Shown piece after piece: positions 1-64,000 of a DNA stretch of 64,000 bases. The position numbers were made by a program, and so were the translations under genes. Positions within the stretch are counted from its first letter, which is position 1. Each line of letters opens with the position of its first letter. Under the pieces are notes generated by a model. That model ran no database searches. It saw nothing but the letters and a program-made list of their open reading frames with translations, and was not told the DNA's origin. This DNA comes from an uncultured Acetobacteraceae bacterium (GTDB lineage Bacteria; Pseudomonadota; Alphaproteobacteria; Acetobacterales; Acetobacteraceae): the NCBI GenBank assembly GCA_903895595.1, contig CAITUP010000031.1, positions 1-64,000 on the forward strand, in the 5' to 3' direction.

Positions 1-195
1 CCGGCACGTCCATGCGGATTTTTCCGGGACGCGCGCGCCGCGCAGACGATCGGGAATTCGTTCGCGGGATGCGTGAATCCGGTAGGGACAAGCCCTGGGA
101 TGACGGATGGGGCGAATGACGGCGTTCAAGCGATTGCCCTGTCCGTGCGGGCGGTTTTGCTTGACGCGAATATTGCTTGTGTTCATGATACGTTC

Positions 196-861
196 ATGTC
201 CGACACGCTCACCATCGGCTGGCCGAAGCAGGCGGATCCTTTACCGGATCGGGCGCACGACGCCGGCGGGTCGGGGCGGGTTCTTGTTCTTGTCCGGGCG
301 CTGATCGTTTTCGGACAGCAGCTGCTGGAAGCGCTGCGTCAGCCCGATCCGGACCCGAGCCTCATGACGGGCTTCGGACCGCTCACGCTGGCTTCGATCG
401 TTGCTCGTGTCATGCGCGGGCTGCAAATCGCCGCGGCGCTGCATGAGCGGCTGCTGCAACCCCGGCGGAAACGGGACGCGGCGGCGGTGCATGCGCCGGT
501 GGTGCGCGAGCGGAAGCCTAGGGAAGCGGGGGGCCGGACGACCCGGATGTGCGACGACGACCGGATGCCGACGGCGGAGGAGATCGCGGTTATGCTCCGG
601 CAGCGGCCGCTTGGGGCGGTGCTCGCGGATATCTGCCGCGATTTGGGGATCGGGCTGGATTTCCCGCTGTGGCGAGAGCTGAGCGATGCGATCATCGAAA
701 CGGGCGGCGATATCGTGAAGCTGTCGATGGAATCGATCGAGCGTCAGTTCTACGGGACGTACCGAGGGATCGATCCCGGCAAGGCTCTGCCGCTGGAGCT
801 GATGTCGCCCTCGTTTGTTCGGGCGGCGACCGGGCCGCCGGGGTTACGGACGGCGGCTTAG
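196..861 (+). CDS. hypothetical protein (C-terminal ~90 aa most protein-like)
   Basis: Open frame 73..861; internal Met at 196 (MSDTLTIG...) is a plausible start. No family recognised. Confidence 0.45.
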   Translation: MSDTLTIGWPKQADPLPDRAHDAGGSGRVLVLVRALIVFGQQLLEALRQPDPDPSLMTGFGPLTLASIVARVMRGLQIAAALHERLLQPRRKRDAAAVHAPVVRERKPREAGGRTTRMCDDDRMPTAEEIAVMLRQRPLGAVLADICRDLGIGLDFPLWRELSDAIIETGGDIVKLSMESIERQFYGTYRGIDPGKALPLELMSPSFVRAATGPPGLRTAA

Positions 862-989
862 GATTTCGGATGCGCGAACGGGGCCGGACGTCGGCTGGTC
901 CCGCCGTTCCGATTCCGGGTGGATTGTGTTTGCGGTGGCCGAGCGCCCCAGATATGCGCGCGATGAGAAAAAAACTGATCGTGTGGCAC

Positions 990-1018
990 TTGCCCCCGCC
1001 GGGGGGTTCCGCTACACC
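990..1018 (+). promoter_or_regulatory. candidate promoter for tRNA-Arg
   Basis: TTGCCC -N17- TACACC ending 13 nt upstream of the tRNA 5' end. Confidence 0.35.
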
Positions 1019-1031
1019 CCGGCCCTCGGTT

Positions 1032-1108
1032 GCGCCCGTAGCTCAATTGGATAGAGCACCAGACTACGAATCTGGGGGTTGGAGGTTCGAGTCCTTCCGG
1101 GCGCGCCA
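1032..1108 (+). tRNA. tRNA-Arg (anticodon ACG)
   Basis: GCGCCCG/CGGGCGC acceptor stem, CAGACTACGAATCTG anticodon arm, GGTTCGAGTCC T-arm, encoded CCA. Confidence 0.95.
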
Positions 1109-1203
1109 GTTTCGCTCCGCTGCACGGCGCGGACCCCAGACCCATCATTGACGCAATTGGCCATCTGCCGTCATCTCCCGCCACACTTTCGGGGGAACAG
1201 ACC

Positions 1204-2226
1204 ATGGCACCAAATTTTCAATTCGGACTGGTTGTACGCGGGCAGGCGGAAGAGGGCGAGGACATCTCCCGCCGGTTCCAGGAAACTCTGGCTTTCGTGC
1301 GCCTTGCCGATACGCTCGGCTACAACTCCGTGACCAAAACCGCGCATTACAGCGCGCACCCCTTCCAGATGTTGCAACTGGTTCCCATGTTGGCGCGATT
1401 CGCGGCCGAGGCGCCGAACATGCGCCTGAACGCCGGCGTGCTGCTGCTGCCGCTGCTCTCCCCCCTGCATGTGGCCGAGGAATTCGCGACGCTGGACGTG
1501 ATCACCGGGGGAAAAATCATCCTGGGTGTCGGCCTGGGCTACCGCGATGTGGAGTTCAAGGCCTTCGGCGTGCCCCGCAACCAGCGCGCCAAGCGGTTCG
1601 AGGCCAATCTGACGGCGATCAAGCGCCTCTGGACCGAAGACAAGGTCACGATGAAGACCCCGTATTTCGAACTGGAGGAGGCGTCCTGCAGCCCGCATCC
1701 GATCCAGAAGCCGCATCCCCCGATCTGGATCGGCGCCAATGCCGACGCGGCGGTGGAACGTGCGGCTCGTATGGGCGATTGCTGGTATATCGGGCCGGCG
1801 GTGGAGATCGGCGCGCTGGAACGGCAGATGGAACTCTATAAGCGTGCTTTGGACGCCGCCGGCAAGCCGTTCCCCACCGAACTGCCGATGCGGCGGGAGG
1901 TCTTCGTCGCCAAAAACCGAGCGGAGGCGATTCGGCTGTGTGCGCCGTATTTGGGGGCGAAGTACAAGGCTTACCATTCCTGGCATCAGGAAATGCCGGA
2001 AGGCGACCGCGGCCTGGGTCAGGATTTCGAGGATCTGATCCGCGACCGGTTCTTCATCGGTTCCCCGGATGAGGTCGCGGAACAGATCGTCGCGATGAAC
2101 CGCCGCGTCGGCGCCAACCACATCGTCATGAGCACCGAATGGGCCGGCATGCCGGAAAGCCTCGCGGTCGAGACGATGGAGATGATCGCGAAAGAGGTGT
2201 TCCCGCGGGTGCGGCAGGGGCTGTAG
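1204..2226 (+). CDS. LLM class flavin-dependent oxidoreductase
   Basis: Luciferase-like features: LAEEFATLDVITGGKIILGVGLGYRDVEFKAFGV, PHPPIWIGANADAAVERAARMGDCW. Confidence 0.85.
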   Translation: MAPNFQFGLVVRGQAEEGEDISRRFQETLAFVRLADTLGYNSVTKTAHYSAHPFQMLQLVPMLARFAAEAPNMRLNAGVLLLPLLSPLHVAEEFATLDVITGGKIILGVGLGYRDVEFKAFGVPRNQRAKRFEANLTAIKRLWTEDKVTMKTPYFELEEASCSPHPIQKPHPPIWIGANADAAVERAARMGDCWYIGPAVEIGALERQMELYKRALDAAGKPFPTELPMRREVFVAKNRAEAIRLCAPYLGAKYKAYHSWHQEMPEGDRGLGQDFEDLIRDRFFIGSPDEVAEQIVAMNRRVGANHIVMSTEWAGMPESLAVETMEMIAKEVFPRVRQGL

Positions 2227-2240
2227 GCGAACCAAATTGC

Positions 2241-2435
2241 TCGTCATGGCAGGCGAAGGCCCGCCACCCATGACTTATTCCAACCGCCCTAACCACTGAC
2301 GCACTGGTGTTTGGTACATCGTCATGCTGACCTGCGTCGGCATGACGGTGCATCGTGCGGCGGTGCGTCAGTGGTTAGTTCGGTTGGTATTACTTGGTGC
2401 TCCAATGCAAAGTGGGCCGGCGCCCGCCATGACGA
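2241..2435. repeat. nested inverted-repeat (MITE/BIME-like) element between convergent genes
   Basis: Outer arms 2241-2262 / 2414-2435 (22 nt, 3 mismatches), middle arms 2277-2304 / 2363-2390 (28 nt, 3 mismatches), inner CGTCATGC/GCATGACG dyad. Confidence 0.65.
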
Positions 2436-2485
2436 TGGGGAACTGGCGCGCCTCTTGAACGATTCGATAATGCTTGGGCGTCGTC

Positions 2486-4258
2486 TTATGCCGCCGGTTC
2501 CCACGCCACATCCGGTAACCGCGCCCGAGTCGTCCGCAACTGCGCCCGCAACGCTTCAGTCGCCGCGACATCGATCTCCGGCGGATCGCCCGCCGCCACG
2601 ACGCCGTAGTCCCGCGCCGCGCCATCGATCGTCACCAGCCCGTCCCGCAAATCCCTGGCCACGGAGGAAAGATCGCGATCCAAAGCCGGCCCCCACCCTC
2701 CGGCGCCCGGCAGTTCATGGCGGAAAATCTGCCCGCGCCGCAGCGTCTGCGTGATCTTGGCGTGCAGTTTCTCCTCCGTCGGACGCCCTGGGTCCATCAC
2801 GTTCAAGCCGGGCATCCCCGGCCCGCCGCCGTACAACCCATACGGCCGGAACGCCTGCCGGTCCGCTCGGACCTGCAAAATCCCCTCATCCGCCAGCATG
2901 CGCCACGTCTTGCGCTGCGCCATGCCGCCGCGGAACTTCCCCGCGCCGCCGGTGTCCGGGACGAACTCGTAGTCCAGAACCTCCAGCGGGTTCTCGGACT
3001 CGATCACCTCGACCGAGAAGCTCGCCATGTTCGCGAACATCGTCGTGTTGCCGTCCAGCCCGTCCGCCCAGGGGCGCCCACCCCAGCCGCCGGAGATGAA
3101 ATCGACGTAGATGAACGGTTTCAGCTCCTTGTCGTAGCCACCGATCGTCAGGCCGGTGTTACCGCCGTCCGACGCCGCGAACACCCGGTCCGGATACAGC
3201 TGCGCCAGCGCCCCGAACGCGCAATCCACCCCGCGGAACCCGGTCAACCCACGCGCGGCGCAGGCGGCGGGGAGCTTGCCGTGGACGATCGTGCCCTCGG
3301 GCGCGATCACCTTAATCGGGCGGAACACGCCGTCGTTGTTCGGCATGTTGATCGACAGGACCGACTTCACCGCCGTGAAGCTCATCGCCTGCGTGTAACT
3401 CAGGGTGTTGTTGATGGCGCCTTTCACTTGCGGGGCGCTGCCGGTCCAATCGACCTCCATCGAGTCGCCGCGCTTGCGGATGGTGCAGACCAGCTTGATC
3501 GGCACGCCGGCATCGATCTGGTCGTCGTCGATCCAGTCGGTGAACGTCGCCTCCCCATCCGGCAGTTCCAGCAGGCAATGCCGGGTCAGCCGTTCGGAGT
3601 AGTCCATCATCGCGATCATCAGCTCGTTCACCCCGGCCCCGCCATGGCGCGCGACCAGATCGGCCATGCCACGCGCGGCGATCTCGCAGGCGGCAAGCTG
3701 GGACCGTAAATCGCCAAACACCCGGCCGGGCAGGCGCACGTTCCGCTCTATCATGCGGAACAAGGTGCTGTTCGCGACGCCCTTTTCGTAGAGTTTCAGC
3801 GGCGGAATCCGCAGCCCCTCAGCGTAGATTTCCGTGCTGTCGGACGCGTTCGACCCCGGCACCCGCCCGCCCACATCGGTGTGGTGGCAGATCGTCGCGG
3901 CGTAGGCGATTGGCTTGCCGTCGGCGAACAACGGCTTGAACACGAAGATGTCCGGCAGATGCATGCCGCCGTCGTAGGGGTCGTTGTTGATGAAAATATC
4001 GCCCTCATGCACGTCGTCGCCGAACGCGCGCAGCACCGCCTGCAAGGAAATGGGGATCGAGGCCAGATGGCCCGGCAGGCTCAACCCCTGCGCCACCAGC
4101 CGCCCCTGGGCGTCGCAGATCGCCGCACTGTAATCCATGATGTTTTTCAACACGCCGGAATAGGCGGTACGGTAGATCGTCAGCACCATCTCGTCGCCGA
4201 TGGCGGAGATGGCGTTGCGGAACAGCTCTTCGGTGATTGGATCGGGCATGGTGTCCAT
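2486..4258 (-). CDS. hydantoinase B/oxoprolinase family protein (HyuB-like)
   Basis: PDPITEELFRNAISAIGDEMVLTIYRTAYSGVLKNIMDYSAAICDAQGRLVAQG and NNDPYDGGMHLPDIFVFKPLF are characteristic; ORF extends to 4324 but the MDTMPDP start is more likely. Confidence 0.88.
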   Translation of the reverse strand: MDTMPDPITEELFRNAISAIGDEMVLTIYRTAYSGVLKNIMDYSAAICDAQGRLVAQGLSLPGHLASIPISLQAVLRAFGDDVHEGDIFINNDPYDGGMHLPDIFVFKPLFADGKPIAYAATICHHTDVGGRVPGSNASDSTEIYAEGLRIPPLKLYEKGVANSTLFRMIERNVRLPGRVFGDLRSQLAACEIAARGMADLVARHGGAGVNELMIAMMDYSERLTRHCLLELPDGEATFTDWIDDDQIDAGVPIKLVCTIRKRGDSMEVDWTGSAPQVKGAINNTLSYTQAMSFTAVKSVLSINMPNNDGVFRPIKVIAPEGTIVHGKLPAACAARGLTGFRGVDCAFGALAQLYPDRVFAASDGGNTGLTIGGYDKELKPFIYVDFISGGWGGRPWADGLDGNTTMFANMASFSVEVIESENPLEVLDYEFVPDTGGAGKFRGGMAQRKTWRMLADEGILQVRADRQAFRPYGLYGGGPGMPGLNVMDPGRPTEEKLHAKITQTLRRGQIFRHELPGAGGWGPALDRDLSSVARDLRDGLVTIDGAARDYGVVAAGDPPEIDVAATEALRAQLRTTRARLPDVAWEPAA

Positions 4259-4306
4259 CCCACCACCAAAAGCGGGAGGTAGCAACTGTCCGGCGCCCCT
4301 GGCATC

Positions 4307-5263
4307 ATGGCCACAGCCGCGCATATCGGAGCCACCGTGTCCCGCATCCTGACCCTGATCGTCCTGCTGTTCGTCGCGTCATGCGCGCCGGAAGTGCCGT
4401 CGCTGAACTGCGATCTCGTGGCGCTCGCTCGCTTGCCCATCGAGGTGCGCGGCCGGCTGCTGACCGTGCCCGTCACGATCGCCGGACAGACCGTGCGGCT
4501 GGTGGTCGATAGCGGCGCCGAACGCACCACGTTGTCGGAGGCCGCGGTGGCGCGACTCCACCTGCCCCGAGACCTGAAGCGGGTTCACACCTCGACGGGT
4601 ATCGGCGGGACCGTCACCAGCGCCGACGCCGTCGTATCCGATTTCGTACTCGGTCAGGCCCGCCTGCCCATCGACCGCGTCGGGGTCGGCCGCTTCGGCT
4701 TCGACACCGAAGCCAATCCACTGGCCGATGGTCTGCTCGGCGCCGATATCCTGCTGGCGTTCGACCTCGATATCGACGTGCCCAACAAAACCTTGACGAT
4801 CTACCGGGTGCGCCGCTGCGTGAACAATCAACCGCCTTGGCAGGAGCCGTTCGTCGCGATCGCGGGCGTCACGGCGAAAAAGGACCGGTTGCTGATTCCG
4901 TTCGTGCTGGATGGAGCACCCGGCACGGCCATCCTGGATACCGGGGCGTCGTCCACCACGATCGGTGTGCAAATGGCCCAGCGCATGGGGTTGAACGACC
5001 AGACGATGGCGATGGATCGCAAGATCGTGCAGCGCGGTGCCGGCAGCGGCACCATGACGTCCCATTTGCACTGGTTCAAGGAACTGCGGGTGGGACCCGC
5101 CGTCGTGCGGGGCCTGATGTTGTCCGTCCTGCCGACCGACGCCGGGGTGGGCGATGCACTGATCGGGGAGGATTTCCTCGAAGGTCGGCGTGTCTGGTTA
5201 TCGTTCCCCACGCGGCAGGTGTTCGTGTCGAAGCTGGCGCACGAGATCGCGCCCCGCCGATAG
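4307..5263 (+). CDS. retropepsin-like (clan AA) aspartic protease, two lobes, probable lipoprotein
   Basis: Signal with lipobox-like LLFVASCAP; two active-site motifs VVDSGAERTTLS and ILDTGASSTTIG. Confidence 0.75.
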   Translation: MATAAHIGATVSRILTLIVLLFVASCAPEVPSLNCDLVALARLPIEVRGRLLTVPVTIAGQTVRLVVDSGAERTTLSEAAVARLHLPRDLKRVHTSTGIGGTVTSADAVVSDFVLGQARLPIDRVGVGRFGFDTEANPLADGLLGADILLAFDLDIDVPNKTLTIYRVRRCVNNQPPWQEPFVAIAGVTAKKDRLLIPFVLDGAPGTAILDTGASSTTIGVQMAQRMGLNDQTMAMDRKIVQRGAGSGTMTSHLHWFKELRVGPAVVRGLMLSVLPTDAGVGDALIGEDFLEGRRVWLSFPTRQVFVSKLAHEIAPRR

Positions 5264-5267
5264 CGGA

Positions 5268-6827
5268 CTATTTCGGCACCACGTCCCAGGCGCGGATGCC
5301 CTCCTGCATGCGCATATTGAACGTAAGCCCTTGGCGCATCGCGAAGACGTTCACCTGATGGTGGATCGGGATCACCGGCAACTCCGGCATCGCGAGGCGT
5401 TCGGCTTCGCGATACACCGCTTCCCGCTTCGCCGTATCGACGATGGTCAGCGACCGTTCGACGATCTCATCCACTTGCGGGTTGGCATATTTCGACGGGT
5501 CGAAGACCGGCCCGCGGCCTTTATCGGGGGCCGACGAGGCGATCAGCTCGGTCAGGTTGCTGCTGGCTTCCCCGGTGTCGCTGGCCCAGCCGGAAAGTCG
5601 GATCGAGAACTCGGCCTTCACCGCTCGGCCGAAGAAAGTGGCGGCGGGCATGGTATCGACGGTGGTCTTCACCCCGATCCGGGTCCACATTTGGGCGATG
5701 GCCTCGATGATCTTGCCGTCGTTCACATAGCGGTTGTTCGGGCCGTGCAGCGTGATCCCGAATCCGTCCTTGTATCCGGCTTCGGCCAACAGCGCCTTGG
5801 CCTTTTCCGGATCGTAGGGATCGGGTGGCAGGGCCGGCTCGTACCCGCTGGCACCGTCCGGCATCAATTGTCCGGTCGGTTCCGAGAACCCGTCCATCAC
5901 GCGATCTTTGATGCCGGTGCGGTTGATCGCGAGGGACAATGCCTTGCGCACGCGGGCGTCCTTCAACGGGTTGGTTGCCAGGGGTTTACCCTGCAGGTCG
6001 GTCGCGAAGGGTGTCACTGCCCGGGACGCGTCGGGCCAAAGGAAGATCAGGCGCTGTCCCGCCATGGAGGCGATGGCGACCTTGGGGTTCTTCTTCAATT
6101 CCGCGACATCGCGCGGCGGCACCTGATCGATGATATCGACATCGCCCGACTGCAGCGCGGCATTGCGCGCGGCATCGTTGGCAATGGCGCGAACGATCAC
6201 TTTCGTCCAGGTCGGCTTGGCGTCCCACCAGGCATCGTTCCGTTCGAACACCGCGCGGTCCCCAACCATGAATTCCGTCGCGCGGTAGGGGCCGGTACCG
6301 TTGGCTGCCTTTAATGAGTTGTAATCGGCGGTTATGGCATTCTCTCCGGTTTTACGGGATAGTATTCTTACGTTCGATAGGTTGTATGCCAGAAGCGGCA
6401 ATGGCGTCGCGGTGTAAAGCCGCACGGTCAATGGATCGACGACCTCGATTTTGACGATACCTTTTGTTGCGAAGGTGAAGCCGCCCGGGCTGTTGGCGAC
6501 CAGTGGAACGCGTCCGTAGCTGAACGCGACATCGTCGGCGGTTAACGGCGTGCCATCGTGGAATTTCACGCCTGGGCGCAGTTTGAACTCCCACGTCATG
6601 TCATCCACGAGACGCCACGACGCGGCCAGCGATGGTTCGGGTTGATAGCGCCGGTCGAACCGCACCAAGGGGTCGAAGACGTACGTCGTCAGGACGTTGT
6701 TCGGGCCATAATTGTGGTAATGCGGATCGAGGGAAGTAAACGATCCGCCAACCCCGACATTCAGCACGGGTTGCGCAACGGCTGGCAGCGCGATGGCGGC
6801 GAGCAGAGCAGCGACGCGGATACGCAT
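5268..6827 (-). CDS. ABC transporter substrate-binding protein (SBP_bac_5 family)
   Basis: Signal peptide; FDPLVRFDRRYQPEPSLAASWRLVDDMTWEFKLRPGVKFHDGTPLTADDVAFSYGRV. Confidence 0.9.
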   Translation of the reverse strand: MRIRVAALLAAIALPAVAQPVLNVGVGGSFTSLDPHYHNYGPNNVLTTYVFDPLVRFDRRYQPEPSLAASWRLVDDMTWEFKLRPGVKFHDGTPLTADDVAFSYGRVPLVANSPGGFTFATKGIVKIEVVDPLTVRLYTATPLPLLAYNLSNVRILSRKTGENAITADYNSLKAANGTGPYRATEFMVGDRAVFERNDAWWDAKPTWTKVIVRAIANDAARNAALQSGDVDIIDQVPPRDVAELKKNPKVAIASMAGQRLIFLWPDASRAVTPFATDLQGKPLATNPLKDARVRKALSLAINRTGIKDRVMDGFSEPTGQLMPDGASGYEPALPPDPYDPEKAKALLAEAGYKDGFGITLHGPNNRYVNDGKIIEAIAQMWTRIGVKTTVDTMPAATFFGRAVKAEFSIRLSGWASDTGEASSNLTELIASSAPDKGRGPVFDPSKYANPQVDEIVERSLTIVDTAKREAVYREAERLAMPELPVIPIHHQVNVFAMRQGLTFNMRMQEGIRAWDVVPK

Positions 6828-6875
6828 ATTTGGGAACCCCCCGGTTCAATGCAGCTAAATTACGCCACGAACGCG

Positions 6876-7793
6876 CTAAAGGTCCAGTTCCCAATCCTCT
6901 CCCACCATCCAAGGGCCGAAATTATTATGCGACGTGCTTGCGACGAGACGAAATCCTGCCTTTTGATAAATTCCGCGCGCCGCCAACATAATGTCGTTGG
7001 TCCATAGCGTGAGGCGCCGGTAGCCCGCCGCACGTGCCGCATCGATGCAAGTCGCAACGAGATGTTTGCCCAGGTTCAGCCCGCGTGCCGATGGTTCCAC
7101 GATTAACAATCGCAGTTTCCCGACCTCATCGGACTGACGCATCAGAAACACCGAACCCAGCCGAACGCCGTCGCGTTCGGCGATCCAGCAATGTTCCCGA
7201 GCGGGGTCGCGATGCGTGAGGTAATCGCCGGCGACCTTCGCGACGAGAGCTTCGAAGCGAGCATCGAAGCCGTATTCGTCCGCATAGACGGCGCCATGGC
7301 GCTGGATGACCCAACCGATATCCCCTGGTAGCGGCGGGCGTAAGGTCCAAGGGCGGGGCTGTCTTGTTAAAAGCGCTTCGATCCGGCCCATGCCGTGCAG
7401 CAGTTCCGCCTGTTCGGATACGGTCAGCGTTGCCAACAGCCGGCCTGCCTCCCGGCAGGCAGCGCCGTCCAACGGTGCGAATGCTGCTCGGCCGGCCTCG
7501 GTCAGAGTCAGCAGCTGCTGCCGCCGGTCCGCCTCCGATGGTGTGCGAGTCAGCAACCCCTCCATCTCGAACCCCCGCAGGATACGGCTCAGATAGGCCG
7601 CATCCAGATCGAGCGCCGAGCCGATGGTGCTGGCGGGCGTGTTGGGCCGGTGCGCGAGCTCGTACAGCACGCGGGCTTCCGTCAGCGAGAACCGGCTTTG
7701 CGATAGCCCCTCGGCCAAGGCGCCGATCTGCTTGGTGTAGAAGCGATTGAAGCGGCGCAGCGCCGCGATACCGGGAGTGGATAGATCGGTCAT
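6876..7793 (-). CDS. MarR-type helix-turn-helix / GNAT acetyltransferase fusion
   Basis: N-terminal MarR-like HTH (SRFSLTEARVLYELAHRPNTPASTIGSALDLDAAYLSRILRGFEMEGLL) fused to GNAT (LRLLIVEPSARGLNLGKHLVATCIDAARAAGYRRLTLWTND). ORF extends to 7814. Confidence 0.85.
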   Translation of the reverse strand: MTDLSTPGIAALRRFNRFYTKQIGALAEGLSQSRFSLTEARVLYELAHRPNTPASTIGSALDLDAAYLSRILRGFEMEGLLTRTPSEADRRQQLLTLTEAGRAAFAPLDGAACREAGRLLATLTVSEQAELLHGMGRIEALLTRQPRPWTLRPPLPGDIGWVIQRHGAVYADEYGFDARFEALVAKVAGDYLTHRDPAREHCWIAERDGVRLGSVFLMRQSDEVGKLRLLIVEPSARGLNLGKHLVATCIDAARAAGYRRLTLWTNDIMLAARGIYQKAGFRLVASTSHNNFGPWMVGEDWELDL

Positions 7794-7908
7794 GCACGCA
7801 CGGTGATGCGACATATGGACTAAGTCAACTAATTACCCAAGCTTGACGAACCCACCGGTTTCCTCGTCATACTCATCGGTATCGTTCACCCTGCGCAGGA
7901 CGCCCGCC

Positions 7909-9168
7909 ATGAAGCTGATGTGGTTCCATCTGATGCCGTACACCGAACTCCCCGACGATTTCCGGGAGAAGCACCGTTCGGTGTGGGTGGACATTCACTC
8001 CACGCTGTTCGATCCGAAGCGCGCCCATCTGATGTACAACGACTTCATGGATGAGCTCGAATACGCCGCCGACTGCGGCTTCGACGCGATCTGCGTGAAC
8101 GAGCATCATTCCAACGGCTACGGCTTGATGCCGTCCCCCAACCTGATCGCCTCCACCCTGGCGCGCCGTACGAGCAACGCCAAGATCTGCGTGATGGGCA
8201 ATTCGCTGGCGCTGTACAACCCGCCGACCCGCGTCGCCGAGGAATTCGCGATGATCGACGTGATCTCGGGCGGGCGGCTGATCGCCGGCTTCCCGGTTGG
8301 CACGCCGATGGACGATTGCTACGCCTATGGCACGAACCCGAGCCAGCTGCGCGAGCGGTATTACGAGGCGCACGATCTGGTCATGCGGGCCTGGCAGGAG
8401 AAGGACACCTTCGCCTTCAACGGTCGGTTCAACCAGCAGCGCTACGTGAATATTTGGCCGCGCCCCTTGCAGCAGCCGCACCCGCCCGTGTGGATCCCCG
8501 GCGGGGGGTCGGTGGAAACGTGGCAGTGGTGCGCCGAGATGGACTACGTTTACGCGTACCTGTCCTATTTCGGCTACAAGGACGGCAAGAAGACGATGGA
8601 CGGGTTCTGGGGGGAGATGGATCGCCTGGGCAAGGACCGTAACCCGAACCGGGCGGCCTTCCTGCAATTCGTCGGCGTCGCCGAGACCAAGGAAAAAGCA
8701 TACGATCTTTACAAGGAATCGGCGGAATACTTCTTCGGCCGCTGCCTGTTCACCGACCCGATGTGGGCCACCCCCCCGGGCTACGTGACCGAGGCAACGC
8801 AGCGCGCGGGCCTGACCAGCCAGGTCGGGCGCGCGGCAGGCGCGCGGACCAATCCCGGCGCGCGGGCGACCCAGATGGAGGACATCGTCCGCGACGGCTA
8901 CGTGATTATCGGATCGCCGGAAGAAGTCATCGAGCAGCTGACCGAGGTCGCGACCGAACTGAACGTCGGCCACCTGATGCTGCTGTTGCAGTTTGGGAAC
9001 ATGGGCAAGGAGCTGGCGAAGTACAACACGAAGCTTTTCGCTGAAAAAGTGCTGCCGAAGCTACAGCCGCTGTTCTCGGAATGGGAAGACAAGTGGTGGC
9101 CGCAGCCGATCGATAACAACCTGCGCGCGGACGTGGCGCCGTTCGCACCCAATCTGGCAGCGGAATAA
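7909..9168 (+). CDS. LLM class flavin-dependent oxidoreductase
   Basis: MKLMWFHLMPYTELPDDF..., AEEFAMIDVISGGRLIAGFPVGTPMDDCYAYG, PHPPVWIPGGGS; start moved to Met at 7909 within ORF 7843..9168. Confidence 0.88.
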   Translation: MKLMWFHLMPYTELPDDFREKHRSVWVDIHSTLFDPKRAHLMYNDFMDELEYAADCGFDAICVNEHHSNGYGLMPSPNLIASTLARRTSNAKICVMGNSLALYNPPTRVAEEFAMIDVISGGRLIAGFPVGTPMDDCYAYGTNPSQLRERYYEAHDLVMRAWQEKDTFAFNGRFNQQRYVNIWPRPLQQPHPPVWIPGGGSVETWQWCAEMDYVYAYLSYFGYKDGKKTMDGFWGEMDRLGKDRNPNRAAFLQFVGVAETKEKAYDLYKESAEYFFGRCLFTDPMWATPPGYVTEATQRAGLTSQVGRAAGARTNPGARATQMEDIVRDGYVIIGSPEEVIEQLTEVATELNVGHLMLLLQFGNMGKELAKYNTKLFAEKVLPKLQPLFSEWEDKWWPQPIDNNLRADVAPFAPNLAAE

Positions 9169-9177
9169 AACGCCCCC

Positions 9178-9209
9178 CCGGTTACGCCTGTTCACCCAGG
9201 CGTAACCGG
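9178..9209. terminator. bidirectional hairpin terminator between convergent genes
   Basis: 13-bp perfect stem CCGGTTACGCCTG-TTCACC-CAGGCGTAACCGG. Confidence 0.7.
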
Positions 9210-9210
9210 T

Positions 9211-10329
9211 TTACCGCCGCACGACCGCCAGCACCAACTCCACGAAAATCAGCAGCAAAATCGCTGCCTCCATCAATTCCGTCCGTGCGCCTGACGCCTC
9301 ATCGTATAACGCCCTGTAGGTGTCGCGAATAATATCCAGCTTCCGATGCACCGCGGCACCGACCAAATTCACCCGAAACAAATCTAAAGCTGCCCCGTAA
9401 ACACGCGCCAGAAATACGTCCTCTGTCACTTGCAGGGCATTGTCGACCCTTTCCGTCAATTCGGTCACCTCGGCCACCAACGTATAAAGCTTGCGTGCCA
9501 AACCGGCGTAACGGCGCGATGCCAGAACATTCAGTCCGCCGCGCGCGGTTTCCACCAAAGTGTTCATGCGCGGTAATTCGTCGTCCAGCAGTTCATCGTA
9601 ATACCGCATTTCAAGTAACTGCACATTCGCGACCTCCAACACATCCGCCACATCCGAATCTCCCCGTGGCTCATAAATAAATGCTCTGTCCCATGTCAGA
9701 ACAACCAGATCGTCGTCGTAGTAGGAAAACCGCCGCCGTAGCAGATCGTTCCGAGCGCCGTCTGACAGCGCGCGGTGCTCGCCCGAGAGCAACGGCACCA
9801 AATCCACCTGCGACAGCAGCGCCGCCGCCGTCATGGGGGAATCGAACGCATGCACCACGCCGGTCAGATAATCCTCGGTGACCGAGGACGGGGCGGGCCG
9901 CACATAAGCGCCGGCAACAATGGTGTTGACGGCGGACAACAGGCGCGTCCAGGTTTCCTGATCGTCGCTGTCCGCGAGTTCCCCCGCGACCGCATTGACC
10001 CGCTGGGTGAATGCGTCCCACGTCAGATTGGACGCGTCCACCCGAACCGACAGCGTCACTGCCCCGAAATCGTATAGCCGAGCGGTGACGGTCGCGGGCA
10101 GCAGGTCCTCGCCGATGGTCAAGGCGATGGGATCGAGCGCGAGCGTCAGCGGCGGTACCCCGAACGTCATGGCTTTCGGCGGTGTAACGGCCAGCCGCGT
10201 CCGGCGCGCTCGACCCAAAGCATGGCCCGCCCACAGGGTCTCGGCCTTGCTCAGGTCGATGGCATACGCGACATCGAACAGCCGCAGCGCCGCGATATGG
10301 CCGGTCGTCACATGCGGTTCGCCTGCCAC
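9211..10329 (-). CDS. hypothetical membrane-anchored protein, RMD1/DUF155-like architecture
   Basis: C-terminal VHRKLDIIRDTYRALYDEASGARTELMEAAILLLIFVELVLAVVRR (helical pair plus single TM) resembles the DUF155 C-terminus; mid-protein GAVTLSVRV element. Confidence 0.45.
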   Translation of the reverse strand: MAGEPHVTTGHIAALRLFDVAYAIDLSKAETLWAGHALGRARRTRLAVTPPKAMTFGVPPLTLALDPIALTIGEDLLPATVTARLYDFGAVTLSVRVDASNLTWDAFTQRVNAVAGELADSDDQETWTRLLSAVNTIVAGAYVRPAPSSVTEDYLTGVVHAFDSPMTAAALLSQVDLVPLLSGEHRALSDGARNDLLRRRFSYYDDDLVVLTWDRAFIYEPRGDSDVADVLEVANVQLLEMRYYDELLDDELPRMNTLVETARGGLNVLASRRYAGLARKLYTLVAEVTELTERVDNALQVTEDVFLARVYGAALDLFRVNLVGAAVHRKLDIIRDTYRALYDEASGARTELMEAAILLLIFVELVLAVVRR

Positions 10330-10401
10330 GCCGTCGCTCCCGATCCGTCGATCGATGGAGCGTAGCGCAACAGCCGAAAATTATCGAATCGTTCGGCCGC
10401 T

Positions 10402-10794
10402 TCAGGCGTCCGAAATCTTCACCCAATAAAGCTCCCGCTGCTCGGGTGCCCCGCCATAGGGGCGGAGCGGCGGTTGCAGCACCATGAACTCGCCCTCGAA
10501 CCGGACGCCGCGCACCTGGTCTCCGCCGATGCGGGAGGCGTCGGAGGCGCCATCGACATGTGTCGTCAGCGTTTTGCCGTCGAAGTCGTATTTGCCGGTG
10601 TAAGCACTGAATTCCCGCTTCGCGCCGGGTGGTAGATCGGGGCTGGCGTCGCAGGTCACCGCGGCCATGCGTCCGTCGGCACCGAGAACGACGCGGCCCA
10701 ACGGGTTACCGCCATAGGGGGTGGGCAGCAGGTTGCCGGCGGCATCCCGCGCGACGGCTTTCACGAGTTTATAAGTGCCGTGGATGTCGGCCAT
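10402..10794 (-). CDS. lipocalin-like domain protein
   Basis: GTYKLVKAVARDAAGNLLPTPYGGNPLGRVVLGADGRMAAVTCD... fits the bacterial lipocalin-like family. Confidence 0.7.
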   Translation of the reverse strand: MADIHGTYKLVKAVARDAAGNLLPTPYGGNPLGRVVLGADGRMAAVTCDASPDLPPGAKREFSAYTGKYDFDGKTLTTHVDGASDASRIGGDQVRGVRFEGEFMVLQPPLRPYGGAPEQRELYWVKISDA

Positions 10795-10810
10795 GTCTTT
10801 GTGTCCTTCC

Positions 10811-11935
10811 CTATGCGAGTGGTTCGGCCCAGGCGTCGTAGCCGTAGACCATTTCGTTCGCCGCCTTGAAGCGGTTCATGTCGTTCGCGCGCGAGAGCGT
10901 TTGTATCTGCGATGTCCGCGGTTTGCGGGTCGCCTCGTACCGCAGCAGCGCCGCCGCGACGCCGTCGCGGTCGACGCCGTCCAGGCAGCGGGACAGGATC
11001 GCTGCGTCCTCGATGGAGGTGCCGGCGCCCTGCGCCATATACGGCGTCATAGGGTGGCAAGCGTCGCCGAGCAGCGCGACGTTGCCTTGGGTCCAATGGG
11101 GCAAGGGATCGCGCACCACCAGCGCCCATTTATGTGCGGATGGGGCCGCGGCGAGGACCGCGCGCACGTTTGGGTGGAAACCGCGGTATGCGTGGCGGAG
11201 TTGGTCCATATCCCCAGTCGTGGACCAGGATTCCAGGGTGAAATACGGCTCGGGTGTGGACGTGACGAAATACAATTCCGACCGTTGCGGGTTCGTGTAG
11301 TACATCACGATGTGCCGGTCCGGCCCCCACCACTTCGCCTGATCGTCGATGGCTAAGCCGTTCAGCAGCGCAGCCGGAAACACCGTTCGGTAGGCGACCC
11401 GCCCCGTAAATTCCGGCTGTTCGGCGCCGAACAATGTTTCCCGAACGACGGAATGAACCCCATCGGCACCGATGACCGCATCCGCCTCGGCATGGCTACC
11501 GTCGGCGAAATCCAGGCGCACGATGGCGCCCGTTTGCGACAAGCCGGCAAGTTTGCGACCGCGTTGGATGGATTCGTCCGGCACGGCCGAGGCCAAGATG
11601 GCGTGCAGATCGCCCCGGTGCAGTACCAGATAGGGGGCGCCGTATTTCGCCTCCGACGCCGCGCCCATCGCGCGTTCCCACAGCAATTCGCCGGTGTCGG
11701 ACTGCCGATTCAGCGCTGACGTCGGCTGGAAGGCGATTTCGCGGAGCTTCGATTCCAGCCCGAGGGCGCGCATCACCCGGAACGAATTGGGGCTTTGTTG
11801 GATGCCGGCGCCAACGCGGGCGAATTGCCGCGCCTGTTCGTAGACCGTGACATCGATGCCGACCCGGCGCAGGCACGCGGCGGCCGCGAGACCGCCGATC
11901 CCAGCCCCCACGATCGCGACGTTCAATTTCGGCAT
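10811..11935 (-). CDS. FAD-dependent aromatic-ring monooxygenase (salicylate hydroxylase-like)
   Basis: MPKLNVAIVGAGIGGLAAAACLRRVGIDVTVYEQ (Rossmann), DAVIGADGVHSVVRE, GDACHPMTPYMAQGAGTSIEDA. Confidence 0.88.
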   Translation of the reverse strand: MPKLNVAIVGAGIGGLAAAACLRRVGIDVTVYEQARQFARVGAGIQQSPNSFRVMRALGLESKLREIAFQPTSALNRQSDTGELLWERAMGAASEAKYGAPYLVLHRGDLHAILASAVPDESIQRGRKLAGLSQTGAIVRLDFADGSHAEADAVIGADGVHSVVRETLFGAEQPEFTGRVAYRTVFPAALLNGLAIDDQAKWWGPDRHIVMYYTNPQRSELYFVTSTPEPYFTLESWSTTGDMDQLRHAYRGFHPNVRAVLAAAPSAHKWALVVRDPLPHWTQGNVALLGDACHPMTPYMAQGAGTSIEDAAILSRCLDGVDRDGVAAALLRYEATRKPRTSQIQTLSRANDMNRFKAANEMVYGYDAWAEPLA

Positions 11936-11948
11936 GGTCGCCTCCGTC

Positions 11949-12767
11949 CTAATGATTCGCCCACGGCACCAGCCGCCGTTCCGCCAGCGTGCCCAGCAGC
12001 ACGGCGATGCCACCAATCGCCGTGACTACCGTCAGCCCGACGAACATGCGCGGGATCGCCAGCACCTGCCAGGAATCCCAAATATAATGCCCGATGCCGT
12101 CGTCGGCCGAGACGAACTCCGCCGAGACCACCAGGATCAAAGCCTGCCCGAGGCCGAGCTTCAAGCCGGTGACGATGGCCGGCATGGCGGAGGGCAGCAC
12201 GACATGCAGCCAGCCCGTAACGCGCGGGATATGGAACGCCTTCATCACGTCGCGATGGATCGGGTTGGCATAGAGCACGCCCGACAGCGTGTTGATGCAG
12301 GTCATGTAGAACACGCCCATCGTGACAAGCGCCATTTTGCTGCCCTCGCCAATGCCGAACAACGCGATCAGCAAAGGAAAAATGGCGATTTTCGGCATCG
12401 GGAAGGTGCCGTAGACGACGGGGCTGAAAGCGTAACGGAGCGGCGCGTAGAGCGCCATCGCCATGCCCATCGCCACTCCGGCGACCGACCCGAGTACGTA
12501 ACCGATGCCGAGGCGGCGCAAGGTCGTGACGGTGTCGGTGAACAACTGGTCCCGTTGTTCCGCGTTCGCGAGGATCGCCCAGGCGTTGGCGATCACCCGC
12601 GTCGGCGGCGGGAAAAACCGCTGGTCGATGATCCCCGTGATATCCAGTACCTGCCAGATTGCCAGCAGCACGATCGGGCAGGCAATGCCGAGCGCGATCC
12701 GAGCGATGGATTGGTTGCGTTTGCGGCGCAGGCTGCGCAGCGCCATGGCTTCGGCTGAATCAGGCAT
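11949..12767 (-). CDS. ABC transporter permease (SsuC/TauC/NrtB type)
   Basis: Multi-TM; EGSKMALVTMGVFYMTCINTLSGV...VVLPSAMPAIVTGLKLGLGQALILVVSAEF. Confidence 0.88.
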   Translation of the reverse strand: MPDSAEAMALRSLRRKRNQSIARIALGIACPIVLLAIWQVLDITGIIDQRFFPPPTRVIANAWAILANAEQRDQLFTDTVTTLRRLGIGYVLGSVAGVAMGMAMALYAPLRYAFSPVVYGTFPMPKIAIFPLLIALFGIGEGSKMALVTMGVFYMTCINTLSGVLYANPIHRDVMKAFHIPRVTGWLHVVLPSAMPAIVTGLKLGLGQALILVVSAEFVSADDGIGHYIWDSWQVLAIPRMFVGLTVVTAIGGIAVLLGTLAERRLVPWANH

Positions 12768-13530
12768 CGCGCACCATGGCCCAGAGATCGGCTTCGAGTT
12801 CGCGAAACGCCGCTTCCCGCCGCATGGCGAAGACGTCGCGATCCCTGCCGAACGGAACCGAGCGGATGGCTTTGATTCGACCGGGTCGGCTGGTCATGAC
12901 GAGGACACGATCCGCCAGCGTGACGGCCTCGGCGATGTCGTGGGTGACATAGACGACGGTGGAATGGGTGCGCTGCCAGATTTTGGTCAATTCCTGTTGC
13001 ATGACGATGCGTGTCTGTGCGTCCAGCGCGGCCAGGGGCTCGTCCATCAGCAGCAGCAATGGATGCGTCGCCAAGGCCCGCGCGATGGCCACGCGTTGTC
13101 GCATGCCCCCGGACAATTCGTGCGGATAGGCGCGGCGGAAATCGCCCAGGCCCACGAGAGAAAGATTTTCAGCCACGCGCTGCTCGATGGTCTCGGGCGA
13201 AAGCCGCAGGCCCGATAGGCCGATGCGCAGGTTCTTCTCCACCGTCATCCAGGGCATGGTCGAGTCCGCCTGGAACACGGTGGCGCCCAGCAGCCGATCT
13301 TGGGGCGCCTGGCGCAACGACCAATCGATGGTGCCTTCGTAATCCTCGTCCAATCCGGCGAGCACGCGCAAAAGGCTGGATTTACCGCAGCCGCTCGGGC
13401 CGAGGATCGCCAGGACTTCGCCGCGCGCGATGGTCAGCGACACTCCGGCGATGGCCTCGACCACCGCGTTGTGTTTGGTGACGAAGACTTTGCGGAGGTT
13501 GGCGACGGTGAGGGCGGTTTCGGCGGTCAT
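12760..13530 (-). CDS. ABC transporter ATP-binding protein (SsuB/TauB type)
   Basis: Walker A GPSGCGKSS, signature [15 protein letters not shown], Walker B LLLMDEPLAALD. Confidence 0.93.
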   Translation of the reverse strand: MTAETALTVANLRKVFVTKHNAVVEAIAGVSLTIARGEVLAILGPSGCGKSSLLRVLAGLDEDYEGTIDWSLRQAPQDRLLGATVFQADSTMPWMTVEKNLRIGLSGLRLSPETIEQRVAENLSLVGLGDFRRAYPHELSGGMRQRVAIARALATHPLLLLMDEPLAALDAQTRIVMQQELTKIWQRTHSTVVYVTHDIAEAVTLADRVLVMTSRPGRIKAIRSVPFGRDRDVFAMRREAAFRELEADLWAMVRDA

Positions 13531-13547
13531 CCGTACGTTCCCGCCAT

Positions 13548-13611
13548 GGTCGGGTTCGACCCGACCACCTCAGGCCAGTTGGATAAAGATGGTCGGGTCA
13601 AACCAGACCAT
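13548..13611. repeat. pair of REP-like palindromes
   Basis: GGTCGGGT-TCG-ACCCGACC (13548-13566) and ATGGTCGGGTCAAACCAGACCAT (13589-13611) between genes. Confidence 0.5.
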
Positions 13612-13630
13612 GACGATATAGCGATAGCCG

Positions 13631-14650
13631 TCATCCAGCCTTATATTCCCCCAGCCGTGCGACGGTGGCATCTGCGAACGACATATCGACCAACCGTTTC
13701 AGATCGATCGGTTCCGGCAGATATTTCTGCTGCACGAAAAAGGTCTGGCACTCGTTCAGGAACCGTTCGTTGACGTGTCCGTTGGGATCGAGGCCGGCGG
13801 GAAATCCGTCGCGAATAATGGCAATATCCATCTTCGACCGCGCGGCCAGAATGCCGATGATCCGGTCCTTGTCGATCCCTTTTTGGAATGCGTCGTTGTA
13901 GAGCCGCACGCCGCGCAGATACGCGTCCATAAACCCCTGCGCGGGGCCTCGGTCGCGCGCGAATGTTTCGCTGTAAACCAACGGCACGCTGGTGCTGCTG
14001 TTGGTGGCTGTGCCGCCCGAGGCCGCCGCCAGGTCGTTGAGCGGCCGAGCAATGCCCTGCTGCAGGGCTTGCGACAGGAATGGCTCCAGAACGACTGCCG
14101 CATCCACCGCGCCGCTGCCCAAGGCCGGTACCATGCTGGGGTATGGCATTTCCACGATCCGGACATCGGTCAGCGCCATCCCGAAGCCGGCCAGATAATT
14201 GCGCAATACCATCGCGACCGATGCCGCTTTCGCCGAGATCGCCACCGGCTTACCACGCAGGGCCGCGACTTGTTCCGCTTCCGACCCGGCGGGAAAATCC
14301 TTCCGCAGCACAAGCCGGGTCGCGGAAAATCCCGGTCGCACGCTTTGCTTATCGCCGACAATGCGGATCTGTACGCCCTGAGCGATGGAACTGAACAGGC
14401 CGGGCGTCACGGAAATCCCCGCGACATCCAGCTGCCCCGTCGCCAGCGCCGTCAGCAGCGCCGGGGCGCTCGGCATCCGTTGCATGTGCACGGCGACACC
14501 GGCTTCGGCGAAATAGCCCTGGTCCTCGGCCAGATACAGGCCCGCGTCGGTCAGCCCGCCCACCGATCCAAAACGAACTGGCGCGTCCGCTCGGGCGGCG
14601 CGGATAAGCGGCACGGCCAGTCCGGCCGCGAGCAGCGAACGGCGGCGCAT
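13631..14650 (-). CDS. ABC transporter substrate-binding protein (NMT1/SsuA type)
   Basis: Signal MRRRSLLAAGLAVPLIRAARA; VRFGSVGGLTDAGLYLAEDQGYFAEAGV; start overlaps upstream stop (TGATG). Confidence 0.88.
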   Translation of the reverse strand: MRRRSLLAAGLAVPLIRAARADAPVRFGSVGGLTDAGLYLAEDQGYFAEAGVAVHMQRMPSAPALLTALATGQLDVAGISVTPGLFSSIAQGVQIRIVGDKQSVRPGFSATRLVLRKDFPAGSEAEQVAALRGKPVAISAKAASVAMVLRNYLAGFGMALTDVRIVEMPYPSMVPALGSGAVDAAVVLEPFLSQALQQGIARPLNDLAAASGGTATNSSTSVPLVYSETFARDRGPAQGFMDAYLRGVRLYNDAFQKGIDKDRIIGILAARSKMDIAIIRDGFPAGLDPNGHVNERFLNECQTFFVQQKYLPEPIDLKRLVDMSFADATVARLGEYKAG

Positions 14651-15321
14651 CACAAAGCCGGAAAAATGCGCTGAAACACCGCTGGGGAACCCTCGTCCAG
14701 CTGCACATGCGGGCGCATCCGCTTGTTCCATGGGTTGCTGTCCCGCGCCTCGGCCCACTCCTTGCTGTCGGGGACGCCGGCATTGGCAAATTCGTAGACC
14801 GTCAGATATTTCGGCTCGCCCTCGATCGCCACGAACCGGCGGGCGCGTATCACGCCTGGAACCTTCAGATAGCCGGGGATGTAGGCGGTGTTGTACCAGG
14901 CGTTGAACTCGTCTTCCATGTTCTGCGCGATGGTGATGCGCCCCATCTGTAGAAAGCGCGGCGATTCATCCGGGAAATCGGCGGGATCGGTCTTGGCGGG
15001 GAAAATCTGCCGGTAGCCGTTCAGCAGGAAATTACGCCCGATATGGCTGGGGGAAATGCTGGTGCGCCGCGCCGAAGGGCGATACCGCACCTCATCCAGA
15101 AACGCCGCACTGCGCAGGACGTTGTGGTCCTCCAACTCATACATCGCGAGATATTTTGGACCGCCACGCAACGCCGCGTATCGCGCACCGCTCAGGAAGC
15201 CGGGCACGTTGGCGAGGCGCACCATATGCTCCTCATTGTACCACGTGTTGAAAGCGTCCTCGTGGTCTGGATCGACGTCGGTCCATGCCATCAGCAATCC
15301 GGTGCCGCGGGTTTTGGCCAT
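14650..15321 (-). CDS. tandem dimeric alpha-beta-barrel-like protein (DUF4286/EthD-like)
   Basis: Two related halves: MAWTDVDPDHEDAFNTWYNEEHMVRLANVPGFLSGARY and GRITIAQNMEDEFNAWYNTAYIPGYLKVPGVIRARRF. Confidence 0.6.
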   Translation of the reverse strand: MAKTRGTGLLMAWTDVDPDHEDAFNTWYNEEHMVRLANVPGFLSGARYAALRGGPKYLAMYELEDHNVLRSAAFLDEVRYRPSARRTSISPSHIGRNFLLNGYRQIFPAKTDPADFPDESPRFLQMGRITIAQNMEDEFNAWYNTAYIPGYLKVPGVIRARRFVAIEGEPKYLTVYEFANAGVPDSKEWAEARDSNPWNKRMRPHVQLDEGSPAVFQRIFPAL

Positions 15322-15381
15322 GATCTCGGTCTCCCTGGGTGGTCGGGGGGATCATAGCGGGGGATGGCGCCGGGCGCGAGG

Positions 15382-15648
15382 TCAGCCGTAATGGTCCCGG
15401 CATTTCGCGATGATAACCCTCTGTTCCGCCCCTTTACCCTCGACTGCATAGATCAGCCGATGTTCCCGGGTGATGCGGCGCGACCACCAGCCTTGCCAAT
15501 TCCCTCGCAGCGCTTCCGGCTTGCCGGTCCCCTTAAATGGAGTCCGCTGGATCTCATTGATCAGAGCGTTGATGTTGGTTCGGATATCCGGTGATTCACC
15601 CCATGAAAGATATTCCTTCCACCCAATGTCGGTGAAGTGGACTCTCAA
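15382..15648 (-). CDS. yoeB: Txe/YoeB family ribosome-dependent mRNA interferase toxin
   Basis: MRVHFTDIGWKEYLSWGES...RTPFKGTGKPEALRGNWQGWWSRRITREHRLIYAV...CRDHYG matches the YoeB pattern including the C-terminal HY; TTG start overlaps upstream stop (TTGA). Confidence 0.93.
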   Translation of the reverse strand: MRVHFTDIGWKEYLSWGESPDIRTNINALINEIQRTPFKGTGKPEALRGNWQGWWSRRITREHRLIYAVEGKGAEQRVIIAKCRDHYG

Positions 15649-16316
15649 TGGGCCAACGAGTCGAAAACGGCCAACTTACCAAGGTCCTCTGTCCGGTCGG
15701 CAGAACAGGACGCGATCGACTCCGACAGGCGTCTGGCACCATCGATGTCCGCGAGAAGCCAAGCAGTCTCCTGCCATCCTCCGGTTTCTTGCATGGACGC
15801 TGCCTGGAATATCGCGGGGAAATCTTCGGAACAGTCCATGACAGCCACACCCGCTGCACACGCACGTTCGGCTATGAAGCAGATCGTGCGCGATCGCTGA
15901 TCGCGAACCAGGGGAGCGTACTCGTTCTGCATGTCCGCCAACATGCGCCGAGCAAGGCTGAGTGTCGCCCCATCTGTGGCGCTGAGTATTCCGATAACGC
16001 GCGCATTTCTGAGGTAGCGATCCATCACGGCAGCAACACTCGCAATGTCTTGCTCTATTTCGAGGAGATTATCGAGTAACTGGCGCAATTCTGCAACCGA
16101 CGCATTGGCCAAGCTGTCCTCCAATGCCTCGCCAAGGTGCCGCATCTCCGCAAAAGGTTCGCGCACCGATTGCACGACGTCATGGAATGCCGCGAGGACC
16201 GCGACGAATTCCTCTTCCGTTTCGGCCAGCGCGAGGTCAGCCAACGAGAGACTCAAGCCCATCATGCTTCTGTCGAGGAGTAGATCGGCTGGGAGCATCA
16301 CGGACACAGCGTTCAC
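15645..16316 (-). CDS. candidate non-canonical antitoxin: unknown helical N-domain with YefM-like C-terminal tail
   Basis: GTG start; C-terminus GGWQETAWLLADIDGARRLSESIASC resembles the YefM/Phd tail (ETxYLLrsPaNaxRLlexI); 4-nt overlap with yoeB. Confidence 0.65.
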   Translation of the reverse strand: MNAVSVMLPADLLLDRSMMGLSLSLADLALAETEEEFVAVLAAFHDVVQSVREPFAEMRHLGEALEDSLANASVAELRQLLDNLLEIEQDIASVAAVMDRYLRNARVIGILSATDGATLSLARRMLADMQNEYAPLVRDQRSRTICFIAERACAAGVAVMDCSEDFPAIFQAASMQETGGWQETAWLLADIDGARRLSESIASCSADRTEDLGKLAVFDSLAH

Positions 16317-16349
16317 CTTCTCAAGTCTCGCGGCGACGCCGCTGGAGGG

Positions 16350-16378
16350 ATATTAGCTTCTGTTCGGGTGTCGATCAA
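16350..16378 (-). promoter_or_regulatory. candidate sigma70 promoter of the yoeB operon
   Basis: On minus strand TTGATC -N17- TAATAT, 33 nt upstream of the GTG at 16316. Confidence 0.6.
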
Positions 16379-16412
16379 CGAATCAGTAACACCAAGGCCC
16401 GTACTCGCCCAA

Positions 16413-17003
16413 TCAACCCAGCAACGCCGCGACAGAGATACTCACATCCGGCAGTCGTTCGATATTCACCGCCCTATCCCGACCGACCCGAACCACCGAC
16501 CCGTAACCGTGTTCCGTCGGGGCTCGGCACACCTCCACGGCCTGACCGGGCACATCGACGATCCAGTATTCCGCGATGCCATGCCGAGCATAGAGCGGGC
16601 GTTTAACGGCGCGGTCGAAACGCAGGCTGCTGTCGGCGATTTCGATCAGCAGCAGGACGTCCTCGGGTGTGGCGGGCGACTTCCGGTAGTCGTCTTCCCT
16701 CGGCCGCAGTACCGTAAAATCCGGCTGCGGCTCGGTGCGGTCGCTCAGGCGCACGGGGTTCTGCACCGACACGATCCCGCGGTCGCCAACAGCCAGAACC
16801 AGAGTTCTGGTGAGCCAATTGATCGCGCCCGAATGCTCCGTCCCGATCGGTGCCATGGCGACCAGCTCCCCCTCGATGAGTTCGACCCGCTCGTCTTCGT
16901 GCAGGATGCCGGTTTCCCCCATCCGGTGGTACTCGGCGACCGTGATCCCCCGGCGAGGGACCCAGGGGTTATCGAGGAGAAGTTCGGTTTCGACGATGTC
17001 CAT
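16413..17003 (-). CDS. Uma2 family (DUF820) putative restriction-endonuclease-like protein
   Basis: TVAEYHRMGETGILHEDERVELIEGELVAMAPIGTEHSGAINWLTRTL...PDFTVLRPREDDY...LLLIEIADSSLRFDRAVKRPLYARHGIAEYWIVD. Confidence 0.93.
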   Translation of the reverse strand: MDIVETELLLDNPWVPRRGITVAEYHRMGETGILHEDERVELIEGELVAMAPIGTEHSGAINWLTRTLVLAVGDRGIVSVQNPVRLSDRTEPQPDFTVLRPREDDYRKSPATPEDVLLLIEIADSSLRFDRAVKRPLYARHGIAEYWIVDVPGQAVEVCRAPTEHGYGSVVRVGRDRAVNIERLPDVSISVAALLG

Positions 17004-17071
17004 CGTGGCATTCCCTATGGCGGGCACGGCACGATTAAAGCATGCCGTGCGCCGCTTGGGAAAGGAATGCG

Positions 17072-18349
17072 TTAAGCTGTAGCCAACGCCCGCGCCGGCA
17101 TGATCGGCCGCCGTGTCATAACCAGCGTCGCCAGCGCCCCGATCAGCGGCAAAGTCCCAGCCACGAAGAACGCCCCGTCGAAGCTGCCGGTCAGCCCCAC
17201 CACGTACCCCGTCACGATGGGCGCGGACAATCCAAACGTGTTGCCCCCGACCACCGTGATGCTGGTCACCTTGCCGATATCCGACCGGTTGCGCACCAGA
17301 TCCGTCACCAGCGCGAAATTCAGCGCGCTCCCGGCCGACCCGAGTGCTCGTATGAACGCCAGCAGGACAATGATGATCCAAAGCTGGTCCAGCATCGGCA
17401 CGAACAGGAAGGACGCGGCCCCGACCAGCATCAGTGCAACTGCCGAACGACGCGCGCCCGCATGCACCGCCTCCTTCGTCAACACGTGATCGCTGAGCTT
17501 TCCCAGGCAAATCGCGAGAATCGACGCGATTCCGAACGGCACCGCCGTCAGCATCCCCGCGTTCATCACGCTCAACCCCTTTGCCTGCTGCAAGTAGCTC
17601 GGCAACCAGGTCAGCAGCATATAGCCGCCGTAAACCTCGCAGCCCTGAGTCAGGAACAAGCCCCAAACGCTGCGGAGACCGAGCAGATACCACAACGACG
17701 AGGACGGCTGTTCCGCGAGGTGCACCGTGCTTTCGCCGTCCCGTTCGCGCAGAATTTTGTCGCGTTCGGCGGTTTTTAGCCAACCCACTCGCTCCGGCTT
17801 GTCGAACACGAAATACCACAACGCCAACCAGATGAACCCGATGGAACCGGCGGCGATAAACCCGGTGCGCCAGCCCCAGGTCGCGACGATCCAGGAGATC
17901 GCGATGGCGCCCGCCGCTGGGCCAAACGCTGCCCCGGCGCCGAAAATAGCGTTGGCCAGCCCGCGTTCCGACGCCGGGAACCACTCCCGGATAATGCGGT
18001 TGGATGCCGGCCAACTGGTCGATTCCCCCATGCCCATGACGACGCGGGTGATGACCATGAACAACCAGCCGGTGGAAAATCCCGTCATCATTGTCGCCGC
18101 GGACCACAGCCCGATGCCCAGGCCATTCACAACCTTCCCGCCGTAACGATCCACCAGCAACCCGACAGGGATCAGGCACAGGACGTAGAACCACAGGAAC
18201 GACGACAGCAGGTAACCCATATCGATGGCGGACAAACCGAATTCGGTGGAAATCGGTTTCGCCGCGACCGATAGCGCTACCCGGTCGGCGTAATTGATGG
18301 AGGTCAGCGTGAACAGAAACAGGCAGACCCAACCACGGCGGATGTTCAT
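17072..18349 (-). CDS. MFS transporter (anion:cation symporter-like)
   Basis: 12-TM-like; TSINYADRVALSVAAKPISTEFGLSAIDMGYLLSSFLWFY...RVVMGMGESTSWPASNRIIREWFPASERGLANAIFGAGAAFGPA. Confidence 0.9.
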   Translation of the reverse strand: MNIRRGWVCLFLFTLTSINYADRVALSVAAKPISTEFGLSAIDMGYLLSSFLWFYVLCLIPVGLLVDRYGGKVVNGLGIGLWSAATMMTGFSTGWLFMVITRVVMGMGESTSWPASNRIIREWFPASERGLANAIFGAGAAFGPAAGAIAISWIVATWGWRTGFIAAGSIGFIWLALWYFVFDKPERVGWLKTAERDKILRERDGESTVHLAEQPSSSLWYLLGLRSVWGLFLTQGCEVYGGYMLLTWLPSYLQQAKGLSVMNAGMLTAVPFGIASILAICLGKLSDHVLTKEAVHAGARRSAVALMLVGAASFLFVPMLDQLWIIIVLLAFIRALGSAGSALNFALVTDLVRNRSDIGKVTSITVVGGNTFGLSAPIVTGYVVGLTGSFDGAFFVAGTLPLIGALATLVMTRRPIMPARALATA

Positions 18350-18354
18350 GTCGC

Positions 18355-19437
18355 TTATTCCCCGGCCAGAATCGGCCAGAGCCGGTCGGCGCCCTTGCCG
18401 CAGAAATAGTTACCGACCTTCACCGCCCATTCCGGATCGGAGCCGAACTCTTCCCGCCAAGACCACAGCCGGCGCGTGGCCAGTTGCAGGGAATATTCCT
18501 TGGTGAAGCCGATGGCGCCGTGCACCTGATGCGCCAACTCGCAGGCCAGGGTGGCGGCCTCGCCGACGCGGGTTTTGGCGATGGCGATCTGGAATTCCTC
18601 CCGTTCGTCGTCGCCGCAACCCAGGGACTGGATGCCGAGGTTGGCGGCTGCCACCGCGACCGCTGTCTGTTCCGACAGCACCGCGAGGTTTTGCTGCACC
18701 GCCTGGAATTTCGAGATCGGCCGTCCGAACTGCTGGCGTTCCTGTGCGTAGGTGACCGCGAGGTCCATCGCCCGTTCCAACGCCCCCGACATCATCGTCG
18801 CCCGCGCCAGCGCGCCCCGCCGATACAGCGCCGCTCGGGACACGCCTTCGCCCAAAGGCGCGACGGAGTCCGACGAAACGTGGAAATTATCGAAGGTCAG
18901 CGTGTCGCGGGATTCGTTGGCGATGTTCTTCCCTTTGGCTGGCGAAGGTGCGCCGGAGCCTTCCAGCACGACCGCCATTTCCCCGTCGGGTCCATCGGCG
19001 ATCAGCACGATCTTTTCGGCATGGCTGGCGTAGGGCAGCCGGCTCGCGGTGCCGTTCAGGCGCCAGCCGTTGCCGTCGCGGGTCAATGCCAGTTTGTCGG
19101 CGGCCCGCACCGGCCCCACGGTCATCGGCCCGTCGCCGATTTCCAGCCCGGCCGAGGACGCGACCCAGCCCGCCAGCATCGTTTCCGCCAGCGGAATGGG
19201 GGCGGAGAAGCGGCCGGCCACGCGCAAAGCCGCGTACAGGTCCGACCATTCCGCATCGGCACCGCCCGCGGATTCCGGCAGCGCCGCCAAGGGCACCCCG
19301 GTCTCGCTGACCGCGCGCCACAGATCGGCGGCGAACACGCCTGTTTCGGCGGCATCGACCACTTGCTTGGTGCAAAGGTCCTCGAAAAGACGCCCCATGC
19401 TCTCCAGCAGCATCCTGGTTTCGTCGCGAATTGCCAT
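18355..19437 (-). CDS. acyl-CoA dehydrogenase family protein
   Basis: C-terminal AYAQERQQFGRPISKFQAVQQNLA...ACELAHQVHGAIGFTKEYSLQLATRRLWSWREEFG. Confidence 0.88.
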   Translation of the reverse strand: MAIRDETRMLLESMGRLFEDLCTKQVVDAAETGVFAADLWRAVSETGVPLAALPESAGGADAEWSDLYAALRVAGRFSAPIPLAETMLAGWVASSAGLEIGDGPMTVGPVRAADKLALTRDGNGWRLNGTASRLPYASHAEKIVLIADGPDGEMAVVLEGSGAPSPAKGKNIANESRDTLTFDNFHVSSDSVAPLGEGVSRAALYRRGALARATMMSGALERAMDLAVTYAQERQQFGRPISKFQAVQQNLAVLSEQTAVAVAAANLGIQSLGCGDDEREEFQIAIAKTRVGEAATLACELAHQVHGAIGFTKEYSLQLATRRLWSWREEFGSDPEWAVKVGNYFCGKGADRLWPILAGE

Positions 19438-19451
19438 GATGGGGGACTCCC

Positions 19452-20600
19452 TTACCGAAGGCCGAGGCCGCGGGCGATAATCCCGCGCAGGATTTCACGA
19501 GTGCCGCCCTGGATCGACAGGCGCGGCGCGTTCATCGTGGAACGGGCGAGCATCGAGGCATAAAGATCGATCGCCTCCAGTTCCGGTTCGGTTGCGAACA
19601 ATTGGCGCGCCACGACCGGAATATCCTGCTCGTAGCGGGTGCCAAGGTCCTTCACGACCGCGGATTCGTTGTTCGGTTGCAATCCTTCCATCAGCATGCC
19701 GGCGATCGACACCGACATGGAGCGCAACGTCGCCAGTTGGGAAATCAGTTTGCCGAGCGCGGCGGCGGTGGAACGGTCGGGGGTCGGACCGGCCATGCGG
19801 ATCATCTGTTGCAGCATCTGGAACAGCACCAAAAACCGGTCCGGCGCGCTGCGCTCGAACGCCAGTTCGCTGGTGAGCTGGTTCCAGCCGTTGCCCTCTT
19901 TGCCCAGGAGCAAATGATCGGGGACGAACACGTCGGTGAGAAAGATTTCGTTGAAATGGTGCTCGCCCAGCAGGTTGATCACGGGGCGGATTTCGACGCC
20001 GGGGGTTTTCAGGTCCAGCAGGAACTGAGTCGCACCGGCATGGCGGTCGTTCGCATCGACGTCGTCGGACGACATTTTGCAGAACAGGATCGCGTAGTCG
20101 GCGTTATGCGCGTTGGATGTCCACAGCTTGGTGCCGTTGATGCGGTAGCCGCCATCCACCTTCACCGCGCGAGTCCGGGTGCCGGCGACGTCGGAACCGG
20201 CGTTGGGCTCGCTCATGCCGATGCAGAAGGTCAGTTCCCCGGCGGCGATTTTCGGGCAGAAGAAGTTCTTCTGCTCCTCGGTGCCGAAGCGCAGAATATT
20301 CGGGCCGCTTTGGCGGTCGCCGGTGTAGTGCGCCGACAAGGGCGCGCCGGCCACCAGCATTTCCTCGATCACGACGTAGCGTTCGAAGGATGTGCGTTCG
20401 TGGCCGCCATACTGTTTCGGCCATGTCATCCCGATCCAGCCTTTTTTCCCCATCGCCTGGCTGAATTCGGGGTTATGCTCGCCACGGGTGAAGCCCATGA
20501 CGTCTTTGTGTTCTTCGATGAACGCCCGCACCTCGCCGCGAATTTTAATCGCTTCGGGTGGCAGCTCGACCGGATCGAACCGGAACATTGGCGTTGCCAT
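19452..20600 (-). CDS. acyl-CoA dehydrogenase family protein
   Basis: FCIGMSEPNAGSDVAGTRTRAVKVDGGYRINGTKLWTSNAHNADY; LSIQGGTREILRGIIARGLGLR. Confidence 0.93.
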   Translation of the reverse strand: MATPMFRFDPVELPPEAIKIRGEVRAFIEEHKDVMGFTRGEHNPEFSQAMGKKGWIGMTWPKQYGGHERTSFERYVVIEEMLVAGAPLSAHYTGDRQSGPNILRFGTEEQKNFFCPKIAAGELTFCIGMSEPNAGSDVAGTRTRAVKVDGGYRINGTKLWTSNAHNADYAILFCKMSSDDVDANDRHAGATQFLLDLKTPGVEIRPVINLLGEHHFNEIFLTDVFVPDHLLLGKEGNGWNQLTSELAFERSAPDRFLVLFQMLQQMIRMAGPTPDRSTAAALGKLISQLATLRSMSVSIAGMLMEGLQPNNESAVVKDLGTRYEQDIPVVARQLFATEPELEAIDLYASMLARSTMNAPRLSIQGGTREILRGIIARGLGLR

Positions 20601-20618
20601 GGTCGTCTCCCTTTGTAT

Positions 20619-21665
20619 TTACCAGTTCGTGTCGAAACCCGCGAAGGTGTGCGGGATGCGTTTGATGTCGGTAACCAGATCGCGCGCGAGGCCCACCGGG
20701 GTGCCGGGCGGAAAATGGATGTCCACGGAATCGGCGGCACCACCGAAACGGCGTTCGACCTCCGCGGGCAATTCCGCGAAGGTGCCGCAGGCTGCGAAGA
20801 TGCGCACGGTATCGTCGGATACCTGAGCGCCCATTTCGGCCCAGCGGCCTTCCACGGACATGCGGTGCAGTTTCAGACCCAGGTCCTGCAGCCCGTGCAG
20901 CGCCAGAATGGGCAAATACGTCCGCGTCGAGCCGTAAAATCCGATGCGGCGACGGGCCTTTTCCATTTCCGCCGCGACGGTGGCTTCATCGGGGCCGGTG
21001 CAGACGAAACCGCCGCCATGAATGTCGAAATGCGCGCGGGACCGGCCGGACCGGCGCATGCCCTCCGCCATTTGCGGCATGCAGACTTCTTCCAGGTATT
21101 TGCGGGAACAAATCGGGTGCAGCCGCACGCCGTCGGCCACCTGCCCGGCAACGCGCAGCATCGCTTCCCCGACTGCCGCGATGGTCACCGGGACCATCGG
21201 CAGCCCGGTCGGTTCGGGCGAGAAATCCGGCGTCATCAACGACAATTTGTAGTGCGGGCTGTCGAACGCCAGCTTCCCCCGGGTTTCCCAGCATTTCCAG
21301 ATCGCCCGCAGCGCCAGCACGTAATCGCGCATGCGCGGGGCCGGCGCGGTCCAGGGGATGCCGAAGCGGCGCTCATTATGCCCCTTCACCTGACTGCCCA
21401 GCCCCAGAACGAAACGTCCGTTGGAATTGGCGTGCAGGTCCCATGCTTGACCGGCCAGCACGGTCGGGCTGCGCGGGAAGGCGACCACCACGGACGGCGT
21501 CAGTTCCACCTTTTCCGTTACCATTGCCGCCAGGGCCAGCGGTGTCAGCACGTCGTGGCCGAGTTCCACAGTCATGACGGCATCGAACCCAGCGGCCTCG
21601 GCATCCCGAGCGGCTTGGGGGACTTCGTTCCAGTGGCGCTGGGGGAGAATTGTGTAAACGCGCAT
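20619..21665 (-). CDS. LLM class F420/flavin-dependent oxidoreductase
   Basis: ARDAEAAGFDAVMTVELGHDVLTPLALAAMVTEKVELTPSVVVAFPRSPTVLAGQAWDLHANSNGRFVLGLGSQVKGHNERRFG. Confidence 0.88.
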   Translation of the reverse strand: MRVYTILPQRHWNEVPQAARDAEAAGFDAVMTVELGHDVLTPLALAAMVTEKVELTPSVVVAFPRSPTVLAGQAWDLHANSNGRFVLGLGSQVKGHNERRFGIPWTAPAPRMRDYVLALRAIWKCWETRGKLAFDSPHYKLSLMTPDFSPEPTGLPMVPVTIAAVGEAMLRVAGQVADGVRLHPICSRKYLEEVCMPQMAEGMRRSGRSRAHFDIHGGGFVCTGPDEATVAAEMEKARRRIGFYGSTRTYLPILALHGLQDLGLKLHRMSVEGRWAEMGAQVSDDTVRIFAACGTFAELPAEVERRFGGAADSVDIHFPPGTPVGLARDLVTDIKRIPHTFAGFDTNW

Positions 21666-21670
21666 TTAAA

Positions 21671-22417
21671 TCACACCATTGTCAGGCCGCCGGAGACGCT
21701 GATCGCCTGTCCGGTCATGTAAGCGGCATCGTCCGAGAGAAGGAACGCGATCATTCCCGCGTAGTCGGCCGGCTGGCCGATCCGGCGCAGCGGAATTGCT
21801 TTCGCCAGCGCGTCGCCCAGGTTCGTGCCGTTCGTGAAATTCTCGAACAGCGGGGTGTCGGTCGGGCCGGGGCACAAGGCGTTCAACGTCACGCCCTTGC
21901 GCGCCAGCTCCCGCGCCATGGTCTTGGTAAACGCGATGATCCCGCCTTTGCAGGCGGAATAAACCGCTTCCCCGGACGAACCGACCCGTCCGGCGTCGGA
22001 GGCGACGTTCACCACACGTCCCGATCCCCGCTGCGCCATGCCGCGCACGACGACGTGGTGCATGACCAGGGGGCCGTTCAGGTTGATGCGGATGACTTTT
22101 TCCCAGAACGCCTCATCGGTATCGAGGAACGGGACCGGTGTGTCCCAGCCGGCGACATTGGCCAGCCCGTCGGTAGGGCCTCTTGCATGTTCGAAGGCTT
22201 CCATCGCGGCGGTGACCTGGGCGCGGTTGGCGATGTCGACGCCGAAGGCCAGGGCTTGGCCTCCGGCGCAGGCGGCGGCGGTTTCCTCCGCACCTTCTGC
22301 GTTCAGATCGAAAATGCCAACGACGCAGCCTTCGTTGGCAAGACGCAGCGCCGCTTCCCGGCCGATGCCGCTGGCACCGCCGGTCAGGATTATTTTTTTG
22401 TCTTGGAGTCCCCGCAT
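21671..22417 (-). CDS. SDR family oxidoreductase
   Basis: GGASGIGREAALRLANEG; YSACKGGIIAFTKTMARELARKGVTLNALCPGPTDTP; C-terminal YMTGQAISVSGGLTMV. Confidence 0.92.
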   Translation of the reverse strand: MRGLQDKKIILTGGASGIGREAALRLANEGCVVGIFDLNAEGAEETAAACAGGQALAFGVDIANRAQVTAAMEAFEHARGPTDGLANVAGWDTPVPFLDTDEAFWEKVIRINLNGPLVMHHVVVRGMAQRGSGRVVNVASDAGRVGSSGEAVYSACKGGIIAFTKTMARELARKGVTLNALCPGPTDTPLFENFTNGTNLGDALAKAIPLRRIGQPADYAGMIAFLLSDDAAYMTGQAISVSGGLTMV

Positions 22418-22420
22418 GAT

Positions 22421-23026
22421 TTATCCCCGAGCAAGTCGGCGCTGGACGAATTCCAACCGGTCCTGGCCCCAGAAAATGTCCTCGCCGATCACGTAGCAAG
22501 GCGCACCGAATACCCCTCGAGCGAGGGCGGCTTCGGTGTCGACCTTGCGGCGGGCGGCCCATTGCGGATCGGCGCCCAGCTTCAACACCGCATCCGCATT
22601 CAACCCGACATCGCGGATTAGCTCCGCCAGCGTATCCAGATTGCCGGGGTTCTTTTCGTCCTGCCACACGGCTTTCAGCACGCGATGCGCCAGCTTGATC
22701 GCCGGGGCGTCGCCCACGGTTTCCCGCAGGCCGATCACGCAGGCCGAGGATGGCATTTCGGCCGAGGGAAAATGCTTGGGCTGGATATTGATGGGGATGC
22801 CCAGATGGTCGCGCCAGCGTGCCAGTTCCTGCAAGCGGTAGGCTTGGCGCTGCGCCGAGCGCTTCGGCAACGGCAAGCCGCCGGAGCCGGCGAAAATCTC
22901 GCCGAAATCCACCGGGTAAATCCGGAGGGAGGCGCCGTACGCCATGGCCATCGCCTCGATCCGGGCGGCGCCCAGATGGGTCCAGGGTGAGTTCAAGGAA
23001 GCGTAGTAGTCGATGTGTAAGGCCAT
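22421..23026 (-). CDS. 2-hydroxychromene-2-carboxylate isomerase / DsbA-like thioredoxin-fold protein
   Basis: HIDYYASLNSPWTHLGAARIEAMAMAYGASLRIYPVDFGEIF; GVFGAPCYVIGEDIFWGQDRLEFVQRRL. Confidence 0.85.
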   Translation of the reverse strand: MALHIDYYASLNSPWTHLGAARIEAMAMAYGASLRIYPVDFGEIFAGSGGLPLPKRSAQRQAYRLQELARWRDHLGIPINIQPKHFPSAEMPSSACVIGLRETVGDAPAIKLAHRVLKAVWQDEKNPGNLDTLAELIRDVGLNADAVLKLGADPQWAARRKVDTEAALARGVFGAPCYVIGEDIFWGQDRLEFVQRRLARG

Positions 23027-23075
23027 GGATCGTCCCCGGTTGTTCGGCGGGAACGATCCTGCGGGAGGACAGCCG

Positions 23076-23825
23076 CTAGAGCAACTGCCCGCCGTCCACC
23101 ACGATGGTTTGGCCGGTCACCCACGACGCCAAGGGCGAGGCCAGGAACATCACGACGTTCGACACTTCCTCCGGTGTGCCGAGCCGGCCGAAGGGGATGG
23201 AGCTCAGCACGGCGTTATACAGCCGCGGCGGCTCTTCCCGCTTGCGCCGGTCCCACACGCCACCCGGGAATTCGATGGAACCGGGTGCGACACCGTTCAC
23301 CCGGATGCCGTCGCGGGCGTACATCGCGGCCTGGGTGTTGGTGTAGTGGATCACCGCCGCCTTGATCGCCCCGTAAGGCGGTTGCCGCGCGGCCGAACGC
23401 AGGGCGGAGATCGACGATGTGTTGATGACGGACCCCTTGCCCGCCTTCAGGAACGGCAGCGCGGCATGGGTGGCGTGCACGATTGCCATCATGTCGATGG
23501 CCATGCTGGTCATCCAGCCCTTCTCGTCGTCCGAGGACCCGAAGGCGGAGGCGTTGTTCACCAGCACATCGATCCCGCCCAACGAGGCCGCGGCATCGGC
23601 GATGTAAGCCTCGATCTCGGCCTGGTTGCCAAGATCCGCGGACCCCGCATGAGCCTTATGCCCAAGCGCGGCGACTTCCAAACGGGTTGCCTCAAGCGTG
23701 TCGGCGCCGCGCGCGCAGATCGACACATCCGCGCCGGCCGCCGCGAAGCCCAGCGCCATTGCTCGGCCGATTCCGCGGCTGCCGCCGCAGATGACGACTT
23801 TCTTGTTGTTGAAATCGAATGTCAT
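23076..23825 (-). CDS. SDR family oxidoreductase
   Basis: KKVVICGGSRGIGRAMALGFAAAGADVSICARG; YGAIKAAVIHYTNTQAAMYARDGIRVNGVAPGSIEFPGG; WVTGQTIVVDGGQLL. Confidence 0.93.
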   Translation of the reverse strand: MTFDFNNKKVVICGGSRGIGRAMALGFAAAGADVSICARGADTLEATRLEVAALGHKAHAGSADLGNQAEIEAYIADAAASLGGIDVLVNNASAFGSSDDEKGWMTSMAIDMMAIVHATHAALPFLKAGKGSVINTSSISALRSAARQPPYGAIKAAVIHYTNTQAAMYARDGIRVNGVAPGSIEFPGGVWDRRKREEPPRLYNAVLSSIPFGRLGTPEEVSNVVMFLASPLASWVTGQTIVVDGGQLL

Positions 23826-23903
23826 GGTGGCCCTTGGAGGTTGGAGAACACGGGCCCGGATAGTCCTTCACGCCGCTTGCCGATGCAACCGCCAGCGGGG
23901 GCA

Positions 23904-24980
23904 TCAGCCGCCCAAAAACCAATCCAGAATGGCGGGGTTCTCGTCGCGCGGGTAGACGTGGGACAGATCGGCGATCTCCCGATAAACCACATTCGCCCCC
24001 GCCGCCCGCAGCATTTGTTGCGAGGTCCGTGCCATGTCGACGGGGAACATCCAGTCTTTGGCGCCGTGGATCAGGTAGATCGGTAACCCCTGTATCCGCT
24101 CCGGCTCGCTGACGGACAGCAGCATCGGGTGGAAGCTGGCGGCGCAGGGCGCGAGGTGGGTGAAGGGCGAGTCCGCGCCCAGGCCGCTCAGCAGCGTGAA
24201 AGTGCCGCCGTCGCTCATGCCGGTCAGCAGGCGCCGCGCCGGGTCGATGGCGCAATGGCGTCCGACGTCGGCCAGGATGGCGGCCAGTTTGGCGGAATCG
24301 ACCTCCGGGTCCATCAGCGACCACGTATCCCCGCGTGCCGTGGGGGAGACGAGGATGCAGCCGCGCGACCGAGCCTCCCGCAGCCAGGACCAGAGGAACA
24401 GGCGGCCGTGGCCGGCGCCGCCGTGCAGCGCGAAAACGATCGGCGCGGGTTTCGTCAGGTCCAGGTATTCCGGGATGTAAATGGTGAAGCCGCCGCGCAT
24501 GCCGGTTTCGTTGCTGGCATGCATGACGCTGGTGCCATCCGGCGGTGCGACGCCGAGGCGGGCGAGCAGGACGGTGTCGTCCCGCCGGGACTGTTCCAGG
24601 AAAAAGCGGCTGACCGGCGGCAACATATTGGCCACCTGATACAATGCCTCCTGCGCCCGCCCGGTTTGCCGCAGCGCTCGGCTGGCGGCGAATTGCGGGT
24701 TGGGTTGCGAAGGCGCGTCCCGCAGGCCTGACGCCGCGTGCAGCGTGTGCTTGGCGGCCTCGGCAAAGACGTCGCGGAATGGGTGCATTTGCTCAGGCCA
24801 GGGCGCCGCGTTGAACGCAGTCAGCGCCTGTTCGATTTGCTGCTCCAGATCGCCCAGCGGTTCGGCAAGCGCCGGTGTGACGGGCGGAAGAAGAAAGCGG
24901 CCGATCGCCTCCAACCGGTCCAGCGTCGCCAGCAACGGCACCAGGAGGGCCGCGATGATGTCCGGCATTCTGTCGCTCAT
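23904..24980 (-). CDS. alpha/beta hydrolase (phospholipase/esterase-like)
   Basis: PIVFALHGGAGHGRLFLWSWLREARSRGCILVSPTARGDTWS; LLTGMSDGGTFTLL nucleophile elbow; GAKDWMFPVDMAR. Confidence 0.8.
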   Translation of the reverse strand: MSDRMPDIIAALLVPLLATLDRLEAIGRFLLPPVTPALAEPLGDLEQQIEQALTAFNAAPWPEQMHPFRDVFAEAAKHTLHAASGLRDAPSQPNPQFAASRALRQTGRAQEALYQVANMLPPVSRFFLEQSRRDDTVLLARLGVAPPDGTSVMHASNETGMRGGFTIYIPEYLDLTKPAPIVFALHGGAGHGRLFLWSWLREARSRGCILVSPTARGDTWSLMDPEVDSAKLAAILADVGRHCAIDPARRLLTGMSDGGTFTLLSGLGADSPFTHLAPCAASFHPMLLSVSEPERIQGLPIYLIHGAKDWMFPVDMARTSQQMLRAAGANVVYREIADLSHVYPRDENPAILDWFLGG

Positions 24981-25119
24981 GGCGATGCTCCGTGCGTGAG
25001 TGGGTCACAGACAAGGGGAAGGGGCGCGGGAGCGCAAGGCCCGAGCAAAAAAGTAGCCCATGTTAACGGTTGCTTAATCTTTGCTGGGTAGATTCTCGCA
25101 GCAGGCGCGAATGAACGGC

Positions 25120-25148
25120 TTGCTGTTTCTGCGGGATGCCCGTATATT
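25120..25148 (+). promoter_or_regulatory. candidate promoter of brnT locus
   Basis: TTGCTG -N17- TATATT immediately upstream of the BrnT-coding frame. Confidence 0.45.
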
Positions 25149-25160
25149 ACGCTCACAGAT

Positions 25161-25451
25161 GAGTTCGAATGGGACGACAGGAAGGCCGCCAGGAACCTTC
25201 GCGTTCACGGGATAGCCTTCGAGACCGCGACGGAGGTGTTCGACGACGCCATGGCGTACGAATGGCAGGACGATACCCCAGGCACGGGGGAGGAGCGCTT
25301 TCTGACCCTCGGTATGTCGGGAAGCGGCGTGCTTCTGGTTGTCTCTACCCTGCGAGGCGAACGCATTCGCCTGATATCGGCCCGGCGGGCGGAACATTAT
25401 GAAAGAATGGCGTACCGCGATGGACACCGTAGCAAATTGGACCGCCCCTGA
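25161..25451 (+). CDS. brnT: BrnT family toxin (frame has no in-frame ATG/GTG/TTG at its expected N-terminus)
   Basis: Frame reads EFEWDDRKAARNLRVHGIAFETATEVFDDAMAYEWQDDTPGTGEERFLTLGMSGSGVLLVVSTLRGERIRLISARRAEHYERMAYRD; ORF track starts only at internal GTG 25236. Confidence 0.8.
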   Translation, partial: EFEWDDRKAARNLRVHGIAFETATEVFDDAMAYEWQDDTPGTGEERFLTLGMSGSGVLLVVSTLRGERIRLISARRAEHYERMAYRDGHRSKLDRP

Positions 25452-25707
25452 GGCAGACAACGACGGCGATGTTGCACCGCTGACGCCGGATCGTATCGCG
25501 CGTCTGAAGGAAACCCCGCGGATCAAGATCATCAGGCGTGCCCTGCGTCTGTCGCAGGAAGAATTCGCCGCGCGCTACCGCATTCCGGTCGGAACGCTCC
25601 GCGATTGGGAGCAAGGCCGTTACGAACCGGATGCCGCGGCGCGGGCGTATCTGCACGTCATCGCCCGCGAACCCGAAATGGTTCGGCGGGCTTTGGACGC
25701 GGGTTAG
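25399..25707 (+). CDS. HTH-type antitoxin/regulator paired with BrnT
   Basis: IKIIRRALRLSQEEFAARYRIPVGTLRDWEQGRYEPDAAARAYLHVIAREPEMVRRAL (XRE-like HTH); overlaps brnT 3' end. Confidence 0.88.
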   Translation: MKEWRTAMDTVANWTAPEADNDGDVAPLTPDRIARLKETPRIKIIRRALRLSQEEFAARYRIPVGTLRDWEQGRYEPDAAARAYLHVIAREPEMVRRALDAG

Positions 25708-25709
25708 AA

Positions 25710-26399
25710 TTATTCCGTCATGATCAGTTTCGACAAAGCCTCGGGCTCCGTCAGCATCGGATAATGGCCGGTGTTCAGTTCGTACCATTTGGCGCCGAGC
25801 GTATCGGCGGCGCGGCGTTGGTGCGCGAGGCCGGGGTTCGGGGCTTGGGTGCAATAGATCACCGAAGCGTTCCATTTCTGCTGCCAGAAGCTGTCCAGCT
25901 TCACCGGGGCCGCCATCGCCGCCACAGGGTGCGGGGTGTAGCGGGCCAGCGCCCATTCCTTGGTTTCCCCGGTCAGCGACGCGAACATGCGGTTCGATGC
26001 GTCCTCATAGGACGGGCCGGTCGCCACATCGGTGGTCACAGCGGTGGGACGCTGCACATGGTCGGACACGGCCTCCCCATTGAACAAAGCCAGGGCGTCG
26101 GCCAGCACCACGCGGGCGATGCGGTCGCGGGCGAGTTCGGCGACGCGGCAGGCGATCATGCCGCCGCAGGATGTGCCGACGAGGATGACATCCTTCAGGT
26201 CCTCGAAAAACAGCAGTTCGGCGACTTCCGCCGCTTGGCTTTCGGTGTCGATGCCGGGGCGCAGCGCGTGCCGACGCTCGCCGCAGCCGTCCAGCGTTGG
26301 CGCGAATACATTGTGTCCGGCGGCGCGCAGGCATGCGGTCACGCGGGTCCAGATCCAGCCGCCCTGATAGGCGCCGTGCAACAAAACGATATTGGCCAT
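25710..26399 (-). CDS. alpha/beta fold hydrolase
   Basis: MANIVLLHGAYQGGWIWTRVTACLRAAGHNVFAPTLDGCGER; LVGTSCGGMIACRVAE. Confidence 0.88.
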   Translation of the reverse strand: MANIVLLHGAYQGGWIWTRVTACLRAAGHNVFAPTLDGCGERRHALRPGIDTESQAAEVAELLFFEDLKDVILVGTSCGGMIACRVAELARDRIARVVLADALALFNGEAVSDHVQRPTAVTTDVATGPSYEDASNRMFASLTGETKEWALARYTPHPVAAMAAPVKLDSFWQQKWNASVIYCTQAPNPGLAHQRRAADTLGAKWYELNTGHYPMLTEPEALSKLIMTE

Positions 26400-26415
26400 G
26401 TGGGTTCCTCCTTCT

Positions 26416-27936
26416 CTACGCGGCAACCTTCCGTTGCCGCTTCTTCGCCATCGCGATCAGCAGTATCGCCCCGGCGGAGGTCGCCGTATAGAACCCGAAC
26501 GCGTTGACGTAGCCGATCATCGCCGCCTGCCGGTTAATTTCCTTGGACATCTGCGCCAGACCGGGAAGCGTATCCACCGTCCAGGCGCCCATCGCCCATG
26601 GCAGCGCCAGCACCTTGTTGTAGGGCGTGATCATCTCGGTCATGCGGCTGTAATTGGCGCCTTGAGCGTGAATGATTTCGGCGACACAGACGGAAATGAA
26701 CAGGCTCGACCCGATGTTGCGCATCAGATGGAATAGCGCCATCGCCTCGGGCATCAGGCGGCTTTCCAGCGTGGGGAACGTTGCGATGGTCAGCGGCACC
26801 CAGAAAATGCCTACCGCGATGCCCTGCAGCACGCTGTTCAACGCCAGCGTCGTCATGTCGACGTTCAGATCGAGGCTCATGAGCCACAGGCCCGATATCA
26901 CCTGAACGCTGAAGCCGAAAATCATCCCGACCCGTGGATCGGTGCGGCCGGCGAACATCGCCAGGAAGAACCCGATCGTGGCGCCGACGCCGCGGGCGCC
27001 CAGGATCTCGCCGATGATTTGGTCTGGAAATCCCGCATATTGTTGCAGCAGGGACGGCAGCAGCACGACCGGCGTGAAATTCAGCATCCCGTAAAACGTG
27101 ACCAGCACCAGCCCCAGCGCGTAGTTGGGGTCGGTCAGCATCTTCAGGTCCAGGAACGGCTTATCGGCCGTGAGGCTGTGGACCAGGAACATGAACAATG
27201 CCAGCACCGCGATCACGGTCTCGATGGTGATTTCGGTGGATTCATACCAATCGAGCCGCTGGCCGCGCGACAGCACCAGCTGTACGCAGGACATGGTGAT
27301 CGCGAAGGTCAGAAACCCCGTCCAGTCCAGCTTTATGGTGGCGGCCGGCGGATCGCGCGGCAGGATCAGTTGCAGGGCTGTCACACCCGCCATCCCCACC
27401 GGCACCAACATATAGAACGCGTAGCGCCAGCTGTATTCCTGCGCCAGGAAGCCGCCGAGCGTCGGACCGATCACCGGTCCGATCACGACGGCCATGCCGA
27501 AGATGGAGGTCACCATCCCCACCTGACGGCGCGGAAAACTGTCCAGCAGAATGGCGTTCGACAAGGGAACCAAGGGCGCCCCCAACGCCCCCTGGGCGAT
27601 CCGCCAGAACACCAGGGCACCCAGCGAGTCGGACGCGCCGCAGAACCAGGTGGCGACGGTGAAGCCCGACAGCGACCAGATCATCACCCCGCGCCGCCCG
27701 AATCGTCCGACGAACCACCCCGTCATCGGCGTCACGACCGCGGTGGCCAGAATGTTGAACGTCACTGCCCAAGCGATCTCATCCGCCGTCGCCGCCAGCG
27801 TGCCCTGCATCTGCGGCAGCAGGGTCGAAGCAATCAGCAACGTCGTGGAATACAGTGTGGACGCCAGAATGATCGCGCCCATGATCGCCCAGCGCTGCGC
27901 CGGTGTCAGCGAAAGCGCGAAAGGGCTATCGGACAT
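26416..27936 (-). CDS. DHA2/EmrB-QacA-type MFS drug efflux transporter
   Basis: 14-TM-like; STLLPQMQGTLAATADEIAWAVTFNILATAVVTPMTGWFVGRFGRR; SNAILLDSFPRRQVGMVTSIFGMAVVIGPVIGPTLGGFL. Confidence 0.93.
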   Translation of the reverse strand: MSDSPFALSLTPAQRWAIMGAIILASTLYSTTLLIASTLLPQMQGTLAATADEIAWAVTFNILATAVVTPMTGWFVGRFGRRGVMIWSLSGFTVATWFCGASDSLGALVFWRIAQGALGAPLVPLSNAILLDSFPRRQVGMVTSIFGMAVVIGPVIGPTLGGFLAQEYSWRYAFYMLVPVGMAGVTALQLILPRDPPAATIKLDWTGFLTFAITMSCVQLVLSRGQRLDWYESTEITIETVIAVLALFMFLVHSLTADKPFLDLKMLTDPNYALGLVLVTFYGMLNFTPVVLLPSLLQQYAGFPDQIIGEILGARGVGATIGFFLAMFAGRTDPRVGMIFGFSVQVISGLWLMSLDLNVDMTTLALNSVLQGIAVGIFWVPLTIATFPTLESRLMPEAMALFHLMRNIGSSLFISVCVAEIIHAQGANYSRMTEMITPYNKVLALPWAMGAWTVDTLPGLAQMSKEINRQAAMIGYVNAFGFYTATSAGAILLIAMAKKRQRKVAA

Positions 27937-28018
27937 AGGGGGGAGGATCCGGCGTGACGGTTGCGAAAGGTAGCGTATGCTATCATAAGCACCGCATGCG
28001 ATTGACGCGAGTGCCCCT

Positions 28019-29095
28019 ATGAGTCCCCGCCGAACCCGGCTGCTGCGCTTGGCCCTTCTGGTCGGCGTCCCATTGTTGGTCGCCGTTGGCGGCGTGATGG
28101 CTTGGCAGCGCGGCGGCCGCTACGTCAGCACCGAGAATGCGTACGTGAAGGCCGACATCGCCCAAATCGCCCCGGAGATTGCCGGTCGCGTGATCGAAGT
28201 GGCGGTGCGCGACCACGCCCGTGTCGTCGCGGGCAGCGTGCTGGTGCGGATCGATCCCGAACCCTACCGTTTGGCGTTCGCGAAGGCCTCCGCCGATCTG
28301 GATGTCGCCCGAGCACAGGTGGAAACTGCGCGCGCGACGTATCATGAGACGAAAAGCGAGTTGGGCGAGGTCGAAAACCAGGCGACCTATTTGGAACACC
28401 AGTTCCAGCGGCAACAGGCGTTGGCACAGCATGGGGTCGTCGCGGCCTCGGCGCTGGAAACCGCGCAGAAGGACGCGGTGGTTGCACGCGATCGTCTCAA
28501 CGTCGTCCGTCGGCGTCTCGACCGCGTGCTCGCCGCGCTCGGCGGCGATCCGGCGATTGCCACGGACCAACACCCGGCGGTCCGCGATAAGCTGGCGGAT
28601 CGGGATCGCACGGCGCTGGACCTCGCGCATACGGAACTGCGGGCGCCGCTGGACGGCATCGCGGTCAACGTGAAGCTGCAATTGGGCGAGCAGGTGAAGG
28701 CCGCCACGCCGCTATTCGTGATCGTCGCCGCGACGCGGCCTTGGGTGGAGGCCAACCTCAAGGAAACCGAACTGACGCATGTCGCGGTCGGCCAGAAGGC
28801 GAAAGTCGTGCTGGACATTTACCCCGACGAACCGTGGGAGGCCGAGGTCGCCAGCATCAGCCCCGCCGCCGGGTCGGAATTCGCGATTCTGCCGCCGCAG
28901 AATGCGTCCGGGAATTGGGTGAAGGTGGTGCAGCGGTTACCGGTGAAGCTGCGCTTGCTGCCGCACGATGGGGAAAAGGCTCTACGAGCGGGGATGACCG
29001 CGACGGTGGACATCGACACGCGGCGGGAGCGGCATTTGGGAGCGATTATGTCCGGATGGTTCGCCAAAGGAGAGGCGAAAGCAGCGGAGCGGTAA
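28019..29095 (+). CDS. HlyD/EmrA-family membrane fusion protein
   Basis: Single N-terminal TM; YVSTENAYVKADIAQIAPEIAGRVIEVAVRDHARVVAGSVLVRID; LDLAHTELRAPLDGIAVNVKLQLGEQV. Confidence 0.93.
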   Translation: MSPRRTRLLRLALLVGVPLLVAVGGVMAWQRGGRYVSTENAYVKADIAQIAPEIAGRVIEVAVRDHARVVAGSVLVRIDPEPYRLAFAKASADLDVARAQVETARATYHETKSELGEVENQATYLEHQFQRQQALAQHGVVAASALETAQKDAVVARDRLNVVRRRLDRVLAALGGDPAIATDQHPAVRDKLADRDRTALDLAHTELRAPLDGIAVNVKLQLGEQVKAATPLFVIVAATRPWVEANLKETELTHVAVGQKAKVVLDIYPDEPWEAEVASISPAAGSEFAILPPQNASGNWVKVVQRLPVKLRLLPHDGEKALRAGMTATVDIDTRRERHLGAIMSGWFAKGEAKAAER

Positions 29096-29108
29096 TTTCA
29101 ACTTTTAG

Positions 29109-29137
29109 TTGTATTTTTGGCGCCGCGAACTCAATAT
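29109..29137 (+). promoter_or_regulatory. candidate promoter of the TIR operon
   Basis: TTGTAT -N17- CAATAT upstream of GTG 29175. Confidence 0.3.
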
Positions 29138-29174
29138 TGCACGACTGCAACTCGGATGCGAACGTGCAAGGCCC

Positions 29175-29624
29175 GTGACCAAGGATACTCAGGTTTTTCT
29201 GTCCTACTCCAGCGAGGATATTTTCGAGGCCGATCTACTACAGTATGTGGCGGAAAACATGCTCGCCGACCTGAAGGTCACATTGTGGGCATATCACCGC
29301 GATCAGGCACGCGATCAGCGCTCAATCGCAGGAGGCGTGAGGGACATGGTTCGTCGATCGGCGGCGATGATATTTCTGGCATCGCGCTCGACGCTCGATG
29401 TAGGATCGACGCAATGGATGGAACTGGCCTATGCGGACGCTTTCGGATTGCCCATTTTTATCATCCTGCACCGAACTACGGTTCCCGAAATCAGGACCCG
29501 GCTCGAACATGTCCCCCCCTTGATGTTGGAAGCCAATTGCAACCCTTCCCATGAATGGCGACAAGTCGTGTCCGCGGTTCGATCGCGCCTGACGGTGCCG
29601 CGAGTCCGAAAGCGCAGGAGTTGA
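29175..29624 (+). CDS. stand-alone TIR-domain protein (TIR-1)
   Basis: TQVFLSYSSEDIFEADLL box 1; ARDQRSIAGGVRDMVRRSAAMIFLASRSTLDVGSTQWMELAYADAFGLPIFIILH with S..W.E catalytic-like motif. Upstream TTG 29109 also possible. Confidence 0.85.
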   Translation: MTKDTQVFLSYSSEDIFEADLLQYVAENMLADLKVTLWAYHRDQARDQRSIAGGVRDMVRRSAAMIFLASRSTLDVGSTQWMELAYADAFGLPIFIILHRTTVPEIRTRLEHVPPLMLEANCNPSHEWRQVVSAVRSRLTVPRVRKRRS

Positions 29625-29626
29625 CC

Positions 29627-29977
29627 ATGCCGACGTTCTTCTTGTCCTATGCCGACGCTGACCGCCCCCGGATCGAAAAGGTTATCGCTGAACTGCGCCA
29701 ACGTGGCGAGGTGACGAATGATGACGAGTTTACCGATTGGAACCGTATCCCCGAAACCGGGCAAGGCGCGCGCGCCGACCTGAAGCATGCAATCGCGGAG
29801 GCATCCAAGTTGGTCGTGCTATGGGGCGACGCTGCCGAACAATCCGCACATGTGAATTATGAGGCAGGGTTAGCGAGCGCCTTCGATAAACTGATCGTCT
29901 TCGTCCTGCCGCGAGGGAGGAAAACCCGTCTGCCGACGGAACTGTCGGATCGGCCGGTGATCCATCTGCGCGGTTGA
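29627..29977 (+). CDS. stand-alone TIR-domain protein (TIR-2)
   Basis: MPTFFLSYADADRPRIEKVIAELRQRGEV...ARADLKHAIAEASKLVVLWGDAAEQSAHVNYEAGLASAFDKLIVFVLP; GCAGGAG Shine-Dalgarno; 2-nt gap from TIR-1. Confidence 0.82.
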   Translation: MPTFFLSYADADRPRIEKVIAELRQRGEVTNDDEFTDWNRIPETGQGARADLKHAIAEASKLVVLWGDAAEQSAHVNYEAGLASAFDKLIVFVLPRGRKTRLPTELSDRPVIHLRG

Positions 29978-29980
29978 GCC

Positions 29981-30865
29981 TCACCGCTCCCGCAGCTTCG
30001 GATCCAGCGCATCGCGCAACGCATCGCCGAACAGATTGATCCCCAGCACCGCCAGCATGATCGCCACGCCCGGGAAAATCGCGATCCACGGCGCGGTGGA
30101 GGCATATTCCTCGGCCCCGCCTTGCAGCATCAGGCCCCAGGCCGGCACCGGCTCCTGCACGCCCAGGCCGAGGTAGGACAAAGATGCCTCGGCCAAGATC
30201 GCTTGGCCCACGAACGACGTCACCATGATCAGGAACGGGGCGACAACGTTCGGCACCATGTGCCGCAGGATAATCCGCGTGTGCCCGAACCCGCAGGCGC
30301 GGGCGGCATCGACATAAGGCATCGAGCGGATCGTCAGCGCCGAGGATCGCACCACGCGCGAACATCGCGGAATCAGTGGGATCGTGATCGCCAGGATCAC
30401 GTTGTGCACGCCCGGCCCGAAGATCGAAACCACCGCCAGCGCCATGATGATCAGCGGAAACGCCATGACGATATCGGACACGCGCTGGATGATCAGATCG
30501 GTCAGCCCGCCGAAATAGGCGCTCGCGACGCCGATCACCAATCCGGAAAACCCGCCGACGACCGCGGATGAAAGCCCCACGATCAACGCCGTGCGGGCGC
30601 CGTAGATGATGCGCGACATCAAATCGCGGCCGAATTGGTCGGTACCAAGCAAATGGGCGAACGACGGAGGCTCGGTCATAGCCGCGAAATCGTTGGCGGT
30701 AGGGTTGTAGGGCGCGATCCATTCGGCGGTGAAACCGGTGACGGCCATGATAATGACCAGGATCAGGCCGAACGTGCCCAAGGGTTGGCGCTTGCAGAAG
30801 CGCAGCGTCGATTGCCAGAACGACCGTTGCGGCAGGGGGGCGTCGTCGATGACGGTGGCGGACAT
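29981..30865 (-). CDS. ABC transporter permease (DppC/OppC type)
   Basis: LGTDQFGRDLMSRIIYGARTALIVGLSSAVVGGFSGLVIGVASAYFGG; ARACGFGHTRIILRHMVPNVVAPFLIM. Confidence 0.93.
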   Translation of the reverse strand: MSATVIDDAPLPQRSFWQSTLRFCKRQPLGTFGLILVIIMAVTGFTAEWIAPYNPTANDFAAMTEPPSFAHLLGTDQFGRDLMSRIIYGARTALIVGLSSAVVGGFSGLVIGVASAYFGGLTDLIIQRVSDIVMAFPLIIMALAVVSIFGPGVHNVILAITIPLIPRCSRVVRSSALTIRSMPYVDAARACGFGHTRIILRHMVPNVVAPFLIMVTSFVGQAILAEASLSYLGLGVQEPVPAWGLMLQGGAEEYASTAPWIAIFPGVAIMLAVLGINLFGDALRDALDPKLRER

Positions 30866-30880
30866 GCTTTGCTTCTCCGC

Positions 30881-31852
30881 TCAGGCGAAACGAATGCGCG
30901 GATCGAGCCAGCCGTACAGCAGGTCGACCACGAGGTTGGTGAACACAAAAATCGCGACGGTCAGCATCACCAGTGCCTGCGTCAGCGTGTAATCCTGGTT
31001 CTGCACCGCCTGCACGAACAGCCGCCCGACGCCGTTGAGGTTGAACACCTGTTCGGTGACGACCAGCCCGCCGATCAGGAAGGCGAACTCGATCCCGATC
31101 AGCGTCACGACCGGCAGCAGCGCGTTTTTCAGCGCGTGGCGGTTGATGATGATCTTGTTGATCAGGCCTTTGGCGCGGGCCGTGCGGATGTAATCCTCGC
31201 GCATGACTTCCAGCATCGCCGACCGGGTCATGCGCATGCTGACGGCAGCGTAACGGTAGCCGACGGTGATGGCGGGCAGGATGGCCATTTCCAGATTGCG
31301 GATCGGGTCTTTCCAGATCGGTACGTAATCGATCGGTGGCATCCAGGGCGTGCCGGTGGCCCAGCCGGTGATATCCAGCACCAGCAGCACCGACACGATG
31401 CCCAACCAGAAGGATGGCGTCGCGATGCCGCCGATGGCGAAGATTCGCACGAACACGTCGATCCAGGTGTTCTGCTTCAGTGCCGAAATCGCGCCCAGCG
31501 GGATGGCGATGCTGACGGCGACGCTTGTGGCCAGCAGCGCGATTTCCAGCGAAATTGGCAAGCGCGCCAGAATTTCGGTGGACACCGGCTTACCCGACCA
31601 CATCGACGTGCCGAAATCGAACCGGCAGATGCCCCAGATGAAATCGAGGAATTGCACGATCATCGGCCGGTCCACCCCGATCTCGGCATGGCAGGCGATC
31701 AGCGCTTTCGGGTCGAACGACGCGCCGCCGCCGCCCAGGCGCACGAGGCAGATGTCCCCGGGAATCAGCCGCATCAGCAGGAACACCAGCGCCGCCGCGC
31801 CGAACAGCGTCGGGATCGTCAGCAGAACCCGTTTGATAATGTATTGGTACAT
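30881..31852 (-). CDS. ABC transporter permease (DppB/OppB type)
   Basis: MYQYIIKRVLLTIPTLFGAAALVFLLMRLIPGD; DYIRTARAKGLINKIIINRHALKNALLPVVTLIGIEFAFLIGGLVVTEQVF. Confidence 0.93.
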   Translation of the reverse strand: MYQYIIKRVLLTIPTLFGAAALVFLLMRLIPGDICLVRLGGGGASFDPKALIACHAEIGVDRPMIVQFLDFIWGICRFDFGTSMWSGKPVSTEILARLPISLEIALLATSVAVSIAIPLGAISALKQNTWIDVFVRIFAIGGIATPSFWLGIVSVLLVLDITGWATGTPWMPPIDYVPIWKDPIRNLEMAILPAITVGYRYAAVSMRMTRSAMLEVMREDYIRTARAKGLINKIIINRHALKNALLPVVTLIGIEFAFLIGGLVVTEQVFNLNGVGRLFVQAVQNQDYTLTQALVMLTVAIFVFTNLVVDLLYGWLDPRIRFA

Positions 31853-33441
31853 CAGCGATCCAGCCAGATATTGGCGAGGTTTTGGTTGAGGTAGTGGCTG
31901 TTGCCGATCTTCCAGCCCTTCACGTAGGACCGCATCGGCACCACGCGATAGAACCACAAAGTCGGCAATTGGTGTGCGCCGATGTCGAGAATTTGCTTCT
32001 CGTAGGCGCGCATCAGCACACGGGCTTTGGCGGGGTCGGTCTCGCGCACCATCTTGTTATAGATATCCACCTGCACAGGGTCATCGTGGTAGGCGAAATT
32101 TTCCTTGTAGATGTCGTGCGGCAGATAGCGGCCGCTGTCGGCGATCGGGTTCACCACCATCTGGCAGTTCGCCTCCATCGCCAAGGCGAAATCGCCGGTG
32201 CGCATTTTATCCAACCATGGGCCGGTCGGCACGATGTTCTGCGTCACCGTCACGCCGATCTTGCGGAATTCATCGACCAGCCAAGTGCCGACGATGATGT
32301 AGGGCTGATCGACGTTGCGGTTCAGCATCTCTACCGTCAGCCCCTCCGCGCCCGCTTCCTTCAGAAGTCGGCGGGCCTCGGCGCGGGATTTTTCCATGTC
32401 GGTGGCGTAGCCAGGGAACGTGCTGAGTTCGTCCTTTGTCGCGGCGAAGGGCGATCCTGGATAGACGATCCCGCCGACGGTGCGGACAATGGCGATTTTC
32501 CGCAGCGCTTCCGCGCCTTTCCATTGATCGACCGCCATGAACAAGGCGCGGCGGACCCGGACGTCGTCGAACGGTTTGCGCTTGTGGTTGGGGGTGAAGA
32601 CATTGCCGCAGTTCCAGTCGCTTTCCTGCACCGTCACCTGATCGCCCAGTTCCTTCACCAACTGATCGCGGGCGGTCGGCGACATGCCGCGGAATTCCAG
32701 CGCCGCGCGGTCCGCGCGCATCGCGTCCACACGGGTTTGCTGCTTCGGCGCGAAGATGGCGTTGAACCCGTCCAGATGCGGCTGACCCGAATGATAATAA
32801 TCGGGGTTCCGCACCCCATGCATCGCCTGACCGATCTCTTGACCTGCGAATTTGAACGGCCCGGATCCCATGATGTTACGTTCGTAAAAATGCTGGTCCT
32901 TTTCCAGCACCTTCGCGGAGTAAATATAAGACCAAGGGTCCGCCAGCGCCGGCATAAAGGACAAAGTCGGGAATTTCAGTTTGAAGACGACGGTCGTGTC
33001 GTCCGGCGCCTCGATGGAATCCACCATCGGGTAGGATGCCTCCCGCGCACTGGACACACCGGCCGGCGGAAAGACAATACGGTTCCAGCTGACCGCGATA
33101 TCGTGCGCCGTCAGCGGCGAGCCATCGTGGAATTTCACGCCCTTGCGTATCTTGAACGTGTACGTCAGCCCGCCATTCGTCGGCGTCGGCATTTCGGTGC
33201 ACAGATCGCAGATAAAATCCGTCGTGGAAGATGGATTTTCTGGATTGACCCGAATTAAATTCGAATAAAACGGCGCCGTCGCATGCAGCACCGCGTACGT
33301 CGTTTCCTTATGCCCATCCAGGCTCGGCCCGCCATCGGCGGCGATCATGTAATCCAGCGTACCGCCCTGTTTCGGCGTCTGCGCTTGAGCATTCGTCAGA
33401 AGCCCCGTGACCAGGGCAGTAGCCAGGAACCACGCACGCAT
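31852..33441 (-). CDS. ABC transporter substrate-binding protein, SBP_bac_5 (paralogue 1 of 4)
   Basis: MRAWFLATALVTGLLTNAQAQTPKQGGTLDYMIAADGGPSLDGHKETTYAVLHATAPFYSNLIRVNPENPSS...; C-term SYVKGWKIGNSHYLNQNLANIWLDR. Confidence 0.92.
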   Translation of the reverse strand: MRAWFLATALVTGLLTNAQAQTPKQGGTLDYMIAADGGPSLDGHKETTYAVLHATAPFYSNLIRVNPENPSSTTDFICDLCTEMPTPTNGGLTYTFKIRKGVKFHDGSPLTAHDIAVSWNRIVFPPAGVSSAREASYPMVDSIEAPDDTTVVFKLKFPTLSFMPALADPWSYIYSAKVLEKDQHFYERNIMGSGPFKFAGQEIGQAMHGVRNPDYYHSGQPHLDGFNAIFAPKQQTRVDAMRADRAALEFRGMSPTARDQLVKELGDQVTVQESDWNCGNVFTPNHKRKPFDDVRVRRALFMAVDQWKGAEALRKIAIVRTVGGIVYPGSPFAATKDELSTFPGYATDMEKSRAEARRLLKEAGAEGLTVEMLNRNVDQPYIIVGTWLVDEFRKIGVTVTQNIVPTGPWLDKMRTGDFALAMEANCQMVVNPIADSGRYLPHDIYKENFAYHDDPVQVDIYNKMVRETDPAKARVLMRAYEKQILDIGAHQLPTLWFYRVVPMRSYVKGWKIGNSHYLNQNLANIWLDR

Positions 33442-33455
33442 TGTCTCGACCTCCC

Positions 33456-35042
33456 TTATTGATCCAGCCACACCGCCCCCAAATCCTGATTCAAGAAGTG
33501 GCTTGGGCTGATTTTCCAGCCTTTGACGTAGGACTGATATGGCACGATCCGGTACCACCAAACCAGAATCAAGGTGTGGGCGGCGGTATCCAGCGTGTAA
33601 TCCTCGAACGCCCGCATGTCCGCCCGCACCTTGGCGGGGTCGGTTTCATGCAGCAATTTCTCGTACAGCTCGACCTGTTTCGGGTCTTCGTACTGGTTGT
33701 AATTCTGCGGCGAGACGTTGGTGGGCAGGAATTTCTGCACGTCCAGAATGGGGTTGACCAGGCTCTGGCAGGCGGATTCCGATACCACGTCGAATGTTCC
33801 GCCACGCATCGCTTCGAACCACGGCCCGGTCGGCACCACCTTCTGGTTCACCTTCACGCCGATCTTGGACCATTCGTCGATGACCCAGTTGGCGGTGTAT
33901 TTGTAGGGCTGATCGACGTTACGTACCACGAGTTCGAAACTCAGGTTTTCCGCCCCGGCTTCCTTCAGCAACCGCCGAGCCTCGGTGCGGGATTTTTCGA
34001 TGTCGGGCCAGAAACCGGCAATCTTCTGCAGTTCCTCCTTGGTCGCGGCCAAAGGCGAGCCAGGGAATACGATACCGCCGACCGTTTTGATGTTGGTGAC
34101 TTTCGCCAGCGCCGGCGCGCCCTTCCACTGGTCGATCGCCAAAGCCAAAGCGCGGCGCACCCGTACGTCGTCGAACGGCTTACGCTTGTGGTTGATCGTC
34201 ATATTGTTGACGCAGTTCCAGTCGCTGGTCTGGACTGCGATTTTATCCTCGGCGCCCTTGCGCAACTGCTGTTCCGCCGACGGCGGCAAACCCCGGAATT
34301 CCAGCGCCGCTCGGTTGCCGCGGATGGCCTCCACACGGGTGGATTCCTTCGGCGCATAAATGCCGACGAACCCGTCGAGGTAAGGCAGTCCCTTCAGATA
34401 ATAATCGGGATTGCGGACGCCGCTGATGGATTGCCCCAGTTCGTACGTCGTGAATTTGAACGGGCCGCTGCCGAGAATGTTCTTCTCGTACCAATGCGGG
34501 TCCTTCGCCAGCGTCTCCGCCTTGTAAACAAACGCATAGGCGTCGGCGAGCGCCGGCAGAAACGCCTCGGTCGCGAATTTCAGCTTGAACACCACGGTGC
34601 TGGCATCGGGCGCCGTGATGGTATCGATCATCGAATAGATGCTGGCGCGCGCGCTGAGTACGCCGGGCGCGGGGTAAACGATCGAATTCCAGCTCGCGGC
34701 AACGTCGGCCGCGGTCAACGGCGTGCCATCGTGCCATTTTACGCCGTCGCGGATTTTGAAGGTCCAGGTTTTGCCGGCATCAATCGGCTTGGGCATTTCG
34801 GTGCAGAGGTCGCACACGAAATCGTCGGGCGACGACGGGTTCATGGGATTGATGCGGATCAGCACGCTGTAGAACGGCGCCACCGAATGCACCGTCGCGA
34901 ACGTCACCTCCCGGTGTCCGTCGAAGCTGGGCGGGGCGTCGGCGGGGATCATGTAAGTCAGCGTTCCGCCGCGCTTGGGCGTTTCCGCGGCGGTGGCGGG
35001 AAGTGCCCAGGCCAGCAAGCAAGCCAGAAGAATGCGGCGCAT
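33456..35042 (-). CDS. ABC transporter substrate-binding protein, SBP_bac_5 (paralogue 2 of 4)
   Basis: MRRILLACLLAWALPATAAETPKRGGTLTYMIPADAPPSFDGHREVTFATVHSVAPFYSVLIRINPMNPSSPDDFVCDLCTEMPKP... Confidence 0.93.
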   Translation of the reverse strand: MRRILLACLLAWALPATAAETPKRGGTLTYMIPADAPPSFDGHREVTFATVHSVAPFYSVLIRINPMNPSSPDDFVCDLCTEMPKPIDAGKTWTFKIRDGVKWHDGTPLTAADVAASWNSIVYPAPGVLSARASIYSMIDTITAPDASTVVFKLKFATEAFLPALADAYAFVYKAETLAKDPHWYEKNILGSGPFKFTTYELGQSISGVRNPDYYLKGLPYLDGFVGIYAPKESTRVEAIRGNRAALEFRGLPPSAEQQLRKGAEDKIAVQTSDWNCVNNMTINHKRKPFDDVRVRRALALAIDQWKGAPALAKVTNIKTVGGIVFPGSPLAATKEELQKIAGFWPDIEKSRTEARRLLKEAGAENLSFELVVRNVDQPYKYTANWVIDEWSKIGVKVNQKVVPTGPWFEAMRGGTFDVVSESACQSLVNPILDVQKFLPTNVSPQNYNQYEDPKQVELYEKLLHETDPAKVRADMRAFEDYTLDTAAHTLILVWWYRIVPYQSYVKGWKISPSHFLNQDLGAVWLDQ

Positions 35043-35055
35043 GGTTGTCTCCCCC

Positions 35056-36642
35056 CTATTTATCCAGCCAAATCGTAGCCAAATCCTGATTGATGTATTG
35101 GCTGGGGCTGATTTTCCAGCCCTTAACGTACGACTGATACGGAATGATCCGGTACCACCAGAGCGTCACCATCGTGTGGGCCGCGGTATCCAGTGTGTAG
35201 GTGTCGAATTCCCGCATCAAGGCCCGCTGCTTCGCCGGGTCCTGTTCACGCAGCATCCGGTTGTACAAATCGACCTGAATCTGATCCTCGTACCCGTTGT
35301 AATTCTGCGCGGACACGTTACCCGGCAGGAATTTCTGCACATCCAGCAGCGGGTTTACGACACTTTGGCAATTGGCTTCGGAGATCGCCTCGTACTGCCC
35401 GGTCCGCATCGCATCCATCCAGGGCCCGGTCGGCACGACCTTTTGCGAAACCTTCAGACCGATCTTGGACCATTCGTCGATCACCCAATTTGCGATGTAT
35501 TTGAACGGTTGATCGGTGTTGCGGCTGATCAGTTCGAAGCTCAGATTTTCCGCGCCTGCCTCTTTCAGCAGCCGCCGAGCCTCGGCGCGGGATTTGTCGA
35601 TATCGGGCCAGAAGCCGGCGATCTTCTCCAATTCCGCGTTGGTCGGCGCCAGCGGCGACCCGGGAAACACGACCCCGCCGACGGTACGGACATTGGCGAC
35701 CTTCGACAGCGCCGGTGCGCCATGCCATTGGTCGATGGCCAGCGCCAGCGCACGCCGAACACGCACGTCGTCGAATGGTTTCCTTTTGTGGTTCAATGTT
35801 AGAACGTCGGCGCAGTTCCAGTCGCTGGTTTGCACTTCGATCCTGTCGCCGTCGGCTTTTTTCAGCTGTTCCACCGCCGACGGCGGTAATCCCCGAAATT
35901 CTATCGCCGCTCGGTCCGCTCGGATCGCATCGACTCGCGTGGATTCCTTCGGCGCGAAAATCGCGGTAAATCCGTCGAGATACGGCAGTCCCTTGTGGTA
36001 ATAATCCGGGTTGCGCACGCCCCGGATCGCTTGCCCGCTCTCATACTCGGTGAATTTGAACGGGCCGGAGCCCATGATGTTCTTTTCGTACCAGTGCGGG
36101 TCTTTTCGGAGGATATCCGCCTTGTAGATGTAAGAATAGGCGTCCGCCAATGCAGGCAAAAACGCGTCGGTCGCGAATTTCAGCTTGAACACGACGGTGT
36201 TGGCATCGGGCGCGGTGACGGTGTCCACCATCGTGTAAGTGCCCTCCCGAGCACTGAGGACGCCGACGGGGGGGTGAACGATGTAGGCCCAGCTTGTCGC
36301 GACGTCGTCGGCGGTCAGCTTCGAACCGTCGTGCCATTTCGCGTCGTCCCGGATTTTGAACGTCCAGATTTTGCCCTCGTCGGTCGGTTTCGGCATTGCG
36401 GTGCAAAGATCGCAGACGAAATCGTCGGATGACGATGGATTATCAGGGTTGATCCGGATCAGCACGCTGTAGAACGGCGCCGTCGCATGCACGGTGGCGT
36501 AGGTTGTTTCGCGGTGGCCGTCGAAGCTCGGGGGGCTGTCGGCCGGGATCATATAGGTCAGCGTTCCCCCGCGCTTCGGGGCCTCCGCGGCAACGGCCGG
36601 CAGTGCCAGAGCCAACCCGAATCCGAACAGCAGCCGGCGCAT
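35056..36642 (-). CDS. ABC transporter substrate-binding protein, SBP_bac_5 (paralogue 3 of 4)
   Basis: MRRLLFGFGLALALPAVAAEAPKRGGTLTYMIPADSPPSFDGHRETTYATVHATAPFYSVLIRINPDNPSSSDDFVCDLCTAMPKP... Confidence 0.93.
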   Translation of the reverse strand: MRRLLFGFGLALALPAVAAEAPKRGGTLTYMIPADSPPSFDGHRETTYATVHATAPFYSVLIRINPDNPSSSDDFVCDLCTAMPKPTDEGKIWTFKIRDDAKWHDGSKLTADDVATSWAYIVHPPVGVLSAREGTYTMVDTVTAPDANTVVFKLKFATDAFLPALADAYSYIYKADILRKDPHWYEKNIMGSGPFKFTEYESGQAIRGVRNPDYYHKGLPYLDGFTAIFAPKESTRVDAIRADRAAIEFRGLPPSAVEQLKKADGDRIEVQTSDWNCADVLTLNHKRKPFDDVRVRRALALAIDQWHGAPALSKVANVRTVGGVVFPGSPLAPTNAELEKIAGFWPDIDKSRAEARRLLKEAGAENLSFELISRNTDQPFKYIANWVIDEWSKIGLKVSQKVVPTGPWMDAMRTGQYEAISEANCQSVVNPLLDVQKFLPGNVSAQNYNGYEDQIQVDLYNRMLREQDPAKQRALMREFDTYTLDTAAHTMVTLWWYRIIPYQSYVKGWKISPSQYINQDLATIWLDK

Positions 36643-36650
36643 CGTTCCCC

Positions 36651-38240
36651 CTATTTATCCAACCAAATCGTCGCCAAATCCTGGTTCACATAATGGCTCG
36701 GGCTGATCTTCCAGCCTTTCACGTAGGAACGCATCGGAACGATCCGCTCCCACCAAGGCATCATGATCGCGTGCGCCTGAGTATCGAGCACATAAGTCTC
36801 GTATTCCCGCATCACCGCCCGCTGCTTTACCGGATCGGTTTCGTGCAGCATCGCCTGATACAGGTCGATGTCCTTCTGATCCTCATAATTCCCGTAGTTT
36901 TCCGAATAGACCGAGTGCGGCAGCTGCTTGCCCACATCCATCGCCGGATTGACCAAGCCCTGGCAGTTGAAATCCACGGTCACGTCAAACGCGTTGTTGC
37001 GCAGACCGTCGAAGAACGGTCCGGTCGGCAGCACCTTCTGCGTGACTTTCAGCCCGACCTTGGACCATTCGTCGATCACCCAGGCGGCGATATATTTATA
37101 CGGCTGCTCAACGTTGCGGTTCATCAGTTCGAACGACAAGCCTTCCGCGCCCGCCTCTTTCAGCAGCCGCTTTGCCTCGGCGCGGGATTTCTCGATATCC
37201 GGCCAATACCCGACGATTTTTTGCAATTCGTCCTTCGTCGCGGCCATCGGCGAGCCAGGGAACACAATCCCGCCAACAGTGCGGATGTTCGCGATGCGCG
37301 ACAGGCCCACGGCCCCGTGCCACTGATCGATCGCCAAAGCCAAGGCCCGCCGCACGCGCACATCGTCGAAAGGCTTTTTCTGGTGATTAGCCGTGATGAT
37401 GTTCACGCAGTTCCAGTCGCCGGTTTGCACCGTGATTTTATCGCCGAGTTCCTTCACCAACTGATCGCGCGCCGACGGTGGCAATCCGCGGAATTCCATG
37501 GCGGCCCGGTCGCCGCGGATGGCCTCGATTTCCACTGCTTGCTTGGGCGCGAAAATGCCGGTGAACCCATCCAGATGCGGCAGGCCTTTGCGGAAATAGT
37601 CCGGATTGCGCTCGCCGCTGATGGATTGCCCGATCTGGTAATCCTTGAATTTGAACGGGCCGGAGCCCATCACGTTCCGCTCATACCAGTGCGGGTCTTT
37701 CTCCAGGATTTCTTTCTTGTAGATATACGCGAAGGGATCGCCCAAGGCCGGCAGAAACGCGGAGGTCGCGAATTTCAGCTTGAACACCACAGTGCTGGCG
37801 TCCGGCGCCTCCACCGTATCGATCATGACGAAATACGGCGCGCGCGCCGACAGCACGCCCGGGCTGGGACGCACCAGTTCCTGCCAGGATTTCGCGACAT
37901 CGAAGGCCGTCAGTACCGACCCGTCGTGCCATTTCACGCCGTCGCGGATCTTGAACGTCCAGGTCTTGCCCGCATCCGTCGGCTTCGGCATTTCGGTGCA
38001 AAGATCGCACACGAAATCGTCGGGAGACGCCGGATTATCCGGATTGATGCGGATCAGCACGCTGTAAAACGGCGCTGTCGCATGCACCGTCGCATAAGTC
38101 GTCTCCCGGTGCGCATCCAGGCTGGGCGGCGCATCCGCGGGAATCATGAAGGTAAATTGCCCGCCGTCCTTCACCGTTTCCGCCGTTGCCGGCAACGCAA
38201 AAGCCGCCAACGCCAACGCGAACAACCCGGAACGGATCAT
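36651..38240 (-). CDS. ABC transporter substrate-binding protein, SBP_bac_5 (paralogue 4 of 4)
   Basis: MIRSGLFALALAAFALPATAETVKDGGQFTFMIPADAPPSLDAHRETTYATVHATAPFYSVLIRINPDNPASPDDFVCDLCTEMPKP... Confidence 0.93.
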   Translation of the reverse strand: MIRSGLFALALAAFALPATAETVKDGGQFTFMIPADAPPSLDAHRETTYATVHATAPFYSVLIRINPDNPASPDDFVCDLCTEMPKPTDAGKTWTFKIRDGVKWHDGSVLTAFDVAKSWQELVRPSPGVLSARAPYFVMIDTVEAPDASTVVFKLKFATSAFLPALGDPFAYIYKKEILEKDPHWYERNVMGSGPFKFKDYQIGQSISGERNPDYFRKGLPHLDGFTGIFAPKQAVEIEAIRGDRAAMEFRGLPPSARDQLVKELGDKITVQTGDWNCVNIITANHQKKPFDDVRVRRALALAIDQWHGAVGLSRIANIRTVGGIVFPGSPMAATKDELQKIVGYWPDIEKSRAEAKRLLKEAGAEGLSFELMNRNVEQPYKYIAAWVIDEWSKVGLKVTQKVLPTGPFFDGLRNNAFDVTVDFNCQGLVNPAMDVGKQLPHSVYSENYGNYEDQKDIDLYQAMLHETDPVKQRAVMREYETYVLDTQAHAIMMPWWERIVPMRSYVKGWKISPSHYVNQDLATIWLDK

Positions 38241-38256
38241 GGTGATACCCTTCATG

Positions 38257-39234
38257 TTAAACCTCGGTACAGGCGACGAAATGGCCGGGCCGCGTCTCGC
38301 GCGTTTCCGGTCGGCTAACTTTGCAGCTTGCCACGGCGGACGGGCAACGCGGATGGAACACGCAGCCTGACGGCGGATTGATCGGGCTCGGCACTTCGCC
38401 CTGCACCGGCCGAAATACGCGCCCTTGCTCCACCAAAGGATCGGGCACCGGAACGGCGGCCAGCAGCGCCTTGGTGTAGGGATGTTGCGGATTGTCGAAC
38501 AACTCGTCGCTGTCGGCCAATTCGACGATTCGGCCCAGATACATTACCGCCACCCGCTGGCATAAATGCCGGACGACCGAAAGATCGTGCGCGATGAACA
38601 GATATGTCAGGCCGAATTTCTCGCGCAAATCCTCCAGCAGGTTGATCACCTGCGCTTGGATCGACACGTCCAGCGCGGACACCGGCTCATCGCAGACGAT
38701 GAACTCGGGGTTCATCGCCAAAGCACGCGCAATGCCTACGCGCTGGCGCTGACCGCCGGACATTTCGTGCGGATAGCGGTCGGCAAAACCGGCATTCAGG
38801 CCGCATGTGGTCAGCAGTTCCAACACCCGAGCCTGGCGTTTGGCGGCGTCGGGTTCGATCCCATGCACTTTCATGGGTTCGGCGATGATCTGGCCGATCT
38901 TCATGCGGGGATTTAACGAGCTGAACGGGTCCTGGAAGATCACCTGGATCTTTTGCCGCAGCTTCACCATCTCCCGCTGGCCCAACGATGCGATATCGAC
39001 GCCGTCGTAGACGATCGATCCGGCGGTGGGATTCTCCAGGCGCAGAATGCAACGGCCGGTCGTGGTTTTGCCGCACCCGGACTCGCCCACCAGTCCCAAG
39101 GTTTCGCCCCGTCCGACGGTGAAATCCACCCCGTCCACGGCTTTCACTTCGCCCACGGTGCGCCGCGTCACGATCCCCTCGGTGATGGGGAAGTGCATGC
39201 GCAGGCCTTTGACTTCCAGCAGCGGTGTCGTCAT
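38257..39234 (-). CDS. oligopeptide/dipeptide ABC transporter ATP-binding protein (DppF/OppF type)
   Basis: Walker [13 protein letters not shown], signature [16 protein letters not shown]-terminal [14 protein letters not shown]. Confidence 0.93.
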
Positions 39235-40229
39235 GCGGCTTGATCCGTCGCGGTAAATTCCCCGGCGCGGAAGCACGCGGCGAAATGGTCGCCGTCTCCG
39301 GCACGTTGCAGAACTGGCCGAGACCCGGCGCACGCGTCCACCGCGAAACGGCAGCGCGGCCTGAAGGCGCAGCCGGCGTCCAAACGGGTCAGATCGGGCG
39401 GTTGCCCTTCCACCGGTTCCAGACGCGCCTGCCGAGGTCGGTCCAGACGCGGCACGGAACGGAGCAAGGCGATCGTGTAGGGATGTCGAGGGTCATGGTA
39501 GATCGCGGCAGCCGAACCGCTTTCCACGATCCGTCCGGCATACATGACATTCACCCGCGTGGCGTAGCGCGCGACGATGCCGAGATTATGGGTGATAACG
39601 ATCAGCGCGATGTTCAGCCGCTGCGTCAGTTCCTTCATCAGCTCCAGAATTTGCGCCTGGATGGTGACGTCCAGCGCCGTCGTGGGCTCATCCGCGATGA
39701 TCAGCTTTGGGTCGCAGGCCAAGGCGATGGCGATCATGACGCGCTGGCGCATGCCGCCGGACAGCTGATGCGGATACTGCTGCAAACGGCGCCCGGCGTC
39801 GGCGATGCCGACCAGCCGCAGCAGGTCCATCGCCCGTTCCACCGCCTGCGCGCGCGTGGCAGCGCGATGCTGCTCCAGCGTTTCGGTCAGCTGGCGTTCG
39901 ATGGTCAGCACCGGGTTCAGCGAGGTCATCGGCTCCTGGAAGATCATGCCGATCTGGCTGCCGCGCAGCCGGCGCATTTCCTCTTCCGACAGCTTCAGCA
40001 GGTCGCGCCCGTCGAACAGCACTTCGCCCGCCGTGATCCGCCCTGGCGGGTCGGGGATCAGGCGCAGAATGGACATGGCACCGACGGATTTGCCTGAGCC
40101 GCTTTCGCCGACGATCGCGACTGTCTCGCCGGCGTTAACGGTGTAGCTGATCCCGTCGACAGCCCGCACGATGCCCGCACCCGTCCGAAATTCGGTGTGC
40201 AGTCCGCGGATGTCGAGGAGTGGTCGCAA
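39231..40229 (-). CDS. oligopeptide/dipeptide ABC transporter ATP-binding protein (DppD/OppD type)
   Basis: [47 protein letters not shown]; probable TTG start at 40229 preceded by GGGAGGGG. Confidence 0.92.
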
Positions 40230-40300
40230 AGTCCCCTCCCGAACGTTTGCCTGTGAAGCCCTGATTGGTTCTTGTGTTGCGCCTCCGTAGAGGAGGGCTG

Positions 40301-40389
40301 GTCCCGGTGTCAACGCGCCGTTTGACCGGCCGAGGCGGTCAGGCTGCCGCCACCAGCGCGACCCCCGCACAGATCGGCGCCACCGCACC
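40301..40389. repeat. ~90-nt imperfect direct repeat, copy A (remnant of EamA/SMR gene 3' end plus hairpin)
   Basis: Near-identical to 41067-41155; first 32 nt identical (GTCCCGGTGTCAACGCGCCGTTTGACCGGCCG); minus-strand frame GAVAPICAGVALVAAA* vs GAAALICAGVVLLAVA* in copy B. Confidence 0.75.
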
Positions 40390-40616
40390 TGAAGCGCCCG
40401 AGGTGCGCGGTCGAGAGGCGATCTGCATCCCGGTGCCGACTATAAGCGCGTGAGCGGCGAATCCCGCGATGAAGGGAGCGTCGATGTTGCCCGCCCTTGG
40501 GCCCTCGGGCTATCGTCCGCCAATGCATTACGAATGAGCCGGGCCTATGAGGGCCATCGACAACGAACACAGCTTCGCCGGGTATGATCGGCGCGGGAAC
40601 GAGAAAGGGGCGATCG

Positions 40617-40982
40617 ATGCGGCGTTTCGCGATGGCAGCGGCACTATTGTTAACGATGATGGTGCCGGCTCTGGCGCAATATCCAGGCGAATGGGTGCTG
40701 GGTCAGTACCAGGGTGGTCGCTATTGGTTTCCAGGCATCGTCGCCGCCAGCGGCAATGGTAAGGTCACGATCCGCTACGATGACGGCACGCGCGAGACGC
40801 TGTCGCCCGAGCGTGTTCGGCTTTATGACTGGAAGGCGGGTTCGCGTATCGAATGTCGCTGGAAGAACGGCGGCGACTGGTATGCCGGTCGCGTCGTATT
40901 TCTCGACAAGGCGACGCTGCACATCAAATACGACGATGGCGATTTCGAGAAGACATCGACCGGGCGCTGCCGGTCGAACTAA
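40617..40982 (+). CDS. exported small protein with two Tudor/SH3-like repeats
   Basis: Signal MRRFAMAAALLLTMMVPALAQ; repeats VLGQYQGGRYWFPGIVAASGNGKVTIRYDDGTRETLSPERVR and IECRWKNGGDWYAGRVVFLDKATLHIKYDDGDFEKTS. Confidence 0.7.
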   Translation: MRRFAMAAALLLTMMVPALAQYPGEWVLGQYQGGRYWFPGIVAASGNGKVTIRYDDGTRETLSPERVRLYDWKAGSRIECRWKNGGDWYAGRVVFLDKATLHIKYDDGDFEKTSTGRCRSN

Positions 40983-41066
40983 GGCAACGTCGCGTTTCCG
41001 GCCGATGAGGCAAAACGACCCCGCGCCCTTTCCCGCCAAGGGATTTCCCACGCCAGGGGGCGTTCG

Positions 41067-41155
41067 GTCCCGGTGTCAACGCGCCGTTTGACCGGCCGGG
41101 GCGGTCAGGCCACCGCCAGCAGTACGACCCCCGCGCAGATCAGTGCCGCCGCGCC
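41067..41155. repeat. ~90-nt imperfect direct repeat, copy B (3' end of intact EamA/SMR gene plus hairpin)
   Basis: See copy A at 40301-40389; hairpin CCGGTGTCAA-CGCGCCG-TTTGACCGG at 41070-41095. Confidence 0.75.
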
Positions 41156-41437
41156 CAGGTGCATCGGGCCCAGCGGCTCCTCGAACGCGAAGTGGCCGAT
41201 CAGCATGGCGGCGACATATGACACGGCGGTGCAGGGCAGGGCGACCGACATCGGGATGCGGCGCAAGGCCACGATATAGAGAATCGCCGCCCCGCCGTAC
41301 AGCACAAGCCCGGCCATTGTGCGGATGTCCAGCAGCTGCGCCACGAAGTTCGGCGCGGCGGCGCCCGCTTTCAGCAGCGTCTGTCCGCCCATGCTGGTGG
41401 CGATGGCGACCGCCAGAACCGCCCAATAGGCCATCAC
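41105..41437 (-). CDS. small 4-TM EamA/SMR-like (ArnE-like) membrane protein
   Basis: 110 aa, four hydrophobic segments, MAGLVLYGGAAILYIVALRRIPMSVALPCTAVSYVAAMLIGHFAFEEPLGPMHLGAAALICAGVVLLAVA; ATGA overlap with upstream GT2. Confidence 0.75.
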   Translation of the reverse strand: MMAYWAVLAVAIATSMGGQTLLKAGAAAPNFVAQLLDIRTMAGLVLYGGAAILYIVALRRIPMSVALPCTAVSYVAAMLIGHFAFEEPLGPMHLGAAALICAGVVLLAVA

Positions 41438-42390
41438 GACGCCTCATCCTCCGCCGCTCGGTTGCGGGAAATCAGGCGCACCGTCCCCTGCGGCTTGCCG
41501 TTGGCCGATAGGAAGGTGCGCCCGACATATTCGCCCAACACGCCCAGAATCATCGATTGGACTCCGCCGACCAGCAGGATGACGACCATGGTGGACGCGT
41601 AGCCGGAAGGCGTCCCCCGCACCACCAACGCCTCGATAATGGTCAGCGCGGCCCCGATCGCGCCCAGGGTCGCCATGCCGATCCCCAGGAACGTCGCCAT
41701 CCGCAGTGGCGCGAGGGAAAAACTGGTCGCGAGGTTCAACCACAGCCGCACCAGCCGGGTCAGGGTGTAGTTCGAGCGCCCCTCGGCTCGGGGAAGGTGC
41801 CGGACCTCGATGCTGTCGATGCGCTGGGTGACCTCCATGATCAGCCCGTCCACATAGGGGTAGGGGCCGGTGTAGCGGGTCACCGATTGGACGACCAACC
41901 GCGCCATGCAGCGGAACGACGACAGATAAAGGCCCTTCGGCTTGTCCAGCAGCCGGTCGGCGACGGCGTTGGCGAAGCGGCTGCCGATGTTGCGCCACAG
42001 CGCGTGCTTCTTGCTGGCGTAGCGGGTGTAGACGACATCCCAGCGGCCGTTGCGGGCGTGGTCGTACAGGCGCACCACTTCCTCGGGCGGGTTCTGTAGA
42101 TCGTCGTCCATCGTGATCACGTAGTCGCCGCGCGCTCGGCGGAGGCCGGTCATCACGGCGTTATGCTCGCCGTAGTTGCGGGCATGCTCGATATAGATCA
42201 GCGGCACGGTCGCGGTGCCCAACAGAGCCTGACAGACCTCGGCGGAGTTATCCGGGCTGCCGTCGTTGACCAGGATGATTTCCATCCCGCCCTCGGGCTT
42301 TAATGCCGACAGTTCCGCGACCAGCTGGCCGACGGTGTTGGCGCCGCGATAGACGGGAACGACGATGCTCAGGCCGGGATGGTCGGTCAT
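41434..42390 (-). CDS. family 2 glycosyltransferase (GtrB/ArnC-like, polyprenyl-phosphate type)
   Basis: MTDHPGLSIVVPVYRGANTVGQLVAEL; ITMDDDLQNPPEEVVRLYDHA; two C-terminal TM helices. Confidence 0.93.
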   Translation of the reverse strand: MTDHPGLSIVVPVYRGANTVGQLVAELSALKPEGGMEIILVNDGSPDNSAEVCQALLGTATVPLIYIEHARNYGEHNAVMTGLRRARGDYVITMDDDLQNPPEEVVRLYDHARNGRWDVVYTRYASKKHALWRNIGSRFANAVADRLLDKPKGLYLSSFRCMARLVVQSVTRYTGPYPYVDGLIMEVTQRIDSIEVRHLPRAEGRSNYTLTRLVRLWLNLATSFSLAPLRMATFLGIGMATLGAIGAALTIIEALVVRGTPSGYASTMVVILLVGGVQSMILGVLGEYVGRTFLSANGKPQGTVRLISRNRAAEDEAS

Positions 42391-43097
42391 GGTTTCTCCG
42401 CGATCGCCAGCACCGATCCTCCGAAGGGCAGGGGCGGCAAGCGTCGTTCGAGCTGGGTGATGCCATGCAATGTGGCATCGAGCCATGGCGGAAACGGGGC
42501 AACGTCGGAGTCCGCGTCGCCCCGGGCGAGGATTTTGCGCTGCAGGATCATGAGCGGGAGCAGGAGGCTGTTCCAATACCGGGTCCGGATATTGTTGAAC
42601 CCGGCGCCGCGGAGCATGCACGCCGTCTGCGCCGCTGTCTGTCGGCGAACGTTGTGGACCCGATGGTCGTGCGCGGACAGCAGCCACATATAGGCCGGCA
42701 TGTTCAGCACCAGCCGCCCTCCCGGTTTCAGCACCCGCCGCAGTTCGGCCAACGCTTGGGCCGGATCGACAGCCGCGTGACAGAGCACATCGGCGGACAT
42801 GGCGGCATCGAAGCTGGCATCCGCGAAAGGCAGTGCGTTGACGCTCCCCCGCGCGACGGGGGTTTGGGCCTTGGCGGCGGCGCGGGGGGCGGCTTGGGCG
42901 GACCACTCGACACCGATGGTGCGTAGGTCGGGCCGGTGGGTGCGCAGATGCTTGAGGAACCCGCCGGTGCCGCAGCCGGCGTCCAGGACGGCGCCCTCGA
43001 TCCCCGCCAACGCCGCACGCAGCCGAACATGCAGGGCGCGATACCACCACATGCCGTCCTCGGCTTCGTCCATCAGGGCATATTCGGCTGGCTCCAT
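42387..43097 (-). CDS. class I SAM-dependent methyltransferase
   Basis: GAVLDAGCGTGGFLKHLRTHRPDLRTIGVE; MSADVLCHAAVDPAQALAELRRVLKPGGRLVLNMPAY; 4-nt overlap with GT2. Confidence 0.9.
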   Translation of the reverse strand: MEPAEYALMDEAEDGMWWYRALHVRLRAALAGIEGAVLDAGCGTGGFLKHLRTHRPDLRTIGVEWSAQAAPRAAAKAQTPVARGSVNALPFADASFDAAMSADVLCHAAVDPAQALAELRRVLKPGGRLVLNMPAYMWLLSAHDHRVHNVRRQTAAQTACMLRGAGFNNIRTRYWNSLLLPLMILQRKILARGDADSDVAPFPPWLDATLHGITQLERRLPPLPFGGSVLAIAEKP

Positions 43098-43257
43098 GGC
43101 GGCGGTGCTTGCCTTGGCGAGGGGCCGGCCGCAAGGGCGATTTGTTCGCCGGCCTGCCCGACCTTGACCCGGCGCGCCCCAGTCGCGACAACAAGCCTGC
43201 CTCGCGCAAGGCCGGTCCGGGACCTCCGCCGGCCTTTTCCCCAACCCGGACCCAAGC

Positions 43258-43896
43258 ATGACCGCCCACGACCCCGTCCGGTTCGTCGCCAAGAACATGC
43301 GGCTGGACCTCGAACTGATCGCCCGCACCATCGCGCCCGGCTCCCGCGTGCTGGATATCGGCTGCGGCGACGGGTCGCTGATCGAGAAGCTGTTTCACGA
43401 AAAAGGCTGCGACGCCCGCGGGATCGAGATCGACATGGCCGAAGTCACGCACGCCGTCGCCCATGGCCTGCCGGTGATGCACGGCGACGCGGACACCGAC
43501 CTTGCGCATTATCCCGACGCCGCGTTCGACTACGTGGTGCTGTCCCGCACGCTTCAGGCCGTGGAGAAACCCCGCGTCGTGCTGCGGGAGATGCTGCGCA
43601 TCGGCGCTCGGGCCGTCGTCAGTTTCCCGAACTTCGGCCATTGGCTGGTGCGCTGGCAGTTGCTGAGCACCGGCCGCATGCCGATGACGGCGACCTGGTC
43701 CCGCCCGTGGCACGAGACCCCGAACATCCACCCCTGCACGATCCGCGACTTCTTCGTCCTGTGTCAGGAGGAAGGCTACGTCGTGGAAACCTGGCTGGCG
43801 ATCGACGATGCCGGCGGCCGCGCGCCTTGGCGTCGGTTCCCGCGGCTGGCGAACCTGTTCGGGGAGCAGGGGTTGTTCGTCCTGCGGCGCGCCTGA
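43258..43896 (+). CDS. metW: methionine biosynthesis protein MetW-like methyltransferase
   Basis: LELIARTIAPGSRVLDIGCGDGSLIEKLFHEKGCDARGIEID; DYVVLSRTLQAVEKPRVVLREMLRIGARAVVSFPNFGHWLVRWQLLSTGRMPMTATWSRPWHETPNIHPCTIRDF. Confidence 0.93.
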   Translation: MTAHDPVRFVAKNMRLDLELIARTIAPGSRVLDIGCGDGSLIEKLFHEKGCDARGIEIDMAEVTHAVAHGLPVMHGDADTDLAHYPDAAFDYVVLSRTLQAVEKPRVVLREMLRIGARAVVSFPNFGHWLVRWQLLSTGRMPMTATWSRPWHETPNIHPCTIRDFFVLCQEEGYVVETWLAIDDAGGRAPWRRFPRLANLFGEQGLFVLRRA

Positions 43897-43898
43897 GT

Positions 43899-44618
43899 TC
43901 AAGCCGCTGCCGGGATGCGGAAGAGTCCGACCCGGAACACGTCACGGAACACGCGCATGCCCTCGGGCGTGATATCCAGCGTGCGCGATCCCGGCCGTTG
44001 CCGCACCCAGCCGCGTGTTAGGCTGTGCCGGCAGAGCGCCTTCCCCAGCCGCCCGGAGAAATGCGGCCGCCGTTCGCTCCAATCCAAGCAAACCCCGCAC
44101 AACGGCAGCGCTCGGGTTGTCCGTGGCGGGTCCAGAACGATGCCCAGACCATCGAGGAAGCGCACACCGGCCTCCGTCACGATGCCGGCGTCGTCGTCCA
44201 GCTCCACCCAGCCTTCTCCTCGCATGGCGTCCGCGATCCCGACGCCGAGCTGACCGGCGATGTGGTCGTAACAGGTGCGGGCAAGCCGCATCGTGGCATC
44301 GCGCGGGCCGGTGCGCGGGGCCAGCGTGCCCGCCGCGACAATCATGAGGCTCTCCAGCATCCGCGCGACCTGCGGCGTTGCCAGCCGGTGGTACCGGTGG
44401 CGCCCCTGCTGGATCACGCCGACTAGGCCGGAGGCGCAGAGCCTCCCCAGATGTGCGCTCGCCGTCTGCGGCGTGATCCCCGCCGCCCGCGCCAGTTCGG
44501 TCGCCGTCAGCGCCCGCCCGTCCATCATCGCCTGGAGCATCGCCGCCCGCGCCGGCTCCCCGACCAAGGCCGCGACTTCCGCCATCGAGGATGTGGTGAC
44601 CATGGAGGTTGCTCCCAA
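43899..44618 (-). CDS. ArsR/SmtB-type winged-helix regulator
   Basis: VGEPARAAMLQAMMDGRALTATELARAAGITPQTASAHLGRLCASGLVGVIQQGRHRYHRLA. Confidence 0.9.
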   Translation of the reverse strand: MGATSMVTTSSMAEVAALVGEPARAAMLQAMMDGRALTATELARAAGITPQTASAHLGRLCASGLVGVIQQGRHRYHRLATPQVARMLESLMIVAAGTLAPRTGPRDATMRLARTCYDHIAGQLGVGIADAMRGEGWVELDDDAGIVTEAGVRFLDGLGIVLDPPRTTRALPLCGVCLDWSERRPHFSGRLGKALCRHSLTRGWVRQRPGSRTLDITPEGMRVFRDVFRVGLFRIPAAA

Positions 44619-44736
44619 TTTTCCATCGGTTTTCTAGCACGCGCCGCCACAGGATGCTTCGGCCGCGAACGAAGCATCGGGCGGCACCGATCCGGCAGGT
44701 TGCCCGCCTGTTCGAAGAATCGGAAGGAACCGCTTC

Positions 44737-45878
44737 ATGCCCGAGCCCCGCTTTTACGGCTGGACCGTCGTCGCCGCCGCGTTCGTCGTCGCGGTCTTCG
44801 GCTGGGGCGTCGGGTTCTACGGCCCACCGATCTATCTCCAGGCTGTCCGGGACACGCGCGGCTGGTCGGTGGCGCTGGTGTCGGCGGCGATGACTGTCCA
44901 CTTCCTGATCGGCGCCGCGATCGTCGCCAATCTCCCGCGGCTGCACCGTCGCTTCGGTATCGCGGCGGTCACCGTCGCCGGAGCGGCCAGCCTCGCGCTC
45001 GGCGTCACCGGCTGGTCGCTCGCGCGGGAACCTTGGGAACTGTTCGCCGCGACGTTCTTCAGCGGAGCCGGCTGGGTGACCCTGGGCGCGGCGGGCATCA
45101 ACGCGATGGTGTCCCCCTGGTTCAACCGCCGCCGTCCCGCTGCGTTGTCGATGGCCTACAACGGCGCCAGCATCGGCGGTGTGATCTTCTCCCCGCTCTG
45201 GGTGGCGCTAATCGGTTGGGGCGGATTCCGGCGCTTGAGGACGGCGATATCCCCGTCGGCTCGGCCAGTCGCCGCGATCCGGTCGCCAACCTGTGGAAAG
45301 ACGGCGCGTTCCGGACGTTGGCACTGGGTATGGCGCTGGGCCTGTTCGCGCAGATTGGGCTGATCGGGCATCTTTTCTCGCTGCTGGTTCCGGCTATGGG
45401 CGCGCAGGGGGCGGGCCTCGCCGCCGGCCTGTCCACGGCGATGGCGATCGGCGGCCGCACGCTGTTGGGCTGGCTGATGCCCGCGCATACAGACCGTCGC
45501 ATCGTTGGCGCGGTGAATTACGGCGTCCAGATCGCGGGCTGCGGGGCGTTTCTCGCGGCCGGAGGCACCAACGTGCCGCTGTTGCTGACCGGCGTGGTGT
45601 TGTTCGGCATGGGGATCGGCAACACGACCTCGATCCCGCCGCTGGTCGCGCAGTCCGAATTCGCGCGGGAAGACGTTGGCCGCGTGGTGGCTCTGACTAC
45701 GGCGGTGTCGCAGGGGTTCTATGCGTTCGCCCCAGCGGTGTTCGGCGTGATCCGGGAGGAGTCGGTGGTGGCGGTCCTGTTCCTGGTCGCGGCCGCGCTT
45801 CAAGCCGCGGCGGCGTGTTCATATTGGAAAGGGCGGGGTGCGTGGCAGGACTCGGAGCAACCGCCGGATAGAACTTGA
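44737..45878 (+). pseudogene. MFS transporter disrupted by frameshift/internal deletion
   Basis: N-half in frame of 44737 (MPEPRFYGWTVVAAAFVV...LIGWGGFRR), C-half in another frame (DPVANLWKDGAFRTLALGMALGLFAQIGLIGHLFSLLVPAMGAQGAGLAAG...); switch near 45,230. Confidence 0.75.
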
Positions 45879-45916
45879 TCCGTCCATTCTCTGGCATATA
45901 TCATGGCATATACCAT
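45875..45916 (+). promoter_or_regulatory. vapBC promoter with overlapping tandem 12-bp operator-like repeat
   Basis: TTGATC -N16- TATATC (45875-45902); direct repeat GGCATATATCAT GGCATATACCAT (45893-45916). Confidence 0.55.
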
Positions 45917-45932
45917 CGGCGAGGCCCCCGTC

Positions 45933-46187
45933 ATGACCCAGACTGCCAAACTGTTCACCAACGGCCGCAGCCAAGCCGTCCGTCTGCCCGCAGCCTACCG
46001 GTTCGACGCCAAGGAGGTCTTCATTCGACAGGACCCGAATACCGGCGACGTGATCCTGTCCCGTAAACCGCCATCCTGGAACGGTTTTCTGGCCGCTGTC
46101 GCGGACCTCGAGCCCACGGATGTACTCCTCACGGCACGCGACACGCGAGACCAAGACCGCGACCCGTTCAAGGGGTGGGACGAGTGA
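45933..46187 (+). CDS. vapB: VapB family antitoxin (AbrB/SpoVT-like)
   Basis: MTQTAKLFTNGRSQAVRLPAAYRFDAKEVFIRQDPNTGDVILSRKP; ORF extends upstream to 45903. Confidence 0.92.
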   Translation: MTQTAKLFTNGRSQAVRLPAAYRFDAKEVFIRQDPNTGDVILSRKPPSWNGFLAAVADLEPTDVLLTARDTRDQDRDPFKGWDE

Positions 46188-46588
46188 CGTTGTGGATGCT
46201 CGACACCAATATCGTAGGACATCTTCTTAATGCACATCCCACGGTAACCAACCGGGTGGTATCGGTGCCCATGGGATCGCTGCGCCTGTCGGCAATCACG
46301 GAGGGTGAGCTCCTTTTCGGCTTGGCCAAGCGCCCCGAAGCCAAGCGTCTGCACCGCGCGGTGGACGAATTCCTCCAGCGGGTCGATGTCCTCCCCTGGG
46401 ATAGCGCGGTCGCGGCCCGCTATGGCGTCCTCCGAGCGGAAACCTCTCGCAAAGGCAAGACACTCGGGTCGCTCGATCTGCTGATTGCCGCCCACGCGCT
46501 CGCGGCGGGATCCGTGCTGGTCACGAACGACCAAGCCTTCCGGATGGTGGACGGTTTGCCCATCGAGGACTGGACCCAACCACCCTAA
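46184..46588 (+). CDS. vapC: VapC family PIN-domain ribonuclease toxin
   Basis: MLDTNIVGHLL; AITEGELLFGLAKRPE; GSLDLLIAAHALAAGSVLVTND; GTGA overlap with vapB. Confidence 0.94.
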   Translation: MTLWMLDTNIVGHLLNAHPTVTNRVVSVPMGSLRLSAITEGELLFGLAKRPEAKRLHRAVDEFLQRVDVLPWDSAVAARYGVLRAETSRKGKTLGSLDLLIAAHALAAGSVLVTNDQAFRMVDGLPIEDWTQPP

Positions 46589-47295
46589 CCCGCCTCCGCC
46601 AGCACCAACCGCCGCCGCGCGACCGCCTGTAGCGGCATCGCCGCGTAAACATCCTTCACCGCTTCCGTAATCGTAACCCCAGCCAGAGCCGGCACCAACC
46701 GCCGCCCGGTATCCTCGATCAGCGGCGCGGCCCTTAATATAAGCCGCAACCGCGTCGGCGGCACCCACAGCGCCGCATCGTGCCGCTCCGCTCGGAACAG
46801 CGCCGAGGCCAGCAGCTGATCCAGCTGCCGCACCGAATACGGATGCCCATGGCCGAACGGCGTGCTCTCCCAATAGGCCCACATGCCGGTGCGGTTGGGC
46901 GCGACAACCAGCAGCCGTCCGTCGTCCTTCAGCACGCGCCAGACCTCCCGCAGCATCCGCCGCGCGCTCTCGGCGGCTTCGAGGCCGTGGACCAGGAGGA
47001 TGCGGTCGAAGCTGAGGTCGGGGAAGGGCAGGGCGTCTTCCTCGGCGGAGCAGGACAGCCCTGGCGCGCCGGCCGGCCAGCGGGCGGCGCCCATCTGGGC
47101 GGGAGTCAGAGCAATGCAGGACAAAGCCTGCTCCCGCCAAAGCCGCAGGTAGGGCCCGGTATGGCCGATGCCCAGCACGGACTGGCCTTTCAGGTTAGGC
47201 CATTGGGCAAAAAGCCGCTCCCGCAGAAGGCGCGCGGTGACGGCCCCCCAAGCGGAGGTGTAAAAGTCGGCGGTCGCTTGCGCATCCGGGGCCAT
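46585..47295 (-). CDS. class I SAM-dependent methyltransferase
   Basis: GQSVLGIGHTGPYLRLW; LPFPDLSFDRILLVHGLEAAESARRMLREVWRVLKDDGRLLVVAPNRTGMWAYWESTPFGHGHPYSVRQLDQLL. Confidence 0.88.
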   Translation of the reverse strand: MAPDAQATADFYTSAWGAVTARLLRERLFAQWPNLKGQSVLGIGHTGPYLRLWREQALSCIALTPAQMGAARWPAGAPGLSCSAEEDALPFPDLSFDRILLVHGLEAAESARRMLREVWRVLKDDGRLLVVAPNRTGMWAYWESTPFGHGHPYSVRQLDQLLASALFRAERHDAALWVPPTRLRLILRAAPLIEDTGRRLVPALAGVTITEAVKDVYAAMPLQAVARRRLVLAEAG

Positions 47296-47352
47296 GCAAC
47301 GATGCTATAGCACAAAAGCCGGTCTCCGGCGGTACCGTGAAAGGCTCCGATC

Positions 47353-48078
47353 ATGACAATATCCGCGACAGCCGTCCCCATCCTGAAGGACAACTACGCT
47401 TGGCTGCTGAAAGACAGTGAGACGGGCGCCACGGCGATCGTCGATCCGGCCGACGCCAAGCCGATCATCGCCGCCATCGAGGCGGCTGGCGGGCGCCTGG
47501 ACATGATCCTGTTGACGCACCACCACGCCGACCACACGGCCGGTACCGATGAGGTCCGCGCCCATTTCAAATGCCCCGTCGTGGGAGCCGCCGCCGACGC
47601 GCACCGACTGCCGAAGCTGGATATCGCGGTGAAGGAAGGCGACACGGTCGCCCTGGGCAACGCCATGGGGCAGGTCATCGACACCCCCGGCCACACCCGC
47701 GGCCAGATCAATTTCTTTTTTCCCGAAGGCCCCGTGCTGCTGTCCGGCGACACGCTGTTCAGCCTCGGTTGCGGCCGCCTGATCGAGGGCACCGCCGGGG
47801 AGATGTTCGATAGTTTGGGTAAGCTGGCGGTGCTTCCGCCCAACACCCTGGTCTGCTGCGGCCATGAATATACAGAGAGCAACGCCCGCTTCGCGCTGTC
47901 CGTCGATCCGGACAACGCCGCCCTGAAGGCCCGTTCGGCCGAGGCCGCCGCCCAGCGCGCCGCCGGCAAGTCCACCATCCCGTCGGTCCTGTCCGACGAA
48001 CTCGCCGCCAATCCCTTCCTTCGCGCCAAGGACGTCGCCGCTCTGGCGGACGTGCGCGGCAAAAAAGACAGGTTCTGA
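47353..48078 (+). CDS. gloB: hydroxyacylglutathione hydrolase (glyoxalase II)
   Basis: LLTHHHADHTAGTDEV; VIDTPGHTRGQINFFF; LFSLGCGRLIEGTAGEMF; CCGHEYTESNARFA. Confidence 0.95.
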   Translation: MTISATAVPILKDNYAWLLKDSETGATAIVDPADAKPIIAAIEAAGGRLDMILLTHHHADHTAGTDEVRAHFKCPVVGAAADAHRLPKLDIAVKEGDTVALGNAMGQVIDTPGHTRGQINFFFPEGPVLLSGDTLFSLGCGRLIEGTAGEMFDSLGKLAVLPPNTLVCCGHEYTESNARFALSVDPDNAALKARSAEAAAQRAAGKSTIPSVLSDELAANPFLRAKDVAALADVRGKKDRF

Positions 48079-48081
48079 GCC

Positions 48082-48678
48082 ATGAAACTGCATTACTCCG
48101 GCACCAGCCCCTATGTCCGCAAGGTCATGGCCTGCGCCATCGCGCGCGGGCTCGACGGGCGGATCGAAAAACACATCAGCAACCCGCATGCTTCCCCGGC
48201 CGATCTGCTGGCCGACAACCCCCTGTCCCGAGTCCCGTGCCTCGTCACGGACGACGGCCTGTCGCTCTATGACAGCCCTGTCATTTGCGAATACCTGGAT
48301 AGCATCGGCGACGCGCCGCATCTCTTTCCGCCTGCCGGCCCCGCCCGTTGGCGTGCGTTGAAGCTGCAAGCCATGGGCGACGGCATCCTCGACTCGGCGG
48401 TTCCCTGCCGGGGCGAGCTCGGCCGGCCCCAAGAGGCCGCACGCGATGCGGCGATCGCCCGCTACAAGACACAGATGCTGCGGACGGTCGCAGCGCTGGA
48501 GGCAGATTTGCCGGGGACCGGCCTGGATATCGGCACGATCGCGGTTGCCTGCGCCCTCGGATACATGGATTTCCGCTTCGCATCGGACCCCTGGCGCCCC
48601 GGTCATCCGAAACTGACCGCTTGGTATGAGGGCTTCTCCGCGACTCCGGCGATTGCCGCGACCGCGCCCAAGGAATGA
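48082..48678 (+). CDS. glutathione S-transferase family protein
   Basis: MKLHYSGTSPYVRKVMACAIARGL; NPLSRVPCLVTDDGLSLYDSPVICEYLD. Confidence 0.93.
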   Translation: MKLHYSGTSPYVRKVMACAIARGLDGRIEKHISNPHASPADLLADNPLSRVPCLVTDDGLSLYDSPVICEYLDSIGDAPHLFPPAGPARWRALKLQAMGDGILDSAVPCRGELGRPQEAARDAAIARYKTQMLRTVAALEADLPGTGLDIGTIAVACALGYMDFRFASDPWRPGHPKLTAWYEGFSATPAIAATAPKE

Positions 48679-49100
48679 CGGATTTGCGCGATGCCGGGGC
48701 CGACTCGGCCTCGGTCATCCAAGCTTTGGGGCTGGAACCGCACCCGGAGGGTGGATTTTACCGCGAAACGTGGCGCGACTCGCCGGAAACAGGGGGCAGG
48801 GGGGCGGGTACCGCGATCCTGTTTCTCCTGCGCGCGACCGACAGAAACCGATGGCACCGGGTGGACGCGGCTGAGTTATGGATTTGGCAGGCCGGTGCAC
48901 CGCTGGAACTGACGGTGGAACCTGCCCCGCCAATGCGCCTGGGACCGGATTTGCCGGCTGGACAGACACTGCATGGCCTGGTTCCGGCGCACGCATGGCA
49001 AAAGGCCGCGAGTCTCGGTCCCTGGACGTTATGCACGTGCGTCGTCGCTCCGGCTTTTCGCTTCGACGGCTTCGAAATGCGGCCGGAATCCGCGCTTTGA
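48675..49100 (+). CDS. DUF985-type cupin protein
   Basis: IQALGLEPHPEGGFYRETWRD; RATDRNRWHRVDAAELWIWQAGAPLEL; overlaps GST stop by 4 nt. Confidence 0.85.
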   Translation: MTDLRDAGADSASVIQALGLEPHPEGGFYRETWRDSPETGGRGAGTAILFLLRATDRNRWHRVDAAELWIWQAGAPLELTVEPAPPMRLGPDLPAGQTLHGLVPAHAWQKAASLGPWTLCTCVVAPAFRFDGFEMRPESAL

Positions 49101-49131
49101 CACCGTCATGTCGAATCCTGCTTAGAGCCGC

Positions 49132-49160
49132 TTGACTCCCCGATAAGCCGCAACTAGTTT
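49132..49160 (+). promoter_or_regulatory. candidate promoter of the str operon
   Basis: TTGACT -N17- TAGTTT, about 210 nt upstream of rpsL. Confidence 0.55.
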
Positions 49161-49372
49161 CCGTGCCCTCGGCCCACCCCATGTTCAACCAAGGTGGTTG
49201 TCGATCGCAGGCCAAAGATGCAGGCGGCGCCGCTCTCCTCAGGGGTGCCTAGGCCGCTTGTTTCAGGGACCCCGCGGGGTGGGACTATTCCCACGCCGGC
49301 GGGCTTTGTCTGTTATCGGTGACTGTTCGCGGTGTTCCAGGGCGGCGCGACCCGGATTGTGAAAGAGGCGAC

Positions 49373-49744
49373 ATGCCCACTATCAACCAGCTCATCGCCC
49401 ACGGGCGCGAGCCACAGAAGACGCGGAACAAGGTTCCGGCGCTCGAAGGCTGCCCGCAAAAGCGCGGCGTATGCACGCGCGTCTACACGACCACCCCGAA
49501 GAAGCCGAACTCGGCGCTTCGTAAGGTTGCCAAAGTGCGTCTGACGAACGGCTATGAAGTCGTGAGTTACATCCCCGGCGAAGGCCATAACCTTCAGGAG
49601 CATTCCGTGGTGTTGATCCGCGGCGGCCGCGTGAAGGATCTTCCCGGTGTGCGTTATCATATCCTGCGCGGCGTGCTCGACACGCAGGGTCTGCCAAAGC
49701 GTCGTCAGCGCCGGTCGCTGTATGGCGCGAAACGGCCGAAGTAA
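49373..49744 (+). CDS. rpsL: 30S ribosomal protein S12
   Basis: [59 protein letters not shown]. Confidence 0.99.
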
Positions 49745-49756
49745 GGGAGCGATCGC

Positions 49757-50233
49757 ATGTCTCGCCGCCGCCGCGCCGTAAAACGCGAAATCCTGCCGGA
49801 CGCCAAGTTCGGGGACGTCGTCCTCAGCCGTTTCATGAACGCGCTGATGTACGATGGCAAAAAGTCCGCCGCCGAATCGATCGTCTATAACGCTCTCGAG
49901 GTGCTGAAGCGCCGCGGTGGGCCGCAGGCCGATCCGGTTCGCATGTTTCATGAGGCGCTGGACAACGTCAAGCCGGCCGTCGAAGTGCGGTCCCGCCGGG
50001 TCGGCGGTGCCACCTATCAGGTGCCGGTCGAAGTCCGTTCGGAGCGTCGTCAGGCGCTCGCGATCCGGTGGCTGATCGATGCCGCCCGCAAGCGCGGCGA
50101 GCACACGATGCAGGACCGGCTTTCGAACGAACTGCTGGACGCGGTGAACAACCGCGGTTCGGCGGTGAAGAAGCGTGAAGATACCCACCGGATGGCCGAA
50201 GCCAACAAGGCTTTCAGCCACTACCGCTGGTAA
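49757..50233 (+). CDS. rpsG: 30S ribosomal protein S7
   Basis: [47 protein letters not shown]. Confidence 0.99.
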
Positions 50234-50283
50234 GAATACAGTCACTCAACGGACCATCACCTGGATCGCTGGAGCATACGACG

Positions 50284-51474
50284 ATGGGTAAAGCGAAATT
50301 CGAGCGGAACCTTCCGCACTGCAATATTGGCACGATCGGACACGTCGATCATGGCAAGACGTCGCTGACCGCGGCGATCACCAAGGTCCTGGCCGAATCC
50401 GGCGGTGCGACCTTCACTGCGTACGATCAGATCGACAAAGCCCCGGAAGAAAAAGCCCGTGGCATCACGATCTCCACCGCGCACGTGGAATACACCACGG
50501 CGAACCGCCACTACGCGCACGTCGACTGCCCCGGCCACGCCGACTATGTGAAGAACATGATCACCGGCGCCGCGCAGATGGATGGCGCGATCCTGGTGGT
50601 GTCCGCCGCCGACGGTCCGATGCCGCAGACACGGGAGCACATTCTGCTCGCCCGTCAGGTCGGCGTGCCGGCTCTGGTGGTGTTCCTGAACAAGGTCGAT
50701 ATGGTCGATGACCCCGAGCTGATCGAACTGGTGGAGATGGAGCTGCGCGAGCTGCTGTCGTCTTATCAGTTCCCGGGCGACGACATTCCCATCATCCATG
50801 GTTCGGCTCTGATGGCGCTGGAAGGCACCAAGCCGGAAATCGGCCACGATGCGATCCTGAAGCTGATGGCCGCGGTGGACGAATACATCCCGCAGCCGGA
50901 GCGCGCTCTGGACCGTCCGTTCCTGATGCCGATCGAAGACGTGTTCTCGATCTCCGGCCGCGGCACCGTCGTGACCGGCCGTGTCGAGCGCGGCATCGTG
51001 AAGGTTGGCGAGGAAGTCGAGATCGTGGGCATCAAGCCGACCGTCAAGACAATCGTGACCGGCGTCGAAATGTTCCGCAAGCTGCTCGATCAGGGCCAGG
51101 CCGGCGATAACATCGGCGCACTGCTGCGTGGCACTAAGCGCGACGATGTCGAGCGCGGTCAGGTTCTGGCCAAGCCCGGCTCCATCACGCCGCACACCAA
51201 CTTCAAGGCCGAAGCCTACATCCTGACGAAGGAAGAGGGCGGGCGCCACACCCCGTTCTTCACCAACTACCGCCCGCAGTTCTATTTCCGCACGACCGAC
51301 GTGACGGGCATGGTGCAGCTGCCGGAAGGCGTCGAGATGGTCATGCCCGGCGATAACGTGTCGATGGATGTCGAACTGATCGCGCCGATCGCGATGGACG
51401 ACGGCCTGCGTTTCGCCATTCGCGAAGGCGGCCGCACCGTCGGCGCCGGCGTGGTGGCCAGCATCACGAAGTAA
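50284..51474 (+). CDS. tuf: elongation factor Tu
   Basis: [34 protein letters not shown]...[49 protein letters not shown]. Confidence 0.99.
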
Positions 51475-51568
51475 AAGCGACCTCGGGTTCGGCGGCGCGA
51501 CCATTCGGGCACGCCGTCGAATACCGAAACCGGCCGCTGACGTTGGCGGGACCCCAGAAGAGCGAACG

Positions 51569-51877
51569 ATGGACAACCAGAATATCCGCATCCGGCTTAA
51601 GGCCTACGATCACCGCGTGCTAGACAACAGCACGAAGGAAATCGTGAACACGGCCAAGCGCACGGGCGCCAGGGTTCGCGGACCGATTCCGCTGCCGACA
51701 CACATCGAGCGTTTCACCGTGAACCGCTCTCCGCATGTCGACAAGAAAAGCCGCGAGCAGTTCGAAATCCGGACGCACCGCCGCTTGCTCGACATCGTGG
51801 AACCGACCCCGCAGACGGTGGACGCGCTGATGAAGCTCGACCTCGCCGCCGGCGTGGACGTCGAGATCAAGATCTAG
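51569..51877 (+). CDS. rpsJ: 30S ribosomal protein S10
   Basis: [76 protein letters not shown]. Confidence 0.99.
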
Positions 51878-51898
51878 GCCGGGAGCGAGGGAATTATC

Positions 51899-52591
51899 AT
51901 GCGCACCGGATTACTGGCCAAAAAACTGGGCATGACCCGCATCTTTAAGGATGACGGCACGCATGTTCCAGTGACAGTTCTGCATCTGGATCAGTTGCAG
52001 GTCGTGGCCGCGATGACACAAGAAAAAGACGGCTACACCGCCGTGCAACTCGGTCTGGGCAAGGCCAAGGTCAAAAACGTGACCCAGCCGATGCGCGGCC
52101 ACTTCGCGAAGGCGAAGGTGGAGCCGAAGAAGAAGCTCGTGGAATTCCGCGTCGCTCCCGACGCCCTGCTGGAACCAGGCGCGACCCTGTCGGCGGCCCA
52201 TTTTGCCGTTGGCCAGAAGGTCGATGTATGCGGCACGTCCAAGGGTAAAGGCTTCGCCGGCGGTATGAAGCGCTGGAACTACGCCGGCTTGGAAGCCAGC
52301 CACGGCGTGTCCGCCAGCCATCGTTCGCTGGGTTCGACCGGTAACCGTCAGGATCCCGGCAAAACCTTCAAGAACAAGAAGATGGAAGGCCACCTCGGCG
52401 TGGAGCGTATCACCACGTTGAACCTGGAAGTCGCCGGCATCGACGCGGACAAAGGTCTGCTGATGATTCGCGGTGCCATTCCGGGCGGCAAAAACGGCTA
52501 CGTGCTGGTGCGCGACGCAGTCAAAAAAGCGCGCCCGGCGGACGCCCCCTATCCGGCGGCGCTGCTCGAAGCGCCAGCGGTCGCGGGCTGA
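51899..52591 (+). CDS. rplC: 50S ribosomal protein L3
   Basis: [16 protein letters not shown]...[52 protein letters not shown]. Confidence 0.99.
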
Positions 52592-52602
52592 GGACGAGAA
52601 CA

Positions 52603-53238
52603 ATGCAAATCGCAATCACCACGCTCGATCAGGGCAGCGCCGGCGAAGCCGACCTTCCCGACGACATCTTCGCTGTCAGCCCCCGAGCCGACATCATGGC
52701 ACGCGTTGTACACTGGCAATTAGCGAAACGCCGGTCCGGCAATCACAAGGTTAAGGGGATGGCGGAGGTTTCCGGCACCACCAAGAAGCCTTACAAGCAA
52801 AAGGGCACCGGTAACGCTCGTCAGGGTAGCCTGCGCTCGCCGCAGTTTCGCACCGGCGGTGTCGTGCACGGTCCGGTCGTGCGTTCGCACGAATACAGCC
52901 TGAACAAGAAAGTCCGTCGTCTGGGGCTGATCTCCGCGCTGTCGCAGAAGGCGGCCGAGGGCAAGCTGGTCGTGTTGGACGCCGCGGCGGGTTCGCTGAA
53001 GACGGGCGAGTTGGCGAAGAAGCTCAAGGCGCTGGGATGGAAGTCCGCTTTGATCGTGGATCGCGCGGTGGACCAGGATTTCCTGCGCGCCAGCCGCAAC
53101 ATTCCGCATTTCGATCTGCTGCCGACAGTTGGCGCGAATGTCTATGACATTTTGCGGCACGACGTCCTGGCGATCACCACGGCTGGCCTTGCCGGTCTGT
53201 CCGAACGTCTGACGCCAAGCGCGGGAGAAGCGGCATGA
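52603..53238 (+). CDS. rplD: 50S ribosomal protein L4
   Basis: [59 protein letters not shown]. Confidence 0.99.
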
Positions 53239-53564
53239 GCGAGACGGTCAAAAAGCGCAAGCCGGTGCTGTCGCGCGAGGCGATGTACGAGATCATCCGC
53301 CGCCCGATCATCACCGAAAAGGCGACGATCCTGTCCGAACAGAACCAGTTCGTGTTCCAGGTCGCGATCGATGCGACCAAGCCCGAGATCAGAACGGCGG
53401 TCGAAACCCTGTTCAACGTTAAGGTCGAAGGCGTGAACACGCTGATCCAGAAGGGCAAGACCAAGCGCTTCAAGGGCCGGCCGGGCGTTCGGTCCGACGT
53501 CAAGAAAGCCTTCGTCCTGCTGGCGGCCGGTCAGTCGATCGATTTCACCACCGGCCTCTCATAA
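53235..53564 (+). CDS. rplW: 50S ribosomal protein L23
   Basis: [78 protein letters not shown]. Confidence 0.99.
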
Positions 53565-53576
53565 GGCGCACGCGAG

Positions 53577-54407
53577 ATGGCACTGAGACAATTCAATCCG
53601 GTCACCCCCAGCCTTCGCGGCACGGTGTTGATCGATCGTTCCGATCTGTGGAAGGGCAAGCCCGTCAAGGGTCTGACCGAAGGTCAGCACAGCCACGGTG
53701 GCCGTAACAACCATGGCCGTATCACGACCCGGTTCCGGGGCGGCGGACACAAGCAAGCCTACCGCGTGGTGGACTTCAAGCGTCGCAAATTCGACGTGCC
53801 GGCCGTTGTCGAACGCCTGGAATACGATCCGAACCGCACGGCGTTCATTGCGCTGCTCAAGTACCAGGACGGCGAGTTGGCCTATATCCTGGCGCCGCAG
53901 CGTCTGAAGGTTGGCGATTCCGTGATTGCCGGCGCCCGCGCCGACATCAAGCCGGGTAATGCGATGCCGCTGGGTGCCATCCCGGTCGGGACAATCATCC
54001 ACAACATCGAGATGAAGCTCGGTGCCGGCGGCAAGATCGCGCGGTCCGCTGGGACATACGCACAGTTGGTCGGCAAAGACGCCGGGTACGCGCAGATCAA
54101 GCTGATGTCCGGCGAACTCCGTATGGTGCGGGCCGAGTGCATGGCCAGCATCGGCGCGGTGTCCAACCCGGACAACATGAACCAGAAGATCGGCAAGGCC
54201 GGTCGTATGCGCTGGTTGGGCTTCCGTCCTCACAACCGCGGTGTCGTCATGAACCCGGTCGATCACCCGCACGGCGGTGGCGAAGGCCGCACCTCGGGTG
54301 GCCGTCATCCGGTCACGCCGTGGGGTCTGCCGACGAAGGGCTACAAGACGCGCACCAACAAGCGGACGGATAGTTTGATCATCCGCCGCCGCAACAAGGG
54401 TAAATAA
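53577..54407 (+). CDS. rplB: 50S ribosomal protein L2
   Basis: [69 protein letters not shown]. Confidence 0.99.
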
Positions 54408-54408
54408 G

Positions 54409-54687
54409 ATGGCGCGTTCCGTCTGGAAGGGTCCGTTCGTCGACGGTTACCTGCTGAACAAGGCCGAAGCGTCGCGGGCGTCGGGCCGCAACGAGATCAT
54501 CAAGATCTGGTCGCGCCGCTCGACAATTCTGCCGCAGTTCGTCGGTCTGACTTTCGGCGTCTACAACGGCCACAAGTTCCTGCCCGTGCAGGTGAACGAA
54601 AACATGGTCGGCCATAAATTCGGCGAATTCTCGCCAACCCGGACCTTTACCGGGCACTCGGCCGACAAGAAGGCGAAGCGGGGCTGA
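54409..54687 (+). CDS. rpsS: 30S ribosomal protein S19
   Basis: [20 protein letters not shown]...[50 protein letters not shown]. Confidence 0.99.
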
Positions 54688-54688
54688 C

Positions 54689-55078
54689 ATGAGCAAGCCA
54701 AACACACCGCGCGCGCTCGCGGATACCGAGGCTCAGGCCATCGTTAGCAACCTGCGGGTCAGCCCGCGCAAGCTGAATCTGGTCGCCGCGATGATCCGCA
54801 ATCTGCCCGCGCAAAAGGCCGTCGCCACGCTGACGTTCAGCAAGCGCCGCATCGCGCAGCAGGTCAAAAAGGGCCTGGAAAGCGCGATCGCCAATGCCGA
54901 AAACAACCATCAGCTCGATGTCGACCGTCTGGTCGTCTCCCGCGCCGAGGTCGGTCGTTCGGTGGTGATGCGCCGTTTCCATGCGCGTGGCCGCGGTCGC
55001 GCCGCACGCATCGAAAAATGGTTCAGCCATTTGAAGATCGTCGTCGCCGAACGCGCCCAGGAAGAGGAGGCCGCATAA
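54689..55078 (+). CDS. rplV: 50S ribosomal protein L22
   Basis: [59 protein letters not shown]. Confidence 0.99.
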
Positions 55079-55079
55079 T

Positions 55080-55757
55080 ATGGGTCACAAAGTAAACCCG
55101 ATCGGTCTGCGCCTCGGCATCAACCGGACCTGGGACAGCCGCTGGTTCGCCGGCAAGGATTACGCCAATCTGCTGCATGCCGACGTCGCGCTGCGCGCGC
55201 ATCTTCGGAAGAAGCTGCATGGTGCCGGCGTGTCCCGCGTGGTGATCGAACGTCCGGCCAAAAAGCCGCGCGTTACGATTTATGCCGCGCGTCCCGGCGT
55301 GGTTATCGGCAAGAAGGGCCAGGACATCGAGACCTTGAAGAAGGATCTCACCAAGATGGCCAAGGCTGAGGTGTCGCTGAACATCGTCGAAATCCGCAAG
55401 CCGGAAATCGATGCGACGCTGGTGGCCGAGAACATCGCGCAGCAGCTCGAACGCCGCGTTGCTTTCCGTCGTGCCATGAAGCGTGCGGTGCAGTCCGCGA
55501 TGCGTTTGGGCGCCCAAGGCATCCGGATCAACTGCGGCGGCCGTCTTGGCGGCGCGGAAATTGCCCGCGTGGAATGGTATCGCGAAGGTCGCGTGCCCCT
55601 GCACACGCTGCGTGCCGACATCGATTTCGGTGTGGCGACGGCGAAGACGACATACGGCACCTGCGGCGTAAAAGTCTGGGTGTTTAAGGGCGAGATTCTC
55701 GCGCACGATCCGATGGCGCAAGACAAGCGCGCCGCGGAACAGGCTCCTCAGAGGTAG
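55080..55757 (+). CDS. rpsC: 30S ribosomal protein S3
   Basis: [84 protein letters not shown]. Confidence 0.99.
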
Positions 55758-55764
55758 ATGGTCG

Positions 55765-56181
55765 ATGCTGTCCCCCAAGCGCACTAAATACCGCAAGCAG
55801 CACAAGGGCCGCATTCATGGCGCGTCCAAGGCTGGCACGTCGTTGAACTTCGGCGCCTATGGCTTGAAGGCCCTGGAACCCGAACGCATCACCGCGCGGC
55901 AGATCGAATCCGCTCGTCGCGCCATCACGCGCGCCATGCGCCGTGCCGGTCGCGTGTGGATCCGGATTTTTCCGGATGTGCCGGTCTCCACGAAGCCGGC
56001 CGAAGTCCGCATGGGCTCCGGCAAGGGTTCGCCGGAGTTCTGGGTGGCGCGCGTTGCCCCCGGCCGCATCATGTTCGAGATCGACGGCGTTCCCGCCGAA
56101 TTGGCGAAAACCGCCTTGACGCTGGGCGCGGCCAAGCTGCCGATCAAGACCAAATTCATCGCCCGTATCGGAGACGCCTGA
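55765..56181 (+). CDS. rplP: 50S ribosomal protein L16
   Basis: [71 protein letters not shown]. Confidence 0.99.
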
Positions 56182-56182
56182 T

Positions 56183-56407
56183 ATGGCCAAGTCGGTGCAA
56201 AACAAGGCGAACGACGTACGCACGAAGACGCCGGACGAGTTGGCGGCGCTGCTGCTGGATCTCCGGAAGGAGCAGTTCAATCTGCGCTTCCAGCGTGCGG
56301 CGGGACAAAATGAGGGCATCGCCCGCGTCAAGCAGGTGCGGCGTGAGATTGCCCGTGTGAAAACCATTGCGGCGGAGAAGCACGCTTCTCCCGCCACGCA
56401 GTCTTAA
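56183..56407 (+). CDS. rpmC: 50S ribosomal protein L29
   Basis: TKTPDELAALLLDLRKEQFNLRFQRAAGQNEGIARVKQVRREIARVKTI. Confidence 0.98.
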   Translation: MAKSVQNKANDVRTKTPDELAALLLDLRKEQFNLRFQRAAGQNEGIARVKQVRREIARVKTIAAEKHASPATQS

Positions 56408-56419
56408 GGAGCCAGGTCG

Positions 56420-56695
56420 ATGCCAAGGCGCGTCCTGACCGGACGGGTGACGAGCGACAAGATGGACAAGACCGTCACGGTTCTTGTCGATCGCCGCGTG
56501 ATGCACCCGCTGTACAAGAAGTTCATCCGTCGCTCGAAGAAATACGCGGCGCATGACGAAGAGAACACCTGCAAGATCGGCGACTCGGTTCGTATCGAGG
56601 AATGCCGTCCGATCAGCAAGCGCAAGACATGGCTGGTGATCGAGCGCAACGGTACGCCGTTGGCCGAGAATGCGGCTGAAGGAGTTGCGGCATGA
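56420..56695 (+). CDS. rpsQ: 30S ribosomal protein S17
   Basis: [71 protein letters not shown]. Confidence 0.99.
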
Positions 56696-57060
56696 TCGCG
56701 GTTGAAGCCAATCTCGAAGTTGCCGACAATTCCGGCGCGCGTCGCGTCCAGTGCATCAAGGTGCTGGGCGGCTCCAAGCGTAAGACCGCGTCGGTCGGCG
56801 ATGTGATCGTTGTGTCGATCAAGGAAGCCATTCCTCGCGGCAAAGTTAAGAAGGGCGACGTTCATCAAGCAGTGATCGTGCGCACGTCCTATCCCGTTCG
56901 TCGCGCCGATGGCTCCGCGATCCGCTTCGACCGCAACGCGGCCGTGCTGATCAACAAGCAGCAGGAGCCGATCGGCACCCGTATCTTTGGGCCGGTGGTG
57001 CGTGAACTGCGTGGACGCAAGTTCATGAAGATCATCAGCCTTGCGCCGGAGGTGTTGTAA
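56692..57060 (+). CDS. rplN: 50S ribosomal protein L14
   Basis: [65 protein letters not shown]. Confidence 0.99.
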
Positions 57061-57380
57061 TGGCCGCGCGTATTCGTAAAGGCGACACCGTTGTGGTGAT
57101 CGCGGGCGCCAGCAAGGGTCGCCGGGGCGAAGTGCTGCGGGTGATCCCGCGGGACAACCGCGCTGTCGTGCAGGGTGTGGCGTTGGCGACACATCACGTG
57201 AAGCCGACCAGCATGGAACAGGCCGGTGGCATCCAGACGCGCGAAGCGGCGGTGCACTTGTCCAATCTGATGTTGATCGATCCGAAAAGCGAGAAGCCGA
57301 CCAAGGTCGGGTTTCGTGTCCTGGAAGACGGTCGCAAGGTTCGCGTCGCCAAGGCGACCGGCGACGTGATCGAAAGCTGA
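57060..57380 (+). CDS. rplX: 50S ribosomal protein L24
   Basis: [50 protein letters not shown]. Confidence 0.99.
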
Positions 57381-57390
57381 GGCGAGTATC

Positions 57391-58104
57391 ATGAGCGGAA
57401 CAAAGAACGCAAAGGGCGGCAAGCCCGGCGCGAAGGGCGCTAAAACCGCCGGCGGACGCGGTGGCGGTCAGGGTGCGGCTCCGCCGACCCGCGAGGCGCG
57501 TCGTGCGGCACGCGATTCGCAGACGGCCGGTGCCGACGAAAACCCGCTGGCCTCCCCCGGCGAAACGCCGCGGATGAAGCAGCGGTATCTGTCGGAGATA
57601 CGGGCGAAATTGCAGGCGGAGTTCGGCTACAAGAACCCGATGCAGGTTCCCAAGCTCGACAAGATCGTCATCAATATGGGCGTTGGCGAAGCCACGGGCG
57701 ACCAGAAGAAGCTGGACGCCGCGGTGTCGGAGTTAATGGCCATCGCGGGGCAGCGGCCGGTGAAAACGGTGGCGAAGAAAGCGATCGCCGGCTTTAAGAT
57801 CCGCAAGGGTCTGCCGATCGGCTGCAAAGTCACGCTGCGTGCGGCGCGTATGTATGAGTTCATGGATCGCTTGGTCACCATTGCTCTGCCGCGCGTTCGC
57901 GATTTCCGTGGGATCACTGGTAAGGGCTTCGATGGCCGTGGCAACTTCGCCATGGGCGTCAAGGAGCAGATCATCTTCCCGGAAATCAATTACGACCGGG
58001 TGGAATCGATCCGCGGGATGGACATTCAGTTCGTCACCTCGGCGAAGACCGATGCCGAAGCGAAGGCGCTGCTCAAAGCGTTCGATCTGCCTTTCGCGAG
58101 TTAA
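57391..58104 (+). CDS. rplE: 50S ribosomal protein L5 with ~60-aa N-terminal extension
   Basis: Core [40 protein letters not shown] from 57574; in-frame open extension [32 protein letters not shown]... from 57391. Confidence 0.97.
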
Positions 58105-58176
58105 CAGGTTTTTTTGGAAAACCGTCGCACCTTCGGACACGCCGAAGGCCGACAGGTTCCGGAGGTAAAAGACAGG

Positions 58177-58482
58177 ATGGCCAAAGTATCTCAGGTCAAC
58201 CGGAATGCCATGCGGGAGCGTATGGCGAAACGCGACAAGTCCAAGCGCGCCGCGCTGAAGGATGTGTTGATGGACCGCACCCTGCCGGTTGAGGACCGTT
58301 TTAACGCGTCGCTCAAACTGGCGCAGCTGCCGCGCAATGGCGCGGCCGTTCGGGTGCGCCTGCGTTGCGAAATGACGGGCCGTTCTCGCGGGAATTACCG
58401 CAAGTTCAAGCTTTGCCGTATCGCGCTTCGTGACATGGCCAGCTCGGGGCAAATCCCGGGCATGGTCAAGGCCAGCTGGTAA
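58177..58482 (+). CDS. rpsN: 30S ribosomal protein S14 (long, zinc-free type)
   Basis: [34 protein letters not shown]...[41 protein letters not shown]. Confidence 0.99.
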
Positions 58483-58497
58483 GGAGGGCCCAGATCT

Positions 58498-58896
58498 ATG
58501 TCGCTTTCCGATCCCTTGGGCGATATGCTGACACGCATCCGTAACGCGCAACGCGCGCGTCACGCGACGTGTTCATCGCCCGCGTCTCAACTGCGCGCGA
58601 ACGTGCTCGGTGTGCTGAAGCGCGAAGGCTTCATCCGCGGCTATGAAGCCACGGAACTGCGCCCCGGCGTTTCGCAAATCCGTATCGAGTTGAAGTACAA
58701 CGAAGGCGAGCCCGTCATCAAGGAGATCACGCGCATCTCCAAGCCGGGCCGGCGCGTTTACTCGAAGATCAAGGAACTGCCGCGGGTCTATGCTGGCCTG
58801 GGTATTTCCATCCTGTCGACGCCGCGTGGCGTCATGAGCGATGCCGAGGCCCGCGCTGCCAATGTTGGCGGCGAAGTCCTCTGCCGCGTGTTCTGA
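58498..58896 (+). CDS. rpsH: 30S ribosomal protein S8
   Basis: [46 protein letters not shown]...[32 protein letters not shown]. Confidence 0.99.
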
Positions 58897-58909
58897 TGGA
58901 GAGCCGCGA

Positions 58910-59443
58910 ATGTCGCGCGTAGGCAAATATCCCGTGGAGATCCCGGCCGGCGTCCAAGTGGCGATCGCCGGGGGCATTCTCTCCGCCAAAGGCAAGCTGG
59001 GCGAGCTTAAGTTGGCGTTGACCGATCAGGTCGACGCCACCGTGGAAGGCAACCGCGTCAGCGTCGCGCCCCGATCCAAGGAGTCCCAGTCGCGGATGAT
59101 GTGGGGTACCACACGCGCCTTGATCCAAAATATGGTTAAGGGCGTGTCCGACGGTTACAGCAAGACGCTGGAAATCACCGGCACCGGTTATCGCGCCGCG
59201 GTTCAGGGCCCGAACCTGGAAATCAACCTGGGTTTTTCGCATCCTGTGATCTATCCGGTCCCGGCCGGCATCAAGATCAGCTGCGAGCGGCCCACGTCGA
59301 TCAAGGTCGAAGGCGTGGACAAGCGTCTCGTCGGTCAGGTCGCGTCGGAAATTCGCGCGTTCCGTCCGCCCGAACCCTATAAGGGCAAGGGTGCGCGGTA
59401 CTCGGATGAGGTCATCCGGCGCAAGGAAGGCAAGAAGAAGTAA
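58910..59443 (+). CDS. rplF: 50S ribosomal protein L6
   Basis: [37 protein letters not shown]...[27 protein letters not shown]. Confidence 0.99.
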
Positions 59444-59444
59444 C

Positions 59445-59807
59445 ATGAGCGCCACGCAAGATCTCCGGGACCGCCGGCGCAGCCGTCTGCGGTACCAGCT
59501 TCGGGTCAAATCCAACGGGCGTCCGCGCCTGTCGGTCTTCCGCTCGGGCAAGAACATCTACGCTCAGATCATCGACGACAGCCAAGGCCGGACGCTCGCG
59601 TCCGCTTCTTCGCTGGACAAGGATCTGCGCGCGGCCATTGCCACCGGGGCCGACAAAGCCGCCGCTACGGCGGTGGGCAAGCTGGTCGCCGAACGGGCGC
59701 TCGCCGCTGGGGTCACCCAGGTCGTGTTCGACCGCGGTGCTTATCTGTATCACGGCCGCGTTAAGGCGCTGGCCGAGGCCGCCCGCGAAGGCGGGCTGGA
59801 CTTCTAG
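59445..59807 (+). CDS. rplR: 50S ribosomal protein L18
   Basis: [49 protein letters not shown]...[28 protein letters not shown]. Confidence 0.99.
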
Positions 59808-59821
59808 GGGAATGCAAGCAA

Positions 59822-60412
59822 ATGGCACGTGAACCTAGGGAAGGCGGCGGTCGCGGTGGGCGCGAGCGGGAACGCGAGCGCGAAGCCGACGACGGCATCA
59901 TCGACAAGCTGGTCACCATCAATCGCGTCGCGAAAGTGGTGAAGGGCGGGCGTCGCTTCGCGTTTGCCGCACTCGTTGTCGTGGGCGATCAGAAAGGCCG
60001 CGTCGGCTACGGCGCCGGCAAGGCGCGCGAAGTGCCGGAAGCGATCCGCAAGGCGACCGAACGTGCCAAGCGCGGCATGATCCGGGTGCCGATGAAGGAA
60101 GGCCGCACGCTGCATCACGATGTTACCGGTGACTTCGGCGCCGGCAGCGTGATCCTGCGTTCCGCCACGGCCGGCACGGGCATCATCGCCGGTGGCCCGC
60201 TGCGCGCGGTGTTCGAATCTCTTGGGATCGGCGACGTCGTCGCGAAGAGCCTGGGCAGCCGCAACCCGCATAACATGGTGAAGGCCGCCTTCGCTGCGTT
60301 GCAGAAGTGTGCCAGCCCACGTTCGGTTGCGACTCGCCGCGGCAAGAAGGTCTCCGACCTGTTCCCGCGCCGCGACTCGGCGCCTGCTACGGAGGCTGCG
60401 GCCAATGCCTAA
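59822..60412 (+). CDS. rpsE: 30S ribosomal protein S5
   Basis: [59 protein letters not shown]. Confidence 0.99.
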
Positions 60413-60587
60413 GATCCGCGTTACGAAGATCGCCTCTCATTTGGGCCGCAAACCCGGTCAGCACGCAACGCTGATCGGTCTGGGCCTGAACAAAATACGG
60501 AGCACGCGCGAGTTGGAGGATACGCCTTCGATCCGCGGCATGATCCGCAAAGTTGCCCACCTGATCAAGGTGGAGGAGCTTTCCTAA
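60405..60587 (+). CDS. rpmD: 50S ribosomal protein L30
   Basis: [60 protein letters not shown]. Confidence 0.98.
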
Positions 60588-60588
60588 G

Positions 60589-61071
60589 ATGAACCTGAAC
60601 GAACTGCGGGATAATCCCGGCGCGCGCCTGAAGTTTAAGCGTCTTGGACGCGGCATCGGCTCGGGCAAAGGCAAAACCTCTGGCAAGGGCGTCAAGGGCC
60701 AGAAGGCGCGCGAAGGCGTGTCCCTGAATGGCTTCGAAGGCGGTCAGTTGCCCATCTATCGCCGGCTTCCGAAGCGCGGGTTCCACAACCTGTTCCGTAA
60801 GGAATACGCGCCGGTGAACCTGGGCACGCTCGACGCCGCGATTGCAGCGGGTAAGGTCGATGGGTCTCAGCCCATCACCGAAGCCACGCTGATCGGCGCC
60901 GGTTTGGCGCATGGCGGTCTGCATGGCGTGCGGCTGCTGGCGAACGGATCGATCACCCGAGCGATCACCATCACTGTGTCGGGGGCTTCGGCTACGGCGC
61001 GGGCGGCGGTGGAAGCGGCCGGTGGCACGATTACGACAACGGTCGCGGTCGCGGCACCCGCCGAAGCCTAA
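60589..61071 (+). CDS. rplO: 50S ribosomal protein L15
   Basis: [67 protein letters not shown]. Confidence 0.99.
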
Positions 61072-61095
61072 GGGGTCGCCGACCGATAAACGTCC

Positions 61096-61127
61096 AAAGG
61101 CACAGCGGATCGCATCCCTGTGCCTTT
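61096..61127 (+). terminator. hairpin between rplO and secY (partial terminator/attenuator)
   Basis: Perfect 10-bp stem AAAGGCACAG / CTGTGCCTTT, 12-nt loop, followed by TGCGTCTCTT (weak U-run). Confidence 0.5.
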
Positions 61128-61189
61128 TGCGTCTCTTGCGCTACATATCGCCTGAGCGGAAAATAGCGCGCTCAGGATAGGGACATCAG

Positions 61190-62527
61190 ATGGCCTCCGC
61201 CGCCGAACAGCTCGCCTCCAACATGAGCCTCGGGGCCTTTTCGAAGGCCACGGAACTCAAGCAGCGCCTGTGGTTCACCCTCGGGGCGCTGATTGTCTAC
61301 CGGATCGGCACCTATATCCCGGTGCCGGGTGTCGACGCGGCGGTCATGAGCGAATGGATGCGCAGCCAGGCCGGCGGCATTCTGGGTATGGCCAACATGT
61401 TCTCGGGTGGCGCGCTACAACGGATGACGGTGTTCGCGTTGAACATCATGCCGTATATCAGCGCCAGCATCATTATTCAGTTGATGTCCTCCGCGGTGCC
61501 GCAGCTCGAAGCCTTGAAGAAGGAAGGCGAGCAAGGGCGCAAGAGGCTTAATCAATTCACCCGCTATCTGACCGTGATCATCGCGCTGTTCCAATCCTAC
61601 GGCATTGCCGTGGGTCTTGAGAGCATGCGCGGCGCGTTCGGACCCGCGGTCATCGACCCCGGCCTGTTCTTCCGCTTTTCCTGCGTGATCACCCTTGTGG
61701 GTGGGACCATGTTCCTGATGTGGCTGGGCGAGCAGATCACCGCGCGCGGCATCGGTAACGGCACCAGCCTGATCATCATGTCCGGCATTGTCGCCAACCT
61801 GCCGGTCGCCGCCGCCAATCTTTTGGAACTCGGGCGAGTCGGCACGGTGTCGGCATTCTTTATTCTGTTCTTCATGGTGCTGGCCGTCGCGACCATCGCG
61901 GCGATTGTGTTCATCGAGCGGGCGCAGCGACGGATCAACGTCCAGTATCCCAAACGTCAGGTGGGCAACCGCATGTTCGGCGGAGACTCGACGCACATGC
62001 CGTTGAAGGTGAATACCTCGGGCGTCATCCCGCCGATTTTCGCTAGTTCCATCCTGTTGATCCCGGCGACCCTCGCGGGTTTCGTGGCGGGGGGGCCGGG
62101 CTGGCTGCAATGGATCGCGCTGCAGTTTTCTCACGGGCAGCCGCTGTATCTGGCGTTCTACGCGTTCATGATCATCTTCTTCTCCTATTTTTACACTGCG
62201 GTGGTGTTCAACCCGGAGGAGACAGCGGACAATCTGAAGAAATACGGCGGGTTCGTGCCCGGCATCCGTCCGGGCTCCGCGACGGCGGCGTATTTCGACC
62301 GGGTGCTGACGCGGTTGACCACCGTCGGCGGGTTGTATCTGGTGGTGATCTGCCTGCTGCCGGAAGTGCTGATCAGCAATTACAATCTGCCGTTCTATTT
62401 CGGCGGGACGTCGATCCTGATCGTGGTGTCCGTTACCATGGACACCGTGACGCAGGTGCAATCCCATCTCCTGGCCCATCAGTATGAGGGGCTGATTCGC
62501 AAATCTCGGCCAAAGGGACGCCGGTGA
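61190..62527 (+). CDS. secY: preprotein translocase subunit SecY
   Basis: [32 protein letters not shown]...[58 protein letters not shown]. Confidence 0.99.
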
Positions 62528-63177
62528 ACCTTATACTTCTTGGGCCGCCCGGAGCGGGGAAGGGCACGCAGGCCAAGCGTCTGCAGGACACGCACGGGAT
62601 TGCGCAGGTTTCCACGGGCGACATGCTGCGGGCCGAAGTTGCCGGCGGTACGCCTGTTGGATTGGAAGCCAAGGCGGTGATGGAGGCCGGGCAGCTGGTG
62701 TCCGACGACATCATCGTGCGGATGCTCGCCTCCCGCGTCAGTCAGCCCGATTGCGCCAAGGGGTTCATCCTGGATGGGTTTCCGCGCACGGTGCCGCAGG
62801 CCCAGGCGCTCGATCGCATGCTTGCGGACAAGCATTTGAAGCTCGATGCGGTCATCGAGTTGAAGGTTGACGACTCGGCGCTCACGGAACGGATCGCCGG
62901 CCGCTTTACCTGCGCCAGCTGCGGCGAAGGTTATCACGACAGCTTCAAACAGACCGCCAAAACGGGTGTTTGCGACTCGTGCGGCGGCACTCAGTTCACC
63001 CGACGAGCTGATGACAACCGGGATACGGTTGTCGCCCGCTTGGAGGCCTATCACCGCCAAACGGCGCCGATTTTGCCGCATTATGCCGCTCAAGGCACAT
63101 TGCGGACGGTCGATGGCATGGCGGACATTGGCGAAGTCGCCTCTCAGATCGATGCCATTCTGGCGCAGATCGGATAA
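62524..63177 (+). CDS. adk: adenylate kinase
   Basis: [46 protein letters not shown]...[18 protein letters not shown]. Confidence 0.99.
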
Positions 63178-63202
63178 GCGTCGCGTTTGGGCCGAATCAT
63201 CG

Positions 63203-63230
63203 TTGACTCTCGGCTTGGCGCAACTATAGT
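63203..63230 (+). promoter_or_regulatory. candidate sigma70 promoter of rpsM (alpha operon)
   Basis: TTGACT -N16- TATAGT. Confidence 0.65.
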
Positions 63231-63240
63231 CCCGCGCTCC

Positions 63241-63269
63241 GACGTAACCCCCCATGTGGGGCTTACGTC
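63241..63269 (+). promoter_or_regulatory. structured rpsM 5' leader hairpin
   Basis: GACGTAA...TTACGTC outer stem with inner CCCC/GGGG; further CCCAGC (63280-63285) / GCTGGG (63318-63323) complementarity next to the SD. Confidence 0.5.
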
Positions 63270-63340
63270 ATTGCGTATTCCCAGCCCCCAGTGGGCACGA
63301 TAATGGCCCGGCCGTCAGCTGGGCGACAGGAGAGTCGAGC

Positions 63341-63718
63341 GTGGCGCGTATTGCCGGCGTGAACATCCCGACGAATAAGCGCGTGCTGATCGGGCTTCGC
63401 TATATCTATGGCATTGGCCCGACCAAAGCCGCCGAAATTTGTGGTAAGCTCAGCATCCCCGAGGATCGCCGGGTCAATCAGCTCTCCGATGAGGAGATTC
63501 TTCACATCCGCGAGCTGATCGATCGGGAATACCGCGTCGAAGGCGATCTGCGGCGTGAAGTGTCCATGAACATCAAGCGGCTGATGGACCTGGGCTGCTA
63601 CCGCGGTCTGCGTCATCGTAAGGGCCTGCCGGTCCATGGCCAGCGGACCCACACCAACGCCCGTACCCGCAAGGGTAAGGCCGTGGCGATCGCCGGCAAG
63701 AAGAAAGTGACCAAGTAG
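63341..63718 (+). CDS. rpsM: 30S ribosomal protein S13
   Basis: GTG start; (M)[60 protein letters not shown]. Confidence 0.99.
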
Positions 63719-63752
63719 GTCGCTTCGCGCTTCCCTTCACCCCAGCATTCCC

Positions 63753-63775
63753 GCGGCGCCGGTTTATGGCGCCGC
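63753..63775 (+). other. perfect hairpin between rpsM and rpsK
   Basis: GCGGCGCC-GGTTTAT-GGCGCCGC, no following T-run. Confidence 0.55.
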
Positions 63776-63800
63776 ATGAGTTGAGAGCAGGACACACACC

Positions 63801-64000
63801 ATGGCGAAACCCGCCGCCGCCTCGCGCCCAAGGCGCAAGGAACGCAAGAACATCATCGCCGGAGTCGCGCATGTCGCGGCGACCTTCAACAACACGGTGA
63901 TCACCATTACCGACGCTCAGGGCAACGCCATCGCGTGGTCGTCGTCGGGCAGCCAGGGCTTCAAGGGCAGTCGGAAATCCACCCCCTACGCGGCGCAGGT
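63801..64000 (+). CDS. rpsK: 30S ribosomal protein S11 (truncated by window end)
   Basis: [66 protein letters not shown]. Confidence 0.97.

Follow-up and report, generated by a model that had tools for sequence, protein, structure and literature searches.

A tandem pair of small TIR-domain proteins, inserted as a compact cassette in an Acetobacteraceae genome and conserved in order across phyla, is a candidate NAD+-consuming immune system

Most described bacterial TIR systems couple the TIR domain with a sensing domain or with an effector encoded by a gene of its own. In the genome of an uncultured Acetobacteraceae bacterium (a 5.46-Mb draft), two adjacent genes, TIR-1 and TIR-2, encode TIR-fold proteins that consist of little beyond the TIR domain itself, and they lie in a cassette precisely inserted between a gene for an EmrA/HlyD-type adaptor (hlyD) and a gene for a DppC/OppC-type permease (dppC). 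Our tentative reading, to which we give somewhat less than an even chance, is that they form a self-contained and horizontally mobile system, in which a phage-triggered TIR:TIR heteromer would consume NAD+ with no dedicated effector.

The locus is on contig C31, the first 64,000 nucleotides of which were analysed (the window). Its features, in positions of the window, are:

28019..29095, + strand: EmrA/HlyD-type periplasmic adaptor gene, left flank, intact
29086..29093, + strand: left arm of an 8-bp inverted repeat, GGAGCGGT, in the flanking gene end (pair I7)
29096..29980, + strand: inserted cassette of 885 bp, TIR pair plus leader, supported by blastn/tblastn, junction comparison and GC content
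29175..29624, + strand: TIR-1, GTG start, TGA at 29622-29624, 149 aa, with a conserved C-terminal extension
29421..29423, + strand: codon of Glu83 of TIR-1 (QWMELAY), putative catalytic Glu
29614..29620, + strand: GCAGGAG, Shine-Dalgarno-like sequence for TIR-2, within the 3′ end of TIR-1
29627..29977, + strand: TIR-2, ATG start, 116 aa, stand-alone TIR
29861..29863, + strand: codon of Glu79 of TIR-2 (S.WVNYE motif; AHVNYE in the window), putative catalytic Glu
29981..30865, - strand: DppC/OppC-type permease gene, right flank, intact and convergent
29983..29990, + strand: right arm of the 8-bp inverted repeat, ACCGCTCC, in the flanking gene end (pair I7)

An initial annotation, made from the letters of the sequence, had described two small ORFs of 149 and 116 aa separated by 2 nt, the second with its own Shine-Dalgarno sequence, lying between an HlyD gene upstream and a convergent Dpp/Opp permease gene downstream; the coordinates, the GCAGGAG, the quoted protein motifs and both neighbours were all verified. 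An alternative start of TIR-1 at an upstream TTG (29109) would give a protein of 171 aa. The neighbours of the pair in the window are the EmrA/HlyD, EmrB and DppC genes, and no sigma-70 promoter passed in a scan of 28950-30100. Elsewhere in the window, an ORF of 102 aa (25399-25707, + strand) encodes an XRE/HigA-like, antitoxin-like helix-turn-helix protein.

How did the pair come to lie between hlyD and dppC? Four genomes of the same genus (G008, G002, G028 and G010; loci L044-L047) have the hlyD-dppC junction without the cassette: orthologues of hlyD (83-87% identity) and of the convergent dppC (89-91%) adjoin there directly or with at most a few tens of bases between them. In this comparison the left edge of the insertion falls at 29096, the first base past hlyD. 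The GC content of the insert (56.8%) is lower than that of every 885-bp segment of the 64 kb taken in 100-bp steps, and GC3 is 0.63 and 0.68 in the TIR genes versus 0.80-0.85 in hlyD, dppC and emrB. The composition already remarked on in the initial annotation is thus confirmed, and the horizontal acquisition suggested there agrees with both the empty sites and the foreign composition; gain in the window is a simpler reading than loss in four relatives. Only one repeat spans the cassette, the 8-bp inverted repeat, which consists of the two flanking gene ends with the cassette between its arms; it recurs in the empty site L044, where its arms lie near each other and it looks like a shared terminator. 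A transposon origin is not supported, as the cassette ends show no target-site duplication and the only spanning repeat is made of host gene ends that are also found at the empty L044. IMG/VR viral contigs, a plasmid collection and a phage collection gave no match to TIR-1, and therefore no vehicle of the cassette has been identified.

A TIR-1 profile built from the proteins of the window and of G013, a genome of the same genus, was used to search 85,462 species genomes. The scan required an exact QWMELAY or FEA[DG]LLQY, so that more divergent pairs were missed and the conservation of the TIR-1 motifs is partly built in. It returned 16 loci in about seven phyla, several of them on short contigs of metagenome-assembled genomes. 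The loci belong to Acetobacteraceae (the same pair as in G013), Thauera, Piscinibacter, Ideonella, Accumulibacter, two other betaproteobacteria and two Methylococcaceae, and further to Chlorobium, Latescibacterota, Binatia, Methylomirabilota, Solibacteraceae, Planctomycetaceae and one further bacterium. In 15 of the 16 loci TIR-2 comes directly after TIR-1, with the order of the two unchanged, so the conservation of the pair outside this genome, which had been put forward as a check on its significance, is borne out; in L022 and L027 the contig ends within TIR-2, and in L026 TIR-2 is shortened. At L018 the second gene (L018:8422-9273) is a diverged TIR-2-like gene with a C-terminal extension (hhalign E 3e-5 for the part matching TIR-2). 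The TIR-1/TIR-2 junction ranges from -11 to +14 nt, with an overlap in 12 of 16 pairs (window counted, L018 left out), and such tight or overlapping junctions are as expected for a coupled complex. The occurrence of the pair is sparse: it is present in one of the 32 other genomes of the genus and in none of a class sample (385 other genomes) or a phylum sample (398). A single-protein search of genome contigs with TIR-2 gave no relative, and TIR-1 was used in its place.

TIR-2 of the window matches Pfam TIR_2 with 38 bits (gathering cut-off 28), ThsB_TIR with 23.5 bits (cut-off 21.2) and the PADLOC ThsB profile at 3e-7, the last of which TIR-1 matches weakly. TIR-1 alone stays under the gathering cut-off of TIR_2 (20.1 bits, E 1e-3). 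At the level of families, TIR_2 is matched by 17/17 TIR-1 members (best 9e-8) and 16/16 TIR-2 members, and ThsB_TIR by 16/16 TIR-2 and 9/17 TIR-1 members; both proteins also carry the TIR box F.SY at the N-terminus. A PDB sequence search with TIR-1, as a single sequence or as a profile, yielded nothing useful. AlphaFold2 gave confident models of both (TIR-1, pLDDT 90 and pTM 0.85; TIR-2, pLDDT 84 and pTM 0.77), and Foldseek, a check that had been proposed at the outset, matched the former to the TIR domains of SPARTA and SARM1 and the latter to those of SPARTA and MyD88, along with structures of the nucleoside deoxyribosyltransferase (NDT)/DNPH1 type. The TIR fold first read from the ORFs is in this way supported by the profile of TIR-2, the family profile of TIR-1 and the predicted structures.

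Do the two proteins retain the residues of a TIR NADase? The catalytic-position Glu ascribed to each in the initial annotation is indeed there: Glu83 of TIR-1 is conserved in 17/17 members, a count biased by QWMELAY being itself a scan pattern, and Glu79 of TIR-2, which had no part in the scan, is conserved in 15/15 readable aligned members. Because the scan demanded QWMELAY or one other motif, the invariance of QWMELAY in TIR-1 is excluded as evidence. In the window, TIR-2 has His just before VNYE, where the other members have Trp or Phe. As for the box 1 aromatics of TIR-1, F8 is found in 16/17 members and F or Y at position 5 in all. The residues invariant in all TIR-1 members are W38, D43, Q44, E83, H99, C122 and W128, and those kept in TIR-2 are S7, D12, S73 and E79. 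The sequence features of a catalytic TIR NADase, namely the putative catalytic Glu and a box 1 aromatic, are present. The L018 second gene has Thr at the position of the catalytic Glu, which makes it a natural test of the need for catalysis by TIR-2.

The two partners do not evolve alike. Among 13 complete pairs, the mean pairwise identity is 49% for TIR-1 (scan motifs excluded) versus 34% for TIR-2, and TIR-1 is the more similar in 78/78 comparisons, a difference that may be inflated somewhat by the choice of loci through TIR-1 similarity. The distance matrices of the two are correlated (Mantel r 0.72; 0.46, p 0.002, without one near-duplicate), so the two genes travel together, under different constraint.

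An outline of the process that we tentatively propose is as follows: TIR-1 and TIR-2 would form a TIR:TIR heteromer, the head-to-tail assembly of which would build composite active sites; upon an infection signal the complex would split NAD+, and the cell would be stopped with no need for a dedicated downstream effector. The strongly constrained TIR-1 is more likely to be the enzymatic core and the faster-evolving TIR-2 the sensor or activating subunit, an assignment drawn from evolutionary rates only. The earlier suggestion of a sensing TIR with an enzymatic TIR, or of a heteromer, is consistent with genes that are almost always coupled and evolve at unequal rates, and with the ThsB1/ThsB2 precedent discussed below. 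The proposal is favoured by the ordered pair across phyla, the Glu kept in both families, the empty sites and foreign composition, and the defence neighbours at several loci; it is weakened by the window locus not being beside known defence genes, by the score of TIR-1 alone under the Pfam cut-off, by the match of the models to NDT/DNPH1 structures as well, by the SLATT gene adjacent in three relatives and by the L018 second gene without the Glu.

In Staphylococcus aureus Thoeris, ThsB1 recognises the capsid of the phage and then brings in ThsB2, the catalytic partner, whose Glu is required (PMC12578639). This pair is the closest precedent, as two TIR proteins are encoded in one operon of the type I ThsA/ThsB1/ThsB2 system and TIR-2 matches ThsB_TIR. 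Unlike it, the present pair consists of two single-domain TIRs of about 120-150 aa, of which TIR-1 is under the Pfam cut-off, and has no adjacent ThsA: no ThsA effector (SIR2-STALD, TM-macro or caspase-like) was found adjoining the pair in the window, and thus it is not Thoeris as defined. SpbK of Bacillus subtilis is a TIR NADase and direct effector that forms composite active sites through head-to-tail contact (PMC12847820); likewise, no effector is adjacent at the window locus, although SpbK is one larger protein rather than two small TIRs. SPARTA TIR domains (TIR-APAZ/short Ago) rank near the top of the structural matches for TIR-1 as well as for TIR-2, whereas the pair has neither an APAZ domain nor an Argonaute neighbour; an identity as SPARTA was rejected, both proteins being little beyond the TIR fold. 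The plant RPS4/RRS1 heterodimer also pairs two different TIRs (4c6t is among the Foldseek matches of TIR-1), but there the TIRs are domains of large NLR receptors. The pair is not listed as a unit in the defence profile library used, and a literature search, mostly outside subscription papers, found no description of a TIR-1/TIR-2 TIR-only pair.

The surroundings of related pairs bear on the proposal and on its main rival, second-messenger signalling to an effector elsewhere. Known defence genes adjoin or lie near several of them. In L016 (Thauera) the pair has Drt8 (E 1e-159) on its upstream side and is immediately followed by a methyl-directed restriction enzyme gene; L017 has an McrB-like gene, L023 has HEC-05 together with a dCTPase-type deaminase, and L018 has PDC-S60. 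A third, ThsB-like TIR is just downstream of the pair in L030 (Ideonella). L024 and L029 share a set composed of TIR-1, TIR-2, a SLATT_3+SLATT_1 protein, TGT, an Ogg-type HhH protein, QueC and a ThsB-like TIR, and in L028 an NDT-like gene, a ThsB-like TIR and a SLATT protein are just upstream of the pair. A SLATT membrane-effector-like gene therefore adjoins the pair in L024, L028 and L029, in at least two gene contexts (domains scanned in L024, and assigned by homology in L028 and L029), which suggests a signalling role there. No third gene is common to all loci within 6 kb, and no known defence genes adjoin the window pair; the initial remark that the pair has no adjacent partner is right for the window locus and does not extend to these three relatives. 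According to this rival, the pair would make an ADP-ribose-derived messenger for an effector encoded elsewhere, or in some relatives for the SLATT membrane protein beside it, as Thoeris ThsB halves without ThsA would. The ThsB_TIR matches in both families agree with it. Nevertheless, neither the window nor the majority of the loci have an effector beside the pair, SLATT_1 and STALD gave no match in the window genome (where the positive controls were silent for both families), and in L024 and L029 the SLATT gene could be part of the TGT/QueC cluster next to it. We regard such signalling as unlikely, if well worth weighing.

That cluster, TGT, Ogg-type HhH glycosylase, QueC and ThsB-like TIR, is conserved in itself (L024:9895-12698, L029:2612-5427) and looks like a deazaguanine-linked defence cluster. 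In L027 an ORF of 1843 aa, which resembles a hydrolase joined to a CHAT-protease-like protein and has no PADLOC match, is located directly upstream of the TIR pair (L027:2436-7967).

Two small overlapping genes of cassette size, spread horizontally and scattered in occurrence, also recall a toxin-antitoxin-like pair, in which one TIR would be a toxic NADase and the other a non-catalytic TIR restraining it until infection; a purely neutralising partner would not need the catalytic-position Glu kept in both families, and we consider this improbable. Less probable again is that the proteins are DNPH1/NDT-like N-glycosidases or deoxyribosyltransferases acting on nucleotides or nucleosides instead of NAD+. 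TIR and NDT folds are related, and thus the fold alone leaves the substrate unsettled: DNPH1 is the best Foldseek match of TIR-2 (TM 0.71), nucleoside deoxyribosyltransferases rank high for TIR-1, and weak matches to the Nuc_deoxyrib_tr profile occur in 3/17 TIR-1 and 10/16 TIR-2 members (window TIR-1, 14.6 bits versus a cut-off of 28.8; window TIR-2, none among the matches listed). On the other hand, the sequence profiles favour TIR, every member of both families matching TIR_2; both N-termini have the TIR box, and the structural matches to TIR domains of SPARTA, MyD88 and SARM1 are as good or almost as good. That the genes are non-immune or decaying foreign DNA without present function, as their rare and scattered occurrence might hint, is least probable of all, given two intact frames with nearly all family invariant residues and genes kept together, with conserved residues, across phyla.

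The window genome (G000) has a rich set of TIR proteins, with 15 TIR_2 matches in all; at one end of the size range are stand-alone TIRs of about 130 aa, at the other open frames of about 890 aa. Among its other loci is a second tandem pair of small TIRs, TIRa and TIRb, on contig C159 (about 30800-31650; L074:3827-4646, - strand), inside a urease operon between putative ureA and ureB, where the first gene overlaps ureA by 4 nt. A related pair is found on contig C182 of the Methylococcaceae genome G783 (L073:2536-3380), which also holds a TIR-1/TIR-2 pair. TIRa and TIRb are families of their own, 34% and 31% identical from one locus to the other, and match the TIR-1 profile only weakly; a search of 399 genomes for this second type found a tandem pair in the own genome only.

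With slightly more reserve than for the mechanism itself, the pair may be the smallest TIR immune system described: a cassette of less than 1 kb, distributed over about seven phyla, in which two single-domain TIRs, lacking any sensor domain or separate effector, would together sense phage and consume NAD+ via hetero-composite active sites. A conserved TIR-only pair would isolate how TIR:TIR contact alone yields both sensing and catalysis, a question common to Thoeris, SARM1 and the TIR pairs of plants.
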